Below, piece after piece: positions 1-64,000 of a stretch of DNA of 64,000 bases (position 1 is the first letter of the stretch; the number at the start of each line of letters is the position of its first letter). A program made the position numbers and the translations under genes. The notes beneath the pieces were generated by a model. The model made no database searches and was not told the origin of the DNA. It saw only the letters and a list, made by a program, of their open reading frames with translations. Source of the DNA: Anaerococcus jeddahensis (GTDB taxonomy: Bacteria; Bacillota; Clostridia; Tissierellales; Peptoniphilaceae); assembly GCF_001182725.1 (NCBI RefSeq), contig NZ_CWHU01000004.1, positions 223,506 through 287,505 of the forward strand, written 5' to 3'.

Positions 1-497
1 TCAATTAAAATAGCATTGTTTTTATTGCAGATATCTATTATTTCATCTAATTTTGCTGGGGTTCCGTATAAATGTACTAATAAAACATATTTTGTATCCG
101 GATATATTTCAAAAGCTTTTTCTAGTGCCTTTGGATCCATATTCCAAGTATCATATTCTGAATCTATAAATATAGGTTCTGCACCTTCATAACAAATTGA
201 ATTTGCACTTGCTGAAAAAGTCATAGAAGAACAAAAAACTCTATCTCCTCTTTTTACTCCCGCAAGTTTTATAGCCAAGTGTAGTGTTGAAGTACCGCTT
301 GCAAGTCCAACTGCATTTTTTGAACCTGTAATTTTTGCCACTTCTTCTTCTACCTTATTAATATTTTCTCCAACTGTTGACATCCAATTTGTTTTAAATG
401 CTTCTGTCATATATTTTAATTCATCTCCATGCATAGTTGGAGATGATAACCAAACTTTTTTATCTAGAGGCTTAATTTTTTCATTTTTATTTAACAT
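1..497 (-). CDS. DegT/DnrJ/EryC1/StrS-type aminotransferase, N-terminal part (runs off the window)
   Basis: PLP-dependent sugar aminotransferase family that puts an amino group on keto-sugar nucleotides for surface glycans. About 165 N-terminal residues are visible. They show the family pattern: an early PTMHGDELKYM-like stretch, SGTSTLHLA (the segment that contacts PLP phosphate), and the later D-x-W-N-M-D and LVHLYG segments. The PLP lysine lies outside the window. The ATG directly abuts the TAA of the upstream 4,6-dehydratase gene, so the two are co-transcribed and probably act in series: dehydratase makes a 4-keto-6-deoxy sugar, this enzyme aminates it. The exact sugar (bacillosamine-like or other) cannot be told from the sequence. 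Confidence 0.85.
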   Translation of the reverse strand, partial: MLNKNEKIKPLDKKVWLSSPTMHGDELKYMTEAFKTNWMSTVGENINKVEEEVAKITGSKNAVGLASGTSTLHLAIKLAGVKRGDRVFCSSMTFSASANSICYEGAEPIFIDSEYDTWNMDPKALEKAFEIYPDTKYVLLVHLYGTPAKLDEIIDICNKNNAILI

Positions 498-2468
498 TTA
501 TTTCACCTTTTTATCATTTTTTCCTATAAATGTACTTATCAAAGTATTTATCGTAACAACTATGTCTAATTCGTCTATGTTTTCTTGATTTATTACCTTA
601 TCTAATTTTTGGAAAAATTCTTCTTTTGAAAATTCTAATGGTCTTCCTACGGATATTCCTTCTACTTTTGTATCTGATAATAATTCTTCATCCATTAGTC
701 TTTCTTCGTATAGTTTTTCTCCTGGTCTTAGTCCTGTGTATACTATTGGCATGTCTATGTCTGGTTTGTAGCCTGATAATTTTATCAATTGCCTTGCCAA
801 ATAGTCTATTTTTACCGGCTCTCCCATATCTAGGACAAATATTTCTCCGCCTTTTGCCATTGAGCCTGCTTGTAATACTAATTTTACTGCTTCTTTTATG
901 GTCATAAAGTAACGGATTATTTCTGGGTGAGTTACTGTTACTGGTCCACCTGATGCTATTTGTTCTTTGAATAGTGGTATTACTGATCCGTTTGAACCTA
1001 GGACGTTTCCAAATCTTACTGCAACAAATTCTGTTTGTGGTGTTTTTCCTTGTAGGTAATCTTTTGGATTTATTGTAACTATTCTATCTCCATCGTTGAT
1101 TGTTACTTTTGCTAGTTTTTCGTATTCTTTGTTTTGTCTTATATCGTTTATTCCTTGGATTATTTTCTCGCAAACTCTTTTTGTTGCTCCCATTACTGAT
1201 GTTGGATTTACTGCCTTGTCTGTTGATATTAGGACAAATCTTTTTGCATTATATATTAATGAAAGAAGGGCTACTATGTAGGTTCCTCTTACATTATTTT
1301 TTATTGCCTCTACTGGACTTACTTCCATCAATGGAACGTGTTTGTGCGCTGCTGCGTGGAATATTATTTCTGGTTTGTATGTTTCGAATACTTTTTTTAC
1401 TCTTGCATAGTCTCTTACTGAACCAATCAAGGTTATAAATTTTAAATCTTTATTATTTCTTTTTAACTCTTGCTCAATTTCGTAGGCATTATTTTCATAT
1501 ATATCAAATATTATCAAAAGTTTTGGTCCGTATTGGGCAATCTGCCTACATAATTCTGACCCTATTGATCCGCCTCCTCCTGTTACAAGAACTACCTTGT
1601 CGTTTAGGTAATCGAAGGTTTCATTTGAGAAAATTTTCACTGGATCACGTCCTAGTAAATCTTCAATTTGGACATCTTTCATTCCTGACATTGATACGCT
1701 TCCTGAAACTAATTGGTAAATTCCTGGTAGGACTTTTACTTCACAATTTGTTTCATTGCATATTTGTAGGATTTCTCTTTTTTGATTTTCTTGGGCTGAT
1801 GGTAGAGCAACCAAGATGAGGTCTATATCTTCTTTTTTAACGATTTCTTTTATTAAGTCTCTCCCACCAAATATTTTGGTTCCGTCTATATATTGACCTT
1901 TTTTTTCTGGATTGTCGTCTATAAAGGCTACTACTTTTATTGCAGTGTTTTTTTGTTTATTAGATTTATTTATGTCTTCTTTTATAGTTTGTCCAGCTGA
2001 ACCTGCTCCAATTATTATTGCCTTTTTAAAGGATGGATTTTTGTCTATTGAATTATAGACCTTTTGCATTAACATTTTTTTAGAAAATCTAATAGCTACT
2101 GTCATATTGTATTGAATTAAAAATCCAAATACAAAATATGAAATTGGCATTCTTTGAAATAATACTGATATGCCAAAAATATGAATTAATAGAGATAGAA
2201 CTACTGCTTGTGTTATTTTTATTAATTCATTGTATGAAGAATACTCCAATATGATTCTATAGAGCCTAAACACAATATATATTGCTATAGTAATAACTGT
2301 ATTTATTAGTGCATAATTTTTAAAAGTATTTAAATACATCAATGGAATTTGACTAAAATTCATATCGAATCTTAAATATAGAGCCAAAAAATATGCTGTG
2401 TTAACAATAAATATGTCAAACATTAATAGTATAAAAGTTTTTTTATTTAATATTTTTTTAGAATTCAT
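498..2468 (-). CDS. Membrane-bound nucleoside-diphosphate sugar 4,6-dehydratase (CapD/PglF-like)
   Basis: 656 residues, the full length of the PglF/CapD long form. Four predicted membrane helices fall at about 11-32, 52-70, 86-104 and 108-126. They are followed by a first Rossmann-like domain (GAGSAG near 154) and a C-terminal SDR catalytic domain (TGGGGSIGSEL near 296-306). The active-site motif is MGATK (426-430), where Met replaces the usual Tyr, as in inverting or retaining 4,6-dehydratases acting on UDP-GlcNAc. Family knowledge points to UDP-GlcNAc conversion to the 4-keto-6-deoxy sugar at the membrane. It is second in an operon after a small membrane protein and directly before the aminotransferase. 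The substrate is inferred. Confidence 0.88.
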   Translation of the reverse strand: MNSKKILNKKTFILLMFDIFIVNTAYFLALYLRFDMNFSQIPLMYLNTFKNYALINTVITIAIYIVFRLYRIILEYSSYNELIKITQAVVLSLLIHIFGISVLFQRMPISYFVFGFLIQYNMTVAIRFSKKMLMQKVYNSIDKNPSFKKAIIIGAGSAGQTIKEDINKSNKQKNTAIKVVAFIDDNPEKKGQYIDGTKIFGGRDLIKEIVKKEDIDLILVALPSAQENQKREILQICNETNCEVKVLPGIYQLVSGSVSMSGMKDVQIEDLLGRDPVKIFSNETFDYLNDKVVLVTGGGGSIGSELCRQIAQYGPKLLIIFDIYENNAYEIEQELKRNNKDLKFITLIGSVRDYARVKKVFETYKPEIIFHAAAHKHVPLMEVSPVEAIKNNVRGTYIVALLSLIYNAKRFVLISTDKAVNPTSVMGATKRVCEKIIQGINDIRQNKEYEKLAKVTINDGDRIVTINPKDYLQGKTPQTEFVAVRFGNVLGSNGSVIPLFKEQIASGGPVTVTHPEIIRYFMTIKEAVKLVLQAGSMAKGGEIFVLDMGEPVKIDYLARQLIKLSGYKPDIDMPIVYTGLRPGEKLYEERLMDEELLSDTKVEGISVGRPLEFSKEEFFQKLDKVINQENIDELDIVVTINTLISTFIGKNDKKVK

Positions 2469-2557
2469 TTTATTCCTTTTTCTTTTCTATTATTTTATTT
2501 AATTCAAAATTTCAAATATTTCTAATTTTTACATTAACTGAATTAGAAATTTTATTT

Positions 2558-2746
2558 CTATCCTCTTACATTTTCCTTTTTAAAAACCAAATACGAAAAC
2601 CACAAAATCAAAAGCAATATTATTGCCAAAATTATAAATCTCATTGTTTGTGGCAAGATATTATATTTATTCAAAAAATAAAAAAATCCTATATAAACAA
2701 TAGAAGATAAGATGATTGAAATTTTTGATATTATGCTCTTTGACAT
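2558..2746 (-). CDS. Small two-helix membrane protein, unknown function
   Basis: 62 residues with two hydrophobic segments (about 8-25 and 34-55) and a basic tail (FKKENVRG). It is a convincing gene despite its size: AAGGAG lies a few bases upstream of the ATG, and a good promoter lies just beyond it. It is the first gene of the operon leading to the sugar dehydratase and aminotransferase, with a gap of about 90 bases to the dehydratase. I do not recognise the family. A role in the surface-glycan locus is suggested only by position. Confidence 0.6.
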   Translation of the reverse strand: MSKSIISKISIILSSIVYIGFFYFLNKYNILPQTMRFIILAIILLLILWFSYLVFKKENVRG

Positions 2747-2792
2747 ATTTTCTATTTCTCCTTGTGTACATAATTTGTACTTATTCCAATAT

Positions 2793-2821
2793 AGAATATA
2801 CTAATTTGTAACTTTTGTCAA
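2793..2821 (-). promoter_or_regulatory. Sigma-70-type promoter for the glycan operon
   Basis: On the minus strand TTGACA (2816-2821) and TATTCT (2793-2798) are separated by 17 bases. This predicts a start near 2786, about 40 bases before the ATG of the 62-residue gene. Confidence 0.65.
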
Positions 2822-2907
2822 TGAATTATAATGTTTGTTCCTTGAAATTTTACACTTTTGTAATATTTAAAAAAGTATATTAAATTTTTTTCTTTTTCTA
2901 ATTTATT

Positions 2908-2934
2908 TTTACAAAAAAACAAATAAAGTATAAT
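2908..2934 (+). promoter_or_regulatory. Probable promoter of pepC
   Basis: TATAAT at 2929-2934 lies 23 bases upstream of the pepC ATG. A TTTACA at 2908-2913 gives a rather short 15-base spacer, so the -35 assignment is weak. Confidence 0.4.
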
Positions 2935-2957
2935 TAATCATTATAAAGAGGTGACTT

Positions 2958-4277
2958 ATGATATTAGATGACAAAATTTTTGATAAATTAGAAAAAACTT
3001 ATGACCTTGAGCCTAAAAACAAGGTTATTGAAAATGCTATTTCAAATATGGGGATTAGGGAGGCTTCGCTTAATAAAAATATTATTAACAAGCACGATTT
3101 TATTTTTTCTAACCAAGTTGAAACTAAAGATGTGACTAATCAAAAAAAGACTGGTAGATGTTGGATGTTTGCGGGGCTTAATATGGTTAGGATGCATATT
3201 GCTAAAAAACTTAATATGGAAAAATTTGAGCTTTCTGAGTCTTTTTTGTATTTTTATGACAATATGGAAAAAACAAATTTGTTTTTGCAAAGGGTTATTG
3301 ATACAAAAAATTTGGATATTAAGGATAGAAAAGTTGAGGATGTATTTTATTCTACTCCTGAAGACGGGGGGTATTTTGAATTTTTCTATTATTTGATTAA
3401 AAAATATGGAATTCTTCCAAAAACTAATATGGGTGAAGTTTTTCATACTGAGGTATCTCAGTTTATGTTTTATGTTTTGGAATATGCCTTAAAAAAAATC
3501 GCCATGGAAATAAGGGCAACGGATAATGAAAAAGAAATTGAAATTTTGAGGGGAAAAGGACTTTCTTATGCCTATAATATTTTTGCTAAATCTATTGGAA
3601 AGCCTGTGAAAAATTTTGATTTTAAATATTATGACAAGGATGACAAATATCACATCGAAAAAAATATGACTCCAAAATCTTTTTTTGAAAAGTATGTGGG
3701 TGATTTTTTTGATGGAAAAGTTAAATTATTAAACGATCCAAGACATCCTTACAATAGGATTTTGGTTGATAAGGTCGCAAAAAATGCGGTTGATCTTCCA
3801 GATCTTGATGGAATTAATGTTGATATGGATACCATGAGTAAATTTGCCCAAAAATCTATAAAAAATAATGAGACAATGTGGTTTGCCTGTGATGTTGATA
3901 TAAATGAAGACAGGGAAAGTGGCGTTTTGGATGAAAATTTATTTAATTTCGACCAAACTTTTACAAACTTTCCAAAAATGACTAAGGAAGAAAGAATTAA
4001 TTCAAGATTTTCAACAGCCTGCCACGCTATGAATTTAACTGGTTTTGATAAAATTAAAAAGGATGTTAAGTTTTGGAAAATCGAAAATTCCTGGGGAGAA
4101 GATGACGGAAAGGATGGATATTTTTCCATGACTGACGAATGGTTTAGGGAAAATACTTTTGAATTGATAATTGATAAGAAATTTTTGACCAAGAAAGTTA
4201 TGGAAGCTTTTGATAAGGAGAAAATTTATTATGATGAGTTTGATCCTATGTATAAGATGCTTAAAAATGTTAGGTAG
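2958..4277 (+). CDS. pepC: Aminopeptidase C (bleomycin hydrolase family, C1 cysteine peptidase)
   Basis: 439 residues, the usual length for PepC, a cytoplasmic hexameric thiol aminopeptidase that trims peptides. The catalytic Cys68 lies in the family signature TGRCWMFAG, His about 356 in ACHAMNLTGF and Asn about 377 in ENSWGE. AAAGAGGTG precedes the ATG. The gene stands alone on the plus strand, opposite the glycan operon and followed by the repeat-rich gap. Together with pepF and the M29 peptidase elsewhere in the window it suggests an amino-acid-fermenting lifestyle; that last point is inference. Confidence 0.95.
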   Translation: MILDDKIFDKLEKTYDLEPKNKVIENAISNMGIREASLNKNIINKHDFIFSNQVETKDVTNQKKTGRCWMFAGLNMVRMHIAKKLNMEKFELSESFLYFYDNMEKTNLFLQRVIDTKNLDIKDRKVEDVFYSTPEDGGYFEFFYYLIKKYGILPKTNMGEVFHTEVSQFMFYVLEYALKKIAMEIRATDNEKEIEILRGKGLSYAYNIFAKSIGKPVKNFDFKYYDKDDKYHIEKNMTPKSFFEKYVGDFFDGKVKLLNDPRHPYNRILVDKVAKNAVDLPDLDGINVDMDTMSKFAQKSIKNNETMWFACDVDINEDRESGVLDENLFNFDQTFTNFPKMTKEERINSRFSTACHAMNLTGFDKIKKDVKFWKIENSWGEDDGKDGYFSMTDEWFRENTFELIIDKKFLTKKVMEAFDKEKIYYDEFDPMYKMLKNVR

Positions 4278-4312
4278 GAATTTTTTTGATCAATTAATAA
4301 AGATATATATAG

Positions 4313-5686
4313 CCAATATCGACTAAAGGTAAGGTAGTGAAGTGCATAAGAGATCTCTTTATTTTCTTTGCTAAAAGCTTAGTTTTATTTTTTGATTAAT
4401 TTAATTTATTAGATCTCTCCACACTAAAACTCATTTGCTTCGCAAATTCCTTTGTGCTTATGAAAACTCATTTACTACGTAAATTCCTCCGTGCTCTCGC
4501 ACTAGTTTTAGGGATAAATATGCCAAATCAAGGCATATTTATCAGGTCGAGATGGGTGCTGATTTTATTTGGTTTATTTCTGAAGGATAGATTTTTTTTA
4601 TATTTGAATTTGATAAGAGATCTCTCGACTTCGCTCGAGATGGGCTAAATTGGAAATTTTTTATTACTAAATGATCATCTTAATTTAGATTGTATTTAAT
4701 ATATTTTCCTAATCGTTTTAATAAGTATAAACTTCAGCTATTAAATAAATATCCCAAACACCCATCTCGACTAAACGTAACGAAGTGGAGCGCACGGAGA
4801 GATCTCTTTTATTTTCTTTGCTAAAAGCTTAGTTTTATTTTTTGATTAATTTAATTTATGAGATCTCTTCTTATATTTTGCTAAAGGCTGATTCTGTTTC
4901 TTGATAAACTTAATCATGAGATCTCTCGACTTCGCTCGAGATGGGCTAAATTGGAAATTTTTTATTACTAAATAATTACCTTAATTTAGATTGTATTTAA
5001 TATATTTTCCTAATCGTTTTAATAAGTATAAACTTCAGCTATTAAATAAATATCCCAAACACCCATCTCGACTAAACGTAACGAAGTGGAGTGCACGGAG
5101 AGATCTCTTTTGTTTTCTTTGCTAAAAGCTTAGTTTTATTCTTAGATTAATTTAATAAATGAGATCTCTCGACTACTAAAACTCATTTGCTTCGCAAATT
5201 CTTCCGTGCTTATGAAAACTCATTTACTACGTAAATTCCTCCGTGCTCTCGCACTAGTTTTCAGGATTTATAACCGAAATCAACGGTTATAAATCTGCAC
5301 TAGTTTTAGGGATAAATATGCCAAATCAAGGCATATTTATCTGCTCGAGATGGGCTTAATTGGAAATTTTTTATTACTAAATAATCATCTTAATTTAGAT
5401 TGTATTTAATAGATTTTTCCTAATCGTTTTAATAATATAAACTTTAGCTATTAAATAAATATCCCCAACGCCCATCTCGACTAAACGTAACGTAGTGGAG
5501 TGCACAGAGAGATCTCTTTTGTTTTCTTTGCTAAAAGCTTAGTTTTATTTTTTGATTAATTTAATTTATGAGATCTCTCCACAAGGTCGAGATGGGGTAT
5601 GGATTATTCTACTTAATTGCTAAAGAGTAAATTTTTTTCATTTGAATTTAATAAAAGATTTATAAACTCACTTGGTTCGCTCGAGA
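4313..5686. repeat. Dense array of the GAGATCTC...GATGGG intergenic repeat plus tandem ~300-400 bp duplications
   Basis: This 1.5 kb gap has no credible gene. F denotes GAGATCTC to GATGGG read on the plus strand, R the reverse. Copies: R remnant 4313-4357; F 4411-4556; F 4617-4644; R 4761-4807; half copy 4860-4868; F 4918-4945; R 5062-5108; F 5161-5354; R 5471-5516; F 5570-5596; degenerate F about 5656-5686. The stretch from 'GCTAAATTGG' at 4645 to the next GAGATCTC recurs almost unchanged at 4946 and, after the long copy, at about 5355. This gives three tandem units sharing the 'TTGCTAAAAGCTTAG' block (also seen before 4411). The long copies 4411-4556 and 5161-5354 contain serial hairpins, including arms GATAAATATGCC/GGCATATTTATC at 4513-4543 and 5311-5341 and GATTTATAACCG/CGGTTATAAATC at 5265-5295. 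Confidence 0.9.
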
Positions 5687-5772
5687 TTTGTGTCCTTTTT
5701 ATTTACTTTGTTTTTAAGGAATTTTTTATTTTTTTATAAAAATTTTATCCCAAAATATTTAATATATACATA

Positions 5773-5817
5773 GAAAAACCCATCTTAATTTTTATTTTCA
5801 AGATGGGTTTTCTTTTT
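5773..5817. terminator. Terminator downstream of hemL, works in both directions
   Basis: Arms AAAACCCATCTT and AAGATGGGTTTT around a 13-base AT loop, with T-runs on both strands. It lies directly after the hemL stop. The arm sequence CCCATCT/AGATGGG resembles the outer end of the local repeats. Confidence 0.8.
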
Positions 5818-7096
5818 ATTTTGTTTTTTTAATATATTCTAGGGCTTTTTTGTTTTGTTCTATTGTGTAATTTATTATATCCTCATCTAAAGCGTCTGAC
5901 ATGAACATGGCTTCAAATTGGGCTGGGGGTAGGAGGATTTTTTTATCTTTCATGTAGTTAAAATATTTTGAATAGGTTTCAAGGTCTGCTTTTTGAACGT
6001 CGTCGTATGATTTTATTTGGTCAAATTCTCCAAAAAATATTGACATCATTGATTTATACCTTGTTACAAATCCGTCTACTCCCGTTTGTTTTAAATTATC
6101 TTTGAATCCTTCTTCTAGCATTTTTGCGTATTTTTCTAGTCTTTTATAAATATCTGGATTTTCTTTTAAAATTCTTAGAACATCTAGGCCCATTTTCATT
6201 ATAAATGGGGATCCTGATAGGGTTCCTGCTTGGTAGACTGGACCAATTGGTGATAAAACTTCCATAATTTCTCGTCTTCCTCCAAAGCCTCCAACTGGCA
6301 TTCCCCCTCCTACAATTTTTCCAAAGCAAAACATATCTGGTTTTACTCCAAATTCTGTAGAAATTGATCCGAATTTTAATCTAAAAGCTGTAATTACTTC
6401 GTCAAATATTAAAATTATTTTATTTTCTTCTGTAATTTTTCTAAGCTCTTTTACAAATTCCAAATCTATCGGAACAACTCCCATGTTTCCTGCTATTGGT
6501 TCTAAGATTACTGCTGCAATTTGATCTTTGTTTTCTTCAATTGTTTTTTTGACAGATTCTATATCGTTATATTTGCAAACCAGAGTATCTTTTATTACTT
6601 CTTTTGGAACTCCTGCTGATGTGGCTACATTAAAAGTCAATGCTCCCGATCCAGATTTTACCAATAGTCCATCAGAGTGGCCATGATAGCATCCTTCAAA
6701 TTTTATTATTTTATCTTTTTTAGTAAATCCTCTTGCACATCTTATGGCTGACATGGTTGCTTCTGTTCCAGAATTTACCATTCTTATCATATCGGTGTTG
6801 AAGGCTTCTGCCAAAAATTTTGCCATATCGACTTCTACTTTTGTAGGAAGCCCAAAGGTTAAGCCTTCTTCCAAATATCCTTTTGCTTTTTCGATTAATT
6901 CTTTTTTTCCGTGGCCCAAAATCATTGGTCCCCAAGATGAAATAAAATCTATATAAGCCTCGTCATTTTCATCAACGATTGTTGATCCTTTTCCATATTT
7001 TGCAAAAAGTGGATTGCCACCAACTGCTCCAAAGGCTCTTACTGGAGAATTTACTCCGCCTGGTATATATTTTTTTGCTTGGTCAAAAAGACTCAT
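5816..7096 (-). CDS. hemL: Glutamate-1-semialdehyde 2,1-aminomutase
   Basis: 426 residues, full length. This PLP enzyme turns glutamate-1-semialdehyde into 5-aminolevulinate, the second step of C5-pathway tetrapyrrole synthesis. Visible signatures: PGGVNSPVRAFG at the N-terminus, GCYHGHSDG, FDEVITAFR, and the PLP lysine in FGKIVGGGMPVGG. It is the last gene of the hem operon, with its ATG overlapping the hemB stop, and is followed by a strong terminator. Gene order does not follow reaction order: hemA is first and hemL last. Confidence 0.96.
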   Translation of the reverse strand: MSLFDQAKKYIPGGVNSPVRAFGAVGGNPLFAKYGKGSTIVDENDEAYIDFISSWGPMILGHGKKELIEKAKGYLEEGLTFGLPTKVEVDMAKFLAEAFNTDMIRMVNSGTEATMSAIRCARGFTKKDKIIKFEGCYHGHSDGLLVKSGSGALTFNVATSAGVPKEVIKDTLVCKYNDIESVKKTIEENKDQIAAVILEPIAGNMGVVPIDLEFVKELRKITEENKIILIFDEVITAFRLKFGSISTEFGVKPDMFCFGKIVGGGMPVGGFGGRREIMEVLSPIGPVYQAGTLSGSPFIMKMGLDVLRILKENPDIYKRLEKYAKMLEEGFKDNLKQTGVDGFVTRYKSMMSIFFGEFDQIKSYDDVQKADLETYSKYFNYMKDKKILLPPAQFEAMFMSDALDEDIINYTIEQNKKALEYIKKTK

Positions 7097-8061
7097 TATA
7101 TTTCTCCCCTCAATTTTTTTGCCATTTCTTTTGCATGGTAGGTGATTATCATTTTTGCACCAGCTCTTTTTATTGAAATTAAAATTTCGTAAATTATCTC
7201 TTCTTTTACTAGTCCCATTTTTATGGCATTTTTTACCATGGAATATTCCCCACTAACATTGTAAGCAACAATATTTGTATTAAAATTATCCTTTGTTCTT
7301 TGAATTATATCCAAAAATGATAGGGTTGGTTTTACAATTATAAAATCTGCATCTTCTTCGAGGTCGAGGGCAATTTCTCTCATGGCCTCGTTTGAATTGT
7401 GATAATCCATTTGGTAAGATTTTCTATCGCCAAATGATGGGGCAGAATCTGCTGCCTCCCTAAATGGTCCGTAAAAATTTGATGCATATTTTGCAGAATA
7501 TGCCATTATAGGAATATTTTTAAAATTATTTTCATCGAGAATTTTTCTAATTGCCTTTATCCTAAAATCCATCATATCCGATGGTGCGATAATATCTGCG
7601 CCTGCCTTTGCGTGAGATAGGGCAATTTTTGCAATATATGAAACGGTTTCGTCATTTAAAACATGACCTTCGTGGTCCAAAATTCCACAATGACCGTGGT
7701 CTGTGTATTCACACATACAAACATCGGTTATAACAAGCAAATCTTTATTTATTTTTTTTATTTTTCTTACAGCTTTTTGAATAATTCCATCTTCCGCATA
7801 AGCTTCTGATCCGTGGTCGTCTTTTTTATTTGGGATTCCAAATAAAATTACTGCCCTTATTCCAAGGTCTACAATTTCTTTTATCTCATCTTCCAATTTA
7901 TCAATTGAAAAATGATAGCAATCTGGCATTGAAGGAATTTCTTTTTTTATATTTTCACCTTCAACCACAAAAAGTGGATAAATAAAATCGGAAATTTCAA
8001 GACTTGTTTCTTTTGTCATTTCTCTTAAAATTTTATTTTCTCTAATTCTTCTCATCCTCAT
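7096..8061 (-). CDS. hemB: Porphobilinogen synthase (5-aminolevulinate dehydratase)
   Basis: Condenses two 5-aminolevulinates to porphobilinogen. Signatures: the metal-site cysteine segment DVCMCEYTDHGHCG, the Schiff-base segment AYSAKYASNFYGPFR and the second lysine segment VKPTLSFLDI. The open frame begins at 8082, but I place the start at the ATG at 8061 (321 residues). GGAG sits six bases upstream of that ATG, the protein then begins MRMRRIRENK as homologues do, and no ribosome site precedes the earlier ATG. It overlaps the end of the upstream hemC-cobA-hemD gene by 20 bases, which suggests translational coupling. Confidence 0.95.
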   Translation of the reverse strand: MRMRRIRENKILREMTKETSLEISDFIYPLFVVEGENIKKEIPSMPDCYHFSIDKLEDEIKEIVDLGIRAVILFGIPNKKDDHGSEAYAEDGIIQKAVRKIKKINKDLLVITDVCMCEYTDHGHCGILDHEGHVLNDETVSYIAKIALSHAKAGADIIAPSDMMDFRIKAIRKILDENNFKNIPIMAYSAKYASNFYGPFREAADSAPSFGDRKSYQMDYHNSNEAMREIALDLEEDADFIIVKPTLSFLDIIQRTKDNFNTNIVAYNVSGEYSMVKNAIKMGLVKEEIIYEILISIKRAGAKMIITYHAKEMAKKLRGEI

Positions 8062-10381
8062 AATTTTCTCCAATCCTTTCAATCAATGAATCCATGCTTT
8101 GCTTTTTTGATTCTTTGTAAACTTCTAGGCCATGATTTTTTATAGTTTTTGTAGTTATTTGTCCAATGGAATAAATTTTTTTATTTAAAAGTGCTTCTTT
8201 TCCATAAATTTCTACAAAATTATTAACGCAAGATGATGAGGTGAAAATAATTTCGTCAAAATCTAAATCTTGGTCTAATTTTTCTTCTTTTATATTGTCA
8301 TAAATTTCAATTTCATCCAAAATCCCAATATTATCAAGGCCATCTATAATTTTTTTCCTAGACAAATTTGAGTGAGGGAAAAATATTTTATCATCTTTTT
8401 TTACGAATTTACCCATTTCATCAAGAAGATTTTCGCCAACAAAATTTCTTGGCACTATGTCGACTTTCAAATTATATTTTTCTATTTCTTTTTTTGTCCT
8501 CTCACCTATTGCTGCAATTTTCACTTTCCCAATATCTCTAATATCGTGATTTTCTATTAATTTTTCAAAAAATATTTTTACAGCATTTTTGGATGTAAAA
8601 ACCAAATAATCATAGGAAAAATCTTTGAACTTTTCCTCTAAAATATCCAAATTTTTCTCAACAATTTTTATTGTAGGGATAATTTTTACATCAAAGCCCA
8701 TGACTTCAAGTTTTTTCTTATCATTTATTCCAGATTCATAATCACGAGTAAGTGCGATTTTCCTACCAAAATTTTTATTTTCAAAATGATTTAAATATTC
8801 TCTAAGGCCTATTGTGTCAGAAATCACGATTATTGCTGGCCTTTTTATCTTTTCAATATCAATTTCTTGCAAAACTTTTTCTACAGTAGATGTATAAACT
8901 TTTTGTTTTGGGCTTGAACCATTTGAAATAATGGCGATTTTTTTATCTTTTTTCATCCCCCAGTCTATTAAATCTTTTATAATATTTGGAAGATTTTTAA
9001 GGCCCATATAAAAAACTAGACTTCCTGGAAGTTTTGCATATTTTTTGAAATCTTCATTTTTATTTTTTGACCTGTGACCTGTAATAAAGGAAATTGATGT
9101 TGCTATATCCCTGTGAGTCGGTGGAATTCCTCCTGTATTTAGGCAAACTATTCCCGATGTAAGGCCGGAAAGAGTTTCAAATTCCAAACCATTTTCTTTT
9201 ATAAAAAGCGCCTCTTCTGATCCTCTTCCAAAAACATAGGGATCGCCGCCTTTTAATCTCACAACTTTTTTCCCCGTCTTTGCCAAATCAACCATCAATT
9301 TGTTTATCTCATCTTGACTTAAAACATGATCGCCCATTGATTTTCCTACATAATATAGGTCTTTATTTTTATAAGGCTCTAAAATTTCTTGATTTAATAA
9401 TCTATCATAAATTATGGCATCAGCTTGGTCCAAGGCTTTTTTTACGGCAATAGTTATATTATCAGCCGAACCTATTCCTCCCCCTGCCAAAATAATTTTT
9501 TTGTAGGATTTTCTTTTTAATTTTTTTGCAAGATTTTTTCCAAGATTTATCCTATCAGAAATTTTTCCACTAACTTTTTCATAGATCATTTTGTCATTTT
9601 TATTAAAGGCAAAGGCACCTGTAAGGGTGATTTTTTCATTAGAAATTTCTGTAAAAATTCCCATAGGAATTGAACAATCAGCGCCAAGTTCTTTTTGAAA
9701 GGCCCTTTCAGCTTCCATTCTTATCTGGCTATTTTTATCAGAATATTTCTTAAAAATTTCAAATAAATTCTCATCTTCTTTTCTTATTTCTATTCCCAAA
9801 ATCCCCTGACATGGAGAAGGAGTAAAAACATGAGGGTCTAGGTCAAAATTTATTTTTTTATCAAGTCCTGCCCTTATAAGTCCAGCTTTTGCAAGAATCA
9901 CCCCATCAAGATTTTCTTTTTCAATTTTCCCAATCCTTGTTTCAACATTTCCCCTGATTGGCCTAAATTTTATATTTGAAAAATAATTTTCCCCCTGGCA
10001 AATTCTCCTGTTTGATCCAGTCCCAACGAGAGCATTATTCAAATCATCCATTTTTTTGAAAATTTCTTTTCCAACAAAAACATCCCTTGGGTCTTCAGCC
10101 TTTAAAGCCGGCGCAAAAATTAGTTTTTCATCAATATTTGATGGCATATCTTTTAGGGAATGAACGGCTATGTCAATTTTTTTCTCCAAAAGAGCCTCTT
10201 CAATTTCTTTTACGAAAACTCCCTTTGAATCTATCTGATCAATTTTCCTATCCCTAATCCTGTCGCCCTTTGTAGAAATTTTTATAATTTTTACATCAAG
10301 GCCTTCTTTTTCCAAAATTTCTTTTACCAATTCAGCCTGAATTAGGGCGAGTTTACTTCCCCTACTTCCAATTTTTATCAT
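8042..10381 (-). CDS. hemC-cobA-hemD: Triple fusion: hydroxymethylbilane synthase / uroporphyrinogen-III C-methyltransferase / uroporphyrinogen-III synthase
   Basis: About 779 residues carrying three enzymes in one chain. HemC: residues 1 to about 290, starting KIGSRGSKLALIQ, with RGNVETR and the dipyrromethane cysteine in GADCSIPMG. CobA/SUMT: about 292-530, with KIILAGGGIGSADNIT, the RLKGGDPYVFGRG signature and SFITGH. HemD: about 535-780, starting RKIALTRDYESG. Together these turn porphobilinogen into uroporphyrinogen III and then precorrin-2, feeding siroheme or corrinoids. The chosen ATG (10381) overlaps the upstream TGA as TGATG and has GGAG upstream; the frame also allows TTG one codon earlier. 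CobA-HemD fusions are common in clostridia; the extra fused HemC is less so. Confidence 0.92.
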   Translation of the reverse strand: MIKIGSRGSKLALIQAELVKEILEKEGLDVKIIKISTKGDRIRDRKIDQIDSKGVFVKEIEEALLEKKIDIAVHSLKDMPSNIDEKLIFAPALKAEDPRDVFVGKEIFKKMDDLNNALVGTGSNRRICQGENYFSNIKFRPIRGNVETRIGKIEKENLDGVILAKAGLIRAGLDKKINFDLDPHVFTPSPCQGILGIEIRKEDENLFEIFKKYSDKNSQIRMEAERAFQKELGADCSIPMGIFTEISNEKITLTGAFAFNKNDKMIYEKVSGKISDRINLGKNLAKKLKRKSYKKIILAGGGIGSADNITIAVKKALDQADAIIYDRLLNQEILEPYKNKDLYYVGKSMGDHVLSQDEINKLMVDLAKTGKKVVRLKGGDPYVFGRGSEEALFIKENGLEFETLSGLTSGIVCLNTGGIPPTHRDIATSISFITGHRSKNKNEDFKKYAKLPGSLVFYMGLKNLPNIIKDLIDWGMKKDKKIAIISNGSSPKQKVYTSTVEKVLQEIDIEKIKRPAIIVISDTIGLREYLNHFENKNFGRKIALTRDYESGINDKKKLEVMGFDVKIIPTIKIVEKNLDILEEKFKDFSYDYLVFTSKNAVKIFFEKLIENHDIRDIGKVKIAAIGERTKKEIEKYNLKVDIVPRNFVGENLLDEMGKFVKKDDKIFFPHSNLSRKKIIDGLDNIGILDEIEIYDNIKEEKLDQDLDFDEIIFTSSSCVNNFVEIYGKEALLNKKIYSIGQITTKTIKNHGLEVYKESKKQSMDSLIERIGENYEDEKN

Positions 10382-10974
10382 CAAATCTTCTCCAAATATT
10401 TTTTCAAAAATTCCTTGTCTTCTTTGTACAAATCTAGCAAAAGCGCCTTATTATAAATTCCATTTTCCCTTAATTTATCGCGGATTTTTACCATTAATTT
10501 TATTTTTTCCATATCAAGGCTTTCCAAATATTTTTCCAAATCATCTCCTATAAGAGAAGAAAAAATCGGAACCTGGCCGTTACTTGATATGGAAATATCA
10601 ATAAATTCATTTGAAATATTTTTTCTCAAATAGAAATCGCTCCCCAAAGAATCCGACAAATCCAAAGTCCTAAGTCCTTGGTCTTTCGCTTTTTTTCTTA
10701 AAATTTTATTTAAATCCCTATCACCCGTTGCCAAAAACAAAAAATCACATGGTGGGAAAATAAAATTTTGGTCAATATTTTTTTCCACAATTTTTATTCT
10801 TTGTGGATTTTCCTTATAAAGTTTTATTACTTCCTTGTCAATTTCCTTGCCATAGATAAGAAAAGAAAAATCCCCCTTCAAAAGGGACTCTATTTTTCTT
10901 TTACAAATCCTTCCTCCGCCAAGAAAAAGACAAATTTTATCTTTTGAATCTATAGAAATTGGAAAATATCTCAT
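10381..10974 (-). CDS. Precorrin-2 dehydrogenase / sirohydrochlorin ferrochelatase-like (CysG-N/Met8 family)
   Basis: 197 residues, a short CysG-N/Met8-type protein. It starts MRYFPISIDSKDKICLFLGGGRICKRKI, a Rossmann NAD site with the typical GGGxxxxRK pattern, followed by the all-helical dimerisation part. The family oxidises precorrin-2 to sirohydrochlorin; some members also insert metal. It sits between hemA and the triple fusion, overlapping hemA by four bases (its ATG within hemA's end region is mirrored by TGATG at its own end). Ferrochelatase activity cannot be judged from sequence alone. Confidence 0.85.
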   Translation of the reverse strand: MRYFPISIDSKDKICLFLGGGRICKRKIESLLKGDFSFLIYGKEIDKEVIKLYKENPQRIKIVEKNIDQNFIFPPCDFLFLATGDRDLNKILRKKAKDQGLRTLDLSDSLGSDFYLRKNISNEFIDISISSNGQVPIFSSLIGDDLEKYLESLDMEKIKLMVKIRDKLRENGIYNKALLLDLYKEDKEFLKKYLEKI

Positions 10975-12197
10975 TTTTTGTAAACCTTCGTTAAAATTTT
11001 TAAACTCTTATCAAAATCTTTCCCGTGGTTTTCTTTAAAATTTAAAACTGGATCACGGGCGATTTTTTTTATAGCATTTCTTACAGCTTTATCAACTTTC
11101 TTTTTTTGACTTGCAGTCATATCCGTCTTTCTAAAAATATAATCCATGGTCTTATCAGCCAAATCATCACACCTATCATTTAAATCTTTTAAAATATAGT
11201 CAATTTTTACTTCCTTCATCCAAGTAAAAAACTCCCTAGATTTTTCATCAATCTCATCCTTGTAAGATGATAAAATCTTAGACCTTTTATCAAGGTTTTT
11301 CCTAGAAATATCCTTTATTGAATCAATGTCCATAAGCTTTATATTTGAAATTTTAGAAATTTCAGGATCACAATCTCTTGGAAGGGCAAGGTCAAAAATA
11401 TATTTTTCCTTTTTAATTTTTAAAAATTGTTCTTTTTTTAAAATCAAATGAGGAGAAGCTGTGGCAGAAAAAATAAAATCCATAGTATCCAAACTTTCTC
11501 CTATTTTTTCAAAAGGAATAATACTCACATCCCCATAATTTTTTTGAATTTTTATAGAATTTTCCATCTTCCAATTAGAAATAAAAATTTTTGCACCACT
11601 TTCTAAAAGATTTTCTATGCAAAGTTTGCCAATATTTCCAATTCCAATAACAAGGGCGTTTTTATTTGGTAGAGAAGATATTTCTTGAGCCTTTTTCACT
11701 GCAATATAGGGAAGAGATAGGGGGATATGGGAGATGTTTGAGTCGGATTTTATTTTTTTTGAAAGATTTATAGCCCTTTTAAAAGCCTCTGACAAAATTT
11801 TTTTACAAAATCCTAGAGAAAGGCTGGTTTGATAGGCGTCACTCACCTGACCTAAAATTTGGTCTTCACCAACAATCAAAGAATCCAAGCCAGAAGTCAA
11901 ATAAAAAAGATGATTTATAGCATCCAAATCTTTTTTTACAAAAATAAAAGGAGACAAATTACTAAGGGAGAAAAATTTTTCAAAAAATTCAACAAAAAAT
12001 CCATCAGAAAAAATATCCTCATCAGCTACAGCAAAAATTTCAGACCTGTTGCAGGTTGATAAAACCACAACTTCTTCGAAGCCATGATTTTCCAAAATTT
12101 CGCTAGCTTCAATAATATTTGAATCCTTAAAATGAACCTTCTCACGAATATTTATATCTGCCTTGTGATGATTTAAACCAAATGAATAAAAAAACAA
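10971..12197 (-). CDS. hemA: Glutamyl-tRNA reductase, probable TTG start
   Basis: Reduces glutamyl-tRNA(Glu) to glutamate-1-semialdehyde, the committed step of the pathway. Signatures: GLNHHKADINIREK, the catalytic cysteine in STCNRSEIFAV, GLDSLIVGEDQILGQV, and the NADPH site GIGNIGKL. The open frame reaches ATG 12227, but a TATAAT box covers that ATG, so the transcript would begin inside the first codons. AGGAGG lies six bases before a TTG at 12197, which gives a 408-residue protein beginning at the normal place. First gene of the hem operon. The unusual start codon may lower expression. Confidence 0.93.
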   Translation of the reverse strand: MFFYSFGLNHHKADINIREKVHFKDSNIIEASEILENHGFEEVVVLSTCNRSEIFAVADEDIFSDGFFVEFFEKFFSLSNLSPFIFVKKDLDAINHLFYLTSGLDSLIVGEDQILGQVSDAYQTSLSLGFCKKILSEAFKRAINLSKKIKSDSNISHIPLSLPYIAVKKAQEISSLPNKNALVIGIGNIGKLCIENLLESGAKIFISNWKMENSIKIQKNYGDVSIIPFEKIGESLDTMDFIFSATASPHLILKKEQFLKIKKEKYIFDLALPRDCDPEISKISNIKLMDIDSIKDISRKNLDKRSKILSSYKDEIDEKSREFFTWMKEVKIDYILKDLNDRCDDLADKTMDYIFRKTDMTASQKKKVDKAVRNAIKKIARDPVLNFKENHGKDFDKSLKILTKVYKK

Positions 12198-12225
12198 AAA
12201 AACCCTCCTAACAATTACTAATACC

Positions 12226-12231
12226 ATTATA
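12226..12231 (-). promoter_or_regulatory. -10 box of the hem operon promoter
   Basis: TATAAT on the minus strand, placing the transcript start near 12219 and giving a leader of about 20 bases that carries AGGAGG before the TTG. No clear TTGACA is seen at the expected -35 position. Confidence 0.55.
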
Positions 12232-12252
12232 CTATTTAAAAAAACAAAATAA

Positions 12253-12272
12253 AAAACCCAGCCTCGGCTGGG
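12253..12272 (-). terminator. Intrinsic terminator upstream of the hem promoter
   Basis: Arms CCCAGCC and GGCTGGG with a short loop, followed on the minus strand by TTTTTTATTTTG. It would insulate hemA from the upstream ROK-kinase transcript. Confidence 0.7.
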
Positions 12273-12546
12273 AAAATAAAGAAGAATAGTATTTGGTATA
12301 GATAATAAGTCCGGGATTAAACAAAATTTAATTTTTTTAATAATTAAAAATAATTTCTTCTTCTTGTAAAAGATTCTACCCCATTAGTTTAAAAAAGCAA
12401 GGTAAAACGATTTTTTTATTACAAGCAAAAATATTTTAAAATAAAATATTTGTTTTTTCTTTTCAAATTTTTATTTTTAAATTTAAAAGGACTATTAATT
12501 TTTAAATTTAAAAATAATAATCCTTTTTCATTAAATTTTTTCTCTT
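12273..12546. other. Gene-free AT-rich gap with a terminator for the sugar kinase
   Basis: No gene or recognised RNA. At 12484-12528 the minus strand has arms AAAAGGATTATT and AATAGTCCTTTT around an AT-rich loop, a likely terminator for the kinase gene ending at 12547. The rest is low-complexity AT sequence. Confidence 0.5.
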
Positions 12547-13398
12547 TTACAAAGATTTTGCCAACAAGTATCCTCCCACTAGGGCTGAATCGTTTTTTAG
12601 TTTTGGTTTTACTATATATTTTTCGCTTGGAGTGATTTCTAGATAATCTCCCTTTATTTTGTCAAATTCTTCTCTTATCATTTCGATAAAGCCTTTTTTA
12701 TTTATAAGGCCGCCGCCGATTATTACAATTTCTGGTCTTAAAACTAAGGTGTAGGTGTAGATTGCTTGAGCTATATAATTTGCAGCGATTTTGAAGGATT
12801 TTTCATTTATGTCTGCTTCTTTTGGATTTTTTCCAAGTCTTTTGTGAACGCTTGGTCCACAGGCAAGTCCTTCTAGGCAATCTTCGTGGTAAGTACAAAT
12901 TGATTTAAAATCATCATCTTTTAACCTTTTTATATTTATATGTCCCATTTCCGGATGGGAAAATCCATTTAATAATTTTCCGTTTTGAACGTAGGCTCCG
13001 CCGATTCCTGTTCCTATCGTAAGATATAAGCTTGAGTTTAAATTTTCTCCTGCTCCTTTATTGGCTTCTCCTATTAATGAAAGGCCAACGTCTGTTACAA
13101 TTTTAATTTTTTGGCAAACTTGTTTTTTTAAATTTCCTAATAAATCATAGTTTACCCAAAGTTTTTTTGGTGTATTTTGGATAAAACCGTAGGTTTTTGA
13201 ATTTTCGTTTAAATCTATTGGACCAAAGGCTCCAACTCCAAGAGCTTCTACTGGATTTTTCTTGTAAAATTCTCCGATTTTTTCTAAATTTTCTTCTGGT
13301 TTTCCTGTATCTATCCAACAATCGTCTATTACTTTTCCATTTTCATCAAAGCTTGCACATTTTATTTTTGTTCCGCCAAATTCTATTGATCCGTACAT
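12547..13398 (-). CDS. ROK-family sugar kinase, probable fructokinase
   Basis: 283 residues. An ATP-dependent hexose kinase acting in the cytoplasm. It begins with the phosphate-binding pattern EFGGTKIKCA, has GTGIGGAYV, and the zinc-binding ROK segment GHINIKRLKDD...CTYHEDCLEGLACGPS, whose His/Cys layout is typical of the GmuE/ScrK fructokinase branch. IIGGGL lies near the C-terminus. It follows the S41 lipoprotein gene by nine bases on the same strand, so they may share a transcript. The substrate is inferred from the HEDCLEGLA motif; glucose or mannose are alternatives. Confidence 0.82.
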   Translation of the reverse strand: MYGSIEFGGTKIKCASFDENGKVIDDCWIDTGKPEENLEKIGEFYKKNPVEALGVGAFGPIDLNENSKTYGFIQNTPKKLWVNYDLLGNLKKQVCQKIKIVTDVGLSLIGEANKGAGENLNSSLYLTIGTGIGGAYVQNGKLLNGFSHPEMGHINIKRLKDDDFKSICTYHEDCLEGLACGPSVHKRLGKNPKEADINEKSFKIAANYIAQAIYTYTLVLRPEIVIIGGGLINKKGFIEMIREEFDKIKGDYLEITPSEKYIVKPKLKNDSALVGGYLLAKSL

Positions 13399-13407
13399 CT
13401 CACTCTC

Positions 13408-14802
13408 CTATTTTTCCAAATTTTTAATCGCCTCTATCGACTCGTTGAAACTTTCTGTGTATATATCAGGGCTTGTTTTTTCTTCTTCATTTATAAGGCC
13501 ATCTTGCCCATATCCAAGGGTGTTTGTGTAGGTAAAAACAAGACCAGAATTTGGACAAACATCATTTATTAGTCCAAGGGTTATTCCGTCTCCTCCAGTT
13601 TTTTGTCCAAGTAGTTTTGCAATTTTTGCATTTTTACAAAAATTTGCCATGCCTTCTGCTGCTGAATAAACTCCCTCATCAACTAGCAAATATAAATTCC
13701 CCTTGAATTTATTATCTTTCATTGGGGCGATTTCTATTTTATCCTTGCTATAATATGAAAAATCTTTTAAATCTTCCTTGTGTTCAAGGTCCATTTTTCC
13801 TAAATCTACGTTTGAAATATTTTCACAAGAAATTCCCTCGCTTTTGAGTAAAAGCCTTGTTCTCATTCCATCTTTAAAAAACATGTGGTTATTTACGGAA
13901 ACCTTTTTTTCTATTAATCTTGGAAGCAAATATTCTTGCCAATATTCTATATTTCCTCCAGAATTTCCCCTTATATCTATAATGAGAGTCTTGAGATTTT
14001 CATTTTCTTCTAAAAATTTGTCCAATTTATCCATATCAGAATTTAATTCATATTCTGCAAGCATTTCGTTTATTTTTACAAGACCGATATTTTTATCAAG
14101 CAATTTAACTTCTAAATTTTCGCCAGAATTTTCTAAATTTTCTGTATCCTTAGATTTTTTCAAAGATTTTTTCTTTTTCAAATCTTTTGATTGAAGACCC
14201 TTTACACCGTACCTATCTCTTACACTTTCCTTGTTCATGGCCAAAAATTCATAATACATAGAAGGATCTTTCCAAAAATGTGAATAATAATCGAGGGTTT
14301 CTTCCACATAGTCCTTTTGTGCAATAGTTGCGTGGTCATTATGAAGATCGCCGATTATCTTTTCCATGGTTTTTATAAATTCTTCGTCGCTTTTGCAAAA
14401 TTTCACTTCATTTAAATATTTTGAATAATTGGAAAGAAAATCGATACCATATTTTCTTTTTAAAACCCCAAAAAAGGGATAATTATCTCGAATTTCACTA
14501 AAAAGATAATTGAAATCTTCAACCATTTCTTCTTGGCTTAAATTTTTCTTTTCTTTCTTGTCTTCGAAAATCAACTGGCAAGGTCCATCGAGTTTGTTGT
14601 ACCATTTTACATAATCATTAATAGTCTTAAATTCGTCAATTTTATCTGGATTTATTTTTACTATCTTTTTTTCTTTTGGCTTTTTTTCTGAAATTAAAAT
14701 ATCTCTTCTTTGCTCAAGATAGTCTATTCTCCTTTGGGCACAAGAGGAAAATAAAATAATTATCGCCAAAACAAGAAGGCTTAATTTACTTTTTTTCTTC
14801 AT
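13408..14802 (-). CDS. S41-family peptidase, predicted lipoprotein
   Basis: 464 residues. The N-terminus is basic then hydrophobic and ends in the lipobox FSSC (Cys about 21), so it should be anchored outside the membrane. The C-terminal half carries S41 (C-terminal processing protease) features: IDIRGNSGGNIEYW, the nucleophile region GVYSAAEGMANF (Ser about 379) and the downstream GQKTGGDG. There is no PDZ domain, as in the simpler Tricorn/CtpA-like lipoproteins. Its start overlaps the preceding small membrane-protein gene by 17 bases. The natural substrate is unknown. Confidence 0.82.
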   Translation of the reverse strand: MKKKSKLSLLVLAIIILFSSCAQRRIDYLEQRRDILISEKKPKEKKIVKINPDKIDEFKTINDYVKWYNKLDGPCQLIFEDKKEKKNLSQEEMVEDFNYLFSEIRDNYPFFGVLKRKYGIDFLSNYSKYLNEVKFCKSDEEFIKTMEKIIGDLHNDHATIAQKDYVEETLDYYSHFWKDPSMYYEFLAMNKESVRDRYGVKGLQSKDLKKKKSLKKSKDTENLENSGENLEVKLLDKNIGLVKINEMLAEYELNSDMDKLDKFLEENENLKTLIIDIRGNSGGNIEYWQEYLLPRLIEKKVSVNNHMFFKDGMRTRLLLKSEGISCENISNVDLGKMDLEHKEDLKDFSYYSKDKIEIAPMKDNKFKGNLYLLVDEGVYSAAEGMANFCKNAKIAKLLGQKTGGDGITLGLINDVCPNSGLVFTYTNTLGYGQDGLINEEEKTSPDIYTESFNESIEAIKNLEK

Positions 14803-15133
14803 CGAGCCCTCCGTTTATAATCCAATCTCTTTTTTTAATTTCATATAAAAAAGGAAGAGTTCCTATGGGATTTATCAAAGAAAAGGCCAAGACCAATAAA
14901 AGCTTTATACTTAAGCCCTTTTTTTCATTTCTAATTATTGATCCCTTTTCCTTGTTGTTGGTTTTTATTAAATATAGTCCTCTTAAAAATAAAAATATTC
15001 CACCACCAAGCTCAAATCCTTCTTTATAATAAAGGCCAAAGGCAAAAACACAAATTGCAGACAAAAAGTAAAGAATGTAAGTTATTTTATTTTTTGTATT
15101 GTATTTTTTAAATTTTGTATTTTCTCTATTCAT
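14786..15133 (-). CDS. Small membrane protein, unknown function
   Basis: 115 residues with hydrophobic segments at about 15-33, 38-55 and 73-95 and a charged C-terminal tail. The 3' end overlaps the S41 lipoprotein gene, so the two are probably translated together. No family recognised. The N-terminus is strongly basic (MNRENTKFKKYNTKNK), placing it in the cytoplasm by the positive-inside rule. Confidence 0.6.
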   Translation of the reverse strand: MNRENTKFKKYNTKNKITYILYFLSAICVFAFGLYYKEGFELGGGIFLFLRGLYLIKTNNKEKGSIIRNEKKGLSIKLLLVLAFSLINPIGTLPFLYEIKKRDWIINGGLDEEKK

Positions 15134-15150
15134 AATTTTATTATATCAAA

Positions 15151-16161
15151 TTAAAGTCCTAAATTTGGATAAACTTTTAAATAATTATCAGACCTTGCTC
15201 CTGCCTTGTAATTTAAATATCCTGCCATAGCAATCATGGCTGCGTTGTCGGTGCACAAAATTATATCTGGATAATAAAATTTGACGCCTCTTTTTTCGCA
15301 TTCTTCTTTTAATCTTTCTTTTAATCTTGAATTTGCAGCAACTCCACCAGAAACTGCCAAAGTTTTTAAACCGGTCTCATCAATTAATCTCATAGATTTT
15401 TCAACCAAAACATCCACAACAGCTTCTTGGAAACTTGCTGCCAAGTCAGCCTTATTTATTTCTAAATTTTTTTGCTTTTGATGATTCATGTAATTTAAAA
15501 CTGAAGTTTTAAGTCCTGAAAATGAAAAATCATAAGAATCTTTTTCAAGCATAATTCTTGGAAAATCAATCGCATCCTTTCTTCCTTCTTTAGAAAGTTT
15601 ATCAATTTTTGGTCCGCCTGGATATCCAAGACCGATTGATCTTGCAATTTTATCGTAAGATTCTCCAGCCGCATCATCTCTTGTTGTTCCAATTATTTGG
15701 TAATCAGTATACCCATTTACTTTTACAAGATAAGTATGGCCTCCACTTACAACCAAAGAAATAAAAGGTGGTTCTAGGTCTTTGTTTGACAAATAATTTG
15801 CGCAAATATGGCCTTGCATGTGATTTGTTCCAATCATTGGAATATTTGCTGACAAAGAAAGAGCCTTGGCAGCAGAAATTCCTACCAAGAGTGAACCAAT
15901 AAGGCCTGGACCTTTTGTTACAGAAATTAAATCAAGGTCTTCATAAGATAAATTTGTATCCAAAAGTGCCTTTTCAATCAAAGGATTGATTGCTTCAAGG
16001 TGTTTTCTTGATGCAATTTCTGGCACAACTCCTCCAAAAATTTTATGTATATCAATTTGTGATGATATTAAATTTATCAAAACTTCCCTGTCGTTTTTCA
16101 AAATAGCAACTGAAGAATCGTCACAGGAAGTTTCAATCCCCATTGTATAAAAATCTTTCAT
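15151..16161 (-). CDS. tsaD: tRNA N6-threonylcarbamoyladenosine synthase subunit TsaD (Kae1/Gcp)
   Basis: 336 residues. Transfers threonylcarbamoyl from TC-AMP to A37 of tRNAs reading ANN codons. Seen: GIETSCDDSSVA at the N-terminus, the metal-binding HMQGH, VSGGHTYLV, the GLGYPGGP segment, and AVSGGVAANS. The ATG abuts the TAG of rimI. Last gene of the tsaE-tsaB-rimI-tsaD cluster, which therefore encodes the whole t6A transferase apart from TsaC (not in the window). Confidence 0.97.
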   Translation of the reverse strand: MKDFYTMGIETSCDDSSVAILKNDREVLINLISSQIDIHKIFGGVVPEIASRKHLEAINPLIEKALLDTNLSYEDLDLISVTKGPGLIGSLLVGISAAKALSLSANIPMIGTNHMQGHICANYLSNKDLEPPFISLVVSGGHTYLVKVNGYTDYQIIGTTRDDAAGESYDKIARSIGLGYPGGPKIDKLSKEGRKDAIDFPRIMLEKDSYDFSFSGLKTSVLNYMNHQKQKNLEINKADLAASFQEAVVDVLVEKSMRLIDETGLKTLAVSGGVAANSRLKERLKEECEKRGVKFYYPDIILCTDNAAMIAMAGYLNYKAGARSDNYLKVYPNLGL

Positions 16162-16599
16162 CTAATCCAATTCCTTTAACATTATATAAGCATCTTCATG
16201 AGTTCTAGCATAATAATTTTCCCTAAGTCTGATTTTTTCAAAACCAAATTTTTGGTAGAGATTAATAGCTGGGATATTTTTGGTAGAAACTTCAAGCCAA
16301 ATTTTGGAAACTTTTAAATTTCTTGCAAAATTAATCATATGCTCAAGCATAAGTGATCCTATATTTTGCCCACGATAAAATTCATCAACTGCAATAGTAT
16401 AAATTTCTATCTCATCCAAAATTTTTGAAATTATATAAAATCCAACAGCCTCTCCGTTTTTTTCATATACAAAAAAATCCTTATGCTTATTTTTTTCAAT
16501 ATCATGAATAAGGTCTTTTTTGGGCATAGGTCTAAAAAATGACCTAGCTTCGATTTTATAAACCTTGTCCGTATCTCCTACAGTCATAGTTCTAATCAT
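16162..16599 (-). CDS. rimI: Ribosomal-protein-alanine N-acetyltransferase RimI (GNAT family)
   Basis: 145 residues, a GNAT acetyltransferase. The acetyl-CoA pattern appears as FYRGQNIGSLML, and the later WLEVSTKNIPAINLYQKFGFE stretch is typical of RimI, which acetylates the N-terminal alanine of ribosomal protein S18. Located between tsaB and tsaD, the usual Firmicutes arrangement. Its start overlaps the tsaB end by eight bases. Other GNAT substrates are possible; the neighbourhood favours RimI. Confidence 0.9.
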   Translation of the reverse strand: MIRTMTVGDTDKVYKIEARSFFRPMPKKDLIHDIEKNKHKDFFVYEKNGEAVGFYIISKILDEIEIYTIAVDEFYRGQNIGSLMLEHMINFARNLKVSKIWLEVSTKNIPAINLYQKFGFEKIRLRENYYARTHEDAYIMLKELD

Positions 16600-17260
16600 T
16601 TTTCTTTTCTCTATCCCTTTCCGCTTGTGATTTTCTCAAATAATTTGGCACAAGCTTATAAAGATCACAATTTTCATCTTTTTTCAAAAGAGCAAGTTTA
16701 CACAAATTTTTCCCAATACAAGAATTATAAGAAAAATCCAAAATTCTAGCCCTAGAAAATTTATCCCTATATTTTTCACCGACTTCTGAAACTAAATCAA
16801 AATCTATATTTTTTTCATTGCAAAGTTTTGAAAAATCATCAATATTATATAAATCTTCTTTTACAATTTCATTCATATTCTCATCATACATTACTCCATA
16901 AACTCTTTTTCCCCTTGCATCAAGCATAGCTACTTTCGCTAAATTTGAAGAAGAATTTAAAGCAAGAGCCTTTAAAGTTGAAATCGGAATTAATTTTTTA
17001 TTTCCAACTTGGGCAAAAGTCTTTGCAATGGTCATACCAATTCTTAAACCCGTAAAAGATCCAGGGCCTTGGCTTATGGCAAAAATATCTATATCAGAAA
17101 GCTTAAGTCCCAAAAGTTTCAACAAAGTTTCAATCATTGGAACAAGCGATTCAGAATGAGTTTTTTCTTGATTTACATTAAAATCCCCAATGACTTTTTC
17201 ATCTTCAACAACAGTTACAGTTGAAATCATTGTGGAAGTATCAATTCCTAAAACTCTCAT
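16592..17260 (-). CDS. tsaB: t6A synthesis scaffold protein TsaB (YeaZ)
   Basis: 222 residues, an inactive TsaD paralogue that bridges TsaD and TsaE. It begins MRVLGIDTSTMISTV and contains the conserved KTHSESLVPMI and SQGPGSFTGLRIG segments; the metal-binding HxxxH of TsaD is absent, as expected for TsaB. It sits eight bases downstream of tsaE and overlaps rimI. Confidence 0.95.
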   Translation of the reverse strand: MRVLGIDTSTMISTVTVVEDEKVIGDFNVNQEKTHSESLVPMIETLLKLLGLKLSDIDIFAISQGPGSFTGLRIGMTIAKTFAQVGNKKLIPISTLKALALNSSSNLAKVAMLDARGKRVYGVMYDENMNEIVKEDLYNIDDFSKLCNEKNIDFDLVSEVGEKYRDKFSRARILDFSYNSCIGKNLCKLALLKKDENCDLYKLVPNYLRKSQAERDREKKND

Positions 17261-17268
17261 AATTTCTC

Positions 17269-17694
17269 CTAATCTAAAAATTTCACGCTAATTTCCCTAG
17301 CGTTCTCATCAATTTTTTCTATATTAACTTCAATCATATCATCTGGAAGATAATCCTCCGCCTTATCTGCCCATTCCAAAAATGTAATGGCGTCTTCAGG
17401 ATAAAAATAATTTTCATAATCTATATCCAAAATTTCATCAGGATTTTCAAACCTATAAAGATCAAGGTGATAAATCGGAAAATCTTCTCCGTTCTTTTTA
17501 CCATCATAAATATTTACAAGGGCAAAAGTTGGAGATGAAGTATTAGAAATACCAAAATATTTGCAAACAAAAGAAACAAAAGTAGTCTTCCCACTACCCA
17601 TTTCTCCAATTAAATTTATAACTTGGCCTTTTTTCAATTTTTTAGAAAAATCAAAAGCAAAATCTTCCATTTCCTTTAAAGAATTAATTCTCAT
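17269..17694 (-). CDS. tsaE: tRNA threonylcarbamoyladenosine biosynthesis ATPase TsaE
   Basis: 141 residues. P-loop GEMGSGKTTF at about 31-40, SSPTFALVN, and FLEWADKAEDYLP near the C-terminus, all diagnostic of TsaE (YjeE), the ATPase that resets the TsaBD complex. First gene of the t6A operon. A TATAAT (minus strand, 17713-17718) lies about 20 bases before the start with AAGGAG between, so the leader is short. Confidence 0.96.
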   Translation of the reverse strand: MRINSLKEMEDFAFDFSKKLKKGQVINLIGEMGSGKTTFVSFVCKYFGISNTSSPTFALVNIYDGKKNGEDFPIYHLDLYRFENPDEILDIDYENYFYPEDAITFLEWADKAEDYLPDDMIEVNIEKIDENAREISVKFLD

Positions 17695-17840
17695 AAAAAC
17701 TCCTTATCATCTATTATACTACAAAAGTCAATTTTAAGGTTTTTTGTCAGATATATTATAATCTAAAATTAAAAAAATCCAATGATTTTAAGGGAAATAA
17801 GTTATAAAATTTTATTTGAAAATATAAAGAGATAAAAAAA

Positions 17841-18243
17841 GAGATCTCTCCACTCCTTACAGTCGGTCGAGATGGGTGCAGGTTTTCTTTATTTAATCGC
17901 TAAAGTTTTATTTTCTCTTTTCTCTTGATTTTTATTGATATAAGTGCAATTTATTTTTCTTAATATAGGTGACTGTTATTTAATTTGATTATTTATTTTT
18001 ACTTAATTACATCCATATCAATTAATAAATCTAATAAAGCACAAACCCATCTCGAGCCTAGTCGAAAGATCTCTTTTATTATCTTTGCTTGTTATTTATT
18101 TTCGCTTTGAAATTTTCAAGATTATTTCATATATGCTTACTTTATTTTTAAATTAACTTAATGCACGAGATCTCTCCACTCCTTCCATACGATAAATCGG
18201 GATAAACATGCCAATCAAGGCATATTTATCTGGTCGAGATGGG
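17841..18243. repeat. Three copies of the GAGATCTC...GATGGG repeat (F, R, F)
   Basis: F 17841-17876, R 18046-18073, F 18167-18243. The last copy carries a hairpin with arms GATAAACATGCC and GGCATATTTATC (18201-18230), which has one C/A mismatch and a loop shortened by one base. The motif TTTAATYGCTRAAGTTTT follows GATGGGT in the two F copies (about 17898 and 18260). The gap holds no gene. Confidence 0.88.
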
Positions 18244-18300
18244 TGATGTATGACTTATTTAATTGCTGAAGTTTTGTATTTTTGGAAATTCATAAAATTA

Positions 18301-18341
18301 TTCAAATAAAAAACAGACTCAAAAGTCTGTTTTTTATTTGA
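18301..18341. terminator. Terminator after ribU
   Basis: Inner arms AAAACAGACT and AGTCTGTTTT with a four-base loop, extended outward by TTCAAATAA and TTATTTGAA. T-runs follow on either strand; it lies just past the ribU stop. Confidence 0.85.
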
Positions 18342-18346
18342 AATAT

Positions 18347-18943
18347 TTATTTTCTTTCGTGCAAAATTCCTGAAACGTGTTTGTACAATAATTTTGTCAC
18401 CAAAATTTCAATAAATCCTTTTATTAAATTAAATGGAACGATAGCGAAAATCATCATTGTAAAATATGATTTTACTAAGGCGTTTGTTTTTTGTGCCATT
18501 GCTACAAAAGCTCCCATATCAACTCCCATTGCTTTTCCGTAAAGTGGGAAAATTACAAAGGCATTTGATAAGGTTGCTGCAAGTGACATAACCAAAACTC
18601 CGCAAACCATAGCTATGGTTGCATTTTTTTTGGTTTTCTTTCTTTTATAAATGCTTGAAGAAACAAATACAAAAAGTCCACCGACAACAAAATTTGAAAC
18701 TTCTCCGACTCCATAAGTGCTAGTCTTGCTTAAATTTAAAATATTTTTAATAAGTTGGATTAAAATTCCATAAACAGGTCCCATTGAAAATCCACCAATA
18801 AGTGCTGGCACATCGGCAAGGTCAACTTTCATAAAAGGTGGTGCAACTGGAATTGGAAATTGAAAAAACATAAGTATAAAACTCATGGCTGCAAGAATTC
18901 CAACTTTAACTAGATTTCTTAATTTTTTTTGATCATGGCTCAT
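18347..18943 (-). CDS. ribU: Riboflavin ECF transporter substrate-binding subunit
   Basis: 198 residues, about five or six membrane helices. The family signature appears as FFQFPIPVAPPFMKVDLADVPALIGG near the N-terminus. RibU captures riboflavin and works with the shared EcfA/A'/T energising module, which is not in this window. The gene is preceded by an FMN riboswitch, which confirms the assignment. RBS TAGGAGG is seven bases before the ATG. No riboflavin biosynthesis genes are nearby, so the cell may depend on uptake. Confidence 0.95.
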   Translation of the reverse strand: MSHDQKKLRNLVKVGILAAMSFILMFFQFPIPVAPPFMKVDLADVPALIGGFSMGPVYGILIQLIKNILNLSKTSTYGVGEVSNFVVGGLFVFVSSSIYKRKKTKKNATIAMVCGVLVMSLAATLSNAFVIFPLYGKAMGVDMGAFVAMAQKTNALVKSYFTMMIFAIVPFNLIKGFIEILVTKLLYKHVSGILHERK

Positions 18944-18969
18944 AATATCCTCCTAAAATTTGGCATAAA

Positions 18970-18992
18970 AAAATGCCCTTTCAGGGCTCAAA
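18970..18992 (-). terminator. Terminator just before ribU, probable riboswitch expression platform
   Basis: On the minus strand GCCCT-GAA-AGGGC is followed by ATTTTTTTATG, 30 bases before the ribU ATG. An identical AGCCCTGAAAGGGC core occurs again next to the aptamer (19157-19172), but there without a T-run. Confidence 0.65.
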
Positions 18993-19050
18993 GCGTAGAC
19001 AAAGTCAGTTTAGTAATTCATTATTAATTTAAAATAAAATTACGCTAAAA

Positions 19051-19132
19051 CCCTTCTCGACTAAGTGAGTGAAACGAACGCATGGAGAGATCCCATGAGA
19101 TTTCTCCGCTCGTTGCACTCGGTCGAAATGGG
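19051..19132. repeat. Diverged repeat pair inside the ribU leader
   Basis: R-like 19051-19092 (CCCTTCTCGACT to GAGAGATCCC) immediately followed by F-like 19097-19132 (GAGATTTCTCC to GGTCGAAATGGG). Both ends have single-base changes from the family consensus. They lie between the FMN aptamer and the terminator before ribU. Confidence 0.8.
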
Positions 19133-19193
19133 AATTTTTTTAGTTTGTCAAAAGTCTGTGCCCTTTCAGGGCTTAAATAATTTCTCATAAAAA

Positions 19194-19306
19194 GAATATC
19201 TTCTCTCATCCAGACTATAACTGTCGGTATGGGAATTTCACCCATTCAGTAAAAACTCGCAGACTTTAACTGCCGGTTAGGAATCTAACCTCACCCTGAA
19301 GATATT
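19194..19306 (-). promoter_or_regulatory. FMN riboswitch (RFN element)
   Basis: The minus strand shows the conserved RFN blocks in order: P1 arm ATATCTTC with CAGGG, GGTTAGATTCCTAACC, CGGCAGTTAAAGTCTGCGAG, GGGTGAAATTCCCATACCG, ACAGTTATAGTCTGGATG, AGAGAAGATAT closing P1. This senses FMN and normally switches ribU off. It lies about 250 bases upstream of the ribU start, a longer distance than usual because repeats occupy the gap. Confidence 0.95.
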
Positions 19307-19339
19307 TATATAATATCACAAAATATTTTCATGTACAAG

Positions 19340-19358
19340 AAAAGCCAGCTTTCGCCGG
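19340..19358 (-). terminator. Terminator of the response-regulator gene
   Basis: Minus strand AGCCGGC-GAAA-GCTGGCT followed by TTTTCTT. One pair is G-U on this strand but A-C on the other, so it is built for minus-strand transcription. Confidence 0.75.
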
Positions 19359-19365
19359 CTCAAAT

Positions 19366-20031
19366 TTATTTTTTAACATCACAAGATTCCAAAACCCAAG
19401 TGTAGCCTTGGCCTCTTTCTGTTTTTATTGGTTCAAGTTTAACTTTTTTAAATTCTTTACGGATTTTTCTAACGTGTTCTCTAACTGATCTATCTGTTGT
19501 TTCAATTCCCATTTTTGCCATTTCTTTTACAATAATTTCTTTAGAAACTGGCCTGTTGAGATTTTTAATAAGAATTGTACAAAGACTGATCTCTGATTTT
19601 GTAAGATCTAGAATATCGTTTCCAATTCTAAAAATCCCATTGTCAACTTCGATTGAGCAAAAACCAAAAGAAATAATTTTGGAATTATTAATCTCATCGA
19701 CCTTTTTTAGGGTATATTTTACAAATTCATCTCTCGAATATGAATGAATTACAAAATCCTTATCGTCAATTTTTGCCTCGTAAGGACTTTTTTTGTACCT
19801 GTCGGTAAGATAAATTACCGGAATATTCGTAGTTTGTTTTATGTACTGGATTAGCTCTATACACCTTGTATGAGTCATATCCACTAGAATTAAATCAAAT
19901 TCCGATAAGTCATCTTCAAGGATTATATCCTCAAAATTTTCATATTTTTTGACAACAACTTCATTTTCATCGAATTTAGAGTTGAGCAAGTTAGAAATTC
20001 CATTTTTATATTCCATAGATGCTATTTTCAT
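19366..20031 (-). CDS. Orphan OmpR-type winged-helix response regulator with degenerate receiver
   Basis: 221 residues. The N-terminal ~115 residues resemble a receiver domain (FDLILVDMTHTR around the phospho-Asp position, IPVIYLTDR), but the acidic pocket and the conserved lysine are not clear, so phosphorylation is doubtful. The C-terminal ~100 residues form a Trans_Reg_C DNA-binding domain (LDLTKSEISLCTILIKNLNRPVSKE and RGQGYTWVLE). No histidine kinase is adjacent. Targets unknown. RBS AGGAG precedes the ATG. Confidence 0.8.
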   Translation of the reverse strand: MKIASMEYKNGISNLLNSKFDENEVVVKKYENFEDIILEDDLSEFDLILVDMTHTRCIELIQYIKQTTNIPVIYLTDRYKKSPYEAKIDDKDFVIHSYSRDEFVKYTLKKVDEINNSKIISFGFCSIEVDNGIFRIGNDILDLTKSEISLCTILIKNLNRPVSKEIIVKEMAKMGIETTDRSVREHVRKIRKEFKKVKLEPIKTERGQGYTWVLESCDVKK

Positions 20032-20181
20032 AACTTCTCCTAACTTTAAAATATTATCACTTTAAGTCGTGACAAACTCACTCAATTTTATTATATAGAA
20101 AAATTCATCCAATAGCAAGATAAAAATTCAAAATTTTTTGAAATTTATTTTACATTTTAAAATCTTTTCAATTTTATTTTT

Positions 20182-22317
20182 TTACTCAAAAATTTCTTCA
20201 TTTATTTTCGAAATATCCTCTATTTTTTTGTAAGAATTTTTTAAAATTTTTATGTTTTTTAAAAATTCACAACTTATTTTTTCCATCTTTTCCCTATCAT
20301 AAATAATTATTTCCATATTTTTTAACATTTTTATTGATAGACTCTTTGTGTCTTGATGATTTTTAATAATAATATTTTGCGCTTTTTTTGATTGAAGATA
20401 TGCCCATATATAAACTGGATCTATTTTATTTTTATCTATTTTTATTATAAATAAATTATCATTCGCTAAATATTTTTTATCATCTTCAATTAAGGCTACT
20501 TTGTAAGGTGGTGATTTTGAAATTACTAGGTCGTTTTTTTGTGCAAAGGTGAAATTTCCTTTTAAAAAACTAAGTTTTGCCTGAGATTTATCTAAAAATC
20601 CTTTTGAAATATTTGAATTTGTGATATAAGAAATACCTTCTTTTGAATATTTTGCTCCCGAATTTAGAAGATCAGTCATGGAGTAACCCCTTCTAATAAA
20701 AGTAATAAATTCTTCAAATTTATAAATTTTTTCAGTTTTTAATAAGTTTAATTGCAAAAATTCAAAATCATCTATAAAATTTTCTGGCAATTTTTTTTCT
20801 ACAAACAATTTGAAATCTTTGTCATAAAATTTATATGATATATCATCAGATTTTTTTCCTAACTTTAAAAAAATTTCTCTATTGTTACAGTTTATAATTT
20901 CATATAGCTTATATTTTTTTCCTAATTTTTTAAATATTTCTTTGTTTCTTTCTCTTTTAAATTCTTTATAAGAAATAAATAGGATTGACTTATCAAACTT
21001 ATTGTTTGAAAAGATTTTTTCTACTCTTTTTATATTTTCTTTGCAAATTCTAGAAATAAATGTATCAAATTTCAAATTTTTAATAGCGTCTAAACTTGTA
21101 TTTAAAACTCTTCCTCCTGACGAAGATTTTAGGGATTTCTTATATAAATTTAAAAAAACAAATGAATCTATTCTATTTCTTTCACAAGCTAAAAAAGATG
21201 CTTGACTAAGGCTTTCTAGTTTTAATAAATCAATCAATAAATCCAAATTATCATCAAGATTTATTAGCATACTATTTTTTTGATAAAAGATTTTTTCGTA
21301 AAAATATATATTTTTCTTATTTATCCAAGACTTATCTTTTGTTAATAAAAAGGGTAAATTTTTTATAATTTCTCTTATCATCTCCTTTGAAAAAGATGAT
21401 TTTATTTTATTTATTAAAGTTTTGTATTTTGTTTCAACGTTTTTTATATAGGTAAAACTTTCTTTTGAAAGGTTGTAGGATAAATTCAAACTTGAATATA
21501 AAATAGTCATTACAAAGGCTTTGTTGTTTATCTTAATTAAATTTTCGATTATTTTATAATTTTTTTCTATATAATTTATCATAAATTTCGGATAAGAATT
21601 TTGGTCAATGTTTTTTAAAAATATACTTGTTAAATTAAATTGAGAATTATTTAAAGGAGCACCATAAGAAGTAGGTTTATCTACAATTTCTCCTTTAAAA
21701 ATGTGAGGAAATTCTTTTTCATTTACAAGATTATTAAAGGCGTAAGAGAAAATATCGAAAACACTGGACATAAGTATAAATTTTGGCTTTTCAATTTCTA
21801 ATAAATATATCTCCCTATCTAAGGCCTTTAGTTGGATTTTTAAATATTTGTCTAAATCTCCTTTTTTTAGAGATTTTAAAATTTTTTTAGTTTCGTAAGC
21901 TGATTTTGTTACAAAACCATCATAATACTCACTTCCTATCGAAGATTTTAGAAAATCTGTAATATATGATCCTTCAAGCTTTGTAGAGGTAAAAGTCCTA
22001 TTTAATTTTGAAATTGCAGGATCCGAAAAAGCAAAAATTCCCTTTTCTAAATTATGAAAAACCCACCAAGGCTTTAAATTTGTTTTATCAAAAATATCCT
22101 TATAAACATCTCCTGAAAAATTTTTATAAATATTATAAAAATCTCCGTTATCAGTTATTAGGTTTAAAGCTATATAAATGAATTCAGAATTTAAATACTT
22201 ATCCCTATATTTTTCATCGTCTAAAGAATCTGGCAATGCATTTTTTATAAAAGAATCATCCCAAATCATAAATGAAGATAAATGAGAAAATTCTTTTTTT
22301 AATAATTCGTATTTCAT
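20182..22317 (-). CDS. Large protein with HsdS-like target-recognition C-terminus and an unassigned N-terminus
   Basis: 711 residues from the ATG at 22317, which has AGGTGA just upstream (a TTG five codons earlier lacks one). Residues about 535-705 read like one half of a type I restriction specificity subunit: RRGYSMTDLL, ITNSNISKG, NDLVISKSPPYKVALI, LANDNLFIIKID, DPVYIWAYLQSKKAQ, then a helical tail. The first ~215 residues have SSFMIWDD, FIYIALNL, LEGSYITDFLK and LDREIYLLEIEKPKFILMS, which remind me of small phage proteins with a uracil-DNA-glycosylase-like fold; this is a memory-based guess. No HsdM or HsdR neighbours and no methylase NPPY motif. Possible stand-alone defence or DNA-recognition protein. 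Confidence 0.5.
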   Translation of the reverse strand: MKYELLKKEFSHLSSFMIWDDSFIKNALPDSLDDEKYRDKYLNSEFIYIALNLITDNGDFYNIYKNFSGDVYKDIFDKTNLKPWWVFHNLEKGIFAFSDPAISKLNRTFTSTKLEGSYITDFLKSSIGSEYYDGFVTKSAYETKKILKSLKKGDLDKYLKIQLKALDREIYLLEIEKPKFILMSSVFDIFSYAFNNLVNEKEFPHIFKGEIVDKPTSYGAPLNNSQFNLTSIFLKNIDQNSYPKFMINYIEKNYKIIENLIKINNKAFVMTILYSSLNLSYNLSKESFTYIKNVETKYKTLINKIKSSFSKEMIREIIKNLPFLLTKDKSWINKKNIYFYEKIFYQKNSMLINLDDNLDLLIDLLKLESLSQASFLACERNRIDSFVFLNLYKKSLKSSSGGRVLNTSLDAIKNLKFDTFISRICKENIKRVEKIFSNNKFDKSILFISYKEFKRERNKEIFKKLGKKYKLYEIINCNNREIFLKLGKKSDDISYKFYDKDFKLFVEKKLPENFIDDFEFLQLNLLKTEKIYKFEEFITFIRRGYSMTDLLNSGAKYSKEGISYITNSNISKGFLDKSQAKLSFLKGNFTFAQKNDLVISKSPPYKVALIEDDKKYLANDNLFIIKIDKNKIDPVYIWAYLQSKKAQNIIIKNHQDTKSLSIKMLKNMEIIIYDREKMEKISCEFLKNIKILKNSYKKIEDISKINEEIFE

Positions 22318-22494
22318 AAAATCACCTGTCAAAATATTTCTATAATATAATTATACAATATCTTTTTATTTTATTTAGAGTAAATTGTCACTCTATTATT
22401 TTTATAAAATTTTTGGGGAGTTAAGTTACTCGGAAATTTATATTTGTAAATGATATATTCTTTGTAAGAATATGAACAAATTATGGAGGCAAAT

Positions 22495-24762
22495 ATGAAA
22501 AATTCTAAAAAAATTATGCTAGGTTCTGCATTAATTTTAGCTTTATCAGTTAGTACTATTACTAATATATCCTACGCTGATCAAGCTATAGATGTAGAAA
22601 AAAAATCAGAACAAGTTACAAAAGAAAATCCATTAGATAAAAATAAGCTAATTGATAAGAATGGAAAAAAAGATGATGAAAGTATCAAAGAAATTCCTGA
22701 AGAAAATAAAATTAATGATGAAATTTTAAATGATGAAAAAAATAATCCAAGCGATGAAGCTGATGATCAAATTTTAAGCGATGAAGAAAATAATCCAAGT
22801 GATGAAGCTAATCTTGAAACTGATGATAATGCAGATCTTAAAGAAAATTCTAATTTAGAAAAAATGTCTGAAAAATCTGATGAAAGTAACAAACAATACA
22901 GCCGAGTCGATGAAAATGATTGCAAATATAGAGATAATAATGACAATATAACTTTTAATAAGGAAGAATATGACAAAGCTAAGGAATATGAAAAAAGCGA
23001 TGAATACCAAAGGTCTGAACCTTATTCTAAAGTACAAAATATTATAAATATTGAAGAAAATAAAAGAATAGAAAAATTTGATGAAAATTTAGATATTGGC
23101 TTTGCAGATGGTACCATTGCAAAAAATTCAGCTTCTGTGCTAAGAGATTTTGTAAAATTAAATTATAAAAATGATAAAGCTTATTTTGCTGATAAAAATC
23201 TTAGAAGATTTAATATTTCTTTTGATACAAAAGACTTTGATCCTAGTAAAGTAGGAGAATATAAAATAAAAGCAAGCGTTCTATCTTATACTTATAGGCA
23301 TTCTGGATTTGATATAAGATTAGGTCACTTGGTAGAAAATTTTATAAGGGTGAAAGTTGTTGATGATGGAAATGATAGAGTTTTCTATGATACTTTTGAT
23401 AAGGCTTTTAAAGCTGCAGAGGATGCTCTAAAAAAAGAAAATAGACTAAACGACTTTACTGTAAGAAAATCTCCTGAAAATTCTAAATATTTTTATACTT
23501 TATCTTATAATGACTCAAAAGATGATCCAGATTATAGTCCTCAACAATATAGTAAAGAAGAAATAGATAGGATGTATAAAGATTATAATGAAACTCGCGA
23601 AATTTTAGAAAATCATGAGAAAGATGGTTTGAGAGATTTGTATAAATACGACAAAAAATCTCAAGCCTTGATTAGACATTTAATTTATACTAAATTTTCA
23701 TCAGAATTTGATTTCTTAACAAGAGAGGAATTTGAAAAAAAAGCAATTAATTATCAACCTTTTGCAGATCATACAACTTATTTTTTAAATTTCTATAAAA
23801 ATTTCTGTTATGCTATTGATAATAATCTTAATCTTCTTGCCCAATATGATTTTAAAAATAAAAGTGTAAATAAGCAAGTTAAATTAACAAATCGTGATTT
23901 TATTACAATTTATAATGCAGATCTTGAAAAGGGAAATAAACTTCCTCATATAAAAGATTTAATGGATTTTAAAGATTTTAAAGATGTTTCACGTTTAAAC
24001 TATAATTGGGACCAAGATACAATTGATACAAATAAATTGGGCAAACAAAAATTGAAAGTTAAGTTTACTTATTTTGACCTAAATGAAGGAGAAAAAGAAT
24101 TGACTGAAAATATAATAATAAATATAGTTGACAGCAAAAATTCTCCTTCTGAAAAACTTAGCAAAAAAGATATTGAAAAAGAAAATGATGACAAAGACAA
24201 GAATGTAAAGCCAGAAGATAATAAAGACAATAAAGATAATAAGGGTAAAAACACAGAAGTAGAAAATAAAGATAATAAAGAAAATATTTCTGATAACAAA
24301 GAAGAAAAAGATAAAAAAGAAGATAAGAAAAACGACGATAATAAAACAGAAAATAAGAATAACAATACAAATACTGGACAAGAAAAAGATGGCAAAAATA
24401 AAGATTCTTCCGCTAATAAAGGTAACGGAATGGGAGCAGGCCCTTTAGAAAAGGATCCAGAATTTAAAGCTTATGCCACAAAAGAAGAGGCAATTGAAAA
24501 AGCAAAAGAAGCTCTTAAAAACAATAATAAATATAATCATTACGAAATAAAAACAACTGACGATGGAAAATATTATTATTATGAATTGAGCAAAAAAGAT
24601 AATCAACCTGTCAAAACTATAAAAGTTCAAACTACAAACAGTGAGCCAAAAAGAGTTGCTAAATCAAATAATGTAGAAACTGGAGTTTCTAGTCTTACAA
24701 GCATAGTTGCAATAGCTTCTTCAAGTCTTGCTGCTTTAATTTTATCTAAAAAAAATAAATAA
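22495..24762 (+). CDS. Large acidic cell-surface protein with non-canonical wall-sorting tail
   Basis: 755 residues from ATG 22495, chosen because GGAGG lies five bases before it (the frame opens four codons earlier). Signal peptide to about SYA-DQ. Then come an acidic, repetitive stretch, a folded middle, a long K/E/N/D-rich low-complexity spacer (about 560-645) and a C-terminal tail NNVETGVSS followed by a hydrophobic helix and KKNK. The tail has the layout of a sortase substrate, but VETG replaces LPxTG. A short module occurs twice, near 300 (FDKAFKAAEDALKK...YFYTL) and near 661 (KEEAIEKAKEALKN...YYYYEL). Function unknown; adhesin or host-protein binder is plausible for this family of organisms. 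Confidence 0.7.
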   Translation: MKNSKKIMLGSALILALSVSTITNISYADQAIDVEKKSEQVTKENPLDKNKLIDKNGKKDDESIKEIPEENKINDEILNDEKNNPSDEADDQILSDEENNPSDEANLETDDNADLKENSNLEKMSEKSDESNKQYSRVDENDCKYRDNNDNITFNKEEYDKAKEYEKSDEYQRSEPYSKVQNIINIEENKRIEKFDENLDIGFADGTIAKNSASVLRDFVKLNYKNDKAYFADKNLRRFNISFDTKDFDPSKVGEYKIKASVLSYTYRHSGFDIRLGHLVENFIRVKVVDDGNDRVFYDTFDKAFKAAEDALKKENRLNDFTVRKSPENSKYFYTLSYNDSKDDPDYSPQQYSKEEIDRMYKDYNETREILENHEKDGLRDLYKYDKKSQALIRHLIYTKFSSEFDFLTREEFEKKAINYQPFADHTTYFLNFYKNFCYAIDNNLNLLAQYDFKNKSVNKQVKLTNRDFITIYNADLEKGNKLPHIKDLMDFKDFKDVSRLNYNWDQDTIDTNKLGKQKLKVKFTYFDLNEGEKELTENIIINIVDSKNSPSEKLSKKDIEKENDDKDKNVKPEDNKDNKDNKGKNTEVENKDNKENISDNKEEKDKKEDKKNDDNKTENKNNNTNTGQEKDGKNKDSSANKGNGMGAGPLEKDPEFKAYATKEEAIEKAKEALKNNNKYNHYEIKTTDDGKYYYYELSKKDNQPVKTIKVQTTNSEPKRVAKSNNVETGVSSLTSIVAIASSSLAALILSKKNK

Positions 24763-24772
24763 TTTCTATACT

Positions 24773-24810
24773 ATTCCCTAGCATTTTTGCTGGGGAATAT
24801 TTTTGTTTTT
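24773..24810 (+). terminator. Terminator of the surface-protein gene
   Basis: ATTCCCTAGCA and TGCTGGGGAAT form a stem around a T-rich loop, followed by ATTTTTGTTTTT. Confidence 0.8.
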
Positions 24811-24989
24811 AAAATTTTATTTATTTATTTTGATAAATTATTTTATTGGTAAAATACCAGAAAAATTCATTGGATTATGATATAATATTATGTATAAAAT
24901 GTGGATTTTTCTGTTGGATTTTTTGTAAAGGAGGATTTTTATTTTTAGATTTTTGTAAATATTTTTAATTATTTTTTATGGAATAATTT

Positions 24990-25042
24990 TTGTCACTTTA
25001 TTTGATTTGTTTCTATAAATTTGCTTTTTTTAGCAAATTTAT
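24990..25042 (+). promoter_or_regulatory. Probable promoter and leader hairpin of the following membrane-protein gene
   Basis: TTGTCA (24990-24995) and TATAAA (25014-25019) with an 18-base spacer. Directly after it AAATTTGC and GCAAATTT (25018-25042) can form a leader hairpin. The rest of the 360-base gap is AT-rich with nothing recognised. Confidence 0.45.
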
Positions 25043-25125
25043 AATTTTTGTTGTAACGTTTCCATTAATAAGCTATGCTTATTGCAAAAAATTTAATAAT
25101 AAAATTTAATAATAAGGAGTTTTAT

Positions 25126-27111
25126 ATGATTTTAAAATACAGGCATGTGAAAATTAGTCAATTAGTTATAAAAATCCTACTAATTTTGGCATCTTTTATT
25201 TTCTGTTACTTTACTTACAAACTTTCTAAGATTGGTACTTATGATTCTTTTGAAGTTGTTCTTCATTTTTTTAAAAGTTCGCTTAATGGTATAAAAATAT
25301 CTTATATTTTTATAATTGTATTTTTATTGATAAATGTTATTTTAACAGCCATATCTTATGGTTTGTTTAAGGAAAGTAAACTAGATGATATCTTTAATAT
25401 TATTTCTACAGCTATTTATGTGCTTTTTGTGATTTTTTCGATAGAATTTATGAAAATTATTTTCAATTTTTTATCCATATTAAAAGACCTTATGAATGCA
25501 AATACGGATTCTATATTAAATGCTATTTATAATGTTGATCTTGATAAATATGAAGGACCTCTTAAAATAGCCGGAGTTTTTCTAGTTCTCGGAATTATTT
25601 TTACTTTTATTTCTATAGTCTTACTAATTATTACAATAGCAAATAACAGGCAATTGCATTTTTTGTCTAGACTTACTAATAACAATACAGTAAATCCTGT
25701 TGATAGGTCTAAGAAAAATTATTCTAATTTTAATGAAGAACATAATAGAAATTTAAGGGAAAATAATCCTAATCAAAATCCAAATTTAAGAAATCAAAAT
25801 CCTAGGGACTTTGGAAATAACAAAAATTCTTTTGATGCGAATAATAATATCGAAAGAAATGAAGATTTTGACAAAACAAAAATTCTAAACAGGGATGAAG
25901 TAATAATGAAATCTCTTGATAGGAAAGAAAGTTCAAATCCTTCTTCGGATTCTGTAGAAATTAAGCGTGGCGCTTATGATTTTTCTTCTGGTTTAAAAAA
26001 GAATTCCTATGAAGAAAAAATCGAAGAAAATATTGATAAGTCAACTGAAAACGAGAATTTTTTAAATAATAAGCCTTTTGAGGAAAATGAAAAATTATCA
26101 GATAATGAGTCTTTTGGGGAAAATATAAATCTTTATAATCATCAAGAAAATAAAAATGATATGGGCTTTGAAAATACTCAAAAAAATAATGTAAATACGA
26201 ATTTCCAAGAAAGGGAAGTTAGAAAAGAAAATCCTAATCAAGGTAATAATCAAAACCTAATAGGTACTTCCAAGAAAGGTCAAAAGAAATTTTTGTTTAT
26301 AGGCCTTGGTGTCTTGGCTGCAATTATCTTGCTTTTCGCAGGAAGATTTATTTATTATGCTTTACAACCAGATGCTGAATTTGATACTTCTGGTGTTGAT
26401 ATTAAAATTAATGTTGAAGGATACAGCGGCTATGCCAATGCTTGGGCTGAAACTACTGACTCCCCAATTTTAAGTCAATATAAAAATAAATTTTTAAAAG
26501 AAGAAATCGAAGAAGCTTACAATCAAAAAATCACTTTGGACAAAGAAAAAAATATCAAAAACGGAGACGTAATAACTGCAACTGTTGAATACACTGCTCT
26601 CCCTCCATACAAAGTTTCCTTTAGCGATGACAAAATCGAAAAGAAATTTAAGGTTAAGGGCTTGGATAAATTTATAAATTCTTACGATGATATTAGTGAA
26701 GATAATGTTGAAAAATTTGAAGGAGATATTCAAAAAGAAATATCTGACCAATACCTTTCTGACGGTAGCTTCTTTTCAACAAAAACTAAAAATCTCGAAA
26801 TAGAATTAGCGGGCTTATATGAAAAGAAAGTATCAAAAAAAGAACTTGAAAATAATCAAGGCGGATCATTCTCTCTTGCCTATATTTACAAAATAAATTA
26901 TGATGAAGTTAATAAAGATTATAACGATGATGGAGATGAAGTTGAAAAAACAAAACCAAAAGAAACTTTTGTAGTTTATGTAGTTTCAAATATTATTGAG
27001 AAAAATGGAGCAATAGATTATAATATCCAACAATTATATTCAGACATAGAAGAGGCTGATGCAGTAAATAAAATAAAATTTGATGGATATAAAGAAATAA
27101 ACTTAGAATAA
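25126..27111 (+). CDS. Multi-spanning membrane protein with Asn/Glu-rich linker and extracellular C-terminal domain
   Basis: 661 residues from ATG 25126, which has AAGGAG six bases upstream; the open frame starts 17 codons earlier without a ribosome site. Four hydrophobic helices lie in the first ~180 residues. A long polar linker rich in N, E and R follows (about 195-385), then a fifth helix (about 388-410, FLFIGLGVLAAIILLFAG) and a ~250-residue C-terminal domain beginning PDAEFDTSGVDIKINVEGYSG. That domain resembles the extracytoplasmic YvbJ/TcaA-type repeats in style (VEGY, GDVITATVEY), but I cannot assign it. Possibly a stress- or wall-related sensor. Confidence 0.55.
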   Translation: MILKYRHVKISQLVIKILLILASFIFCYFTYKLSKIGTYDSFEVVLHFFKSSLNGIKISYIFIIVFLLINVILTAISYGLFKESKLDDIFNIISTAIYVLFVIFSIEFMKIIFNFLSILKDLMNANTDSILNAIYNVDLDKYEGPLKIAGVFLVLGIIFTFISIVLLIITIANNRQLHFLSRLTNNNTVNPVDRSKKNYSNFNEEHNRNLRENNPNQNPNLRNQNPRDFGNNKNSFDANNNIERNEDFDKTKILNRDEVIMKSLDRKESSNPSSDSVEIKRGAYDFSSGLKKNSYEEKIEENIDKSTENENFLNNKPFEENEKLSDNESFGENINLYNHQENKNDMGFENTQKNNVNTNFQEREVRKENPNQGNNQNLIGTSKKGQKKFLFIGLGVLAAIILLFAGRFIYYALQPDAEFDTSGVDIKINVEGYSGYANAWAETTDSPILSQYKNKFLKEEIEEAYNQKITLDKEKNIKNGDVITATVEYTALPPYKVSFSDDKIEKKFKVKGLDKFINSYDDISEDNVEKFEGDIQKEISDQYLSDGSFFSTKTKNLEIELAGLYEKKVSKKELENNQGGSFSLAYIYKINYDEVNKDYNDDGDEVEKTKPKETFVVYVVSNIIEKNGAIDYNIQQLYSDIEEADAVNKIKFDGYKEINLE

Positions 27112-27116
27112 AAAAT

Positions 27117-27150
27117 AGAGGCTTTTGCAGCGCAAAGGCCTCTTTTAATT
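27117..27150. terminator. Convergent terminator
   Basis: AGAGGCTTTTGC and GCAAAGGCCTCT with a three-base loop, followed by TTTTAATTT. It lies between two converging genes and can serve both. Confidence 0.8.
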
Positions 27151-27162
27151 TATTTTTTAAAA

Positions 27163-27840
27163 TTACAAGGCAAAATATAAGAGTATACTTGACAACAAAT
27201 TCCAAAAAATATGAACAAGGGCGGATAATTTCAAATTATTTGTAAAAAATCTCACCAAGACAAGGACAAAGCCAATTGAAAAATAAACCAAAAAGCTATA
27301 AATATCAGTTGGCATGTGGGCAAGGGAAAACAAAATATTTGCCATAATAAGGGCAAGAAAATCCTTTATATCCTGGTCACGTCTTTTGAAAATATTCCTA
27401 AAAATTCCAGGAAGATATTCCCTAAAAGTATATTCCTCAACAAGAGGTCCAAGAAGGACTATATGGGCAATCAAAGCTGGAGAAAAATTCAACCTAAGCA
27501 TTGATTCAATAGTCTCTTGATTTTCAGGATTTGTAATATTCTCACCAAAAGCAAATTCTATAAGAAAAGATAGGGCATAAATTCCAATAAGGGCAAGAAT
27601 AACCACCCTCAAATTCTTAAAAAATCCCCCAGAAAATTTAAATCTCCTATAAAAAATAAGAAAAAATAGAAAAGCAAGAAGGACATAAGCCGCAGTAATA
27701 ATATACAAAACCGACTTGTCCACGCCCCTAATTAAAATACTATAACTTGCAGGCACAGGTCCCAAAAAAATTAAAAGCAACAAAAATAAAAATTTGAAAA
27801 ATCCATATTTGCCGTTAAATCGTTTAGATAAATATTTCAT
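27163..27840 (-). CDS. CPBP (CAAX-like) intramembrane metalloprotease
   Basis: 225 residues from ATG 27840, where AAAGGA lies just upstream; the frame extends 23 codons further without a ribosome site. Six or more membrane helices. The family motifs are present: EExxxR as VEEYTFREYLPG, then SLAHMP and ALVHIFWN supplying the catalytic histidines. Bacterial members act as immunity proteins for bacteriocins or as processing proteases. No bacteriocin gene is visible alongside, so its role is open. Confidence 0.85.
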   Translation of the reverse strand: MKYLSKRFNGKYGFFKFLFLLLLIFLGPVPASYSILIRGVDKSVLYIITAAYVLLAFLFFLIFYRRFKFSGGFFKNLRVVILALIGIYALSFLIEFAFGENITNPENQETIESMLRLNFSPALIAHIVLLGPLVEEYTFREYLPGIFRNIFKRRDQDIKDFLALIMANILFSLAHMPTDIYSFLVYFSIGFVLVLVRFFTNNLKLSALVHIFWNLLSSILLYFAL

Positions 27841-27932
27841 AAAATTCCTTTCAATGTGGTATATAAATATTTTTACCCAAAATATGAGAATTTTTTGAAA
27901 TAAATACATATTTCCAGATTTATTTAACTCAT

Positions 27933-28534
27933 GAGATCTCTCGACTCGCTTTGCACGATAAATCGGGATAAATAACCGAAATCAACGGTTATTTATTTGC
28001 TCGAGATGGGTTATTTTTTCTTCTATTTAATTACTAAAGTTAGATTTATTTCCAGAAATTATAAATTCTTTTTTATAATAATATTACATTTTATTTATCT
28101 AACATAAAATTATGATTCTCTTAGTAATTTATTGTAAATTTTTTTAAAATCATTCGAAGTAAATTAGTAAATCAAAATTAACCCATCTCGGATTATAATC
28201 GAGAGATCTCTCGACTCATTACATTCGCTCGAGATGGGTTTGTATTCTTATTTTCAGTAATTATATATTTTGCTATTAGAATTTATTATATTTTTATAGA
28301 ATTCCTTAAAGTGATTCGAAGTATTTAGTAAATCAAAAATTAACCCATCTCGAGCGATAGTCGAGAGATCTCTTTATTAATTTTAGAAATTAATTTATTT
28401 TGTCCATTGAAGTTTACTATAAATTATTTAATATTTCCTAGATTTACTAAATTCATGAGATCTCTCGACTCGCTTTGCACGATAAATCGGGATAAATAAC
28501 CGAAATCAACGGTTGTTTATCTGCTCGAGATGGG
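27933..28534. repeat. Five copies of the GAGATCTC...GATGGG repeat (F, R, F, R, F)
   Basis: F 27933-28010, R 28182-28210, F 28203-28238, R 28344-28372, F 28457-28534. The middle R and F share one GAGATCTC core (28203-28210), making a composite palindrome. Copies 1 and 5 carry a hairpin with loop AAATCAA: arms GATAAATAACCG/CGGTTATTTATT at 27967-27997 and GATAAATAACCG/CGGTTGTTTATC at 28491-28521 (one wobble pair each). No gene in this 730-base gap. Confidence 0.9.
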
Positions 28535-28572
28535 TTATGTGTCTTCTTTATCTAATTTTAAATTTATATTTT

Positions 28573-30372
28573 TTATTCATAAAGAGCAAGCTTCTCGCAA
28601 AGCTCATCTATTTGGTCTATTATTTCTCCAATAAATTCAATTGTTTCTTCTAAGGCTTTTGTATTTGTCATATCTACTCCAGCTTTTTTAGAAAGATCCA
28701 TTGGGCTTAGGGTTGAGCCTAGGTTTAAAACTTCTCTCCAATTTTTTATGTCTTCTTCATTTCCATTTATTATTTTGTCGGAAACTTTTGTTCCTATTGT
28801 AAGTCCTGCTGAATAGGTGTATGGATAAAGTCCCATGTAATAATGTGGTTGGCGCATCCAGGTTAAGTCTGATCCTTCAACCAATTTCACATCTTCTCCC
28901 CAAAATTCTTTTAATTTTTCACCAAAAATTTCTTTGAAATCTCCTGCTGTAAGGCTTTCTCCCTTGTCAATTCTTTCATAAACTTCTCTTTGGAAAGCTG
29001 CTTCTAGAAAATGGGTTACGAAATTGTGGTAGTAGGTTTTTGAAATCATTGTATCCAAAACCCACAATTTTTCCCTATCGTCTTTGGCGTTTTTTAGTAA
29101 ATATCTTTCCATAGTTATTTCATTTGCTGTTGATGGACTTTCTACAAAATACATTGAAACATCTGTATTTATTGCATCTTGATTTTTGTTTGTATTTTCA
29201 AAATGTCCAGCGTGTCCCAATTCGTGAGCAAGAGTCATTACTTGGCTCATGTCCTTGTTGTAGGTTGTCATTATATAAGAATGGCAGCCGTAAGGTGTAT
29301 CGCAAAATGCTCCAGTTCTTTTTCCCTCGTTTTGCGCATAATCAATCCACCTATCACTGAAGGCTTTTTTGAGCATTTCTACATAATCATCTCCCAAAAC
29401 TTTTAGGCCATCTACTATATAATCTCTCGCCTCTTCGATTTCAATTTCTTTTGAAAAACCAGAATCAATTGAAAGTTTCAAATCCGCATAAGTCATCTCG
29501 TCAAGTTTGTAAACTTTTTTCAAAATATTTGCATATTTTCTCATGTGTTTTGGAAGTTTTTCCATGATCGTATTAATATGATTGTCGTAAATTTCTCTTG
29601 GAATATCTTGGTAGGACAAAAGCATATCAATTACCGAATCATATCCTCTTAAATTTGCAAGGATTTTTTCATTATTTATGTGGGTATTATAAATTGCCCC
29701 GTTTCCTGATTCATAGCGAGAAAGTGCCTTGTGATAATTTTTGAAAGCTTCTCTTCTTACTTTTGTATCTTTATCAGTTTCATAATATTCTTCAAAAGTA
29801 TTGTGGTTTAATGGAATATTTTTCCCATCAATTTCTATATCATCAACTTTTATATCCCCATAACGCAAAGACGCATATTCGCCGTATGGTGCATCAAAAG
29901 TTGGAGACAATTTTGAAATAACTTCTTCAGCCGCATCATCCAAAATATGATCTTTTTTGTCCAAGGCTCTTTTTAGATAATAATCATAATCTTTGTGATT
30001 TTCTCTCACTTCATTTATGATTTTTTCATCGATTTTTGTCAAAAGTCCATCAAAAAAAGTTAAATTTGCATAGATTTCACTCGCCTTTGAACCAAAATTT
30101 GCATATCTTTTTTGTGGATGTGGATCGTTGGCGTCAACTTCTGTAGAAATTCCTGCAAAAGATCCAAGCCTGTGCATGGCCCCATAAATTTCAGACAAAT
30201 CTTTTAGGGCCATATATAATTTATCGGAAGAATCTACTTGCTTGTAAGTTTTTTTGAAATTTTCACTTTTCTTGATTGTTTTATCAAGTTCTTCATAAAA
30301 TTTCTCATCATTTTCAAATAAATCTTCCAATTTCCATGTTTCTTTTATATCAACTTCGTTTCTTTTTAGCAT
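28573..30372 (-). CDS. pepF: Oligoendopeptidase F (M3 family)
   Basis: 599 residues, full length. Cytoplasmic zinc endopeptidase cleaving short peptides. The zinc site HELGHAGHF is present with the downstream E-S-P-S-T-A-N-E helix that supplies the third ligand. The N-terminal region (WKLEDLFENDEKFY) and the late MRQPHYYMGLYPYTYSAGL are typical of PepF. RBS GGAGGG precedes the ATG. Divergent from the M29 aminopeptidase with only about 70 bases between them, so the promoters are packed back to back. Confidence 0.96.
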   Translation of the reverse strand: MLKRNEVDIKETWKLEDLFENDEKFYEELDKTIKKSENFKKTYKQVDSSDKLYMALKDLSEIYGAMHRLGSFAGISTEVDANDPHPQKRYANFGSKASEIYANLTFFDGLLTKIDEKIINEVRENHKDYDYYLKRALDKKDHILDDAAEEVISKLSPTFDAPYGEYASLRYGDIKVDDIEIDGKNIPLNHNTFEEYYETDKDTKVRREAFKNYHKALSRYESGNGAIYNTHINNEKILANLRGYDSVIDMLLSYQDIPREIYDNHINTIMEKLPKHMRKYANILKKVYKLDEMTYADLKLSIDSGFSKEIEIEEARDYIVDGLKVLGDDYVEMLKKAFSDRWIDYAQNEGKRTGAFCDTPYGCHSYIMTTYNKDMSQVMTLAHELGHAGHFENTNKNQDAINTDVSMYFVESPSTANEITMERYLLKNAKDDREKLWVLDTMISKTYYHNFVTHFLEAAFQREVYERIDKGESLTAGDFKEIFGEKLKEFWGEDVKLVEGSDLTWMRQPHYYMGLYPYTYSAGLTIGTKVSDKIINGNEEDIKNWREVLNLGSTLSPMDLSKKAGVDMTNTKALEETIEFIGEIIDQIDELCEKLALYE

Positions 30373-30396
30373 TTTTTCCCTCCATTTCTAAATTTT

Positions 30397-30422
30397 ATTA
30401 TACCATCACAATAGAGTATAAT
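30397..30422. promoter_or_regulatory. Divergent -10 boxes for pepF and the M29 aminopeptidase
   Basis: Minus-strand TATAAT at 30397-30402 (toward pepF) and plus-strand TATAAT at 30417-30422 (toward the M29 gene). The two core promoters overlap, so expression of the two peptidases may be linked. -35 boxes are not clear. Confidence 0.5.
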
Positions 30423-30441
30423 GAAAAAAACGGAGGGAAAT

Positions 30442-31680
30442 ATGACAGTAAACAAAAATAAATTAGAAAATTATGCAAAACTTGCAGTTGAATTTGGTGT
30501 AAATGTACAAAAAAATGAAGATGTTTTGATAAATTCTTCCTTGGAAGATCCTACTCTTGCAAGACTAATTGCAAAATATGCCTACCAAAAAGGCGCAAGA
30601 CTTGTAAGCATTAATTGGAAAGACGAAGAGCTTACAAAATTAAAATATACCTACGAGGACCAAGAAACTTTAAACGAGGTGCCTGATTATATTATTGAAA
30701 AAAATATTTACCAACTTGAAAAACACAGATCAAATAGGATTTCAATAATCGGCGATGACCCAGATTTATTAAAAGATTTGGACCAAAAAAAGATAGCAGA
30801 AGCTGTCAGAGAAAATTCTTTGAAATTAAAAGATTTTGTAAAATATACCATGAATGATATGGTTTCATGGCTTGTTATTGCCTATCCAACAAAAAAATGG
30901 GCAAAGAAAATTTTCCCAGACCTTACCGAAGAAAAAGCAGTAGACAAATTATGGGAAGTAATTTTTGATGTCAGCCGTGTTGATGAAGATTGGGAAAAAA
31001 CCAAAAAAAATTGGAATGACCATATAAACTTATTGAATGAAAAGGCAGAATTTTTGAATTCTCACCAATTTGATGAAGTTCATTATACTTCAAAAAACGG
31101 AACAGATTTAAGAGTAAAATTGCCAAAAAATCACATTTGGATGTCAGCTTCATCAAAAAATGAAAAAGGCGATTTATTTTTGCCAAATATTCCAACAGAA
31201 GAAGTTTTCACCTCCCCACAATTTGACGGAGTTGATGGAAGGCTGGTTGCTGTAAAACCGCTCGTTTACAATGGGGTTATAATAAATAATTTCGAATTCA
31301 CCTTTGAAAATGGAAAAGTTGTAGATTTCAAGGCAGAAGAAGGCTACGACACATTAAAAGAAATGTTAGAATCAGACGAAAATGCAAAATATTTGGGAGA
31401 AATTGCCCTAGTTCCATATGAGTCTCCAATTTCAAAATCAAATATTTTATTTTTTAACACCCTATTTGACGAAAACGCATCCTGCCACTTCGCCCTTGGA
31501 AAAGCCTACCCAACAACAGTAAAAGGCGGAACAGAAGTAGAAGACAAGGACCTTCACAAAATCGGCTTAAATGATTCCCTAATCCACGAAGATTTTATGG
31601 TAGGAGCAAAAGATTTGACAATAAAAGCCTACAAAGACGGGGAAGAATTTGATGTATTTGTTGATGGAAATTGGGCGTAG
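30442..31680 (+). CDS. M29-family aminopeptidase (AmpS/PepS-like)
   Basis: 412 residues starting at ATG 30442. GGAGG precedes it, while the earlier ATG at 30421 lies inside the -10 box and cannot be used. Thermophilic-aminopeptidase (M29) family: the N-terminal region LAVEFGVNVQKNEDVLINS and the C-terminal metal-binding part with EIALVPYESPIS, FNTLFDENASCHFALGKAYP and GLNDSLIHEDFMVG fit the family. It releases N-terminal residues from peptides in the cytoplasm and pairs functionally with PepF next door. Confidence 0.93.
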   Translation: MTVNKNKLENYAKLAVEFGVNVQKNEDVLINSSLEDPTLARLIAKYAYQKGARLVSINWKDEELTKLKYTYEDQETLNEVPDYIIEKNIYQLEKHRSNRISIIGDDPDLLKDLDQKKIAEAVRENSLKLKDFVKYTMNDMVSWLVIAYPTKKWAKKIFPDLTEEKAVDKLWEVIFDVSRVDEDWEKTKKNWNDHINLLNEKAEFLNSHQFDEVHYTSKNGTDLRVKLPKNHIWMSASSKNEKGDLFLPNIPTEEVFTSPQFDGVDGRLVAVKPLVYNGVIINNFEFTFENGKVVDFKAEEGYDTLKEMLESDENAKYLGEIALVPYESPISKSNILFFNTLFDENASCHFALGKAYPTTVKGGTEVEDKDLHKIGLNDSLIHEDFMVGAKDLTIKAYKDGEEFDVFVDGNWA

Positions 31681-31763
31681 AATATTTTATAAGTGATTTA
31701 ATGTAAATAGATTTTTAAATTATTAGTCAAAGTAAAAGTAAATTATATTCTAAAATTAATAAA

Positions 31764-31873
31764 GAGATCTCTCGACACTAAAACCCATTTGCTACGCAAA
31801 TTTCTCTGTGCTTTCGCACTAGTTCTAGGGATAAATATGCCAAATCAAGGCATATTTATCAGCTCGAGATGGG
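31764..31873. repeat. Long F copy of the GAGATCTC...GATGGG repeat
   Basis: Contains, in order, the small hairpin ATTTGCTACGCAAAT, the GTGC-TTTC-GCAC hairpin and the hairpin with arms GATAAATATGCC/GGCATATTTATC and loop AAATCAA (31830-31860). Downstream a weaker hairpin ACCTAT/ATAGGT occurs at about 31927-31947. Confidence 0.9.
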
Positions 31874-31957
31874 TTTGACTTCGTTTGTTTTTAAATTTAA
31901 TTTTTAAAAATAAATAAAAAATAATAACCTATTTTTAAAATATAGGTTGTAAAAATT

Positions 31958-31993
31958 CCTCCTGATTAGTTTTTATCTACACTAATCAGGAGG
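31958..31993 (-). terminator. Terminator of the DUF3784 gene
   Basis: CCTCCTGATTAGT and ACTAATCAGGAGG form a 13-pair stem, followed on the minus strand by AATTTTTAC. It lies just past the stop at 32028. Confidence 0.75.
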
Positions 31994-32027
31994 TCTTATA
32001 TACAATAAATTTCAAAGCTTCTAGGCA

Positions 32028-32375
32028 TTATTTTCTTATAGAATAATTAACAACTACAATTCCTAAAATCGTAATTATTCCAAATAACCCCCATGCTCCC
32101 ATAAGAATATCATTATAAAACTTAATATTCTTAACAAAAAAACTAGACAAAAAGGCAATAACTAAAGGTATGCTCATTATAAAAGTCATTTTTTTGACTT
32201 TAGATAGATATCCTTTTCTTATTAGCTCTTCTTTCTTATCTTCTTCCATAGTATTAAATCCTGCTATAATATTTCCATTAGTCTTATCTATCATATATGA
32301 AGAAAATAAGCATAAAATAATTGGAATCAACAAAAATATTTTAACAGTAATATCTTTAGGATCTGCTAAATTCAT
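32028..32375 (-). CDS. DUF3784-like small membrane protein
   Basis: 115 residues from ATG 32375; GGAGGAGGGG lies nine bases upstream (the frame also contains a TTG seven codons earlier). Three hydrophobic helices (about 10-30, 65-85, 90-110). The stretch AGFNTMEEDKKEELIRKGYLSK matches the 'GYNTM..EE' signature of DUF3784 proteins, which are small membrane proteins of unknown function in Firmicutes. Confidence 0.7.
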   Translation of the reverse strand: MNLADPKDITVKIFLLIPIILCLFSSYMIDKTNGNIIAGFNTMEEDKKEELIRKGYLSKVKKMTFIMSIPLVIAFLSSFFVKNIKFYNDILMGAWGLFGIITILGIVVVNYSIRK

Positions 32376-32657
32376 ATGTAAATACCCCTCCTCCAAAAGT
32401 TAAAATTTTGTCTCAATTTAAAATAGAAAATATCATTATATAATCATTATACCCATCAGGTTTTAAGTCTTTAAATATTTTTCATATACTATCATTTTTT
32501 TGATATTATCAAATGTTTTCTCATTAATATATGAAACGGCTAATTGTCTATCATTACTTTAATATAATCTAATTCGGTTTTATCAAACTAATATATTCAT
32601 TAAACCTATATTTCAATCTAAAATACAAACTTTATCTTTGAATAAATACTGTATTAA

Positions 32658-32685
32658 CCCATCTCGAGCCTAGTCGAGAGATCTC
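32658..32685. repeat. Short R copy of the GAGATCTC...GATGGG repeat
   Basis: CCCATCTCGAGC to GTCGAGAGATCTC, a minimal copy without inserted hairpins, about 100 bases from the start of the antitoxin RNA of the toxin locus. Confidence 0.85.
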
Positions 32686-32783
32686 ATTTATAATGTATGC
32701 AATAAATCATATGAAACCTAGAGTTTCAAAAATATATAACGAAAACATATTGAAATTAAAATTAAAAGATGTAAAATAATATT

Positions 32784-32846
32784 AAACATGGAGTCGAATA
32801 TACCATGACCAATTAAAAAGACAGGAGTGACGGCTCCTGTCTTTTT
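32784..32846 (+). ncRNA. Predicted type I antitoxin RNA (RNA II-like)
   Basis: Promoter TTGAAA (32750-32755), 16-base spacer, TAAAAT (32772-32777), then a transcript of about 63 bases ending in a terminator. It carries CATGGAGTCGAAT (32787-32799), which is complementary to the start of the toxin mRNA, because the near-identical CATAGAGTCGAAT (32930-32942) lies in the same orientation inside the toxin gene. Size and layout match RNA II of Fst/par-type systems. Confidence 0.65.
32815..32846. terminator. Bidirectional terminator shared by toxin and antitoxin RNAs
   Basis: GACAGGAG (32820-32827) and CTCCTGTC (32834-32841) with A-runs before and T-runs after on both strands. In Fst-type loci the two convergent RNAs share such a terminator. 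Confidence 0.85.
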
Positions 32847-32851
32847 ATGTG

Positions 32852-32950
32852 CTAATTATCGTTTTTAATATACCTATCTAGCCGCTTGCTGATATAATTT
32901 GCTATTATACCTGCTACGATAGATATAATCATAGAGTCGAATTTTTTCAT
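32852..32950 (-). CDS. Small hydrophobic peptide, predicted type I toxin (Fst-like layout)
   Basis: 32 residues beginning MKKFDSMIISIVAGIIANYI and ending SKRLDRYIKNDN: a charged start, one membrane helix, then a basic/charged tail, the usual plan of Fst/Ldr-type toxins. RBS AGGTGAGG lies before the ATG. A hairpin (arms CCCAACTG 32961-32968 and CAGTTTGGG 32973-32981, plus-strand lettering) sits immediately upstream, as in Fst mRNA where a helix limits ribosome access. -10 box TATAAT at 32997-33002. Membrane damage when the antitoxin is lost is the family behaviour; here it is inferred. Confidence 0.65.
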   Translation of the reverse strand: MKKFDSMIISIVAGIIANYISKRLDRYIKNDN

Positions 32951-33064
32951 AACCTCACCTCCCAACTGTTACCAGTTTGGGTACGATAACATATTAATTA
33001 TATCATTTCGAAAAATCATAAACTATTAAATTGAAAATAAAATAAAAACTTATATAGTAATATT

Positions 33065-33128
33065 GAGCATGGTACCGAGTTATATCCATGACCAAACAAA
33101 AAGACAGGAGCAGCCACTCCTGTCTTTT
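33065..33128 (+). ncRNA. Second, apparently orphan antitoxin-like RNA
   Basis: Paralogue of the antitoxin RNA at 32784. Promoter TTGAAA (33031-33036), 16-base spacer, TATAGT (33053-33058); transcript ends in GACAGGAG/CTCCTGTC (33103-33124). Its recognition segment reads GCATGGTACCGAG, different from the first locus. Confidence 0.5.
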
Positions 33129-33185
33129 ATTGTGCTAATTATCGTGTTTATAATATCATTTTGAAAATCATAAACTGTTAAATTG
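33129..33185 (-). pseudogene. Deleted toxin gene remnant of the second locus
   Basis: Minus strand keeps the promoter side (CAGTTTATGATTTT, AAAATGATAT) and the extreme 3' end (ACGATAATTAGCAC) seen at the intact toxin locus. Leader, ribosome site and nearly the whole coding region between them are missing, consistent with an internal deletion. Confidence 0.55.
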
Positions 33186-33229
33186 AAATTTCACGGGTTC
33201 AAAATTAATTAAAATCCAAAATTAATAAA

Positions 33230-33390
33230 GAGATCTCTCGACTTCGCTCGAGAAGGGTTTGGCTTCGTTTATATTTTAGTTTGATTTTTATAAATAAGTA
33301 AAAGTTTATAATCCATTTCAATTAAAAATATAAACTTCAGCATTTAAATAAATACCATATTTACCCATCTCGAGCCTGTCGAGAGATCTC
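33230..33390. repeat. F and R short copies of the GAGATCTC...GATGGG repeat
   Basis: F 33230-33257 (ending AGAAGGG, one base off consensus) and R 33364-33390. Nothing else is recognised between 33260 and 33540. Confidence 0.85.
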
Positions 33391-33543
33391 ATAGATTATT
33401 TAAGGCTAATATTAATTTTAAAAATAGTAATAATAATGGAAAAATAAATTAAATCCATATTAATTTATAAATCTCAAATAACTTCTTCTCTCGATATGAT
33501 TTTGGACTTATTCCAGTTTAAACTCTAAAAAAAACCTTAAAAC

Positions 33544-33835
33544 TTTACAAATAATCAAAAAGGGGGTATTATAATAAATGAAGAACTGTTGTAAAACGGT
33601 GGTTGCCGATTTTTATCGGTAGTTTTTATCTGATGCGTGGAAGTTGAACGCACCTTATAAGTGCCTGATGTGGGATTTATTTGGCCTTAAATTCTTCTAT
33701 GAGCTCAGAGTTTTTACAAGAAAAAATTATCTAAACAAAAAAGCATCAACACCAGCCGAAGATTGCGCGATTAGTTGTTAACTAAGACAGCAGTCTTTTT
33801 TGTTTTGCTAATCGCCAGATTAGGAGTGATAATTT
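33544..33835 (+). promoter_or_regulatory. Structured leader RNA upstream of the YitT-family gene, candidate riboswitch
   Basis: Promoter TTTACA (33544-33549), 17 bases, TATTAT (33567-33572). The ~255-base leader has several local stems (CCGAT/ATCGG at 33606-33619; TGATGC 33631-33636 with GCATCA 33743-33748) and a short terminator (AAGAC/GTCTT then TTTTTT, 33784-33801). Near the end CTAATCGC (33808-33815) can pair either with GCGATTAG (33767-33774) or, through CTAATC, with GATTAG overlapping the ribosome site GGAG (33818-33826). These choices exclude each other, a classic switch design. It matches no riboswitch consensus I know. Confidence 0.6.
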
Positions 33836-34495
33836 ATGCTCAGAAAAATTCTGAGAAGTTTAGAAGTTACGAAAAAAGAAATTTTGATTATTTCCCTTGG
33901 TTGTGCAATTATGTCCTTTGGAGTAATAAACATCCACGAACAAGCACAAATAACCGAGGGTGGAGTTTTGGGACTTGGCTTATTTTTAAGAAAAGCCTTA
34001 AATATGAATCTTGCCTACACCACACCAATTTTGGATGGGCTATGCTATATTTTAGGATTTTCAATGCTTGGAAGAATATTTTTAAAAAAATCAATTATAG
34101 CAACAATAATGTTTGCAGTATTTTATTGGATTTTTGATTATATTGGACCAGTAATTCCAAGTCTTTATGATATGCCAATACTTGCCGCCATATTGGGTGG
34201 AATATTTATTGGATGTGGCTGCGGAATAGCAGTTACAGCTGGAGGATGTGCAGGAGGCGACGACGCCTTAGCAATGACAATTTCCAAAAAAACAAAATGG
34301 CCAATATCAAGAGCCTACTTGTTTACAGATTATTTGGTCCTCGGCTTATCATTAATTTATATTCCATTTGGACACTTAATTTATTCATTTTTAACAACAA
34401 TTATCTCATCATTTTTGATTGGACAATTTGAATTAAAAATGGAAATGCCAGCTTGGCAAGTATGCCAAGGAAAATTAAGTCATGCAAAATCTTAA
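33836..34495 (+). CDS. YitT-family (DUF161) membrane protein
   Basis: 219 residues, five or six membrane helices. The family pattern GGVLGLGLFLRKALN near the start and GCGCGIAVTAGGCAGGDDALAMTISKKT in the middle are typical of the YitT/DUF161 core. The usual C-terminal DUF2179 domain is missing, so this is the short form. Function of the family is unsettled; transport has been suggested. RBS TAGGAG lies before the ATG and is part of a pairing switch in the leader. Confidence 0.82.
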   Translation: MLRKILRSLEVTKKEILIISLGCAIMSFGVINIHEQAQITEGGVLGLGLFLRKALNMNLAYTTPILDGLCYILGFSMLGRIFLKKSIIATIMFAVFYWIFDYIGPVIPSLYDMPILAAILGGIFIGCGCGIAVTAGGCAGGDDALAMTISKKTKWPISRAYLFTDYLVLGLSLIYIPFGHLIYSFLTTIISSFLIGQFELKMEMPAWQVCQGKLSHAKS

Positions 34496-34498
34496 ATT

Positions 34499-34545
34499 TA
34501 AAAAGGATATTTCAAAGTATTAAGTATTTTGAAATATCCTTTTTT
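34499..34545 (+). terminator. Terminator of the YitT-family gene
   Basis: AAAAGGATATTTCAAA and TTTTGAAATATCCTTTT form a long stem ending in a T-run. Confidence 0.85.
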
Positions 34546-34628
34546 GTTTGTAATATTTTATTTTTTCTTGAATTATCTCAGTATATTTCTATTAATATTT
34601 ACATTTTCTTTAGTTACATTTATTCCAT

Positions 34629-35228
34629 GAGATCTCTCCACTCGCTCCACTCGGTCGAGATGGGTAATTATTATCTTTGTTTTGCTACTGACGTTCTTAT
34701 TTTATTTATATTCTCATTATTAACTTTTTAAATGAAATATTTACTTAAACTTAAAAAACAAAACGAAGTAAAACCCATCTCGAGCTTGCCGAGAGATCTC
34801 TGGATTGTATTGTGATGATGCTTTGATTTTTACTTTGGATTATCTAAGGATATTTCTTTAAATATTTACTTTTCCTCTAGATATGTATATCTATGAGATC
34901 TCTCCATTCGCTATGCTCAGTCGAGATGGGTATTGTTCTCTTTATTTTATTACTAAAGTTCTTATTTCTTTATATCCTCATATTAACTTATATAATTAAT
35001 TATTTTTACATATTAATAAATCAAACGAAGTCTAACCCATCTCGAGCTGATAAATATGCCTTGATTTGGCATATTTATCCCTAAAACTAGTGCAGATTTA
35101 TAACCGTTGATTTCGGTTATAAATCCTGAAAACTAGTGCGAGAGCACGGAAGAATTTACGTAGTAAATGAGTTTTCATAAGCACGGAAAAATTTGCATAG
35201 CAAATGGGTTTTAGTGTCTAGAGATCTC
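34629..35228. repeat. Four alternating copies of the GAGATCTC...GATGGG repeat (F, R, F, R)
   Basis: F 34629-34664, R 34774-34800, F 34895-34930, R 35036-35228, spaced 145, 121 and 141 bases apart. The last is the longest copy. Read backwards it holds the ATTTGC and ATTTAC small hairpins, the GTGC hairpin, then two loop-AAATCAA hairpins: GATTTATAACCG/CGGTTATAAATC (35095-35125) and GATAAATATGCC/GGCATATTTATC (35049-35079). It mirrors the copy at 5161-5354 over nearly its whole length. No gene in this 780-base gap. Confidence 0.9.
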
Positions 35229-35276
35229 TGGATTAAAATTTTCTTGTATTTATTTTTCCCTTGGATTATCTCCTTT

Positions 35277-36224
35277 TTATCTATAAATTTTCTCAACCCC
35301 ATGTTTTTTATTCCACAAACCTACAACAACTGGAACCAATATTGATGTCAAAATTACTACTGTGCCAAGTTGGGCCTCAGATATTGCCATGGTGCTTTGC
35401 CATGATGGATCTAGATCTGAAACCAAGGCTGGAACAATTATTGAATTTCCTGCGGCGGTTGAAATTGATAAACCTGCCCATCCTGGCCTTTTATTTATAA
35501 AAATATCTGCAGGCAATGTAAATAAAAATGCTGCCAAAATTGCCATAAGGCTTAGGGCAATTCCTCCCAGGCCTCCTTTTATAAGTGTAGAAAGATCAAT
35601 TCCTGCTCCGATGGAAAAACCGAGAAATGGGAGAATATATTTTTGACTTTCCCCAAGAAACTTGCAAAATCCCTTGTCAATATTTCCAAGAAAAATTCCA
35701 ACAAGAATTGGAAGTGCCAAATCTAGGATTGAAGATGGCGTAATATTAGCTACATTTAAGATTGAAAGGGTCAAAAATGTGAAAATTGGCACAGAAATTA
35801 TAGAAGTTATGGCGGCTGATGCCATATCATATTCGTCCCCATAATCATTTATAAGGCCAACAAAAATCGAATTATTTTGATTGGAAATCGCAGCGATAAA
35901 ACAAAGGCTCGTCATGCCAAAAATTCCCTTATTGCCAAAAATTTTAATGTATAAAAATCCAAGAACAATAGAGCCTATCCATTTAAAAATAAATAAGGTA
36001 AAACCACGGTGAAGGGCTTTTTTAAGCCTAGAAAAAGTAAGTTGGCTTCCTACAGCAACCAAGGTTATGGAAATAATTGCATTTAGACCGTCGATTTTTG
36101 CAATTGATGACGAAGTTGGCCCAAGATTGAAAAATTGGGGAAAAAATGAATTAATAAGACCTGCAAAAAGCATAGGAATAACAATTCCACCAGCAGGAAC
36201 TTTTTTGAAAATTTGACTAAACAT
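35277..36224 (-). CDS. kdgT: 2-keto-3-deoxygluconate permease (KdgT family)
   Basis: 315 residues from ATG 36224 (GGAG five bases upstream; a GTG two codons earlier lies inside that site). Ten or so membrane helices. Family stretches: KKVPAGGIVIPMLFAGLINSF at the start, NQNNSIFVGL, FSIGAGIDL and RPGWAGLSISTAAGNSIIVPALV. KdgT imports KDG by proton symport. No KDG kinase or aldolase lies nearby, so the real substrate may differ. Stands alone, divergent from the TraX-like gene. Confidence 0.85.
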   Translation of the reverse strand: MFSQIFKKVPAGGIVIPMLFAGLINSFFPQFFNLGPTSSSIAKIDGLNAIISITLVAVGSQLTFSRLKKALHRGFTLFIFKWIGSIVLGFLYIKIFGNKGIFGMTSLCFIAAISNQNNSIFVGLINDYGDEYDMASAAITSIISVPIFTFLTLSILNVANITPSSILDLALPILVGIFLGNIDKGFCKFLGESQKYILPFLGFSIGAGIDLSTLIKGGLGGIALSLMAILAAFLFTLPADIFINKRPGWAGLSISTAAGNSIIVPALVSDLDPSWQSTMAISEAQLGTVVILTSILVPVVVGLWNKKHGVEKIYR

Positions 36225-36378
36225 AGACACTCCTTTTATTATTTTTCTATTATACTACTTAAATAATTTCGTGAAAATTTCGAAATCATAAAATATGATT
36301 ATAAAAATATTTTTCCATGCAAATACATCAAAATTTGAAAAAAATATAGTATAATATTGAAAAAGAAAAGAGGTAACA

Positions 36379-37095
36379 ATGGAAAAATTAAAACAAATAC
36401 AAAAAAAATTTCAAATAAACGGAGCAGGCTTAAAATATATCGCCTTTATTTCAATGTTCATTGACCATTTTAATAAGACAATAATAACCCCACTTCTAAA
36501 TTATCAACAACCTCTCGTGACCATATCAACCATTTTCGATATAATCGGAAGAATCGCCTTTCCAATTTTTGCCTTTATGATTGTAGAAGGCTTTTACAAA
36601 ACAAAATCAAGAGGGAAATATTTGAGAAATCTTTTGATTTTCGCCATAATTTCAGAAATCCCTTACGATATGTTCCAATCAAAAGTTTTTATCAATAATA
36701 GGTCACAAAATATAATGTGGGCGCTTGCCCTTGGACTTTTGACCCTAATAATTGTCGATAAATTAAAAGAAAAAATCAAAAATAAATACGCTTGGCTTGG
36801 CATTTCAATATTAATAGTGGCAATAAATGCGGTAGTAGCAACCCTTCTATCCTTCGACTACGATTATTATTCCATAATAATAATTTTCATCCTCTACCTT
36901 TTCTACGATAAAAGATTTTTAGGAAGCATCCTTTCATATCTTGTGATAATAAAAGAAGTTTATGCAATATTGGGCTTTGCCGTAATCAATTTTTATAATG
37001 GAGAAAAGGGAAGGCAAAATAAATTATTTAATTATTTCTTCTACCCAGCCCATTTATTGTTACTTGGGATTTGTAGGTTTTGGTTGAATATATAA
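36379..37095 (+). CDS. TraX-family membrane protein
   Basis: 238 residues, about seven membrane helices. The TraX pattern is clear: GLKYIAFISMFIDHF, IGRIAFPIFAFMIVEGFYKT, RNLLIFAIISEIPYDMF and NIMWALALGLLTL. TraX of F plasmid acetylates pilin, and chromosomal homologues in Firmicutes are probable membrane acyltransferases with unknown substrates. There are no conjugation genes here. RBS AGAGGT precedes the ATG. Confidence 0.85.
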   Translation: MEKLKQIQKKFQINGAGLKYIAFISMFIDHFNKTIITPLLNYQQPLVTISTIFDIIGRIAFPIFAFMIVEGFYKTKSRGKYLRNLLIFAIISEIPYDMFQSKVFINNRSQNIMWALALGLLTLIIVDKLKEKIKNKYAWLGISILIVAINAVVATLLSFDYDYYSIIIIFILYLFYDKRFLGSILSYLVIIKEVYAILGFAVINFYNGEKGRQNKLFNYFFYPAHLLLLGICRFWLNI

Positions 37096-37140
37096 TTTTT
37101 GTATTAAATTTAAGTTAATTTCATTATTTTATTAAAAAAT

Positions 37141-37176
37141 ATCCCCTAAATCATAACTTTTGATTTAGGGGATATT
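37141..37176. terminator. Convergent terminator overlapping a stop codon
   Basis: ATCCCCTAAATCA and TGATTTAGGGGAT stem. On the minus strand it is followed by ATTTTTTAAT. The TAA of the 217-residue gene (37165-37167) lies inside the stem. Confidence 0.8.
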
Positions 37177-37818
37177 GTATGTCTTACTTAATTTCTTTTC
37201 AAAATCATCCTTAGATAATACTATTACATCTTTAAAATAAAATTCTTCTAAATTGGATTTCAAACCAAATTTATCAACCCTTTCTTTAGCCAAATATTTT
37301 ATCTTATTTTGAATTTTATCATATTCCTTATATTGCCCAAGACCACTTTTATCATTTGTATCCTTATTGGGATTATAGACTAAAATATAACCTAAATTTT
37401 CTCTAGTATAAGATAAATTCTCATCAAATATATCCATATAGATCAATAAAGAATCTTTAATTTTTCCATATATTTTACTCATTTTAGGTTTATCTTGATT
37501 CTTAAACTCTATAAAATAATCCATGCCATTAAAAACTTTGACTGCATCATTAGAAGAATATTCTCTCATGTAAATATATTTACTACCATGATTTTTTCTT
37601 TCATGGATTATCTGATGTTTAGTATTATGTTTTTCGAAATAATATTCCTTTACTTTGTCAAAGTCTATACATCTATCATTAGAATCTATAAAAATTTCTT
37701 TATTATTATCATCGTAGGATGTTTTAGAAAAATAACTAAATAGATTAGAAATATCCATATCTTTACAAAATTCATCATCAAAAAAATCATAAACAAGATC
37801 TTTTAAATATTTTCTCAT
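37165..37818 (-). CDS. Partner of the AAA ATPase, possible PD-(D/E)XK-like nuclease
   Basis: 217 residues, acidic, no signal or membrane segment. The stretch MDYFIEFKNQDKPK (Asp, then Glu-Phe-Lys after a strand) looks like a PD-(D/E)XK active site and is followed by KIKDSLLIYMDI and LGYILVYN, predicted strands of the same fold. Its ATG overlaps the ATPase stop by four bases, so the two are made together. A paired ATPase and nuclease suggests a defence role, but the nuclease reading rests on one short motif. The C-terminus VIVLSKDDFEKKL resembles that of the nearby 39697 gene product. Confidence 0.5.
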   Translation of the reverse strand: MRKYLKDLVYDFFDDEFCKDMDISNLFSYFSKTSYDDNNKEIFIDSNDRCIDFDKVKEYYFEKHNTKHQIIHERKNHGSKYIYMREYSSNDAVKVFNGMDYFIEFKNQDKPKMSKIYGKIKDSLLIYMDIFDENLSYTRENLGYILVYNPNKDTNDKSGLGQYKEYDKIQNKIKYLAKERVDKFGLKSNLEEFYFKDVIVLSKDDFEKKLSKTYNIP

Positions 37819-39098
37819 AATAAACTCTCTTGTTCAAGAATGTCAAAAGCAGAAGATAAGGTAGAGTAAATTTCACTAACCGAATCGCTTACATCTTTAA
37901 CTTCTGCTAATCCAGAATTCTCATCATCATAAGCTAAATAATATTTACTCTTATCAGCAACCTCATGTTTTGAAGAATAAACCTCAATAGCTCTAACAAA
38001 ATAAGGGCTATGGCTATTAATAAGAATGTGCATACCCAAATATTTATTTAATAAAACAATTAACTCCGCAAATATAATTTGCCAATCTGGGTGTAAATGT
38101 GTTTCTGGTTCATCTAAAACTATAGTTCCATTTTTTTGTAAAGAACCATTTTCTAATAACATCTTTATAATAATAAAAGTTTTAAGTCCTGTAGATGCAT
38201 TTTTAATATCAATTTTTTCTCCTTTATTGGAAGACATATAATAATATCCTCTATGGTTATTATAGACATCTATATTACTGGCCTTGGATATATGTTTACT
38301 GATTTTGGATAAACTTTCATCAATTAAAATACTTTCTGGGCTTTTTTCTTCTTTTATTAAATCAATTAAATCATCTCTATGGTCAAGAAACTCTATTGGA
38401 CTAATATCATTAAATGTAGATTGGTCTATTTTATCAATTATATAAGGGTCATCTATATAAACAACTTTGTTAAAAATTAAAATTGGATTGTATATCTTTA
38501 ATTTTCCATCTTTATCAAAAGTAATATTTAAATTCTTATCTTTGATTTTAAGATTAACCTTGCCAACATTGTCAAAATTGGATAAATTTTTTACTTGATC
38601 GTTAAACTCATTTTTAAAAGTTTGACTTACAATATAGTTAAGCATAGTCTCATCATCAGTAAACAAAGTATCCATAATATTATCAATTATATCTATATTT
38701 ATATCATTATTAGGCACCAAACTATCAGCAAAACCAAGTTTTTCCAATTCTAGATTCATTTGATTCATAAAATTTAAGATATCCATTTCTAATTTATTCT
38801 TATTATCTTTATAAATATCCCTATTTTTATATAAATTCATAAGAAATATATCTAATTTTTCTTCATTAATACTTCTAAGAAAATAAACACTTGATTGTTT
38901 TGTTAGCTCTCTTAATAATAAATAATTTCTTATTTGATTAATATTATCTTTATAAGCGTAAAAACTAGAAAAAACACTATATAAAGCTTTTCCAATAGTA
39001 GACTTACCAGTACCATTTTTTCCAGCTATAACTGTAATGCCATCAATATCGATATTAGTATTTGATAACTTTCCAATATTCTCCAAATATAATTTCAT
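37815..39098 (-). CDS. AAA-family ATPase of the OLD/RecF-like type
   Basis: 427 residues. Walker A AGKNGTGKSTIGKALY at about 26-41; Walker B IVLDEPETHLHPDW near 325; then LINSHSPYFVRAIE, the H-loop region. This matches AAA_15/AAA_21 ATPases used in Gabija-, Septu-, AbiL- and retron-type defences. There is no C-terminal TOPRIM domain; the chain ends soon after the ATPase core, so any nuclease must be separate, and the overlapping downstream gene may supply it. AT-rich like its neighbours. Confidence 0.8.
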   Translation of the reverse strand: MKLYLENIGKLSNTNIDIDGITVIAGKNGTGKSTIGKALYSVFSSFYAYKDNINQIRNYLLLRELTKQSSVYFLRSINEEKLDIFLMNLYKNRDIYKDNKNKLEMDILNFMNQMNLELEKLGFADSLVPNNDINIDIIDNIMDTLFTDDETMLNYIVSQTFKNEFNDQVKNLSNFDNVGKVNLKIKDKNLNITFDKDGKLKIYNPILIFNKVVYIDDPYIIDKIDQSTFNDISPIEFLDHRDDLIDLIKEEKSPESILIDESLSKISKHISKASNIDVYNNHRGYYYMSSNKGEKIDIKNASTGLKTFIIIKMLLENGSLQKNGTIVLDEPETHLHPDWQIIFAELIVLLNKYLGMHILINSHSPYFVRAIEVYSSKHEVADKSKYYLAYDDENSGLAEVKDVSDSVSEIYSTLSSAFDILEQESLL

Positions 39099-39198
39099 AA
39101 TAACTCCTTTAGATTATTATATCATAAATTATCATTACAAATTCTAATAATTACAAAAATACAATAGAAGCTATTTCTTTAAAATCAATTTGAGGACT

Positions 39199-39585
39199 AT
39201 GATGAATGATAAGGTTGGCTATAATTTTACAGTTAGGTTTAGATATTACGATATAAGAGAAAATAAAACAAAAACCAAAAAGCGAACATTTTTAATTATA
39301 AAAGAAGAAAATTCAACCTACCCAATAGACCTTACAGCCCTTCCAGTATCAAGCGTTACAAATAGAAACAGACTAAATTTGTACTATGATATAGAAATTA
39401 ATAAAAATACCTATCCAAGTTTGAATTTAAATAAAGAAATATCCTATATAAGAACAAATAAAGTCCAAACTATTAACGAAAAAGATTTAATATCAAAAGT
39501 ATGCGATAATTTTAAAGAAACCTATCCGGATTTGTATAAAGAGATAGAGGATAATGTTAAGAAATATTTTGATGATATATTGTAA
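39199..39585 (+). CDS. MazF/PemK-like protein, tentative toxin
   Basis: 128 residues from ATG 39199 (TTGAGG just upstream). Order of features: YNFTVRFRYYDIRENKTKTKKRTFLIIKE, then DLTALPVSSVTNR, YPSLNLNKEISYIRTNKVQTI and a C-terminal helical part. This layout (basic strand, 'lpiSsvt', then 'SyiRt.K.qti') fits the SH3-like PemK/MazF fold, but the family RP pair is not exact. It is divergent from the ATPase/nuclease pair with 100 bases between. No antitoxin is adjacent on the same strand. Confidence 0.45.
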   Translation: MMNDKVGYNFTVRFRYYDIRENKTKTKKRTFLIIKEENSTYPIDLTALPVSSVTNRNRLNLYYDIEINKNTYPSLNLNKEISYIRTNKVQTINEKDLISKVCDNFKETYPDLYKEIEDNVKKYFDDIL

Positions 39586-39588
39586 TAT

Positions 39589-39627
39589 AAGAAAAGACGA
39601 ACTTTTATTTTAAGTTCGTCTTTTCTT
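39589..39627. terminator. Terminator of the MazF-like gene
   Basis: AAGAAAAGACGAACTT and AAGTTCGTCTTTTCTT, a perfect 16-pair stem with a seven-base loop. Confidence 0.85.
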
Positions 39628-39696
39628 ATTTTATCTATTTAGGCTCTCCATCTTCAATACGTAAAGCTCTTTCATATTACTTAGATTTTCTTTTTT

Positions 39697-40539
39697 TCAA
39701 CTGTAGTATTCTTTTTCAAAATCCTTTCTTTCTAGAACTACAACTTTATCAAAATGTGTATTTTCAAAGTAATAATCTTTAGGATCAATAAAAACATATT
39801 TACTTTTTTCAATGATTAATATCTCTTCTTTGAAATTTTCATTATTTTTAAATTTCTTCCTTAATTTTTTGATAAACTTATTTTTAGATTTCTCCTTTAA
39901 CTTTTTGATAAACTTATTTTTTGTATTTTTGTCAGTAGTATTTATTTCTTTAATTAAAAATCTACAAGCAATATGTGTTTTACTATCACCTTGAACGATT
40001 ACTAACCTCTCACTACAATTATCTTTTTTCGTTATAATTTCGTAATCTAAAATATATTCTGCATAATAAAATTTTGGACAGAAAAATAAAATAATATAAG
40101 AAGAAATAAATATTATTGTAGATATGTACGTAACTATATCAAAATATTTTATAATATTATTAAAGCCTAACCTACTTATAATAATAATACTTTCCAGTAA
40201 TAAAATACCTAAAGGAATGTAATATTTTAAATTTTTAGCTGTTATAAAAATAATTACAAAATTAGATAATATAAAAAGTGAATATAAAATTACTTTTATA
40301 ATTAAATTACCACCTTCTTTTTTTAAAAACAAAATTAAAATAATATTTATAATAATTCCAAATACAACATAGTAAAAATCTTCTTTATTATTTAAAATAA
40401 TTTTAGTAAAATACTTTTCACTTATTCCATAGAACTTAGCAGTTTTCGCTGATCTTACTTTTTTATAAGCAGAAACAGCACCACCACCAATGAGGAAAAT
40501 AAAGTTTAAAATTTTTATAAAATTTTCTAATCCATCCAT
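39697..40539 (-). CDS. Multi-helix membrane protein, unknown function
   Basis: 280 residues from ATG 40539 (GGAGAG upstream; a TTG four codons earlier overlaps that site). Six hydrophobic helices in the first ~170 residues, then a soluble C-terminal domain. That domain contains an internal tandem repeat KNKFIKKLKEKS / KNKFIKKLRKKF (strongly basic) and ends FDKVVVLERKDFEKEYYS. The same kind of ending, VIVLSKDDFEKKL, closes the possible nuclease at 37165, hinting at a shared small module. No known family recognised. Confidence 0.5.
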   Translation of the reverse strand: MDGLENFIKILNFIFLIGGGAVSAYKKVRSAKTAKFYGISEKYFTKIILNNKEDFYYVVFGIIINIILILFLKKEGGNLIIKVILYSLFILSNFVIIFITAKNLKYYIPLGILLLESIIIISRLGFNNIIKYFDIVTYISTIIFISSYIILFFCPKFYYAEYILDYEIITKKDNCSERLVIVQGDSKTHIACRFLIKEINTTDKNTKNKFIKKLKEKSKNKFIKKLRKKFKNNENFKEEILIIEKSKYVFIDPKDYYFENTHFDKVVVLERKDFEKEYYS

Positions 40540-40647
40540 TTTTCTCTCCAATATATAATATTTTAAAAAATATAAACTTTTTACTTAATAATATTATACA
40601 TCATTACTTATATATTCAAACTATTAATTAAAATATTTAATTCAAAA

Positions 40648-40673
40648 AAACTACCCTGCCAAGCAAGGTAGTT
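40648..40673 (-). terminator. Terminator of the pilus operon
   Basis: Minus strand AACTACCTTGC and GCAGGGTAGTT stem followed by TTTTTTTGAA, just past the stop of the last pilin gene. Confidence 0.8.
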
Positions 40674-40693
40674 TGTTGTTTTCATTTGTTATT

Positions 40694-41941
40694 TTATTCT
40701 TTAGCCCTTACAAATTTCACACCACATCCAATCATTATTAGGCCAAGTAGTAGGATTAAATAGATTGCTGCATCGCCGGTTTTTGCCATGGCGTCTACTC
40801 TTTTGCTTAATCTGTTGTTTTCTCCTTTTGGACCTGGGGTTGTTGGTTTGTAGTTTTTTACTTTTATTTTTTTTGTGTGTGAATTTTCTGAAATATTGAA
40901 ATTTATTGATTCCAATTCTGGGATGTAGCCTTGTGGGGCCTTGGTTTCTATTAATCTGTAGTCGCCGTATGGGAGATTTTTTGTTTTGAATTCTCCATCT
41001 TTGCTACTTGTTAATGTATAAACCTTGCCATTATCGTCCAGGTCTTTGTAACCATCTTTGGTTTTTTCTTGAACTTTAAAGACTGCTCCCTCAAGTGGGT
41101 TGTTGTTGGTTCCGTCGATTTTTTGGAATGAGAAATAATTTTCTGGGTTATCTTTTTTATTTAAAATCTCGATGCTTCCAGTTTTAGCCAGTTCACTTTC
41201 TTTTCCAACTTGTGATTCGTATCCTTTTAAAGGTTTAGTTTCTTTGAACTTTACCTTTTCAGTTAAACCATATAATTTTATTTGTCCCTTTTTGTCAGTG
41301 AAAATTTCTGAAATTTTTCCATCCTTATTGTATACGAATTCGGCCTTATCACTTTTTTCATCAAATTTATTGAATTTAAGTGTTTCGCCCTTTTCATTTA
41401 CTACAATAAATCCAACTCCAGGAAGAACTTTTTTCTCTGGGTCATCCCCATCCCTTTTTGTAAGTGTTAGGGTATCAGGAGCTTTTTTTGGATAAATTGT
41501 AAGAGGATTTTCAGTGTTTTCGTCAATCGTTGCTAGGAAAGGAATATATGGTCTTGATGGATCATCTGACCTGTATCTTAAAAGATAGACTCCCTTTTCC
41601 AAGCCATCAATCATGGCAAAATACATTCCATTTTTTTCTGACTTATTAGAAGTTTTCATCTCTCCCAAATCATTAGAAATTTCCTCATTGGACTTTTCCT
41701 CGTAGGATTTTACAAAATCTCTTTGTTTATTTTGATCAGAAAGATCTTTTGCCTTATCCTCTGGGATTTTCCAATAATCAACAAAGTCAACGACAATTTC
41801 TTTTCCAGAATCCTCGTCAGTATAATTTGTATTAATTCTTAGGCTATTTCCGCTTTCAGCCAAAGCTAAAAGAGGAGTAACTAGCTGTAATATTACCATA
41901 AAAACTATGGAAAATATTAGGTTTTTATTTAATTTTTTCAT
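40694..41941 (-). CDS. Accessory (probably basal) pilin with SpaA-type repeats
   Basis: 415 residues. Signal peptide to about ALAES. Middle: an IgG-like domain (LTLTKRDGDDPEKKVLPGVGFIVVNEKGE) and a second (FSFQKIDGTNNNPLEGAVFKVQEKTKDG, ending YRLIETKAPQGY), both SpaA/Cna-B type with the isopeptide Lys and the E-box Glu in IETKAP. The wall-sorting tail is AMAKTGDAAI, a hydrophobic helix and RAKE, so the LPxTG motif is replaced by MAKTG. It follows the major pilin gene by 23 bases. Position and size suggest the minor pilin that anchors the fibre. Confidence 0.82.
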   Translation of the reverse strand: MKKLNKNLIFSIVFMVILQLVTPLLALAESGNSLRINTNYTDEDSGKEIVVDFVDYWKIPEDKAKDLSDQNKQRDFVKSYEEKSNEEISNDLGEMKTSNKSEKNGMYFAMIDGLEKGVYLLRYRSDDPSRPYIPFLATIDENTENPLTIYPKKAPDTLTLTKRDGDDPEKKVLPGVGFIVVNEKGETLKFNKFDEKSDKAEFVYNKDGKISEIFTDKKGQIKLYGLTEKVKFKETKPLKGYESQVGKESELAKTGSIEILNKKDNPENYFSFQKIDGTNNNPLEGAVFKVQEKTKDGYKDLDDNGKVYTLTSSKDGEFKTKNLPYGDYRLIETKAPQGYIPELESINFNISENSHTKKIKVKNYKPTTPGPKGENNRLSKRVDAMAKTGDAAIYLILLLGLIMIGCGVKFVRAKE

Positions 41942-41964
41942 AGTAACTCCTCTGTTAGTTAATA

Positions 41965-44181
41965 TTATGCTTGTTCTTTGTTAGCTTTCATTTTGTAAGC
42001 TGCAAGTCCCATAATTGTAAGACCAGCTACTACAAAGATGATAGAACCAATTCCACCTGTTTGTGGGATTGATACTTTCTTATTCTCGATTTGTTGACCT
42101 TTGATAGAATCTTTATCATTGTCATATCCTATATGAGCTGGCGCTTTTTCACCTTGTTTATATCCTGCAACTTTAACATATGATCCTTTTGCTACCTTGA
42201 AATCAATGTCGCCATTTAATTTAGCAAATCCTTTTGGAGGTGTTTTCTCTTCAAGTTTGTAGTCACCATATTCAAGGCCTGTGATTTCAAATTTACCTTT
42301 ACCATCAGATGTTAATTCTATAGCATTGGCATTACCAGCTTCCCATTTATAAGCTGTTGCATTTTCTATAAATGCTTTGTTATATGCTTCTTGAGCTGTT
42401 GTAACTTTTGCTTTTTCTTCATCTGTTTGTTTATCTGCATCAAGATTGTTGTATGTTTCTACAGCTTTATCTAGGGCCTTTTTAGCAGTTTTTACTGCAT
42501 TTGCATCTTTTTTATCTGCTACTAGATATTTACCTTCAGAGTTTTTAACGTAGAAAACTGCTCCAGCTAGTCTTTCTGTTCCTTCTTGGTTTGTTTTTAC
42601 AAATTTCTTTCCACCAGTTACAACCTTTGGTTCAGTTGGGTTAAGTGGTTTTGGATTTGTTGATTTGTGGTTTGTTACTTCAATTTTACCATTTTCTGCT
42701 TTTGTATATTCAGCATCAGATAATGTTTTTGACTCTGTTTCAACTACCTTATATGATTTGTCTTTCTTTAGACCTTTCCATGTATAAGAAGTTTTTCCAC
42801 CTTTTTCAAGTGTTACTTCAGATTCAAAAGTATAACCAGCAACTGAATCTAAATCGCTTGCTTTTACATCTTCACCTGTATTTGCATCTACAAGTTTGAA
42901 TTTAGCGTATTCACCTTCTACCCAATCGGAGTCTTTTCCACCCCAAGTTTTTTCAACTGATACTTCACCATTCTCATTTGGCTTTGTTGGTTTTGGTGTG
43001 TTTCCTTTTGAAGGAGTATTTCCGTAGTGGAATGTGATGTCGTTGGATTCTGGGATGTCAACGATAGCTTTTGAGTTAACAGTTGCAGAGTATTTTAATT
43101 CTACAGTTACAGGTGCGTCTTTACCATTTAGCAATGCAAGGTTTTTACCTTGTAGCCTTAGGCTGAATCCCTTGTCAGTTTGTACTAGTTCTGCATTTTC
43201 CCCTTCTTTGCTTGGAGTAATTTCTTTTCCACCAATTGTTACCTTAAGGTCTTTATTGTATGTTAGACCTTCAGTCATAATATCGTCCCAGTGAGCTTCT
43301 GCTAGATTAGAGTTTGCTGGGATTTCAGTTTTTACTTCGTATGGAACATTCTTACCAATTTCAGCTTTTGCTGTTGCTTTTTTTGCTTGGTAATTATTAT
43401 AATCAGCACCAACTTTTAATTTGTCAGCAGCTTCTTGTTCAGCAGCTGTTAATTCATTATTCTTTAGGAAGTTTTTGTCGATTTGTGGTTTATCTTGAGT
43501 ATTTTTTGGATATACGTGAGCACTTTCTACTACACCATCACTATTTACAAGTGGTAATGTAATTTTTACTGGAACAGCTTTGTTATCTGTTATAGCTTCA
43601 CCATTTGGACCAACGTATTTTGACATTGAATGAATTTCATCAATTTCAAATTTACCTTTTAATTCTGATGTTTGGAATGTAACACCAGCATTTTCAATTG
43701 TAAGTCCACCAACAGCCTCTTTAACATCTGTAGTAGATGTAAGTGGTGTAGCTGGAACTAACTTATCAGCGACTGATGTACCTTTTGCTTTAACATAAGC
43801 TTTTCCATCTTTAACATCTTTTTCTATAATTGTTGTGTTATCTTTTGGAATTTTAAAATCTGAAGCAAATTTCAAAGCGAAGTATACATCTTTAATTTCA
43901 TTTACTTTCTTTTTATTAATACTCTCTAAAATTGTATTAAGTTGATCTAAATTTTGGCTACCATTATAACCGTTATTTTTCTCACCATCTTTGGCTGTTC
44001 CTTTTTCAACTGCATTTGAATCCCAAGCTGCTAATGTTTCTTTATCCATTATTAGCTTATGAAGGGTAACTGTTTTTGTTACTTTATCAGTTTCAGCCGC
44101 ATTAGCATTTACAAAAGGTGCTGCTATTATTCCAAACACCATTGCGAATGCTGTTAAAAATGACAAAATTTTGTGTTTCAT
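41965..44181 (-). CDS. Major fimbrial pilin, isopeptide-forming, sortase C substrate
   Basis: 738 residues. Signal peptide ending ANAAETD. Pilin motif VYPKNT near 225 supplies the lysine used for polymerisation. A D2-type isopeptide domain follows (about 260-390), then a Cna-B domain (VSVEKTWGGKDSDWV...YKVVETESK) and a C-terminal SpaA domain with YKLEEKTPPKGF (E-box). Sorting signal IPQTGG, hydrophobic helix, KMKANKEQA. Strong RBS AAGGAG. Forms the shaft of the pilus, cross-linked by the class C sortases encoded upstream. A 168-base leader with two competing hairpins precedes it. Confidence 0.92.
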   Translation of the reverse strand: MKHKILSFLTAFAMVFGIIAAPFVNANAAETDKVTKTVTLHKLIMDKETLAAWDSNAVEKGTAKDGEKNNGYNGSQNLDQLNTILESINKKKVNEIKDVYFALKFASDFKIPKDNTTIIEKDVKDGKAYVKAKGTSVADKLVPATPLTSTTDVKEAVGGLTIENAGVTFQTSELKGKFEIDEIHSMSKYVGPNGEAITDNKAVPVKITLPLVNSDGVVESAHVYPKNTQDKPQIDKNFLKNNELTAAEQEAADKLKVGADYNNYQAKKATAKAEIGKNVPYEVKTEIPANSNLAEAHWDDIMTEGLTYNKDLKVTIGGKEITPSKEGENAELVQTDKGFSLRLQGKNLALLNGKDAPVTVELKYSATVNSKAIVDIPESNDITFHYGNTPSKGNTPKPTKPNENGEVSVEKTWGGKDSDWVEGEYAKFKLVDANTGEDVKASDLDSVAGYTFESEVTLEKGGKTSYTWKGLKKDKSYKVVETESKTLSDAEYTKAENGKIEVTNHKSTNPKPLNPTEPKVVTGGKKFVKTNQEGTERLAGAVFYVKNSEGKYLVADKKDANAVKTAKKALDKAVETYNNLDADKQTDEEKAKVTTAQEAYNKAFIENATAYKWEAGNANAIELTSDGKGKFEITGLEYGDYKLEEKTPPKGFAKLNGDIDFKVAKGSYVKVAGYKQGEKAPAHIGYDNDKDSIKGQQIENKKVSIPQTGGIGSIIFVVAGLTIMGLAAYKMKANKEQA

Positions 44182-44301
44182 AATTTTCTCCTTTTTATTT
44201 TTTTGTCAATTTGCCTTGATATGTTTTGGCTTTCGCCTATCAATTATGTATAAACTGTATTTCAAGATTTATACTAGAAACGTTCCGACATTTATAATTT
44301 A

Positions 44302-44330
44302 CCCTGTGAGCCCACAGGCTTACTGTGGGC
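44302..44330 (-). promoter_or_regulatory. Two mutually exclusive GC-rich hairpins in the major-pilin leader
   Basis: CCTGTG (44303-44308) can pair with CACAGG (44313-44318), or GCCCACAG (44310-44317) with CTGTGGGC (44323-44330). The arms overlap, so only one can form. They lie between the broken pilin gene and the major pilin start. No T-run follows, so simple termination is unlikely. Confidence 0.5.
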
Positions 44331-44349
44331 CAAGGTTAATTAACTATTT

Positions 44350-45166
44350 TTATACTTTTAGTTTATCTCTTCTTTTCCAATAGGTCAATACCGCGACAAA
44401 CATTACCAACAGTCCTATTACAGTAAATCCAATCCAAACTCCAGGTCCACCCGTTGAAGGATATTGTGCCTTTTCGTTTGTGATTAAAAATCTGTTTGAA
44501 TCTGAATTTTCTTTGTTTTCTTTTTCAAGTTTCACTTCAATTTTAGGAATGTTATTATCGTTTTCTTTCTTATATTCTATTTTACCATTTTTCACAACAA
44601 ATTTGAAGACTATTTTTTCAACAAGTGCATATCCTTACGGAGCTTTTGTTTCAAAAATTTGATATTCGCCATCAGGAATATTACTAAATCCAAAATGACC
44701 CTTCTCTTCAGAGGTTGATGTCCATTTTGATGTTAAGACAGTATCTTGTTCGCCCTTTTCATTAATATCAACATAGGCATTATCAATCTTCTTTTGAAGT
44801 TTGAACTCAGCTCCCTTTAGGGCTGTTTTATCATTAGCGTCTACCTTTTTGAAGTAGATTGATGGTTGTTTGATGTTGCCTATATCGGTTGTGATTAGGT
44901 TGATATCACGGGCTAGATATTTGTTTGTATCACCATCTTTGTATGCTTTCATATCTACATTATCATTTGATATTGTTAGATTTTCTTTTGTTGCATATTT
45001 ATCTAGGCTTGTTGAACTTTCTTTAGTTTCAAATGTGACTTTGCCTGTGTTTTTATCAACTAATCCTACATCATAAGTTGCCTTGGCACCTATTCTAGTG
45101 TCGTCTTTGTATGGCATATCTACTATAAATTGATATTCTCTTTCAGCGTCGACATCAGCTCCTTTA
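44350..45166 (-). pseudogene. Broken SpaA-type pilin or tip adhesin (5' end lost, internal stop)
   Basis: A continuous frame of about 270 codons reads ADVDAEREYQFIVDMPYKDD at its upstream end, then a D2-like pilin domain and a Cna-B domain (SIYFKKVDANDKTALKGAEFKLQ, YQIFETKAP), interrupted by TAA at 44635-44637 exactly where KAPxGY needs its variable residue. It continues in the same frame to a YPSTGG sorting signal, helix and WKRRDKLKV. The upstream end stops inside the right half of a repeat (GTCGAGATGGG), with no signal peptide. One nonsense change plus 5' loss: not a functional pilin unless part is re-expressed. Confidence 0.85.
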
Positions 45167-45562
45167 GTCGAGATGGGTTATGATACGCTTGTTTTTTTTA
45201 TGGTTTTTGTCTTATTTTTCTTTCCATTTTTTATTTAATCAGTTATTTTTGTTTTGTTTTTAATTTTTTTATTTAATCTGCTATTTTTTATTTTGTATTC
45301 CAGTTTTCATTTCTAATTTTGAATTTAATAAATAGAAGATTAAATCTATTTGAAGATAAAGAGTGCATCTATCAATTACCCATCTCGATCCTAGTCGAGA
45401 GATCTATTACGTAGACTTGGATCTTTATTTTTTATTTTCTTTGGATTTCTCCTCTGGCTTTTATTTTTTTCCAAATTTTTCAACGAGATTTCTCAGCGCT
45501 TTCGCACTTGGTTTTAGGGATAAATATGCCAAATCAAAGCATATTTATCTGATCGAGATGGG
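45167..45562. repeat. Repeat copies at the broken pilin end: half F, R, F
   Basis: Half F 45167-45178 (only the GTCGAGATGGG end remains, fused to the pilin remnant), R 45379-45406, F 45485-45562. The last carries a hairpin with arms GATAAATATGCC/AGCATATTTATC (45519-45549, one mismatch). Nothing else is recognised between the pilin remnant and the sortase terminator. Confidence 0.85.
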
Positions 45563-45649
45563 TTTTGGTTTGATTGATTATTTTCTAAATTCTTTGTTTT
45601 TATCCTAATAATAGTTTCATTATTTTTCCTTTATAAAATTTTCCAAAAT

Positions 45650-45682
45650 AAAACCCATTCCTTGTCGCTTGGAATGGGTTTT
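45650..45682. terminator. Terminator after the sortase genes
   Basis: AAAACCCATTCC and GGAATGGGTTTT around a nine-base loop; minus strand continues ATTTTGG. It separates the sortases from the pilin genes. Confidence 0.75.
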
Positions 45683-45707
45683 GGGTTCTTTATTAATTTT
45701 TAGTATT

Positions 45708-46544
45708 TTATCTTAATATTGTTTTTATTAATTTTATTATTACGAATACTAGCAAAATAAAGTCTATTATTAAAAATCCTATATACAGATAATTTGTAAT
45801 TTTTACGTTTTTACTTATTTGTGTTGTTTCGATTTTATTTGTGGCTTCTTCTTCTTTTTCTTCTACTCTTCTTGCATTTATCAAAAGCCTGTGGGTGAAG
45901 GCTGGATATGGGGTACAGGTTAGGATTGTTACTATGTCTTCTCCGTCTACTACTGTTAGTTTTTCCCAATCGTATGGGCTTATTACTTCTTTTGAAAAAA
46001 CCTCATAGGTTAGGGTTTTTTCTCCTCTTTTTATATAAAACCTGTCTCCTTCTACTAAGTCATTTACGTAGAGTAAAAATATATCTGTCCACCAACCTCT
46101 GTGTCCTGCCAAAACGCTTCTGGTTGATTTTCCTCCGACTGGAATTGATGTTCCTGAGACTTGGCCAACTCCTTTTAGCATGTGGTCATAGCTTGCATCC
46201 AAAAATATAGGCAAATTAACATTTATTTTTGGTATGACCAAGTAGGCAAATATTTCATCTTGATTATCAAGTATATTTACCGATCCCAAATTTTTGCTTG
46301 TAAAGGGATCTACCATGGATATGTCGGATTTTTTTACTATTTCGTTGTATTCTTTGGCTTTTTCTTCGACTTGGTCAAATTTTTCGTCCTTTTTTTGGGC
46401 TTCTATTACTCTTTGAATATTTTGTTTGTTTTCTATATTTGAGTAAATCCTTCTTGAAAATGGAAAGGCTAGGGTTATTAGGCCAAAAATTATCAAAATG
46501 AAGCCTAAAATTTTAAATTTCTTTTTCTTTGATTTGCTTTTCAA
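45708..46544 (-). CDS. Class C (pilus-polymerising) sortase, third of three
   Basis: 278 residues with a TTG start; GGAGG lies nine bases upstream and no ATG fits. N-terminal and C-terminal membrane helices. The class C lid motif is DPFTSKN. Catalytic set: His in VLAGHRGW, Cys in TILTCTPYP, Arg in THRLLINARR. Joins pilins through the VYPK lysine. It overlaps the preceding sortase gene by 32 bases, so translation is coupled. Confidence 0.92.
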   Translation of the reverse strand: MKSKSKKKKFKILGFILIIFGLITLAFPFSRRIYSNIENKQNIQRVIEAQKKDEKFDQVEEKAKEYNEIVKKSDISMVDPFTSKNLGSVNILDNQDEIFAYLVIPKINVNLPIFLDASYDHMLKGVGQVSGTSIPVGGKSTRSVLAGHRGWWTDIFLLYVNDLVEGDRFYIKRGEKTLTYEVFSKEVISPYDWEKLTVVDGEDIVTILTCTPYPAFTHRLLINARRVEEKEEEATNKIETTQISKNVKITNYLYIGFLIIDFILLVFVIIKLIKTILR

Positions 46545-47394
46545 TTTTTATTACCTCCATTTTCATTATTTTGGAATTTCTCTTTTCTCTTAGATATACC
46601 ATTATGGTAAATAATAGTATTGGCAAAAGTACTAAAAACAATTGGAAAAAGTTTGGTTTTAGCCTTGGCGTGTTGGCTGATCCGTCGTCTATGGCTTGGG
46701 TGTAAGGAATCCTGTATCCTCTTACCAATAGTCTGTGGGAATTTATCATATAGGGCGTACAGGTCAAAAGGGTTGCGTAGTCTTTTTTTTCTACAACCAA
46801 AATCGGTTCAAAATTTGATGGTTCTACTACTTGAATTTTATCGACCTTGTATGCCAAAGTTTCTTTTATATTGTGGATATAAAATATATCGCCTTCTGTC
46901 ATTTGGTTTAGATTTCTAAATAAAAGTGCATTTGGAAGACCCCTGTGGGCGGTTATAACTGTGTGGGTTGATTCGCCCCCAATTGGAAGGGAAGTTCCTT
47001 CCAAGTGGCCTGCCCCTTTTTCCAAAACTTCATCGCTTGTTCCAGCGTAAATTGGAAGGTCGACTGCAATTTTTGGGATTTCTATATGGCCCAACATTTC
47101 GTGAACTTCTAGCATTTTTGCATATTCTGCCCTAGCATCTTTTACTTTTTTATCATATGGGTCTACAAGTTTTGATGGGTCAAGAGTTTGGTTGTAAATT
47201 CTTGCAAGCTCCATCCTTCTTTCTAATTCTTTTTTATCAATTTTTTCTTTTTCTTTATTAAAAATTACAATTTCATCATTAGCCTTAATTTCATAAAATT
47301 TTTGGCTTATGAAAGGATAGGAAAAAATCAAAAATCCAAGCAAAAATATTAGGATAAAGGGAAGATTTTTCTTTAAATCAGTCTTTCTTCTCAT
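46513..47394 (-). CDS. Class C sortase, second of three
   Basis: 293 residues from ATG 47394, with AGGTGA upstream; a GTG three codons earlier falls within that site. Lid motif DPYDKKV. Catalytic His in VITAHRGLP, Cys in TLLTCTPYM, Arg in NSHRLLVRGYR. N- and C-terminal membrane helices. Very similar to the upstream sortase (shared IPKIxxDLPIYAGTS and VGHLEGTSLPIGG-type segments), so the two are recent duplicates. Confidence 0.93.
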   Translation of the reverse strand: MRRKTDLKKNLPFILIFLLGFLIFSYPFISQKFYEIKANDEIVIFNKEKEKIDKKELERRMELARIYNQTLDPSKLVDPYDKKVKDARAEYAKMLEVHEMLGHIEIPKIAVDLPIYAGTSDEVLEKGAGHLEGTSLPIGGESTHTVITAHRGLPNALLFRNLNQMTEGDIFYIHNIKETLAYKVDKIQVVEPSNFEPILVVEKKDYATLLTCTPYMINSHRLLVRGYRIPYTQAIDDGSANTPRLKPNFFQLFLVLLPILLFTIMVYLREKRNSKIMKMEVIKIEKQIKEKEI

Positions 47395-48286
47395 TATTTT
47401 CACCTAGCTTATCTAGTTTTTCTTTTATTTGATCAATTTTACTGGATGTTTTTTTGTTTTCTTTCCTCAATTTTCTAATTCTCCACAAGAGGATAATAAT
47501 TATAATCAAGGCTAAGAAGAATAAAATTCTAAATATCCAATTTGTTTTGTTTTCTTTAATCAATTCTTCATCTACACTTTCTACATATTCTACCCTGTGA
47601 CCTCTGACTAAAAGTCTGTGAGAATTTATCATAAAAGGAGTACAGGTCAAAAGGGTCGCATAATCGTGGCCCGGTGCAATCATAAGATCTTCGAAATTAC
47701 TTGGCTCTATAACTTTAATTTGATCAACTTGGTAGGCCAAAGTTTTTTCTATATTGTGAATATAAAATTTATCGCCAACTTCAAGCTCGTTTAAGTTTGT
47801 AAAAAGAGTTTTTTCTGGAAGGCCTCTGTGAGCTGTTAAAACTGTGTGGGTATTATTTCCACCAATTGGTAGAGATGTTCCTTCCAAATGGCCCACGCCT
47901 TTTTGCAAAACATCCTCACTCGTTCCAGCATAAATTGGAAGATCTTGGTTTATTTTTGGAATCTCGACATGGCCAATCATCTCCTCAACTTCAAGCATCC
48001 TTGCATATTCTTTCCTACCTTCCTTGTATCTTTTTTCAGTAAAAGGATCAGTTGTAGGTCCGCCTGACAAAGAATCGTTGTAGGCTTTGGCAAGACCAAT
48101 TCTTCTTTGGATTTCTTCCTTATCAAGTTTTGATTTCCCTTGGTTAAAAACCTCAACTTGGTTATTTGAATCAATTCTATAGTAAAATCTTGATATTATT
48201 GGATACAAAAGGACAAGAATTCCCACCAAAAATATAAATTTCCACAAAATATTGGATTTTTTCGATTTTTTATTTTTATTTTTCAT
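47378..48286 (-). CDS. Class C sortase, first of three
   Basis: 302 residues or so from ATG 48286, chosen because GGTGAT lies just before it; the frame runs on 31 codons upstream without a ribosome site. Lid motif DPFTEKR; catalytic His in VLTAHRGLP, Cys in TLLTCTPFM, Arg in NSHRLLVRGHR; C-terminal membrane helix and a charged tail. First gene of the pilus-sortase transcript. Different sortases in one locus usually divide the work between shaft and tip pilins. Confidence 0.93.
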   Translation of the reverse strand: MKNKNKKSKKSNILWKFIFLVGILVLLYPIISRFYYRIDSNNQVEVFNQGKSKLDKEEIQRRIGLAKAYNDSLSGGPTTDPFTEKRYKEGRKEYARMLEVEEMIGHVEIPKINQDLPIYAGTSEDVLQKGVGHLEGTSLPIGGNNTHTVLTAHRGLPEKTLFTNLNELEVGDKFYIHNIEKTLAYQVDQIKVIEPSNFEDLMIAPGHDYATLLTCTPFMINSHRLLVRGHRVEYVESVDEELIKENKTNWIFRILFFLALIIIIILLWRIRKLRKENKKTSSKIDQIKEKLDKLGENNEKKD

Positions 48287-48436
48287 TTTATCACCATAAT
48301 TTAAATTTCTTACTCGAATTAATCTTACACCAAAAATACTTATAAATAAAGGATTTTTTGTAAAAGCGAAAAAAATCATAAAAATTTATGGACATTTCTC
48401 AAATTTTTCTTATCTATATATGAAAGGAGCGATAAT

Positions 48437-48622
48437 ATGAAACTAAGAATTAAATTTGAAGTAAACGACGGACAAGAGCTAAAAAAATTATCTAGAACTT
48501 TTTCAAATCTTGACAAGACTCTTACAAACGAAGAGCTAAAAAACTTCGCAAATGCATACATTGCCCTAAGCGAAGTTGAATCATCTAGATTTGAAAAAAT
48601 AATAGAAGAAGAAATCAAATAA
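48437..48622 (+). CDS. DUF1659 family protein
   Basis: 61 residues, MKLRIKFEVNDGQELKKLSRTFSNL..., ending in a helical acidic tail. DUF1659 proteins are small, soluble and of unknown function, almost always encoded next to DUF2922, as here (15 bases downstream). RBS AAAGGAGCG is clear. Confidence 0.85.
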   Translation: MKLRIKFEVNDGQELKKLSRTFSNLDKTLTNEELKNFANAYIALSEVESSRFEKIIEEEIK

Positions 48623-48637
48623 TAGAAAGGAGAAAAT

Positions 48638-48859
48638 ATGCAAATTAAAACCCTAAAATTATCATTTAAAGATGCAAAAGGAAAAACAAAGATGGTAAGT
48701 ATCGACCATCCAAAGGCAGATTTAAACGACCAAGTAGTAAAAGCACAAATGGAGGCAATGGTAAATTCAAAAGTCCTCCAAACAAAAGAAGGAAAAATAA
48801 GCGCAATAAATAAGGCTTATATGGAAAGCGTATCAAGAGAAGATTTTAACATAGGCTAG
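48638..48859 (+). CDS. DUF2922 family protein
   Basis: 73 residues, with the LSFKDAKGKTKMVSIDHPKADL core that marks DUF2922. Pairs with the DUF1659 gene upstream. Function unknown; the pair is widespread in Firmicutes. RBS AAAGGAG. Confidence 0.87.
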   Translation: MQIKTLKLSFKDAKGKTKMVSIDHPKADLNDQVVKAQMEAMVNSKVLQTKEGKISAINKAYMESVSREDFNIG

Positions 48860-48864
48860 AAGAA

Positions 48865-48889
48865 AAACCGGGGACTTCCCGGTTTTTTT
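48865..48889 (+). terminator. Terminator of the DUF1659-DUF2922 operon
   Basis: AAACCGGG and CCCGGTTT with a five-base loop and a T-run. Confidence 0.88.
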
Positions 48890-48949
48890 ATATTGATATT
48901 TTTAGATAATTCAAGGAATTTATTTTAATATTATATTTACAAAATTAAT

Positions 48950-49261
48950 GAGATCTCTCGACTAGGCCCGATATGGGTTTGGGTTAGATTTTTTTTATTG
49001 CTAAAGTCTTTGTATCTGTATTTTATTTATTTTTTATTTTTAATTCAAGAATAAATTTTAATATTTTATTTACAAAATTAATGAGATCTCTCGACTAGGC
49101 TCGAGATGGGTGATTATTATATTAATTTATTGCTAAAGTTTTTATTTTTGAATTAGCTATTTTTTATTTTAAAATTTAAATTAATAAATACAATATTACG
49201 TTAATTCTAAGTTTCTAATTGCATAAATCAGTTACCCATCTCGAGCTTGTCGAGAAATCTC
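48950..49261. repeat. Three short copies of the GAGATCTC...GATGGG repeat (F, F, R)
   Basis: F 48950-48977 (ending CGATATGGG, one change), F 49083-49110, R 49235-49261. The two F copies share their upstream flank ('TTTACAAAATTAATGAGATC') and follow-on 'TTATTGCTAAAG', so the unit itself looks duplicated at about 133 bases. The remaining gap to 49476 has nothing recognised. Confidence 0.88.
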
Positions 49262-49476
49262 CTGTTTTTTTTTGTATTTAAATTTATTTTTTTCTTTAGT
49301 AATTTTATATATAAATTTTCACCTCATATTCCATCTATTTTAATTTTAACCTTGGCAAAACTCTTTTAGCCTTATTTTTTCCTTTTTATTGGCTTTTATC
49401 TTATTAAACTTTTTTTGAAATTTTTACTAGAATTATGGTGTCGACAAATTTAAGCGATCGCAGTTAGGAAAATTTT

Positions 49477-49998
49477 ATGAAAATATGTATAGAAAATTTG
49501 AATGCGATTATTGAAAAATACCAGCCTCTTTTGCTTTCTATGGCTAATAGGTTTCCGATTTTTGACAAGAATGAGGCTTATATCATGGCGAGGGATATGG
49601 TTTTTGATATTGTTTTGGATTTTGATCCTGATAAGGGATCTTTCGGTGGATATTTGAAGTATAGACTTTATTTTTATTTTTTGAATGAGTGTAAAAAGGA
49701 AAGGGTAAGCTCTTTAAATGATAGGGATATGAAGGGGAATGAAATTATTGAAAAAATTGAGGATGATTTTTCCCTTGAGGATGAATTTATTAAAAATATT
49801 GAAATAGAGGAGCTTTTTAAGGCTATTAAAACTTTGAAAAAACAGGAAAGAGAGATTTTGTATTTGAAATATGATAAAAATTTGCCTCACAAGGAAATTG
49901 CTAAGCTTTTGAATCTTTCTACAAAGTCTATTACTAATTATCATTATAATATTGTTAGAAAATTGAGAAAATATTTTGTTGATCATGATTTGATTTAG
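49477..49998 (+). CDS. Small sigma-70-family factor
   Basis: 173 residues. Region 2 lies in the first ~80 (YQPLLLSMANRFPIFDKNEA, FDPDKGSFGGYLKYRLYFYF) and region 4 in the last ~60 (LKKQEREILYLKYDKNLPHKEIAKLLNLSTKSITNYHYNIVRKLRKYF, helix-turn-helix). No anti-sigma gene follows. The closest style is SigH/ComX-type or short ECF factors. The next gene, 80 bases downstream, encodes a ComK-like protein, which points to a competence or late-growth role. RBS TTAGGA is modest. Confidence 0.82.
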   Translation: MKICIENLNAIIEKYQPLLLSMANRFPIFDKNEAYIMARDMVFDIVLDFDPDKGSFGGYLKYRLYFYFLNECKKERVSSLNDRDMKGNEIIEKIEDDFSLEDEFIKNIEIEELFKAIKTLKKQEREILYLKYDKNLPHKEIAKLLNLSTKSITNYHYNIVRKLRKYFVDHDLI

Positions 49999-50077
49999 TC
50001 TGTTATTGACTTAATTTGTATTTTATTGTACACTTAATGTCTAGAGAAGTCTTTCTTCTTTTAGGAAAGGAGGATTT

Positions 50078-50554
50078 ATGGACAGGATTGTAGCTATTCT
50101 TCCTACTGAAATCAAGGGTTTTGGTGTGGGATGTGAAATTTATACAAATTCGAAAGTTTTTGTTGATAGGAGATCTTGTGAGATTTTTTTGAAACATTTG
50201 GCAAGCAAAAGGTCAATTTCCATTAAGCTCATGCACAAAAATATGAGAGAAATTCTCAAGGTTTCTAGGAATTTGCCCTATTGTATTGATGCTTTTAATG
50301 TATTTTTTCCTTTTAAAATCAACCAAACTGATAATGATGATTTAAGGCGTGGTTTTGTCAATTGTTATTATGTGAAAAACATTGAAAATTCTACAATTAT
50401 CCTTAAAAACGGGATGACTCTTTCAAGTCTTAATAGGGACAGGGCTTTGAAAAATAATTTTAACAATGCTAGCAAGATTATGTATATGAAATTTGCCAGA
50501 GATTTGTCTAAAATGAGAAAGTCTGTGGATTTTGTTGATGAAATTGCACTTTGA
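50078..50554 (+). CDS. ComK-like transcription factor
   Basis: 158 residues. The family layout is visible: a first part with CEIFLKHLASKRSISIKLMHK (cf. the ComK 'C..G.s..GR...' strip), PYCIDAFNVFFPF, and the more conserved RRGFVNCYYVKNIENSTIILKNGMTLSSLNRDRALKNNFNNASKIMYMK, which matches the 'WI....I..i.....tii.F.nG..l......s......Q..rA' part of ComK. ComK activates DNA-uptake genes by minor-groove binding. RBS AAAGGAGGA is strong. No DNA-uptake genes are in the window, so the assignment rests on the protein alone. Confidence 0.65.
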   Translation: MDRIVAILPTEIKGFGVGCEIYTNSKVFVDRRSCEIFLKHLASKRSISIKLMHKNMREILKVSRNLPYCIDAFNVFFPFKINQTDNDDLRRGFVNCYYVKNIENSTIILKNGMTLSSLNRDRALKNNFNNASKIMYMKFARDLSKMRKSVDFVDEIAL

Positions 50555-50591
50555 TTTTATCTTTTTGAAATTTGTTGAAATTAAAAATAAA

Positions 50592-50632
50592 AATGCTCTT
50601 GTAGAGATGTATTTTTTCTACAAGAGCATTTT
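50592..50632. terminator. Convergent terminator between the ComK-like gene and nagB
   Basis: AATGCTCTTGTAG and CTACAAGAGCATT with a 13-base loop and T-runs on both strands. Confidence 0.88.
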
Positions 50633-50633
50633 T

Positions 50634-51356
50634 TTATTCTCCCATTGCTTCTTTGTCTACAAATAGGTAGCAATTTGGGTGAAGTGATAGGAAGGAGGCT
50701 GGGAAATCTGGTGAGATTTCTTTTCCTTCTATTATTTTTTTTACTACTTCTTTTTTATTTTTTCCGCTTGCAATTACTATTAGAGTTTTTGCATTGAAGG
50801 CATCTGCCATTCCCATTGATATGGCGTATTTTGGAACATCTTCTTTTGATTTGAAAAATCTTGAGTTTGCTTCGATTGTTGCATCTGCAAGTTTTATTAT
50901 TGAGGTTCTTTTGTTTAAAAATTCTCCTGGTTCGTTGAAGGCTATGTGGCCGTTTGGTCCAAGGCCTAGAACTTGTAGATCTCTTGTTCCAAAATCATCT
51001 AATAATTTATTGTATTCTTCTGCGTATTTTTCATCATTTGTATCTGCTTTTGGAAGGTGGATGTTTTCTTTTTTGATATTTACGTGGTCAAATAAATTTT
51101 CATTCATAAATGTTTGGTAGGATTGGTCATCTTTTGGATCAATTCCTACGTACTCATCTAAATTTATTGTTTTTGCCCAATGAAAGGAAATTTCTCCTTC
51201 TTTTTGTGCCTTTATTAGGTTTTTATATAGGCCTATTGGTGATGAACCTGTTGCAAGGCCCAATTTTGATTGAGGTTTTTCTTGTAGAATGCTTATAAAA
51301 AGCTCAGCTGCCTTTTTTGATAATTCTTCATATGAATCTGAAACTATTACTTTCAT
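50634..51356 (-). CDS. nagB: Glucosamine-6-phosphate deaminase
   Basis: 240 residues, full length. Converts glucosamine-6-phosphate to fructose-6-phosphate and ammonia, in amino-sugar catabolism. Signatures: LGLATGSSPIGLY, NLDEYVGI, the catalytic LGLGPNGHIAFNEPG, and the C-terminal SLHPNCYLFVD. RBS AAAGGAG. Stands alone; nagA is not adjacent. Product feeds pgi-linked glycolysis. Confidence 0.96.
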   Translation of the reverse strand: MKVIVSDSYEELSKKAAELFISILQEKPQSKLGLATGSSPIGLYKNLIKAQKEGEISFHWAKTINLDEYVGIDPKDDQSYQTFMNENLFDHVNIKKENIHLPKADTNDEKYAEEYNKLLDDFGTRDLQVLGLGPNGHIAFNEPGEFLNKRTSIIKLADATIEANSRFFKSKEDVPKYAISMGMADAFNAKTLIVIASGKNKKEVVKKIIEGKEISPDFPASFLSLHPNCYLFVDKEAMGE

Positions 51357-51426
51357 TTTTTCTCCTTTATCTTTTCTTATTAATAATAGTATTTTACTAG
51401 ACTTTTATTTTTTTAAAAGATTTGAG

Positions 51427-52782
51427 TTAATTTTTAAATGAATGAACTGGAGCTGGAATTCTTCCTCCCCTATTTACTAGTTTTTCTGCACTTGAATTAT
51501 TTATTTCCATTATTGGTGCATAGCCCAAAAGTCCTCCAAATTCTGCAAACTCTCCTTTTTTCTTGCCATAAACTGGAATAACCCTAACTGCTGTAGTTTT
51601 TTGATTTATAACTCCAATAGAAGCTTCATCTAAAATCATAGCAGAAATTGTTGAAGCTGGTGTATCGCCAGGAATTGCAATCATATCAAGGCCAACTGAG
51701 CAAACTGAGGTCATGGCTTCAAGTTTATCGAAAGTCAAATGTCCAGCTTGGGCAGCCTTTATCATGCCTTCGTCTTCACTTACTGGGATAAATGCTCCAG
51801 AAAGTCCTCCGACTGATGATGATGCCATAAGGCCTCCTTTTTTTACTGCATCATTTAACATGGCAAGGGCAGCTGTTGTTCCGTGTCCTCCAACATTTTC
51901 AATTCCAATTTCTTCCAAAATTCTTCCAACACTATCACCAATTGCAGGTGTTGGGGCAAGGGAAAGATCCAAAATTCCAAATTCTTTTCCAAGTCTTTTT
52001 GCAACATCACGTCCGATCAAATCGCCCATTCTTGTTATTTTGAAGGCTGTTTTTTTGATTGTTTCATAAACTTCGTTGATTGGTTTTCCCCTATCTTTTT
52101 CAATAGCAGCTTTTACAACTCCAGGTCCTGAAACTCCAACGTTTATAACTGTATCGCCTTCACCTACTCCAAGAAAAGATCCTGCCATAAAAGGATTGTC
52201 TTCAACTGCATTTGCAAAGGCAACAAATTTTGCACAACCAAGAGAATCTTGGTCCTTGGTTAATTTTGCCAATTCTTTGATTTTTTCACCCAAAAGTTTT
52301 ACAGCATCAAGGTTTATACCTGACCTTGTTGAACCAACATTTACAGATGAGCACACATAATCAGTAGTAGCAAGAGCATTAGGAATAGAATTTATTAAAA
52401 TTTTATCGGATTTTGTCATAGATTTATGAACTAGGGCAGAAAATCCTCCTATAAAATCTACGCCAACTTCCTTAGCAACCTTGTCCAAAACTTCTGCATA
52501 AGGTGTATAATCATCAATTTTTGAACTTGCTGCAACAAGAGAAATTGGTGTTACGGAAATCCTATTATTAATTATAGGAACACCATAAATTTCTTGGACA
52601 AGTTTAGTAGTTTTGATGAAATTTTCAGTTTCTTTCATCATCTTGTCATAAATTTTTTGGCAAGATTTTTTATAATCACTATCAGCGCAATCAAGAAGAG
52701 AAATTCCCATAGTTATGGTTCTAATATCAAGGTGTTCTTGGTCGAGCATTTTTATAGTTTCAATAATTTGTTTTGTATCCAT
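51427..52782 (-). CDS. UPF0210 / DUF711 family protein (PFL-like)
   Basis: 451 residues from ATG 52782, which directly follows the TAA of the ACT-domain gene and has AAGGA upstream; the frame extends a further 12 codons inside that gene. Begins [27 protein letters not shown] and contains [30 protein letters not shown] and [19 protein letters not shown]. These proteins are structurally related to glycyl-radical enzymes but have unknown function. Always found beside a UPF0237 ACT protein, as here. Confidence 0.9.
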
Positions 52783-52783
52783 A

Positions 52784-53053
52784 TTAAATCCTTGCCATCT
52801 TATCAAAAAGATCTTCATTTTGAAGTCTTAGTTCAAGGCCGATTTCTTCACCCAACTTTGTAAGTTCATCTTTTATAGTTTCAAAAGATTCGTTAGCATT
52901 TGTCAAGTCAACATTCATAATACCAACAAAATTTTTCTCCATTATAGTTTGGTTAAAATCTAAAATATTCATGTTAAATTTATAAAGTAATTCGCTCACC
53001 TTATAAACTATGCCCGGTTTGTCATTTCCAATTATTGTTAAAATAGCTTTCAT
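52784..53053 (-). CDS. ACT-domain protein (UPF0237)
   Basis: 89 residues, one ACT domain: [36 protein letters not shown] domains bind amino acids and act as sensors. Its stop abuts the UPF0210 start, so the pair forms one operon, a conserved arrangement whose job is not established. Preceded by AAAGGAGATT. Confidence 0.92.
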
Positions 53054-53130
53054 ACTAATCTCCTTTTGTTATCTTATAAGTATTTTAGCACATTAGAGCA
53101 AATATTTAAATATTTTCTAATTTTGGACAA

Positions 53131-53160
53131 AAAAAATCCCGCCATAAGCAGGATTTTTTT
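53131..53160 (-). terminator. Terminator of the rubrerythrin gene
   Basis: Minus strand ATCCTGC-TTATG-GCGGGAT then TTTTTTTT; a G-U pair marks the direction. Confidence 0.75.
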
Positions 53161-53216
53161 TGAAAGATTCTAATTTTTTATTTTTTTATTTTTTATTTCG
53201 TGTATATGTTTACTTA

Positions 53217-53810
53217 TTAATAGTTAAAGTTTGCAACTTCAAAGAAGTCTTGTGGATGTTTACAAGCTGGACAAATCTTTGGAGCTTTTTTACCTTCGTA
53301 AAGGTATCCACAGTTTAGGCATTTCCAAGTAATTTTTTCTTCTTTTTCAAATACTTTGCCATTTTCGATATTGTCATGTAATTTTTGATATCTATCTCTG
53401 TGACCAGCTTCTACATGAGCAATGTGTTCCCAACTTCTTGCTATTTCTTCAAATCCTTCTTCTCTTGCAACTTTTGCAAATGATGGATACATATCTTCAG
53501 CTTCTTCATTTTCTCCACCGATTGCACCTTCAAGGTTTGTTAATGTATCATGGTATACAACTGGGAAAGCTGTATAATCTGGATTTAATTCAATTGCATC
53601 TAATTTGAATTCTTCTTTTAAATATTTGTAGAATACTTTAGCGTGTTCTTGTTCGTTTCTTGCTGTTTCTTCAAAAATTTCTTGAATTTGAACGTATCCT
53701 TCTTTTTTAGCAATTTTTGCTGCAATGTTGTATCTCATTGTTGCTTGAGATTCACCTGCAAAAGATGTAATTAAATTGCTAGCTGTTTTTGTTCCTTTTA
53801 ATTCTGGCAT
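53217..53810 (-). CDS. rbr: Rubrerythrin
   Basis: 197 residues. A diiron four-helix domain (FAGESQATMRYNIAAKIA, EETARNEQEHAKVFYKYL, then the second pair EIARSWEHIAHVEAGHRDRY) is followed by a C-terminal rubredoxin-like FeS4 site, CLNCGYLYEGKKAPKICPACKHP. Reduces hydrogen peroxide in anaerobes. The promoter region has AT-rich inverted repeats resembling PerR/Fur boxes, matching the usual peroxide regulation. Single-gene unit. Confidence 0.95.
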   Translation of the reverse strand: MPELKGTKTASNLITSFAGESQATMRYNIAAKIAKKEGYVQIQEIFEETARNEQEHAKVFYKYLKEEFKLDAIELNPDYTAFPVVYHDTLTNLEGAIGGENEEAEDMYPSFAKVAREEGFEEIARSWEHIAHVEAGHRDRYQKLHDNIENGKVFEKEEKITWKCLNCGYLYEGKKAPKICPACKHPQDFFEVANFNY

Positions 53811-53865
53811 ATGTAAGTCCTTTCTATTAATAACTTTATGTAACCGTTTCGTCTTTACAATTATT

Positions 53866-53955
53866 AGTATATCCTATTTATTTTATTTGTCAAGAATGAT
53901 TCTAAAGTTTTAATCATTCTAAAAATTGATTTTTATTATCATTATCAATTTGAGA
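53866..53955 (-). promoter_or_regulatory. Promoter and probable PerR/Fur-type operator of rubrerythrin
   Basis: Minus strand TTGACA (53888-53893), 16 bases, TATACT (53866-53871). TTAGAATCATTCTTGA (53890-53905) resembles a PerR box and overlaps the -35. A second AGAATGATTA lies at 53911-53920, and TGATAATGATAAT (Fur-box-like) at about 53937-53949. Confidence 0.5.
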
Positions 53956-54055
53956 AGTTTTTCTTATTTTTAAGGCATATGTTTTATTATTTTTGGATTT
54001 AATTTTTTAAGTTTTATTCAAGGAAAATATTTTATGTTTATTTTGTTTTTTGCTG

Positions 54056-54370
54056 GAGATCTCTCGACACTAAAACCCGTTTGCTTCGCAAACTTTTCCG
54101 TGCTCTCGCACTAATTTTAGGGATAAATATGCCAAATCAAGGCATATTTATCGGCTCGAGATGGGTGTGGGTTGGATTTTTTTAATTGCTAAAGTTTTGA
54201 GTTCTTTGCTAGAGTTTTTTTATCGGTTTCTTATTAAGGAAATTTTATTATTTTTATAATTTATATTTCCAATATAAATAAGCGAAGTTAAACCCATCTC
54301 GAGCGGATAAACAACCGTTGATTTCGGTTGTTTATCCCGATTTATCGTATGTAATGAGTCGAGAGATCTC
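54056..54370. repeat. F and R long copies of the GAGATCTC...GATGGG repeat
   Basis: F 54056-54166 with hairpin arms GATAAATATGCC/GGCATATTTATC (54122-54152), and R 54293-54370 with arms GATAAACAACCG/CGGTTGTTTATC (54306-54336). They face each other with GATGGG ends inward, 126 bases apart. The rest of the 770-base gap between rbr and pgi shows only the rbr promoter. Confidence 0.9.
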
Positions 54371-54579
54371 TTCATTAATTATGTATTTTCATTTTCCTTT
54401 TTATTAGAATTTTACCGTGTATTTGCATGTCTTCTAACAAAAATTTTTTTGCACACTTTTTTATGCCTGTGTTTACTCTTGATTTAAAATTTTTCCTTTT
54501 TTATTATTTATCTAAATTTTTAAATTAAATTTCCATATTATTTCTTTTTGGGTATAATTTATCAAAAGGAGGATTTGTA

Positions 54580-55854
54580 ATGAAAATAAACTTTAATAAT
54601 GTTGACTTATCAAATCTTAACTCTTATAAGGAAAAAAGTCTTGATGCTTTTTCTACTTTGATGAACAAAGATGGAGAAGGAAATGACTTTTTGGGTTGGA
54701 TTGATAGGCCTAATAACCTAGACGTTGAGGAATATGAAAGAATTAAAGAAGCTAGCAAAAAAATCCAAAACAATTCTGATTGTTTGGTAACTATTGGAAT
54801 TGGAGGATCTTATCTTGGCACAAAAGCTGTAGATTATGCTATGAAAGGATATTTTCCAAAAAATGATAAGACTGAATTAATTTATGCTGGTCATCAAATT
54901 TCTGGGGAATATTTGCACGATCTTTTGGATTATCTAAAGGAAAAGGAATTTTCTATTAATGTAATTTCAAAATCTGGTACTACTACTGAACCTGCTATTG
55001 CCTTTAGATTTGTAAAAGAATTATTAGAAGAAAAATATGGAAAAGAAGAAGCTAGGGAAAGGATATTTGTTACAACTGATAGACAAAAGGGAGCTTTAAA
55101 AGATTTGGCTACAAAGGAAGGCTATGAAACTTTTGTTGTTCCTGATGATATTGGTGGAAGATTTTCTGTAATTTCTGCTGTTGGTCTTTTACCATTGTGT
55201 GTAGCTGGAGTTGATATAGATGAATTTGTCCAAGGATTTAAAAAGGGTATTGAAAATTATACTAAAGATTCTTTTGATGAAAATGTGGCAATTCAATATG
55301 CAGCTATTAGAAATATGTTAAATGATAATGGAAAAGATATTGAGGTTTTGGTAAATTATGAGCCAAAATTAAAATATGTTTCTGAATGGTGGAAGCAATT
55401 ATTTGCTGAAAGTGAAGGTAAGGATGGAAAGGGAATTTTCCCTGTTTCTGTAAATAATACAACTGATCTTCACTCTGTGGGCCAAATGATCCAAGATGGT
55501 AAGAGAAATTTATTTGAAACTGTTTTGAAGGTTGAAAATGCTGATAAGGACCTTACTATTATAGAAGATGAGGAAAATCTTGATGGTTTGAATTATCTTG
55601 CTGGCAAAAAAATGTCTTTTGTTAATGAAAAGGCAATGGAGGGAACAATTATTGCCCATGTTAAGGGAAATGTTCCAAATATTTTGTTAAGTCTTGATGA
55701 TGTTTCTGCCCAAAGTTTGGGAGAATTATTCTATTTCTTTGAAATTGTTGTTGGTGTAAGTGGATACATGCAAGGTGTTAATCCTTTCAACCAACCTGGA
55801 GTTGAAGAATATAAATCTCAAATGTTTAAATTATTGGGTAAGCCTGGATATTAA
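54580..55854 (+). CDS. pgi: Glucose-6-phosphate isomerase
   Basis: 424 residues, the shorter bacterial/archaeal-Firmicute form. Interconverts glucose-6- and fructose-6-phosphate. Signatures: [45 protein letters not shown] and the C-terminal [16 protein letters not shown] with the catalytic region. RBS AAAGGAGG. Isolated gene followed by a strong terminator. Confidence 0.97.
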
Positions 55855-55887
55855 AATTAAATTTTAAGAATATATATGTGTTTTACA

Positions 55888-55917
55888 AAAAAAGCTGTAG
55901 GGATACTACAGCTTTTT
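55888..55917. terminator. Convergent terminator after pgi
   Basis: AAAAAGCTGTAG and CTACAGCTTTTT with a five-base loop. Confidence 0.88.
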
Positions 55918-55921
55918 GTTT

Positions 55922-56578
55922 TTATTCAATATCTGAATATTTCAAGGCTCCTCCCAAGATTCCATTTACAAAATCTCTGGATTCATAGATTTTGTAGTAG
56001 GTGAATTTTTTGTCCAAGATTAATTTGGCTGTTGTGGTGAGCTTGTCTTGATTTTTATTTTTTAATTTTTTTACAAATTCTTTGTGTATATCTTCGTCTT
56101 TGTGTTCTAATTTATCGTAAATATCAACATAACAAATATTTGTCACATCAACTACTACTTCTAGGCCTTCTTCGGTCTTTTTTTGACTAATTATATCAAC
56201 TTTTAAATTAGAAAAATTTGCCTTTAAAAATTCTTCTTGCTCTTTTTTGTCGGTTGAATAGGATTCTTTCAATACATCTTCTACCTTTACCAATTTGTCA
56301 AAGTATTTTTCTTGGTTCTCGTAATCTAATTTTTGTATTGACTCAACCGCCTTTTTTATGGTCCTTTGTGGAGTGTTTATAAATTTTTGATAAATTAATA
56401 AAGGACTTAGGATTATAAGAATAAGAAGGGCAAGAGCAAAGATATTTATTTTCTTTCCTTTTTTTCTTTTTTCTTGTTTTTTTGGTTTTTTTGTTCTTTC
56501 GACCCTCTTTTCTTTTCTTTCAAGTTTATCTATTTGATTTTTTTCAGCAAAACGTTCGCTTCTTTTTTTCCTTGCCAT
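55922..56578 (-). CDS. Single-pass membrane protein with basic cytoplasmic head, unknown function
   Basis: 218 residues. The first ~45 are extremely basic (repeated KK/RK stretches), followed by one hydrophobic helix (about 46-66, INIFALALLILIILSPLLIY) and a ~150-residue outer domain rich in E, K and D. The outer domain resembles the small DUF4878/nuclear-transport-factor-like lipoprotein domains in style (TIKKAVESIQKLDYENQEKYFDK), but this is only an impression. Divergent from the polytopic membrane gene at 56639. Confidence 0.5.
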   Translation of the reverse strand: MARKKRSERFAEKNQIDKLERKEKRVERTKKPKKQEKRKKGKKINIFALALLILIILSPLLIYQKFINTPQRTIKKAVESIQKLDYENQEKYFDKLVKVEDVLKESYSTDKKEQEEFLKANFSNLKVDIISQKKTEEGLEVVVDVTNICYVDIYDKLEHKDEDIHKEFVKKLKNKNQDKLTTTAKLILDKKFTYYKIYESRDFVNGILGGALKYSDIE

Positions 56579-56638
56579 AATTTCCCCTAAAAATTTTATT
56601 TTAAACTGATATTATTATATAATCAAAGTGGTGATACT

Positions 56639-57496
56639 ATGAAAAAACAAAAATTAATAATAGCAGATTTACTAGCAATTATTTTTACCCTGATTACAAT
56701 ATATTTACCCTTATTTATAAATAAAGTGACCTTAACGGAATTTTATTTTGTATATTTGTGTGCATATTTTGCGGTAATATTTTCAAATCAAAAGGATATT
56801 AAGGTATTTTATTTTTTTATCCCACTTATAACTTTAAGCCTTATACTTATTTTATTAAATAAAGTAGATATTTACAACATAAATATGGTAAAAGATAGTT
56901 TTATCTCCATAATTTCTAAAAATTATTTAATTTTAGTGGGAATTTTTCTCTTATATATAGGAGAAATATTTTCTACCAAGGTTTTTGGGTCTTATTTTTC
57001 AATGGGCTTTGGGATAATTTGTCTAATCCTCTATTTAATAATCTACAATACAAAATATTTGCCAGACCTTAAAGAATATAGAAATTACCTTTTTTATATT
57101 TTTATTTATTTCTCCTTTGCAAGAATTTTACCTGCAAAAGAAGTAAACAAGTACCTTTATATAATCACGGTTTTAATATTTTTTATAGAAATTCTTGCTA
57201 TAGACAAGTACAAAATATTTATCGGCTTTCACATTTCTGTGATTTTGATAATTTATTTAATTTTAAAAACAAATATATACCCAGTTGAGTTTGAAAAATA
57301 TTTTTTAAGCGGACTTTTATACCTCTTCCCTTTTGTGAAAATAATTTTGGGTGATTTTTTAAATCTTTCAAGACCAATTTTATATGTAGCAACAGGTCTT
57401 GTGGTATTTTTCCTTGCAATAATATTTTTCCAAATAAGATTAGGATTTTTGGATTACCCATTTTTGGGCATCCATAAAGACAAAAAAAAGGGCTGA
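56639..57496 (+). CDS. Polytopic membrane protein, unknown function
   Basis: 285 residues, nine or ten hydrophobic helices and hardly any loops, ending in a basic tail (HKDKKKG). No family signature recognised. RBS is weak (GTGGTGATACT). It converges on the MATE exporter, sharing a terminator with it. High Ile/Leu/Phe/Tyr content follows the AT-rich base composition. Confidence 0.5.
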   Translation: MKKQKLIIADLLAIIFTLITIYLPLFINKVTLTEFYFVYLCAYFAVIFSNQKDIKVFYFFIPLITLSLILILLNKVDIYNINMVKDSFISIISKNYLILVGIFLLYIGEIFSTKVFGSYFSMGFGIICLILYLIIYNTKYLPDLKEYRNYLFYIFIYFSFARILPAKEVNKYLYIITVLIFFIEILAIDKYKIFIGFHISVILIIYLILKTNIYPVEFEKYFLSGLLYLFPFVKIILGDFLNLSRPILYVATGLVVFFLAIIFFQIRLGFLDYPFLGIHKDKKKG

Positions 57497-57507
57497 TGCC
57501 CTTTTTT
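57483..57507. terminator. Convergent terminator
   Basis: AAAAAAGGGC-TGAT-GCCCTTTTTTT, overlapping the stop region of the 56639 gene. Confidence 0.85.
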
Positions 57508-58865
57508 TACATTGCTTTTTCTATTTTTTCCTTGTAATCTCGTCTTAAAAAATATACACAATAGGCTCCTGCCAAAAATTCCGCTATTATAAATGAATAC
57601 CAGATTTTATCGATATCCCCAGTTTTTTGCCCAATAAAATACATCAAAGGCAACAATATTATAAATTGCCTTAAAAAAGGTTCGAAAAGTGCTATGCCTG
57701 CACTTGATAGGGATTGGAAAATTGAGGCACAGACTATGGAAAATCCTACTGGCAAATATGAAATTGCTACAATTCTAATCATTGGAATTCCTATTTCTTT
57801 CATTTTTGGCGTGGCTGAAAATAAATTCAAAATCGCCTCTGGAAAGGCCATAAATATTATCATTCCAAAAATTATCATCAAGGTTGCCCATGTGATTGAT
57901 AATTTAATTGATTTCTTTATTCTCTCCTTATTTCTCGCCCCAAAATTATAAGAAATTATTGGTACTATTGCATTTGAAATGCCCAAAACTGGCATAAATT
58001 CAAAACTTTGAAGTTTAAACATTACCCCATAAACTGCTATGGCTGATTGGCCAAAGCCTGCAAGAATTGTATTTATAAAAAATGTTGCAAAGGATGTAAT
58101 TGCATTCATCAAAGCTGCCGGAAGTCCAATTGAAAAAATTTCTTTTAAAATCAAATGGGACATGGAAAATCCTTTGAAAGATAGTTTTACTTCCTTATTT
58201 TTTACTAAATTTAACAAAAGTCCTATAAGAGCCCCCAAAATTTGCCCAGTAACCGTTGCAATTGCAGCTCCTTTTACTTCAAGTCTTGGAAAACCAAAAA
58301 GTCCAAAAATAAAAATGGGATCTAAAATTATATTTATAACAGCCCCAATTATTTGGGTTACCATAGTATAAACTGTAAGGCCGGTTGATTGGAGAAGTTT
58401 TTCAAAAAATATCTGGAAAAATACCCCAAAGGAAAGCATACAAACTATTTTAAGATAATCAATTCCGTATGAAATAATTTTTGGATCATTTGTTTGCATT
58501 TTTATAAAAGGTTCAACAAAAAATATCGCTATAAAAACAAAAATCAAGGATAAAAGGCCTGCAAGAATAATACCGTGAACCGCAACGATGCTCGCCTTTT
58601 TTTCATTTTTCATTCCCAAATACCTAGACAAAAGTGCCGAAACACCAATAGATAAGCCAACACTAAAGGCAATAATTATATTTTGAATTGGGAAAGAAAT
58701 TGTTACAGCCGTAAGGGCTGTTTCTGATAATCTAGCTACAAAAATTGAGTCAACAATATTATAAATTGCTTGGACAAGCATGGAAATTATAATGGGGAGA
58801 CTCATTTGAAACAACAATTTTCCCTCAGGCATAGTCCCAAGTTTTTCTGATTTTACTTCTGCCAT
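57507..58865 (-). CDS. MATE-family efflux transporter
   Basis: 452 residues from ATG 58865 (AAGGAG six bases upstream; TTG one codon earlier). Twelve membrane helices in two similar halves. MATE patterns: LPIIISMLVQAIYNIVDSIFVARL in the first helix pair and LPAALMNAITSFATFFINTIL at the start of the second half. Exports drugs or metabolites by Na+ or H+ antiport; substrate unknown. Confidence 0.92.
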   Translation of the reverse strand: MAEVKSEKLGTMPEGKLLFQMSLPIIISMLVQAIYNIVDSIFVARLSETALTAVTISFPIQNIIIAFSVGLSIGVSALLSRYLGMKNEKKASIVAVHGIILAGLLSLIFVFIAIFFVEPFIKMQTNDPKIISYGIDYLKIVCMLSFGVFFQIFFEKLLQSTGLTVYTMVTQIIGAVINIILDPIFIFGLFGFPRLEVKGAAIATVTGQILGALIGLLLNLVKNKEVKLSFKGFSMSHLILKEIFSIGLPAALMNAITSFATFFINTILAGFGQSAIAVYGVMFKLQSFEFMPVLGISNAIVPIISYNFGARNKERIKKSIKLSITWATLMIIFGMIIFMAFPEAILNLFSATPKMKEIGIPMIRIVAISYLPVGFSIVCASIFQSLSSAGIALFEPFLRQFIILLPLMYFIGQKTGDIDKIWYSFIIAEFLAGAYCVYFLRRDYKEKIEKAM

Positions 58866-58894
58866 CAAAACTCCTTTCTTTAATTTAAGAACAG

Positions 58895-58922
58895 AAAAAT
58901 AACGGCAAAAGCCGCTATTTTT
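58895..58922 (-). terminator. Terminator of the FemAB genes
   Basis: Minus strand AAAATAGCGGC-TTTT-GCCGTTATTTTT; stem plus T-run after the second FemAB gene. Confidence 0.75.
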
Positions 58923-58982
58923 TAATCTACTATTTGCTTAATCATTCTAATTCTTTTTTTTAAAAAATCAAATGAAAGTAAT

Positions 58983-60173
58983 TTATTTTTTAAATTTTCT
59001 TTTTATCTTTTTGATAAATTCAAGTATTTTATATTTGCCTGGGTTTGGATAATAGGTAAATCCACCAGCTTTTCTTATAATATAACCATTGAAATTTTGT
59101 TTAAATCTCAAAACTCCGTCGCTTCCATCGAATACTCCATCAATTCCGTAAAAATTATATAGAGGAATATTTTTTCTACAAATTCTTTTCATAGCTTCGT
59201 ATTGAAGTTTGAAGGCTCCGGGTAATTTTTGATATTTGGTCAAAGATCCACCAAGAAAATAAATCGCTTGGTCTTTTAGATAAATTAAAATCATATTTGC
59301 TAGGGGAATTACATCTTCATCAGAATCTTCCCTAAATTCTTTCAACATATCTATTTCTTTTTGCAAGGATTTAATTCTTTGCTTATTGTTTTTCGCCTCA
59401 GGATCCATCCCACCTACTATTTTTTCAAGTTTTTCAATTGAATGGGTAAGATCTATTTCTGAAACCAAAAATTCTGAATTGTCTTTAAACTCATCATAAA
59501 AAGTTTGATAATATGCTAGCGACTTATCTCCAAATCCTTGTCTTTTTGAAGTTTCTAAAGTTAAAACCTTAAAATCTTCAATCTCATCTCTTCTAAGAGG
59601 TCTAACATTAATATCAAGGTCTTTGGCTTTTTTGATTTTTCTTCTAGCATTTGAATTAAAAGATTTCAATAAGTCCTTTTCCTTATCTGGCAAAAATTCG
59701 GATAAATCTTTTGCAAATTGATAATCAGCTGAACCATCATTTACAAAAATGGACTTATCATTGGAATTATATCCAGCTTTTTCCATCTTTTCAATAAATG
59801 ACCTATCTTTTTGTTCAATAGGATTTCCTTCTTGGTCATAAATTATATAATCCTTATCAAGTTTTATAACCAATTTCAAACAGTCAAGCTCTTTTACATA
59901 ATCTCTCAACTTATCATAAAAAATATATTCATAATTTTCATCAACTGCGCTTGCTCCAACCATTAAATCTATCCTATTTCCACCATAGATTTTTCTTATA
60001 AAAGCAAGACCTACTGCCAAAACTTCTCCATTATCCACAAGGCCCAAAAGTTTTGTTTTTCTATTATTACTTATTAAAACCTCGTTCATTGCACTTGTTT
60101 GCAAGAAAGAATAAGATTTTATCTTTTCTAAAAATTCATCGTAATCTTTTCTAGATATTTCTTTAACTATCAT
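58983..60173 (-). CDS. FemAB-family peptidoglycan interpeptide-bridge aminoacyltransferase (copy 2)
   Basis: 396 residues. FemABX proteins add amino acids from aminoacyl-tRNA to the peptidoglycan stem. Two GNAT-like halves: the first with FLQTSAMNEVL and LLGLVDNGEVLAVG; the second with MILIYLKDQAIYFLGGSLTKY, LPGAFKLQYEAMKR and YNFYGIDGVFDGSDGVLRFKQNFNG. Between them lies a coiled-coil arm (about 235-275, LEKIVGG...RIKSLQKEIDMLKEF) as in FemA. It follows its paralogue by 23 bases. Confidence 0.9.
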   Translation of the reverse strand: MIVKEISRKDYDEFLEKIKSYSFLQTSAMNEVLISNNRKTKLLGLVDNGEVLAVGLAFIRKIYGGNRIDLMVGASAVDENYEYIFYDKLRDYVKELDCLKLVIKLDKDYIIYDQEGNPIEQKDRSFIEKMEKAGYNSNDKSIFVNDGSADYQFAKDLSEFLPDKEKDLLKSFNSNARRKIKKAKDLDINVRPLRRDEIEDFKVLTLETSKRQGFGDKSLAYYQTFYDEFKDNSEFLVSEIDLTHSIEKLEKIVGGMDPEAKNNKQRIKSLQKEIDMLKEFREDSDEDVIPLANMILIYLKDQAIYFLGGSLTKYQKLPGAFKLQYEAMKRICRKNIPLYNFYGIDGVFDGSDGVLRFKQNFNGYIIRKAGGFTYYPNPGKYKILEFIKKIKRKFKK

Positions 60174-60196
60174 ATAAACCTTTCTTTACCTAAAAT

Positions 60197-61417
60197 TTAT
60201 TTTTTTATAAACCTATCTAAAACTTTATGGCCAATTGATCTTATTTTCATCAATACCTTATATTTGGTAGGATTTGGATAGTATAAAAACGCATCTGATT
60301 TCATTATTATATATCCATTAAAGTTTTGCTTAAATCTTAAAATTCCCTGACTAGAATTAATATCGTGGCTTTCCCCTTCAAAAAATACACCAAAGAAATT
60401 ATAAATAGGCAAATTTCTTTTCATAGTTCTAAGCATTGCCTCATATTGAAGGATAAAAGCTCCTGGAAGTTTATGATATTTTTCTATAGATCCCCCATAA
60501 AAATAAATGGCCTCATCTTCTTGATAAATCAAAATCATATTTGCAAGATTTACTATATTAGAATCAGAATCTTTTTTATATTCTTCAAGTTCTTTTATGT
60601 CTTTTTCCAAAGATTTTATTCTTTGACTATTCTTTTTTGAATTAGGGTCTAAAGTTGATATTAAATCATTTAATTTTTTTATAGACCTATCAAAGTCTAT
60701 TTCTGCTGTCAAATACTCGACATCATCTTTAAATTCATCAAAAAATTTTGTATAATATTTTAAACTCTTATCAGAAAATCCTTGATTTCTTGCTGTATCT
60801 TCCGTTAATTTTTTAAAATCTTCTAACTCTTCTCTTTTAATAGGTCTTACTCTAATATCATGCTCTTTTGCCTTTTTTATCTTTCTTCTGGCATTGTTGT
60901 TAAAAGATTTTAAAAGTTTTTTCTCATCATCTGGCAAAAATTCGCTAATATCTTTTACAAATTGGTAGTTACTAAGTCCGTAATTATTTATAACAGAACC
61001 ATCATTTTCTATATAGCCAACCTCTTTCATCTTATCTACAAAAGTAAGGTCAGCATAAGAAGTAACATTTCCTTCTTGGTCCATAAAAGAGTAAATTTTG
61101 TCAGGTTTTACCAATAATTTTATAGCACCAATGTTTTTGGCGTAATCTTTTAACTTGTCATAAAAAATATATTCATATTTTTCTTCAAGAGCGTATGCCC
61201 CAATAAAAAGATCCAATCTTTCACTAATAAAAAGTTTTCTAATAAGAGTCATCCCAACTGCTAGAATATTCCCATTATCAACCAAGGCAAGAAGTTTTGG
61301 ATCTGCATAATCTATCCTTTTTACATTAGCCATTTTACTGGTTGAATAAAAAGAATGATTTCTAATTTTTTTTAAAAAATCATCAAATTCTTCTCTTGAA
61401 ATTTCTTTAATTTCCAT
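60197..61417 (-). CDS. FemAB-family peptidoglycan interpeptide-bridge aminoacyltransferase (copy 1)
   Basis: 406 residues, clearly homologous to the next gene over its whole length (shared DDEKKLLKSFNNNARRKIKKAKE and RFKQNFNGYI segments), with the same coiled-coil arm (LNDLISTLD...RIKSLEKDIKELEEY). Two tandem copies imply a bridge of at least two added residues or two different ones. First gene of the pair; AAGGAAGG lies before the ATG. The amino acid used cannot be read from sequence. Confidence 0.9.
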   Translation of the reverse strand: MEIKEISREEFDDFLKKIRNHSFYSTSKMANVKRIDYADPKLLALVDNGNILAVGMTLIRKLFISERLDLFIGAYALEEKYEYIFYDKLKDYAKNIGAIKLLVKPDKIYSFMDQEGNVTSYADLTFVDKMKEVGYIENDGSVINNYGLSNYQFVKDISEFLPDDEKKLLKSFNNNARRKIKKAKEHDIRVRPIKREELEDFKKLTEDTARNQGFSDKSLKYYTKFFDEFKDDVEYLTAEIDFDRSIKKLNDLISTLDPNSKKNSQRIKSLEKDIKELEEYKKDSDSNIVNLANMILIYQEDEAIYFYGGSIEKYHKLPGAFILQYEAMLRTMKRNLPIYNFFGVFFEGESHDINSSQGILRFKQNFNGYIIMKSDAFLYYPNPTKYKVLMKIRSIGHKVLDRFIKK

Positions 61418-61516
61418 ATTACCTTCCTTTTATTTCCTGTCTAATCATATCATATTTAATAATTCCATCAAGGATTAAAATCTTAAAATAGCTAATAAAA
61501 ATTTTAATCAAACAAA

Positions 61517-61540
61517 TAAGGGCCGAAGCCCTCATTCATT
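61517..61540 (-). terminator. Weak terminator after thrS
   Basis: Minus strand AGGGC-TTCG-GCCCT then TATTTGTTTG. The tetraloop stem is stable but the T-run is poor. Confidence 0.55.
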
Positions 61541-61621
61541 CAATAATCTTACTATTTATAATATTCAAATAATTATACTTTTAATAAAGTTTATAACAAG
61601 TTTTAATCTAATATTTTTTAA

Positions 61622-63547
61622 TTAAAATACAGACTCAAGAGCCTTAGAATCTCTTTCTTGGTTTAGTTTTTCAATAAATTCTTCGAAAGATACGTCTTTT
61701 GTTTCTTCTCCGTCTCTATTTCTTACTGTTAATTTTCCAGAATTTTCTTCGTTTTCGCCTACTACTAGCATGTAGTTTGTTCTCATAAGTTGAGCTTGTC
61801 TTATTTTATATCCTACTCCCTCACTTCTGTGATCAACATCTACTCTGTAGCCTGCTTTTTTGATTTTTTTTGCTAAATCATCTGCGAAATCTGCAAATTT
61901 ATCTGATACTGGTATGATTGCAATTTGTTTTGGATTTAGCCAAAGTGGGAATCTTCCTGCAAATTGTTCTGTAACTGAACCAATAAATCTTTCGATTGAT
62001 CCAAGAAGAGCTCTGTGAAGCATTACCGGTCTTTTCTTTTCGCCGTTTTCGTCTATATATGTTAGGTCAAAGTTTTGTGGTAATTGGAAATCTAGTTGGA
62101 TTGTTCCACATTGCCATGTTCTTTTTGCTGCATCTTCCAAGTGGAAGTCAATTTTTGGTCCGTAGAATGCTCCGTCTTTTGGATTTATTGTATAATCAAT
62201 TCCTCTTTCAATTAAAGCATCTTCTAGGGCTTTTTCTGCAAAATCCCATTCTTCAATTTTTCCCATAAAATCATCTGGTCTTGTTGATAATTCTATTTTA
62301 TATTTAAAGCCAAATGTTGAATATAAAAGGTCTGCAAGGTCAATCATTTTAAATACTTCGTCTTTTACTTGGCTTGGTAGACAATAAACGTGAGCATCAT
62401 CTTGAGTAAATGTTCTTACTCTGAAAAGTCCGTGAAGGGCTCCTGATAATTCGTGTCTATGAACTTGGCCGTATTCTGCAAGTCTAATTGGAAGATCTCT
62501 GTATGAATGTGGCTCTTCACCGTAAACTAAAACTGATCCAGGGCAGTTCATTGGTTTTACTGCATAATTTTCCCCGTCGATTTTTGTAAAGTACATATTT
62601 TCCTTGTAATGATCCCAGTGACCTGATCTATGCCACAATTCCTCATTCATGATAAGTGGAGTTTGGATTTCACCATAACCATTTTCAGCCAAAACATCTG
62701 TCCACCAATTTAAAAGCTCATGTCTTAAAATCATTCCGTTTTCTTTAAAAAATGGGAAGCCTGGAGCTTCTTCGTGGAAGGAGAAGAGGTTCATTTCCTT
62801 ACCAATTCTTCTGTGGTCACGTCTTTTAGCTTCTTCTTGAAGTTCAATGTATTCATCTAATTGCTTTCTCTTTTCAAAGCTTATACCATAAATTCTTTGA
62901 AGCATTTTTCTGTCAGAATCGCCTCTCCAATAAGCACCAGCTATAGAATTTAATTTGATTGCTTTTATAGCTTTTGTTGAAAGAAGGTGAGGTCCCTTGC
63001 AAAGGTCAACAAATACATTATCACCCATTTCATAAATAGTAATAATTTCATCTTCTGGAAGATCTTCAATTAATTCAACCTTGTAATCTTGATTTTCTTT
63101 TTTGAAATATTCCAAAGCTTCATTTCTTGAAATTTCTTTTCTTACCATTTTCAAATCTTTTTTGACAATTTCTTTCATTTTTTCTTCGATTTTTGGAAGG
63201 TCTTCTGGAACAAATCTGTGTTCAAGATCTATATCATAATAAAATCCGCCATCAATTGCAGGTCCAATTGCAAATTTTGCATCAGGCCAAATTTCCTTAA
63301 TAGCTGTAGCCATAACGTGACTTGAAGTATGCCAGAAAATTTCTTTTCCCTCTTTATCTTCAAATTTTACAACTTTAAAATCTGAATCTTCATTTATAGG
63401 TTCAGCATAACCCATAACTTTTCCATTAACAACAGCTCCCAAAGCTGATCTGAATAAGCCTTCAGAAATGTCTTTTGTAACATCTCCAACACTTACACCT
63501 TTGTCGTATTCTTTTACACTTTCATCTGGTAATTTGATTTTTATCAT
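61622..63547 (-). CDS. thrS: Threonyl-tRNA synthetase
   Basis: 641 residues, full length. TGS domain (about 1-62), editing/SAD domain with the HTSSHVMATAIKEIWP histidine pair, class II core with motif 2 FRVRTFTQDDAHVY and zinc-site MNCPGSVLVY, motif 3 MLHRALLGSIERF, then the anticodon-binding domain. Preceded by a T-box leader with an ACC specifier, so expression rises when uncharged tRNA(Thr) accumulates. Single-gene transcript. Confidence 0.97.
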   Translation of the reverse strand: MIKIKLPDESVKEYDKGVSVGDVTKDISEGLFRSALGAVVNGKVMGYAEPINEDSDFKVVKFEDKEGKEIFWHTSSHVMATAIKEIWPDAKFAIGPAIDGGFYYDIDLEHRFVPEDLPKIEEKMKEIVKKDLKMVRKEISRNEALEYFKKENQDYKVELIEDLPEDEIITIYEMGDNVFVDLCKGPHLLSTKAIKAIKLNSIAGAYWRGDSDRKMLQRIYGISFEKRKQLDEYIELQEEAKRRDHRRIGKEMNLFSFHEEAPGFPFFKENGMILRHELLNWWTDVLAENGYGEIQTPLIMNEELWHRSGHWDHYKENMYFTKIDGENYAVKPMNCPGSVLVYGEEPHSYRDLPIRLAEYGQVHRHELSGALHGLFRVRTFTQDDAHVYCLPSQVKDEVFKMIDLADLLYSTFGFKYKIELSTRPDDFMGKIEEWDFAEKALEDALIERGIDYTINPKDGAFYGPKIDFHLEDAAKRTWQCGTIQLDFQLPQNFDLTYIDENGEKKRPVMLHRALLGSIERFIGSVTEQFAGRFPLWLNPKQIAIIPVSDKFADFADDLAKKIKKAGYRVDVDHRSEGVGYKIRQAQLMRTNYMLVVGENEENSGKLTVRNRDGEETKDVSFEEFIEKLNQERDSKALESVF

Positions 63548-63676
63548 TTTTCTCTCCTTATAATTTTATCCACACTTTTCTAAAAATTTAGAAAAATTTC
63601 GTAACATTTTAAATTAAGAATCACAATTTTCTAGCTATAAATTTTTTAAAATTAAGAAAATTTTCTATTTTACAAT

Positions 63677-63888
63677 AAAAAAACACACCATCCCAAAGGA
63701 CGATGTGTCGTGGTTCCACCTTAATTTATACTCATTGATGTTTTAAGGCAGGTCATGCCTTTCGTATTACCGAAAATATCAGGGGTGGTCTTGGGGATAA
63801 TCTCAATTAAAAGCTCTCAGCAAACACTTTTTCTCTGTAAAAAAAGTAAAATCCTTACTCTTCCCGTCATCTAATCTATTTTTCTTAT
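63677..63888 (-). promoter_or_regulatory. Thr-specific T-box riboswitch of thrS
   Basis: Minus-strand order: promoter TTGCAA (63917-63922) with a 16-base spacer to TAATAT (63895-63900); stem I with AGTAAGGAT and GCTGAGAGC; specifier ACC in AAGACCACCCC (about 63786-63790); T-box AAGGTGGAACCACG (63709-63722); terminator ACACATCGTCC/GGATGGTGTGT then TTTTTTT (63678-63708). Beyond 63925 the sequence is AT-rich with no gene seen. Confidence 0.93.
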
Positions 63889-64000
63889 AAATCTATATTA
63901 CTAGCAAAATATTTTTTTGCAAATTTTTTTAAAATTTTTTTTTATTTTTAAATTGGACTAATTTTTTAATTAAAGATTATTTTTTATCAAAGAATTTTTT

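Follow-up and report, generated by a model that had tools for sequence, protein, structure and literature searches.

The question raised by this locus was what kind of element is formed by the short repeats that crowd its intergenic DNA, and how such repeats came to be there. The repeats at 4313-5686 constitute one array inside a 1,538-bp gap (4278-5815). Our approach was to define the repeat in the surrounding DNA, to compare its copies with the corresponding gaps of related genomes, and to look for a transposase that could act on it. The stretch of DNA analyzed, called the window here, comprises 64,000 nucleotides of contig C4 of the host genome (C4:223506-287505), and positions given without a contig are those of the window. 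The host is an Anaerococcus close to A. ihuae: in one 1,281-bp gene, identity to the window was 96% in A. ihuae, 91% in A. senegalensis and A. hydrogenalis, and 79% in another genome of the comparison, G021; a fifth genome, G037, gave matches of 31 and 51 bp only.

Repeat landmarks in the window

Two landmarks characterize the repeat. The sequence GAGATCTC, which is its own reverse complement, was found 27 times in the window (0.44 expected), and TCGAGATGGG was found 34 times with no more than one mismatch (1.16 expected) and 29 times exactly. These counts establish that the family is real; its members are present in both orientations. Pairing of the landmarks into frames with ends no more than about 200 bp apart gave 27 GAGATCTC..TCGAGATGGG frames, and the sizes proposed in the initial annotation, about 28 bases for minimal copies and about 194 for the longest, agreed with the 27-28 bp and 194 bp observed. 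One frame of 207 bp (4350-4556) starts at a GAGATCTC that is part of the adjacent arm. The landmark sites are spread over 10 gaps, and none of the 57 exact sites lies within the 48 ORFs of at least 100 aa that were kept and that make up 80% of the window, just as had been claimed from the sequence (copies in about ten gaps, only between genes).

The repeat had originally been described as a unit bounded by GAGATCTC and GATGGG. Both proved instead to be marks of hairpin arms that lie within larger elements. The arms are arranged as ordered pairs facing one another, and both ends of the interval 4313-5686 are degenerate arms. Two types of element, A and B, were distinguished (Table 1). The type A copy in the window reaches 26 and 62 nt beyond its arms at its two ends. 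Most copies, including the array at 4313-5686, are type B, which has the arms of type A without its IS1182-like ends.

Table 1 Positions of repeat elements and associated features in the window
Feature	Position	Strand	Remarks
Array of type B arms	4278-5815	.	three copies of a 252-bp block (spacings 301, 409), between convergent genes
Minimal arm GAGATCTCTCGACTTCGCTCGAGATGGG	4617-4644	+	
Type B terminal motif TTTAATAGCTGAAG	4732-4745	-	29 nt beyond GGG
Arm, 46 bp	4761-4806	-	opposite orientation
Minimal arm	4918-4945	+	
Type B terminal motif TTTAATAGCTGAAG	5033-5046	-	29 nt beyond GGG
Arm, 46 bp	5062-5107	-	
Arm, 194 bp	5161-5354	+	loop with nested hairpin modules
Type B terminal motif TTTAATAGCTAAAG	5442-5455	-	29 nt beyond GGG
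Arm, 46 bp	5471-5516	-	
Arm, 27 bp	5570-5596	+	
Type B terminal motif CTTAATTGCTAAAG	5612-5625	+	ends 29 nt beyond GGG
Type B cluster	17841-18243	.	arms 17841-17876 +, 18046 -, 18167-18243 +; motifs 17892-17905, 18258-18271
ECF riboflavin transporter S component	18347-18943	-	Pfam PF12822, PF07155; downstream of riboswitch and insertion
Duplicated terminator hairpin, copy 1, TGCCCTTTCAGGGCT	18974-18988	.	15-bp exact duplication; keeps T-run on minus strand and is called terminator-like there
Type A element, 170 bp	18989-19158	+	CAAAGCGTAGACAAAGTCAG...two arms...TTTAGTTTGTCAAAAGTCTG; ends resemble those of IS1182; included in an alignment of 14 copies
Duplicated hairpin, other copy	19159-19173	.	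next to riboswitch; no T-run on minus strand, no terminator call
FMN riboswitch	19194-19307	-	Rfam RF00050, 106.3 bits; downstream terminator is the target hairpin
Type B cluster	27933-28534	.	five arms
Single arm, 110 bp	31764-31873	+	nested modules
Arms	32658-33390	.	32658-32685 -, 33230-33257 + (GAGAAGGG), 33364-33390 -
Type B cluster	34629-35228	.	four arms
Right ends only	45168-45562	.	45168 +, 45379 -, 45553 +; gap without exact GAGATCTC
Type B cluster	48950-49244	.	partly in 133-bp tandem duplication (48922-49173); compared with A. ihuae
Inward-facing arm pair	54056-54370	.	54056-54165 + / 54293-54370 -; motif 54181-54194, exact TTTAATTGCTAAAG

Type A elements and their insertion sites

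Type A elements have distinct ends, empty sites in relatives, and a hairpin on both sides. The copy in the window (C4:242494-242663) occupies a site at which A. ihuae, A. senegalensis, and A. hydrogenalis have no insert. The hairpin sequence TGCCCTTTCAGGGCT flanks this copy on both sides, and one such hairpin is present in all three relatives. Gaps of contig C4 containing repeats were paired with stretches of the relatives by their flanks, and twelve clusters were compared in this way. In clusters 3, 5, 8, 17, and 20 terminator-like hairpins flanked the insert on both sides, and at least one relative had a single hairpin and no insert; the sequence of this single hairpin differs in some of the five. 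Six of the twelve (clusters 2, 4, 27, 35, 38, and 44) gave no clean filled/empty picture.

A scan of 1.06 Mb from four species (C4 of the host genome, A. ihuae C2:1-340000, A. senegalensis C1:1058001-1325000, and 60 kb of A. hydrogenalis) yielded 23 intervals with both type A ends. Twenty-one of these were distinct: 14 from the host genome, six from A. ihuae, and one from A. senegalensis. The copy count depends on the end patterns used, which did not pick up the insert of cluster 8. The elements range from 146 to 422 bp, and the copy in the window contains no transposase; 14 copies, picked from the 21, align well. Thirteen of the 23 intervals are flanked by a duplication of 15 bp or more with no more than two mismatches, compared with 1 of 5,000 random flank pairs. 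Eight of the 21 distinct copies missed this strict threshold, several of them showing diverged hairpins; only one flank of the copy at C4:40960 bears a good hairpin, and the copy at 84012 is a weak call. A 6-bp stem by itself was not counted as evidence, because 31% of random 34-mers contain one.

The hairpin targeted in the window is the terminator of an FMN riboswitch. In A. ihuae, where the site is empty, the riboswitch (L275:5686-5798, + strand) is followed by GCCCTGAAAGGGC and a T-run at 5820-5832. The target hairpin was called terminator-like in both the window and A. ihuae. In the window, the call fell on the hairpin with the T-run (18987-18975, - strand); the other hairpin copy, which adjoins the riboswitch and is 185 nt closer to it, lacks a T-run and was not called. 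Judged from this arrangement, the insertion is likely to uncouple the riboswitch from its terminator, and the site provides a natural case of a type A element in an FMN riboswitch expression platform. At gathering scores, Rfam matched only this riboswitch and a T-box leader in the window, neither of them over a repeat; the T-box leader lies at the window edge (63693-63879, - strand, RF00230, 96 bits).

IS1182 as a candidate partner

The initial annotation had noted that the window contains no transposase. This holds for the Y1 and IS1182 families, both of which were searched genome-wide. The ends of type A nevertheless resemble those of IS1182 elements of the genus: CAGACTGTTGACAAACTAA matches CAGACTGTAGACAAAGTAG at 16 of 19 positions, as does CAGAGCGTAGACAAAGTCA with CAGAGCGTCGACAAACCCA (16 of 19). 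Genus IS1182 copies start with CAGACTGTAGACAAAGTAG; those of G016 end with GGGTTTGTCGACGCTCTG and have the same hairpin on each side, for example AGGCATCCATATTGGATGCCT. Thirty IS1182 loci were fetched, and 15 of them hold the left end. The left flank recurs 1.5-1.6 kb farther on in five of these 15 (L286, L287, L288, L300, and L312), the same five that have hairpins on both sides; in the other 10, no recurrence was present in the stretch tested, some of these copies being broken or cut. The IS1182 copy of A. ihuae has a hairpin on both sides and a diverged right end.

Fifteen of the 31 genomes of the genus matched the IS1182 profile NF033551; among them, A. ihuae carries one intact ORF and A. 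hydrogenalis a fragment. There was no match in the host genome, A. senegalensis, or G037, and G016 and other genomes contain IS1182 and no repeats; the presence of IS1182 and the presence of the repeats are therefore uncorrelated. A MITE (miniature element) of the IS1182 family would be expected to have ends matching those of the IS, to use and duplicate the same type of target, and to share its genome with a partner. Type A has the matching ends and the duplicated hairpin target, and its own genome lacks the partner. IS1182, intact in the nearest relative, A. ihuae, is thus a candidate partner, and the likeness of the ends suggests that its transposase would supply the activity for type A in trans.

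IS1272, a member of the IS1182 family, is described as targeting inverted-repeat hairpins of varying sequence; in three new insertions it replaced the hairpin and left no duplication, and in the authors' model a pathway (b) would duplicate the whole hairpin (PMC5678879). Type A differs from those three insertions in having a hairpin on both sides. The Anaerococcus sites thus present IS1182-type insertions with hairpin duplication, an outcome that figures as a possibility in the IS1272 model and was not seen in the three insertions studied there. IS1182 insertions are also reported to be overrepresented between convergent genes (PMC9208149). In the archaeon Methanosarcina acetivorans, non-autonomous IS1182-related MITEs of 160 and 169 bp, linked to ISMac2, have been described (PMC3852290). 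They resemble type A in being small and non-autonomous and in having an IS1182-family partner; they differ in their archaeal host and in their direct repeats, which are 4 and 0 as we read the table columns, and the passage that describes them is silent on hairpin targets and REP-like arms (PMC3852290). In the open-licence literature searched, none of the papers listed was seen to describe IS1182 MITEs that duplicate a hairpin or to report these repeats from Anaerococcus.

Type B arms and arrays

Behind the GGG of the arm, type B copies share a T-rich stretch followed by TTTAATTGCTAAAG, and conservation drops sharply behind its last G. This putative end lies 28-29 nt beyond GGG. Because the conservation profile was anchored on the motif, the motif's own columns are inflated; the preceding TTTA columns lie outside the anchor. 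The 9-nt core was in place, with no more than two mismatches, at 100 of 239 right ends not belonging to type A, compared with 3.4% of random 18-nt windows. In the window, the motif accompanied 18 of the 29 exact right ends when up to four mismatches were allowed, 16 of them at 28-29 nt. The copies of G037 are also type B as judged by eye from the 30 of 34 that were printed.

Type B has neither the IS1182-like ends nor the hairpin duplication of an IS1182 MITE. No target duplication was seen beside its ends in 20 pairs, and no clean empty site was found among the stretches from the host genome, A. ihuae, A. senegalensis, A. hydrogenalis, and G021; we therefore infer its mobility from its dispersal and its shared end. 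The arm pair at 54056-54370 is missing from the corresponding gap in A. ihuae and A. senegalensis, with boundaries that are not clean. The original suggestion of a miniature mobile element thus stands for type A, with its empty sites, hairpin duplications, and IS1182-like ends, whereas for type B, the array at 4313-5686 included, it is a probable reading.

Spacers were compared for homology at a z of 6. The 32 spacers that separate facing right ends gave 10 homologous pairs, and the 15 that separate GAGATCTC sites gave 11; all but one of the 21 pairs lie within 6.1 kb. Tandem blocks of 301 bp (array 4278-5815) and 133 bp (48922-49173) were present. Spacer homology is thus largely a matter of single arrays and is seldom shared by distant loci, and arrays therefore grow by local duplication.

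Loops, nested modules, and RNA folding

That the loop accepts inserts, as had been proposed, was confirmed in two ways. In cluster 21, entire loop modules are present in an arm of the host genome and missing from its A. ihuae ortholog, or the reverse; among the 14 aligned type A copies, five hold a loop module, always at one position. A nested module, GAT-N9-AAATCAA-N9-ATC, occurs in the window at 4513-4543, 5311-5341, 31830-31860, and 54122-54152. Its stem covaries between copies while its loop is nearly constant. In 32 distinct sequences, of which a few are chance matches of the loose pattern, in-register pairing was found in 252 of 288 cells, compared with 37-40% in four slid controls, and both-sided cells numbered 75 over 9 of 9 pairs, compared with 10-14 over 4-6 pairs in the controls. 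Template-switch correction of quasi-palindromes can also yield stem covariation. The covariation of the module could thus reflect either selection for the hairpin or template-switch correction of palindromes.

The RNA of the window type A copy folds better than all of 200 shuffles (z -4.0). Compensatory change in the type A arms was found in none of the 21 predicted pairs.

Distribution and relation to known families

Across the whole host genome there are 129 occurrences of the right-end motif and one of the reversed control. Contigs C2-C4 (673 kb) contain 110 of these copies (8, 16, and 86, respectively) and the remaining 1.23 Mb contains 19, a tenfold difference in density. Among 130 genomes of the family, the motif was at high copy in five, all within the 31 genomes of the genus: the host genome (G000, 129), A. 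hydrogenalis (G010, 80), A. ihuae (G011, 76), A. senegalensis (G024, 64), and G037 (34). The remaining family genomes had 12 matches at most (G072, control 2) and were mostly close to controls.

A cross-genome scan found the arm GAGATCTCTCGAC-N0-30-TCGAGATG in at least 112 stretches. Among the matches listed, the arm continued with AC in 95 of 121 (GATGAC) and with GG in 21 of 121. Fifteen of the 21 GG-type arms listed were in Anaerococcus records, and the other six (L112, L115, L129 twice, L137, and L141) align to the host's own contig. Arms ending in GATGAC were found in at least six other phyla. The hosts include Bacteroidales, Prevotella, Bifidobacterium aquikefiri, Treponema, Verrucomicrobiales, and Aliikangiella, as well as Cloacimonadota, Moranii-, Uhr-, and Magasanikbacteria, several Patescibacteria being among the latter. 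Arms from outside Anaerococcus, in the copies printed, often form inverted pairs, TGTCAT..GAGAAATCTC-spacer-GAGATCTC..GAGATGACA; these pairs end at TGTCAT..ATGACA and have no outer ends of the Anaerococcus kind. In L079, L039, and L065 (Prevotella/Bacteroidales) and in L140, right halves of the arm stand in tandem with a short linker, for example TTCGAGATGACAAGGGGACG, an arrangement unlike that in Anaerococcus.

The pneumococcal BOX, RUP, and SPRITE repeats are likewise short intergenic elements. They are similar to the Anaerococcus repeats by description, being also bunched and inserting into one another (PMC10969869).

The initial annotation recognized no published family. The arm does resemble the CGTC-tagged REPs surveyed by Di Nocera et al. 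(2013; PMC3733652), yet departs from part of their definition. Those REPs occur as inverted dimers in several phyla, in H. neapolitanus inside 41-bp palindromes, and have stems of 8-9 bp, loops of 4-5 nt, and tails that are mostly CCA; the survey describes no dedicated transposase for them and leaves open their movement by others (PMC3733652). The arm resembles them in its inverted dimers, in its spread over several phyla, and in occurring apart from transposase genes, and it may share a CGTC/TGTC tag outside a stem that starts with AT. In the test for the tag (CGTC, TGTC, or CCTC, then AT), the 95 GATGAC matches read GTCAT on the other strand, whereas Anaerococcus has GATGGG. The Anaerococcus arm further differs in its loops, the longest of which exceed 170 nt (up to 176 nt between landmarks), in having GAGATCTC rather than the CCA-type tail (PMC3733652) at its inner end, and in its tag, which reads CCC. 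Because its stem, loop, and tail depart from theirs, the arm was not filed under the CGTC-tagged REPs.

Origin of the repeats

The explanation that we favor, with a probability of roughly 0.78, is that the repeats are the REP-like arms of MITEs, type A being an IS1182-family MITE and type B a sister family. An IS1182-type transposase would act on the type A ends, CAGAGCGTAGACAAAGT and CAGACTGTTGACAAACT, and the element would insert at the foot of an intrinsic-terminator hairpin, leaving a whole copy of the hairpin on each side. With a hairpin copy on each side, each neighboring gene may therefore keep a terminator. Type B is presumably an older sister family with the same arms and another terminal motif, moved by some mobilizer; its arrays grew through local tandem duplication, and nested hairpin modules are gained and lost in its loops. 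The weakest links of this explanation are the absence of IS1182 from the host genome and the putative mobility of type B. A REP-like repeat, for whose kind a survey had turned up no transposase, is here tied to a named family through its ends, empty sites, and duplications. A broader proposal, that CGTC-type REP dimers in general are or once were moved by hairpin-recognizing DDE transposases such as IS1182, is speculative and in our judgment improbable. Such transposases would read DNA hairpins as cargo and target alike; if so, Anaerococcus would have preserved the ends, the arms, and the target in association, and the nested loops would be records of hairpin-seeking elements inserting into each other.

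One competing explanation deserves serious weight, at somewhat less than an even chance: the arms would be a separate CGTC-REP-like dimer found across phyla, with its own enzyme or spread by hairpin-dependent recombination, and type A would have captured IS1182 ends. The distribution of GAGATCTCTCGAC..TCGAGATG over many phyla, the predominance of AC over GG among the matches listed, the lack of outer ends on the printed pairs from outside Anaerococcus, and the type B arms without IS1182 ends all speak for such a dimer. Against it, no enzyme was found for it, and within Anaerococcus the sole clean insertions have ends outside the arms. The dimer is compatible with the MITE explanation of type A itself. 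The initial annotation had offered an RNA role as an alternative to mobility; under such a reading, the hairpins would be selected as terminators, mRNA 3'-end stabilizers, or regulators. The intergenic placement, the stable fold of the window copy, and the retained stem of the nested module fit that role, but no compensatory change was detected at the paired positions of the type A arms, orthologous gaps differ between species in whether they contain a repeat, and no Rfam match lies over one; we consider an RNA-level element distinctly unlikely. Mere local tandem duplication of AT-rich intergenic DNA agrees with the 301-bp and 133-bp blocks and the homologous spacers within arrays. For the family as a whole it is refuted by the 129 copies genome-wide, the high copy number in five genomes of the genus, and the clean single insertions, and we give it almost no credence there; it stands as the explanation of array growth.

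A REPIN/RAYT system, in which a REP-associated tyrosine transposase mobilizes inverted hairpin pairs through single-stranded intermediates, was our first expectation, given the inverted pairs; it was rejected for lack of a RAYT gene flanked by the repeat in the genomes and loci searched, and we now regard it as very unlikely. Like REPINs, the arms are scattered over intergenic DNA as hairpins in inverted pairs and carry a short outer tag, but they have no GTAG/GTGG guide (the tag is CCC or GTC), and their target hairpin is duplicated. RAYT-like ORFs of 236-238 aa were present in A. senegalensis, A. hydrogenalis, and G021, and the stretches scanned matched the NCBIfam REP-associated model below its cut-off. 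However, these genes are flanked by other ends (GGGACGTTC..GCGTCCC), and two of the loci have no repeat closer than about 6 kb, with none in the 19 kb of the third. Gene and repeat also fail to coincide: G021 has a RAYT-like gene and a single motif match, while the host genome, A. ihuae, and G037 have repeats and no RAYT-like gene that we could find. The one Y1 match of the host genome belongs to the IS200 type and lies in a 3.4-kb locus that contains no repeat, and Prevotella sp. ne3005 (63 repeat matches) and B. aquikefiri (90 matches) gave no Y1 match.

In Bacteroidales Tb.RUG.440 (L212), repeats occur near a weak Y1 match; this candidate was also considered and rejected, as no element was seen around the match and the gaps that contain the repeats adjoin other genes. 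The gaps of this locus hold the arm in several stem variants, such as GAAATGAC and GAGATGAC. The RAYT-like ORFs of Anaerococcus (L188:9591-10307, L189:9470-10186, and L190:9226-9936), with their inverted GGGACGTTC-type ends, constitute a separate small element of the genus.
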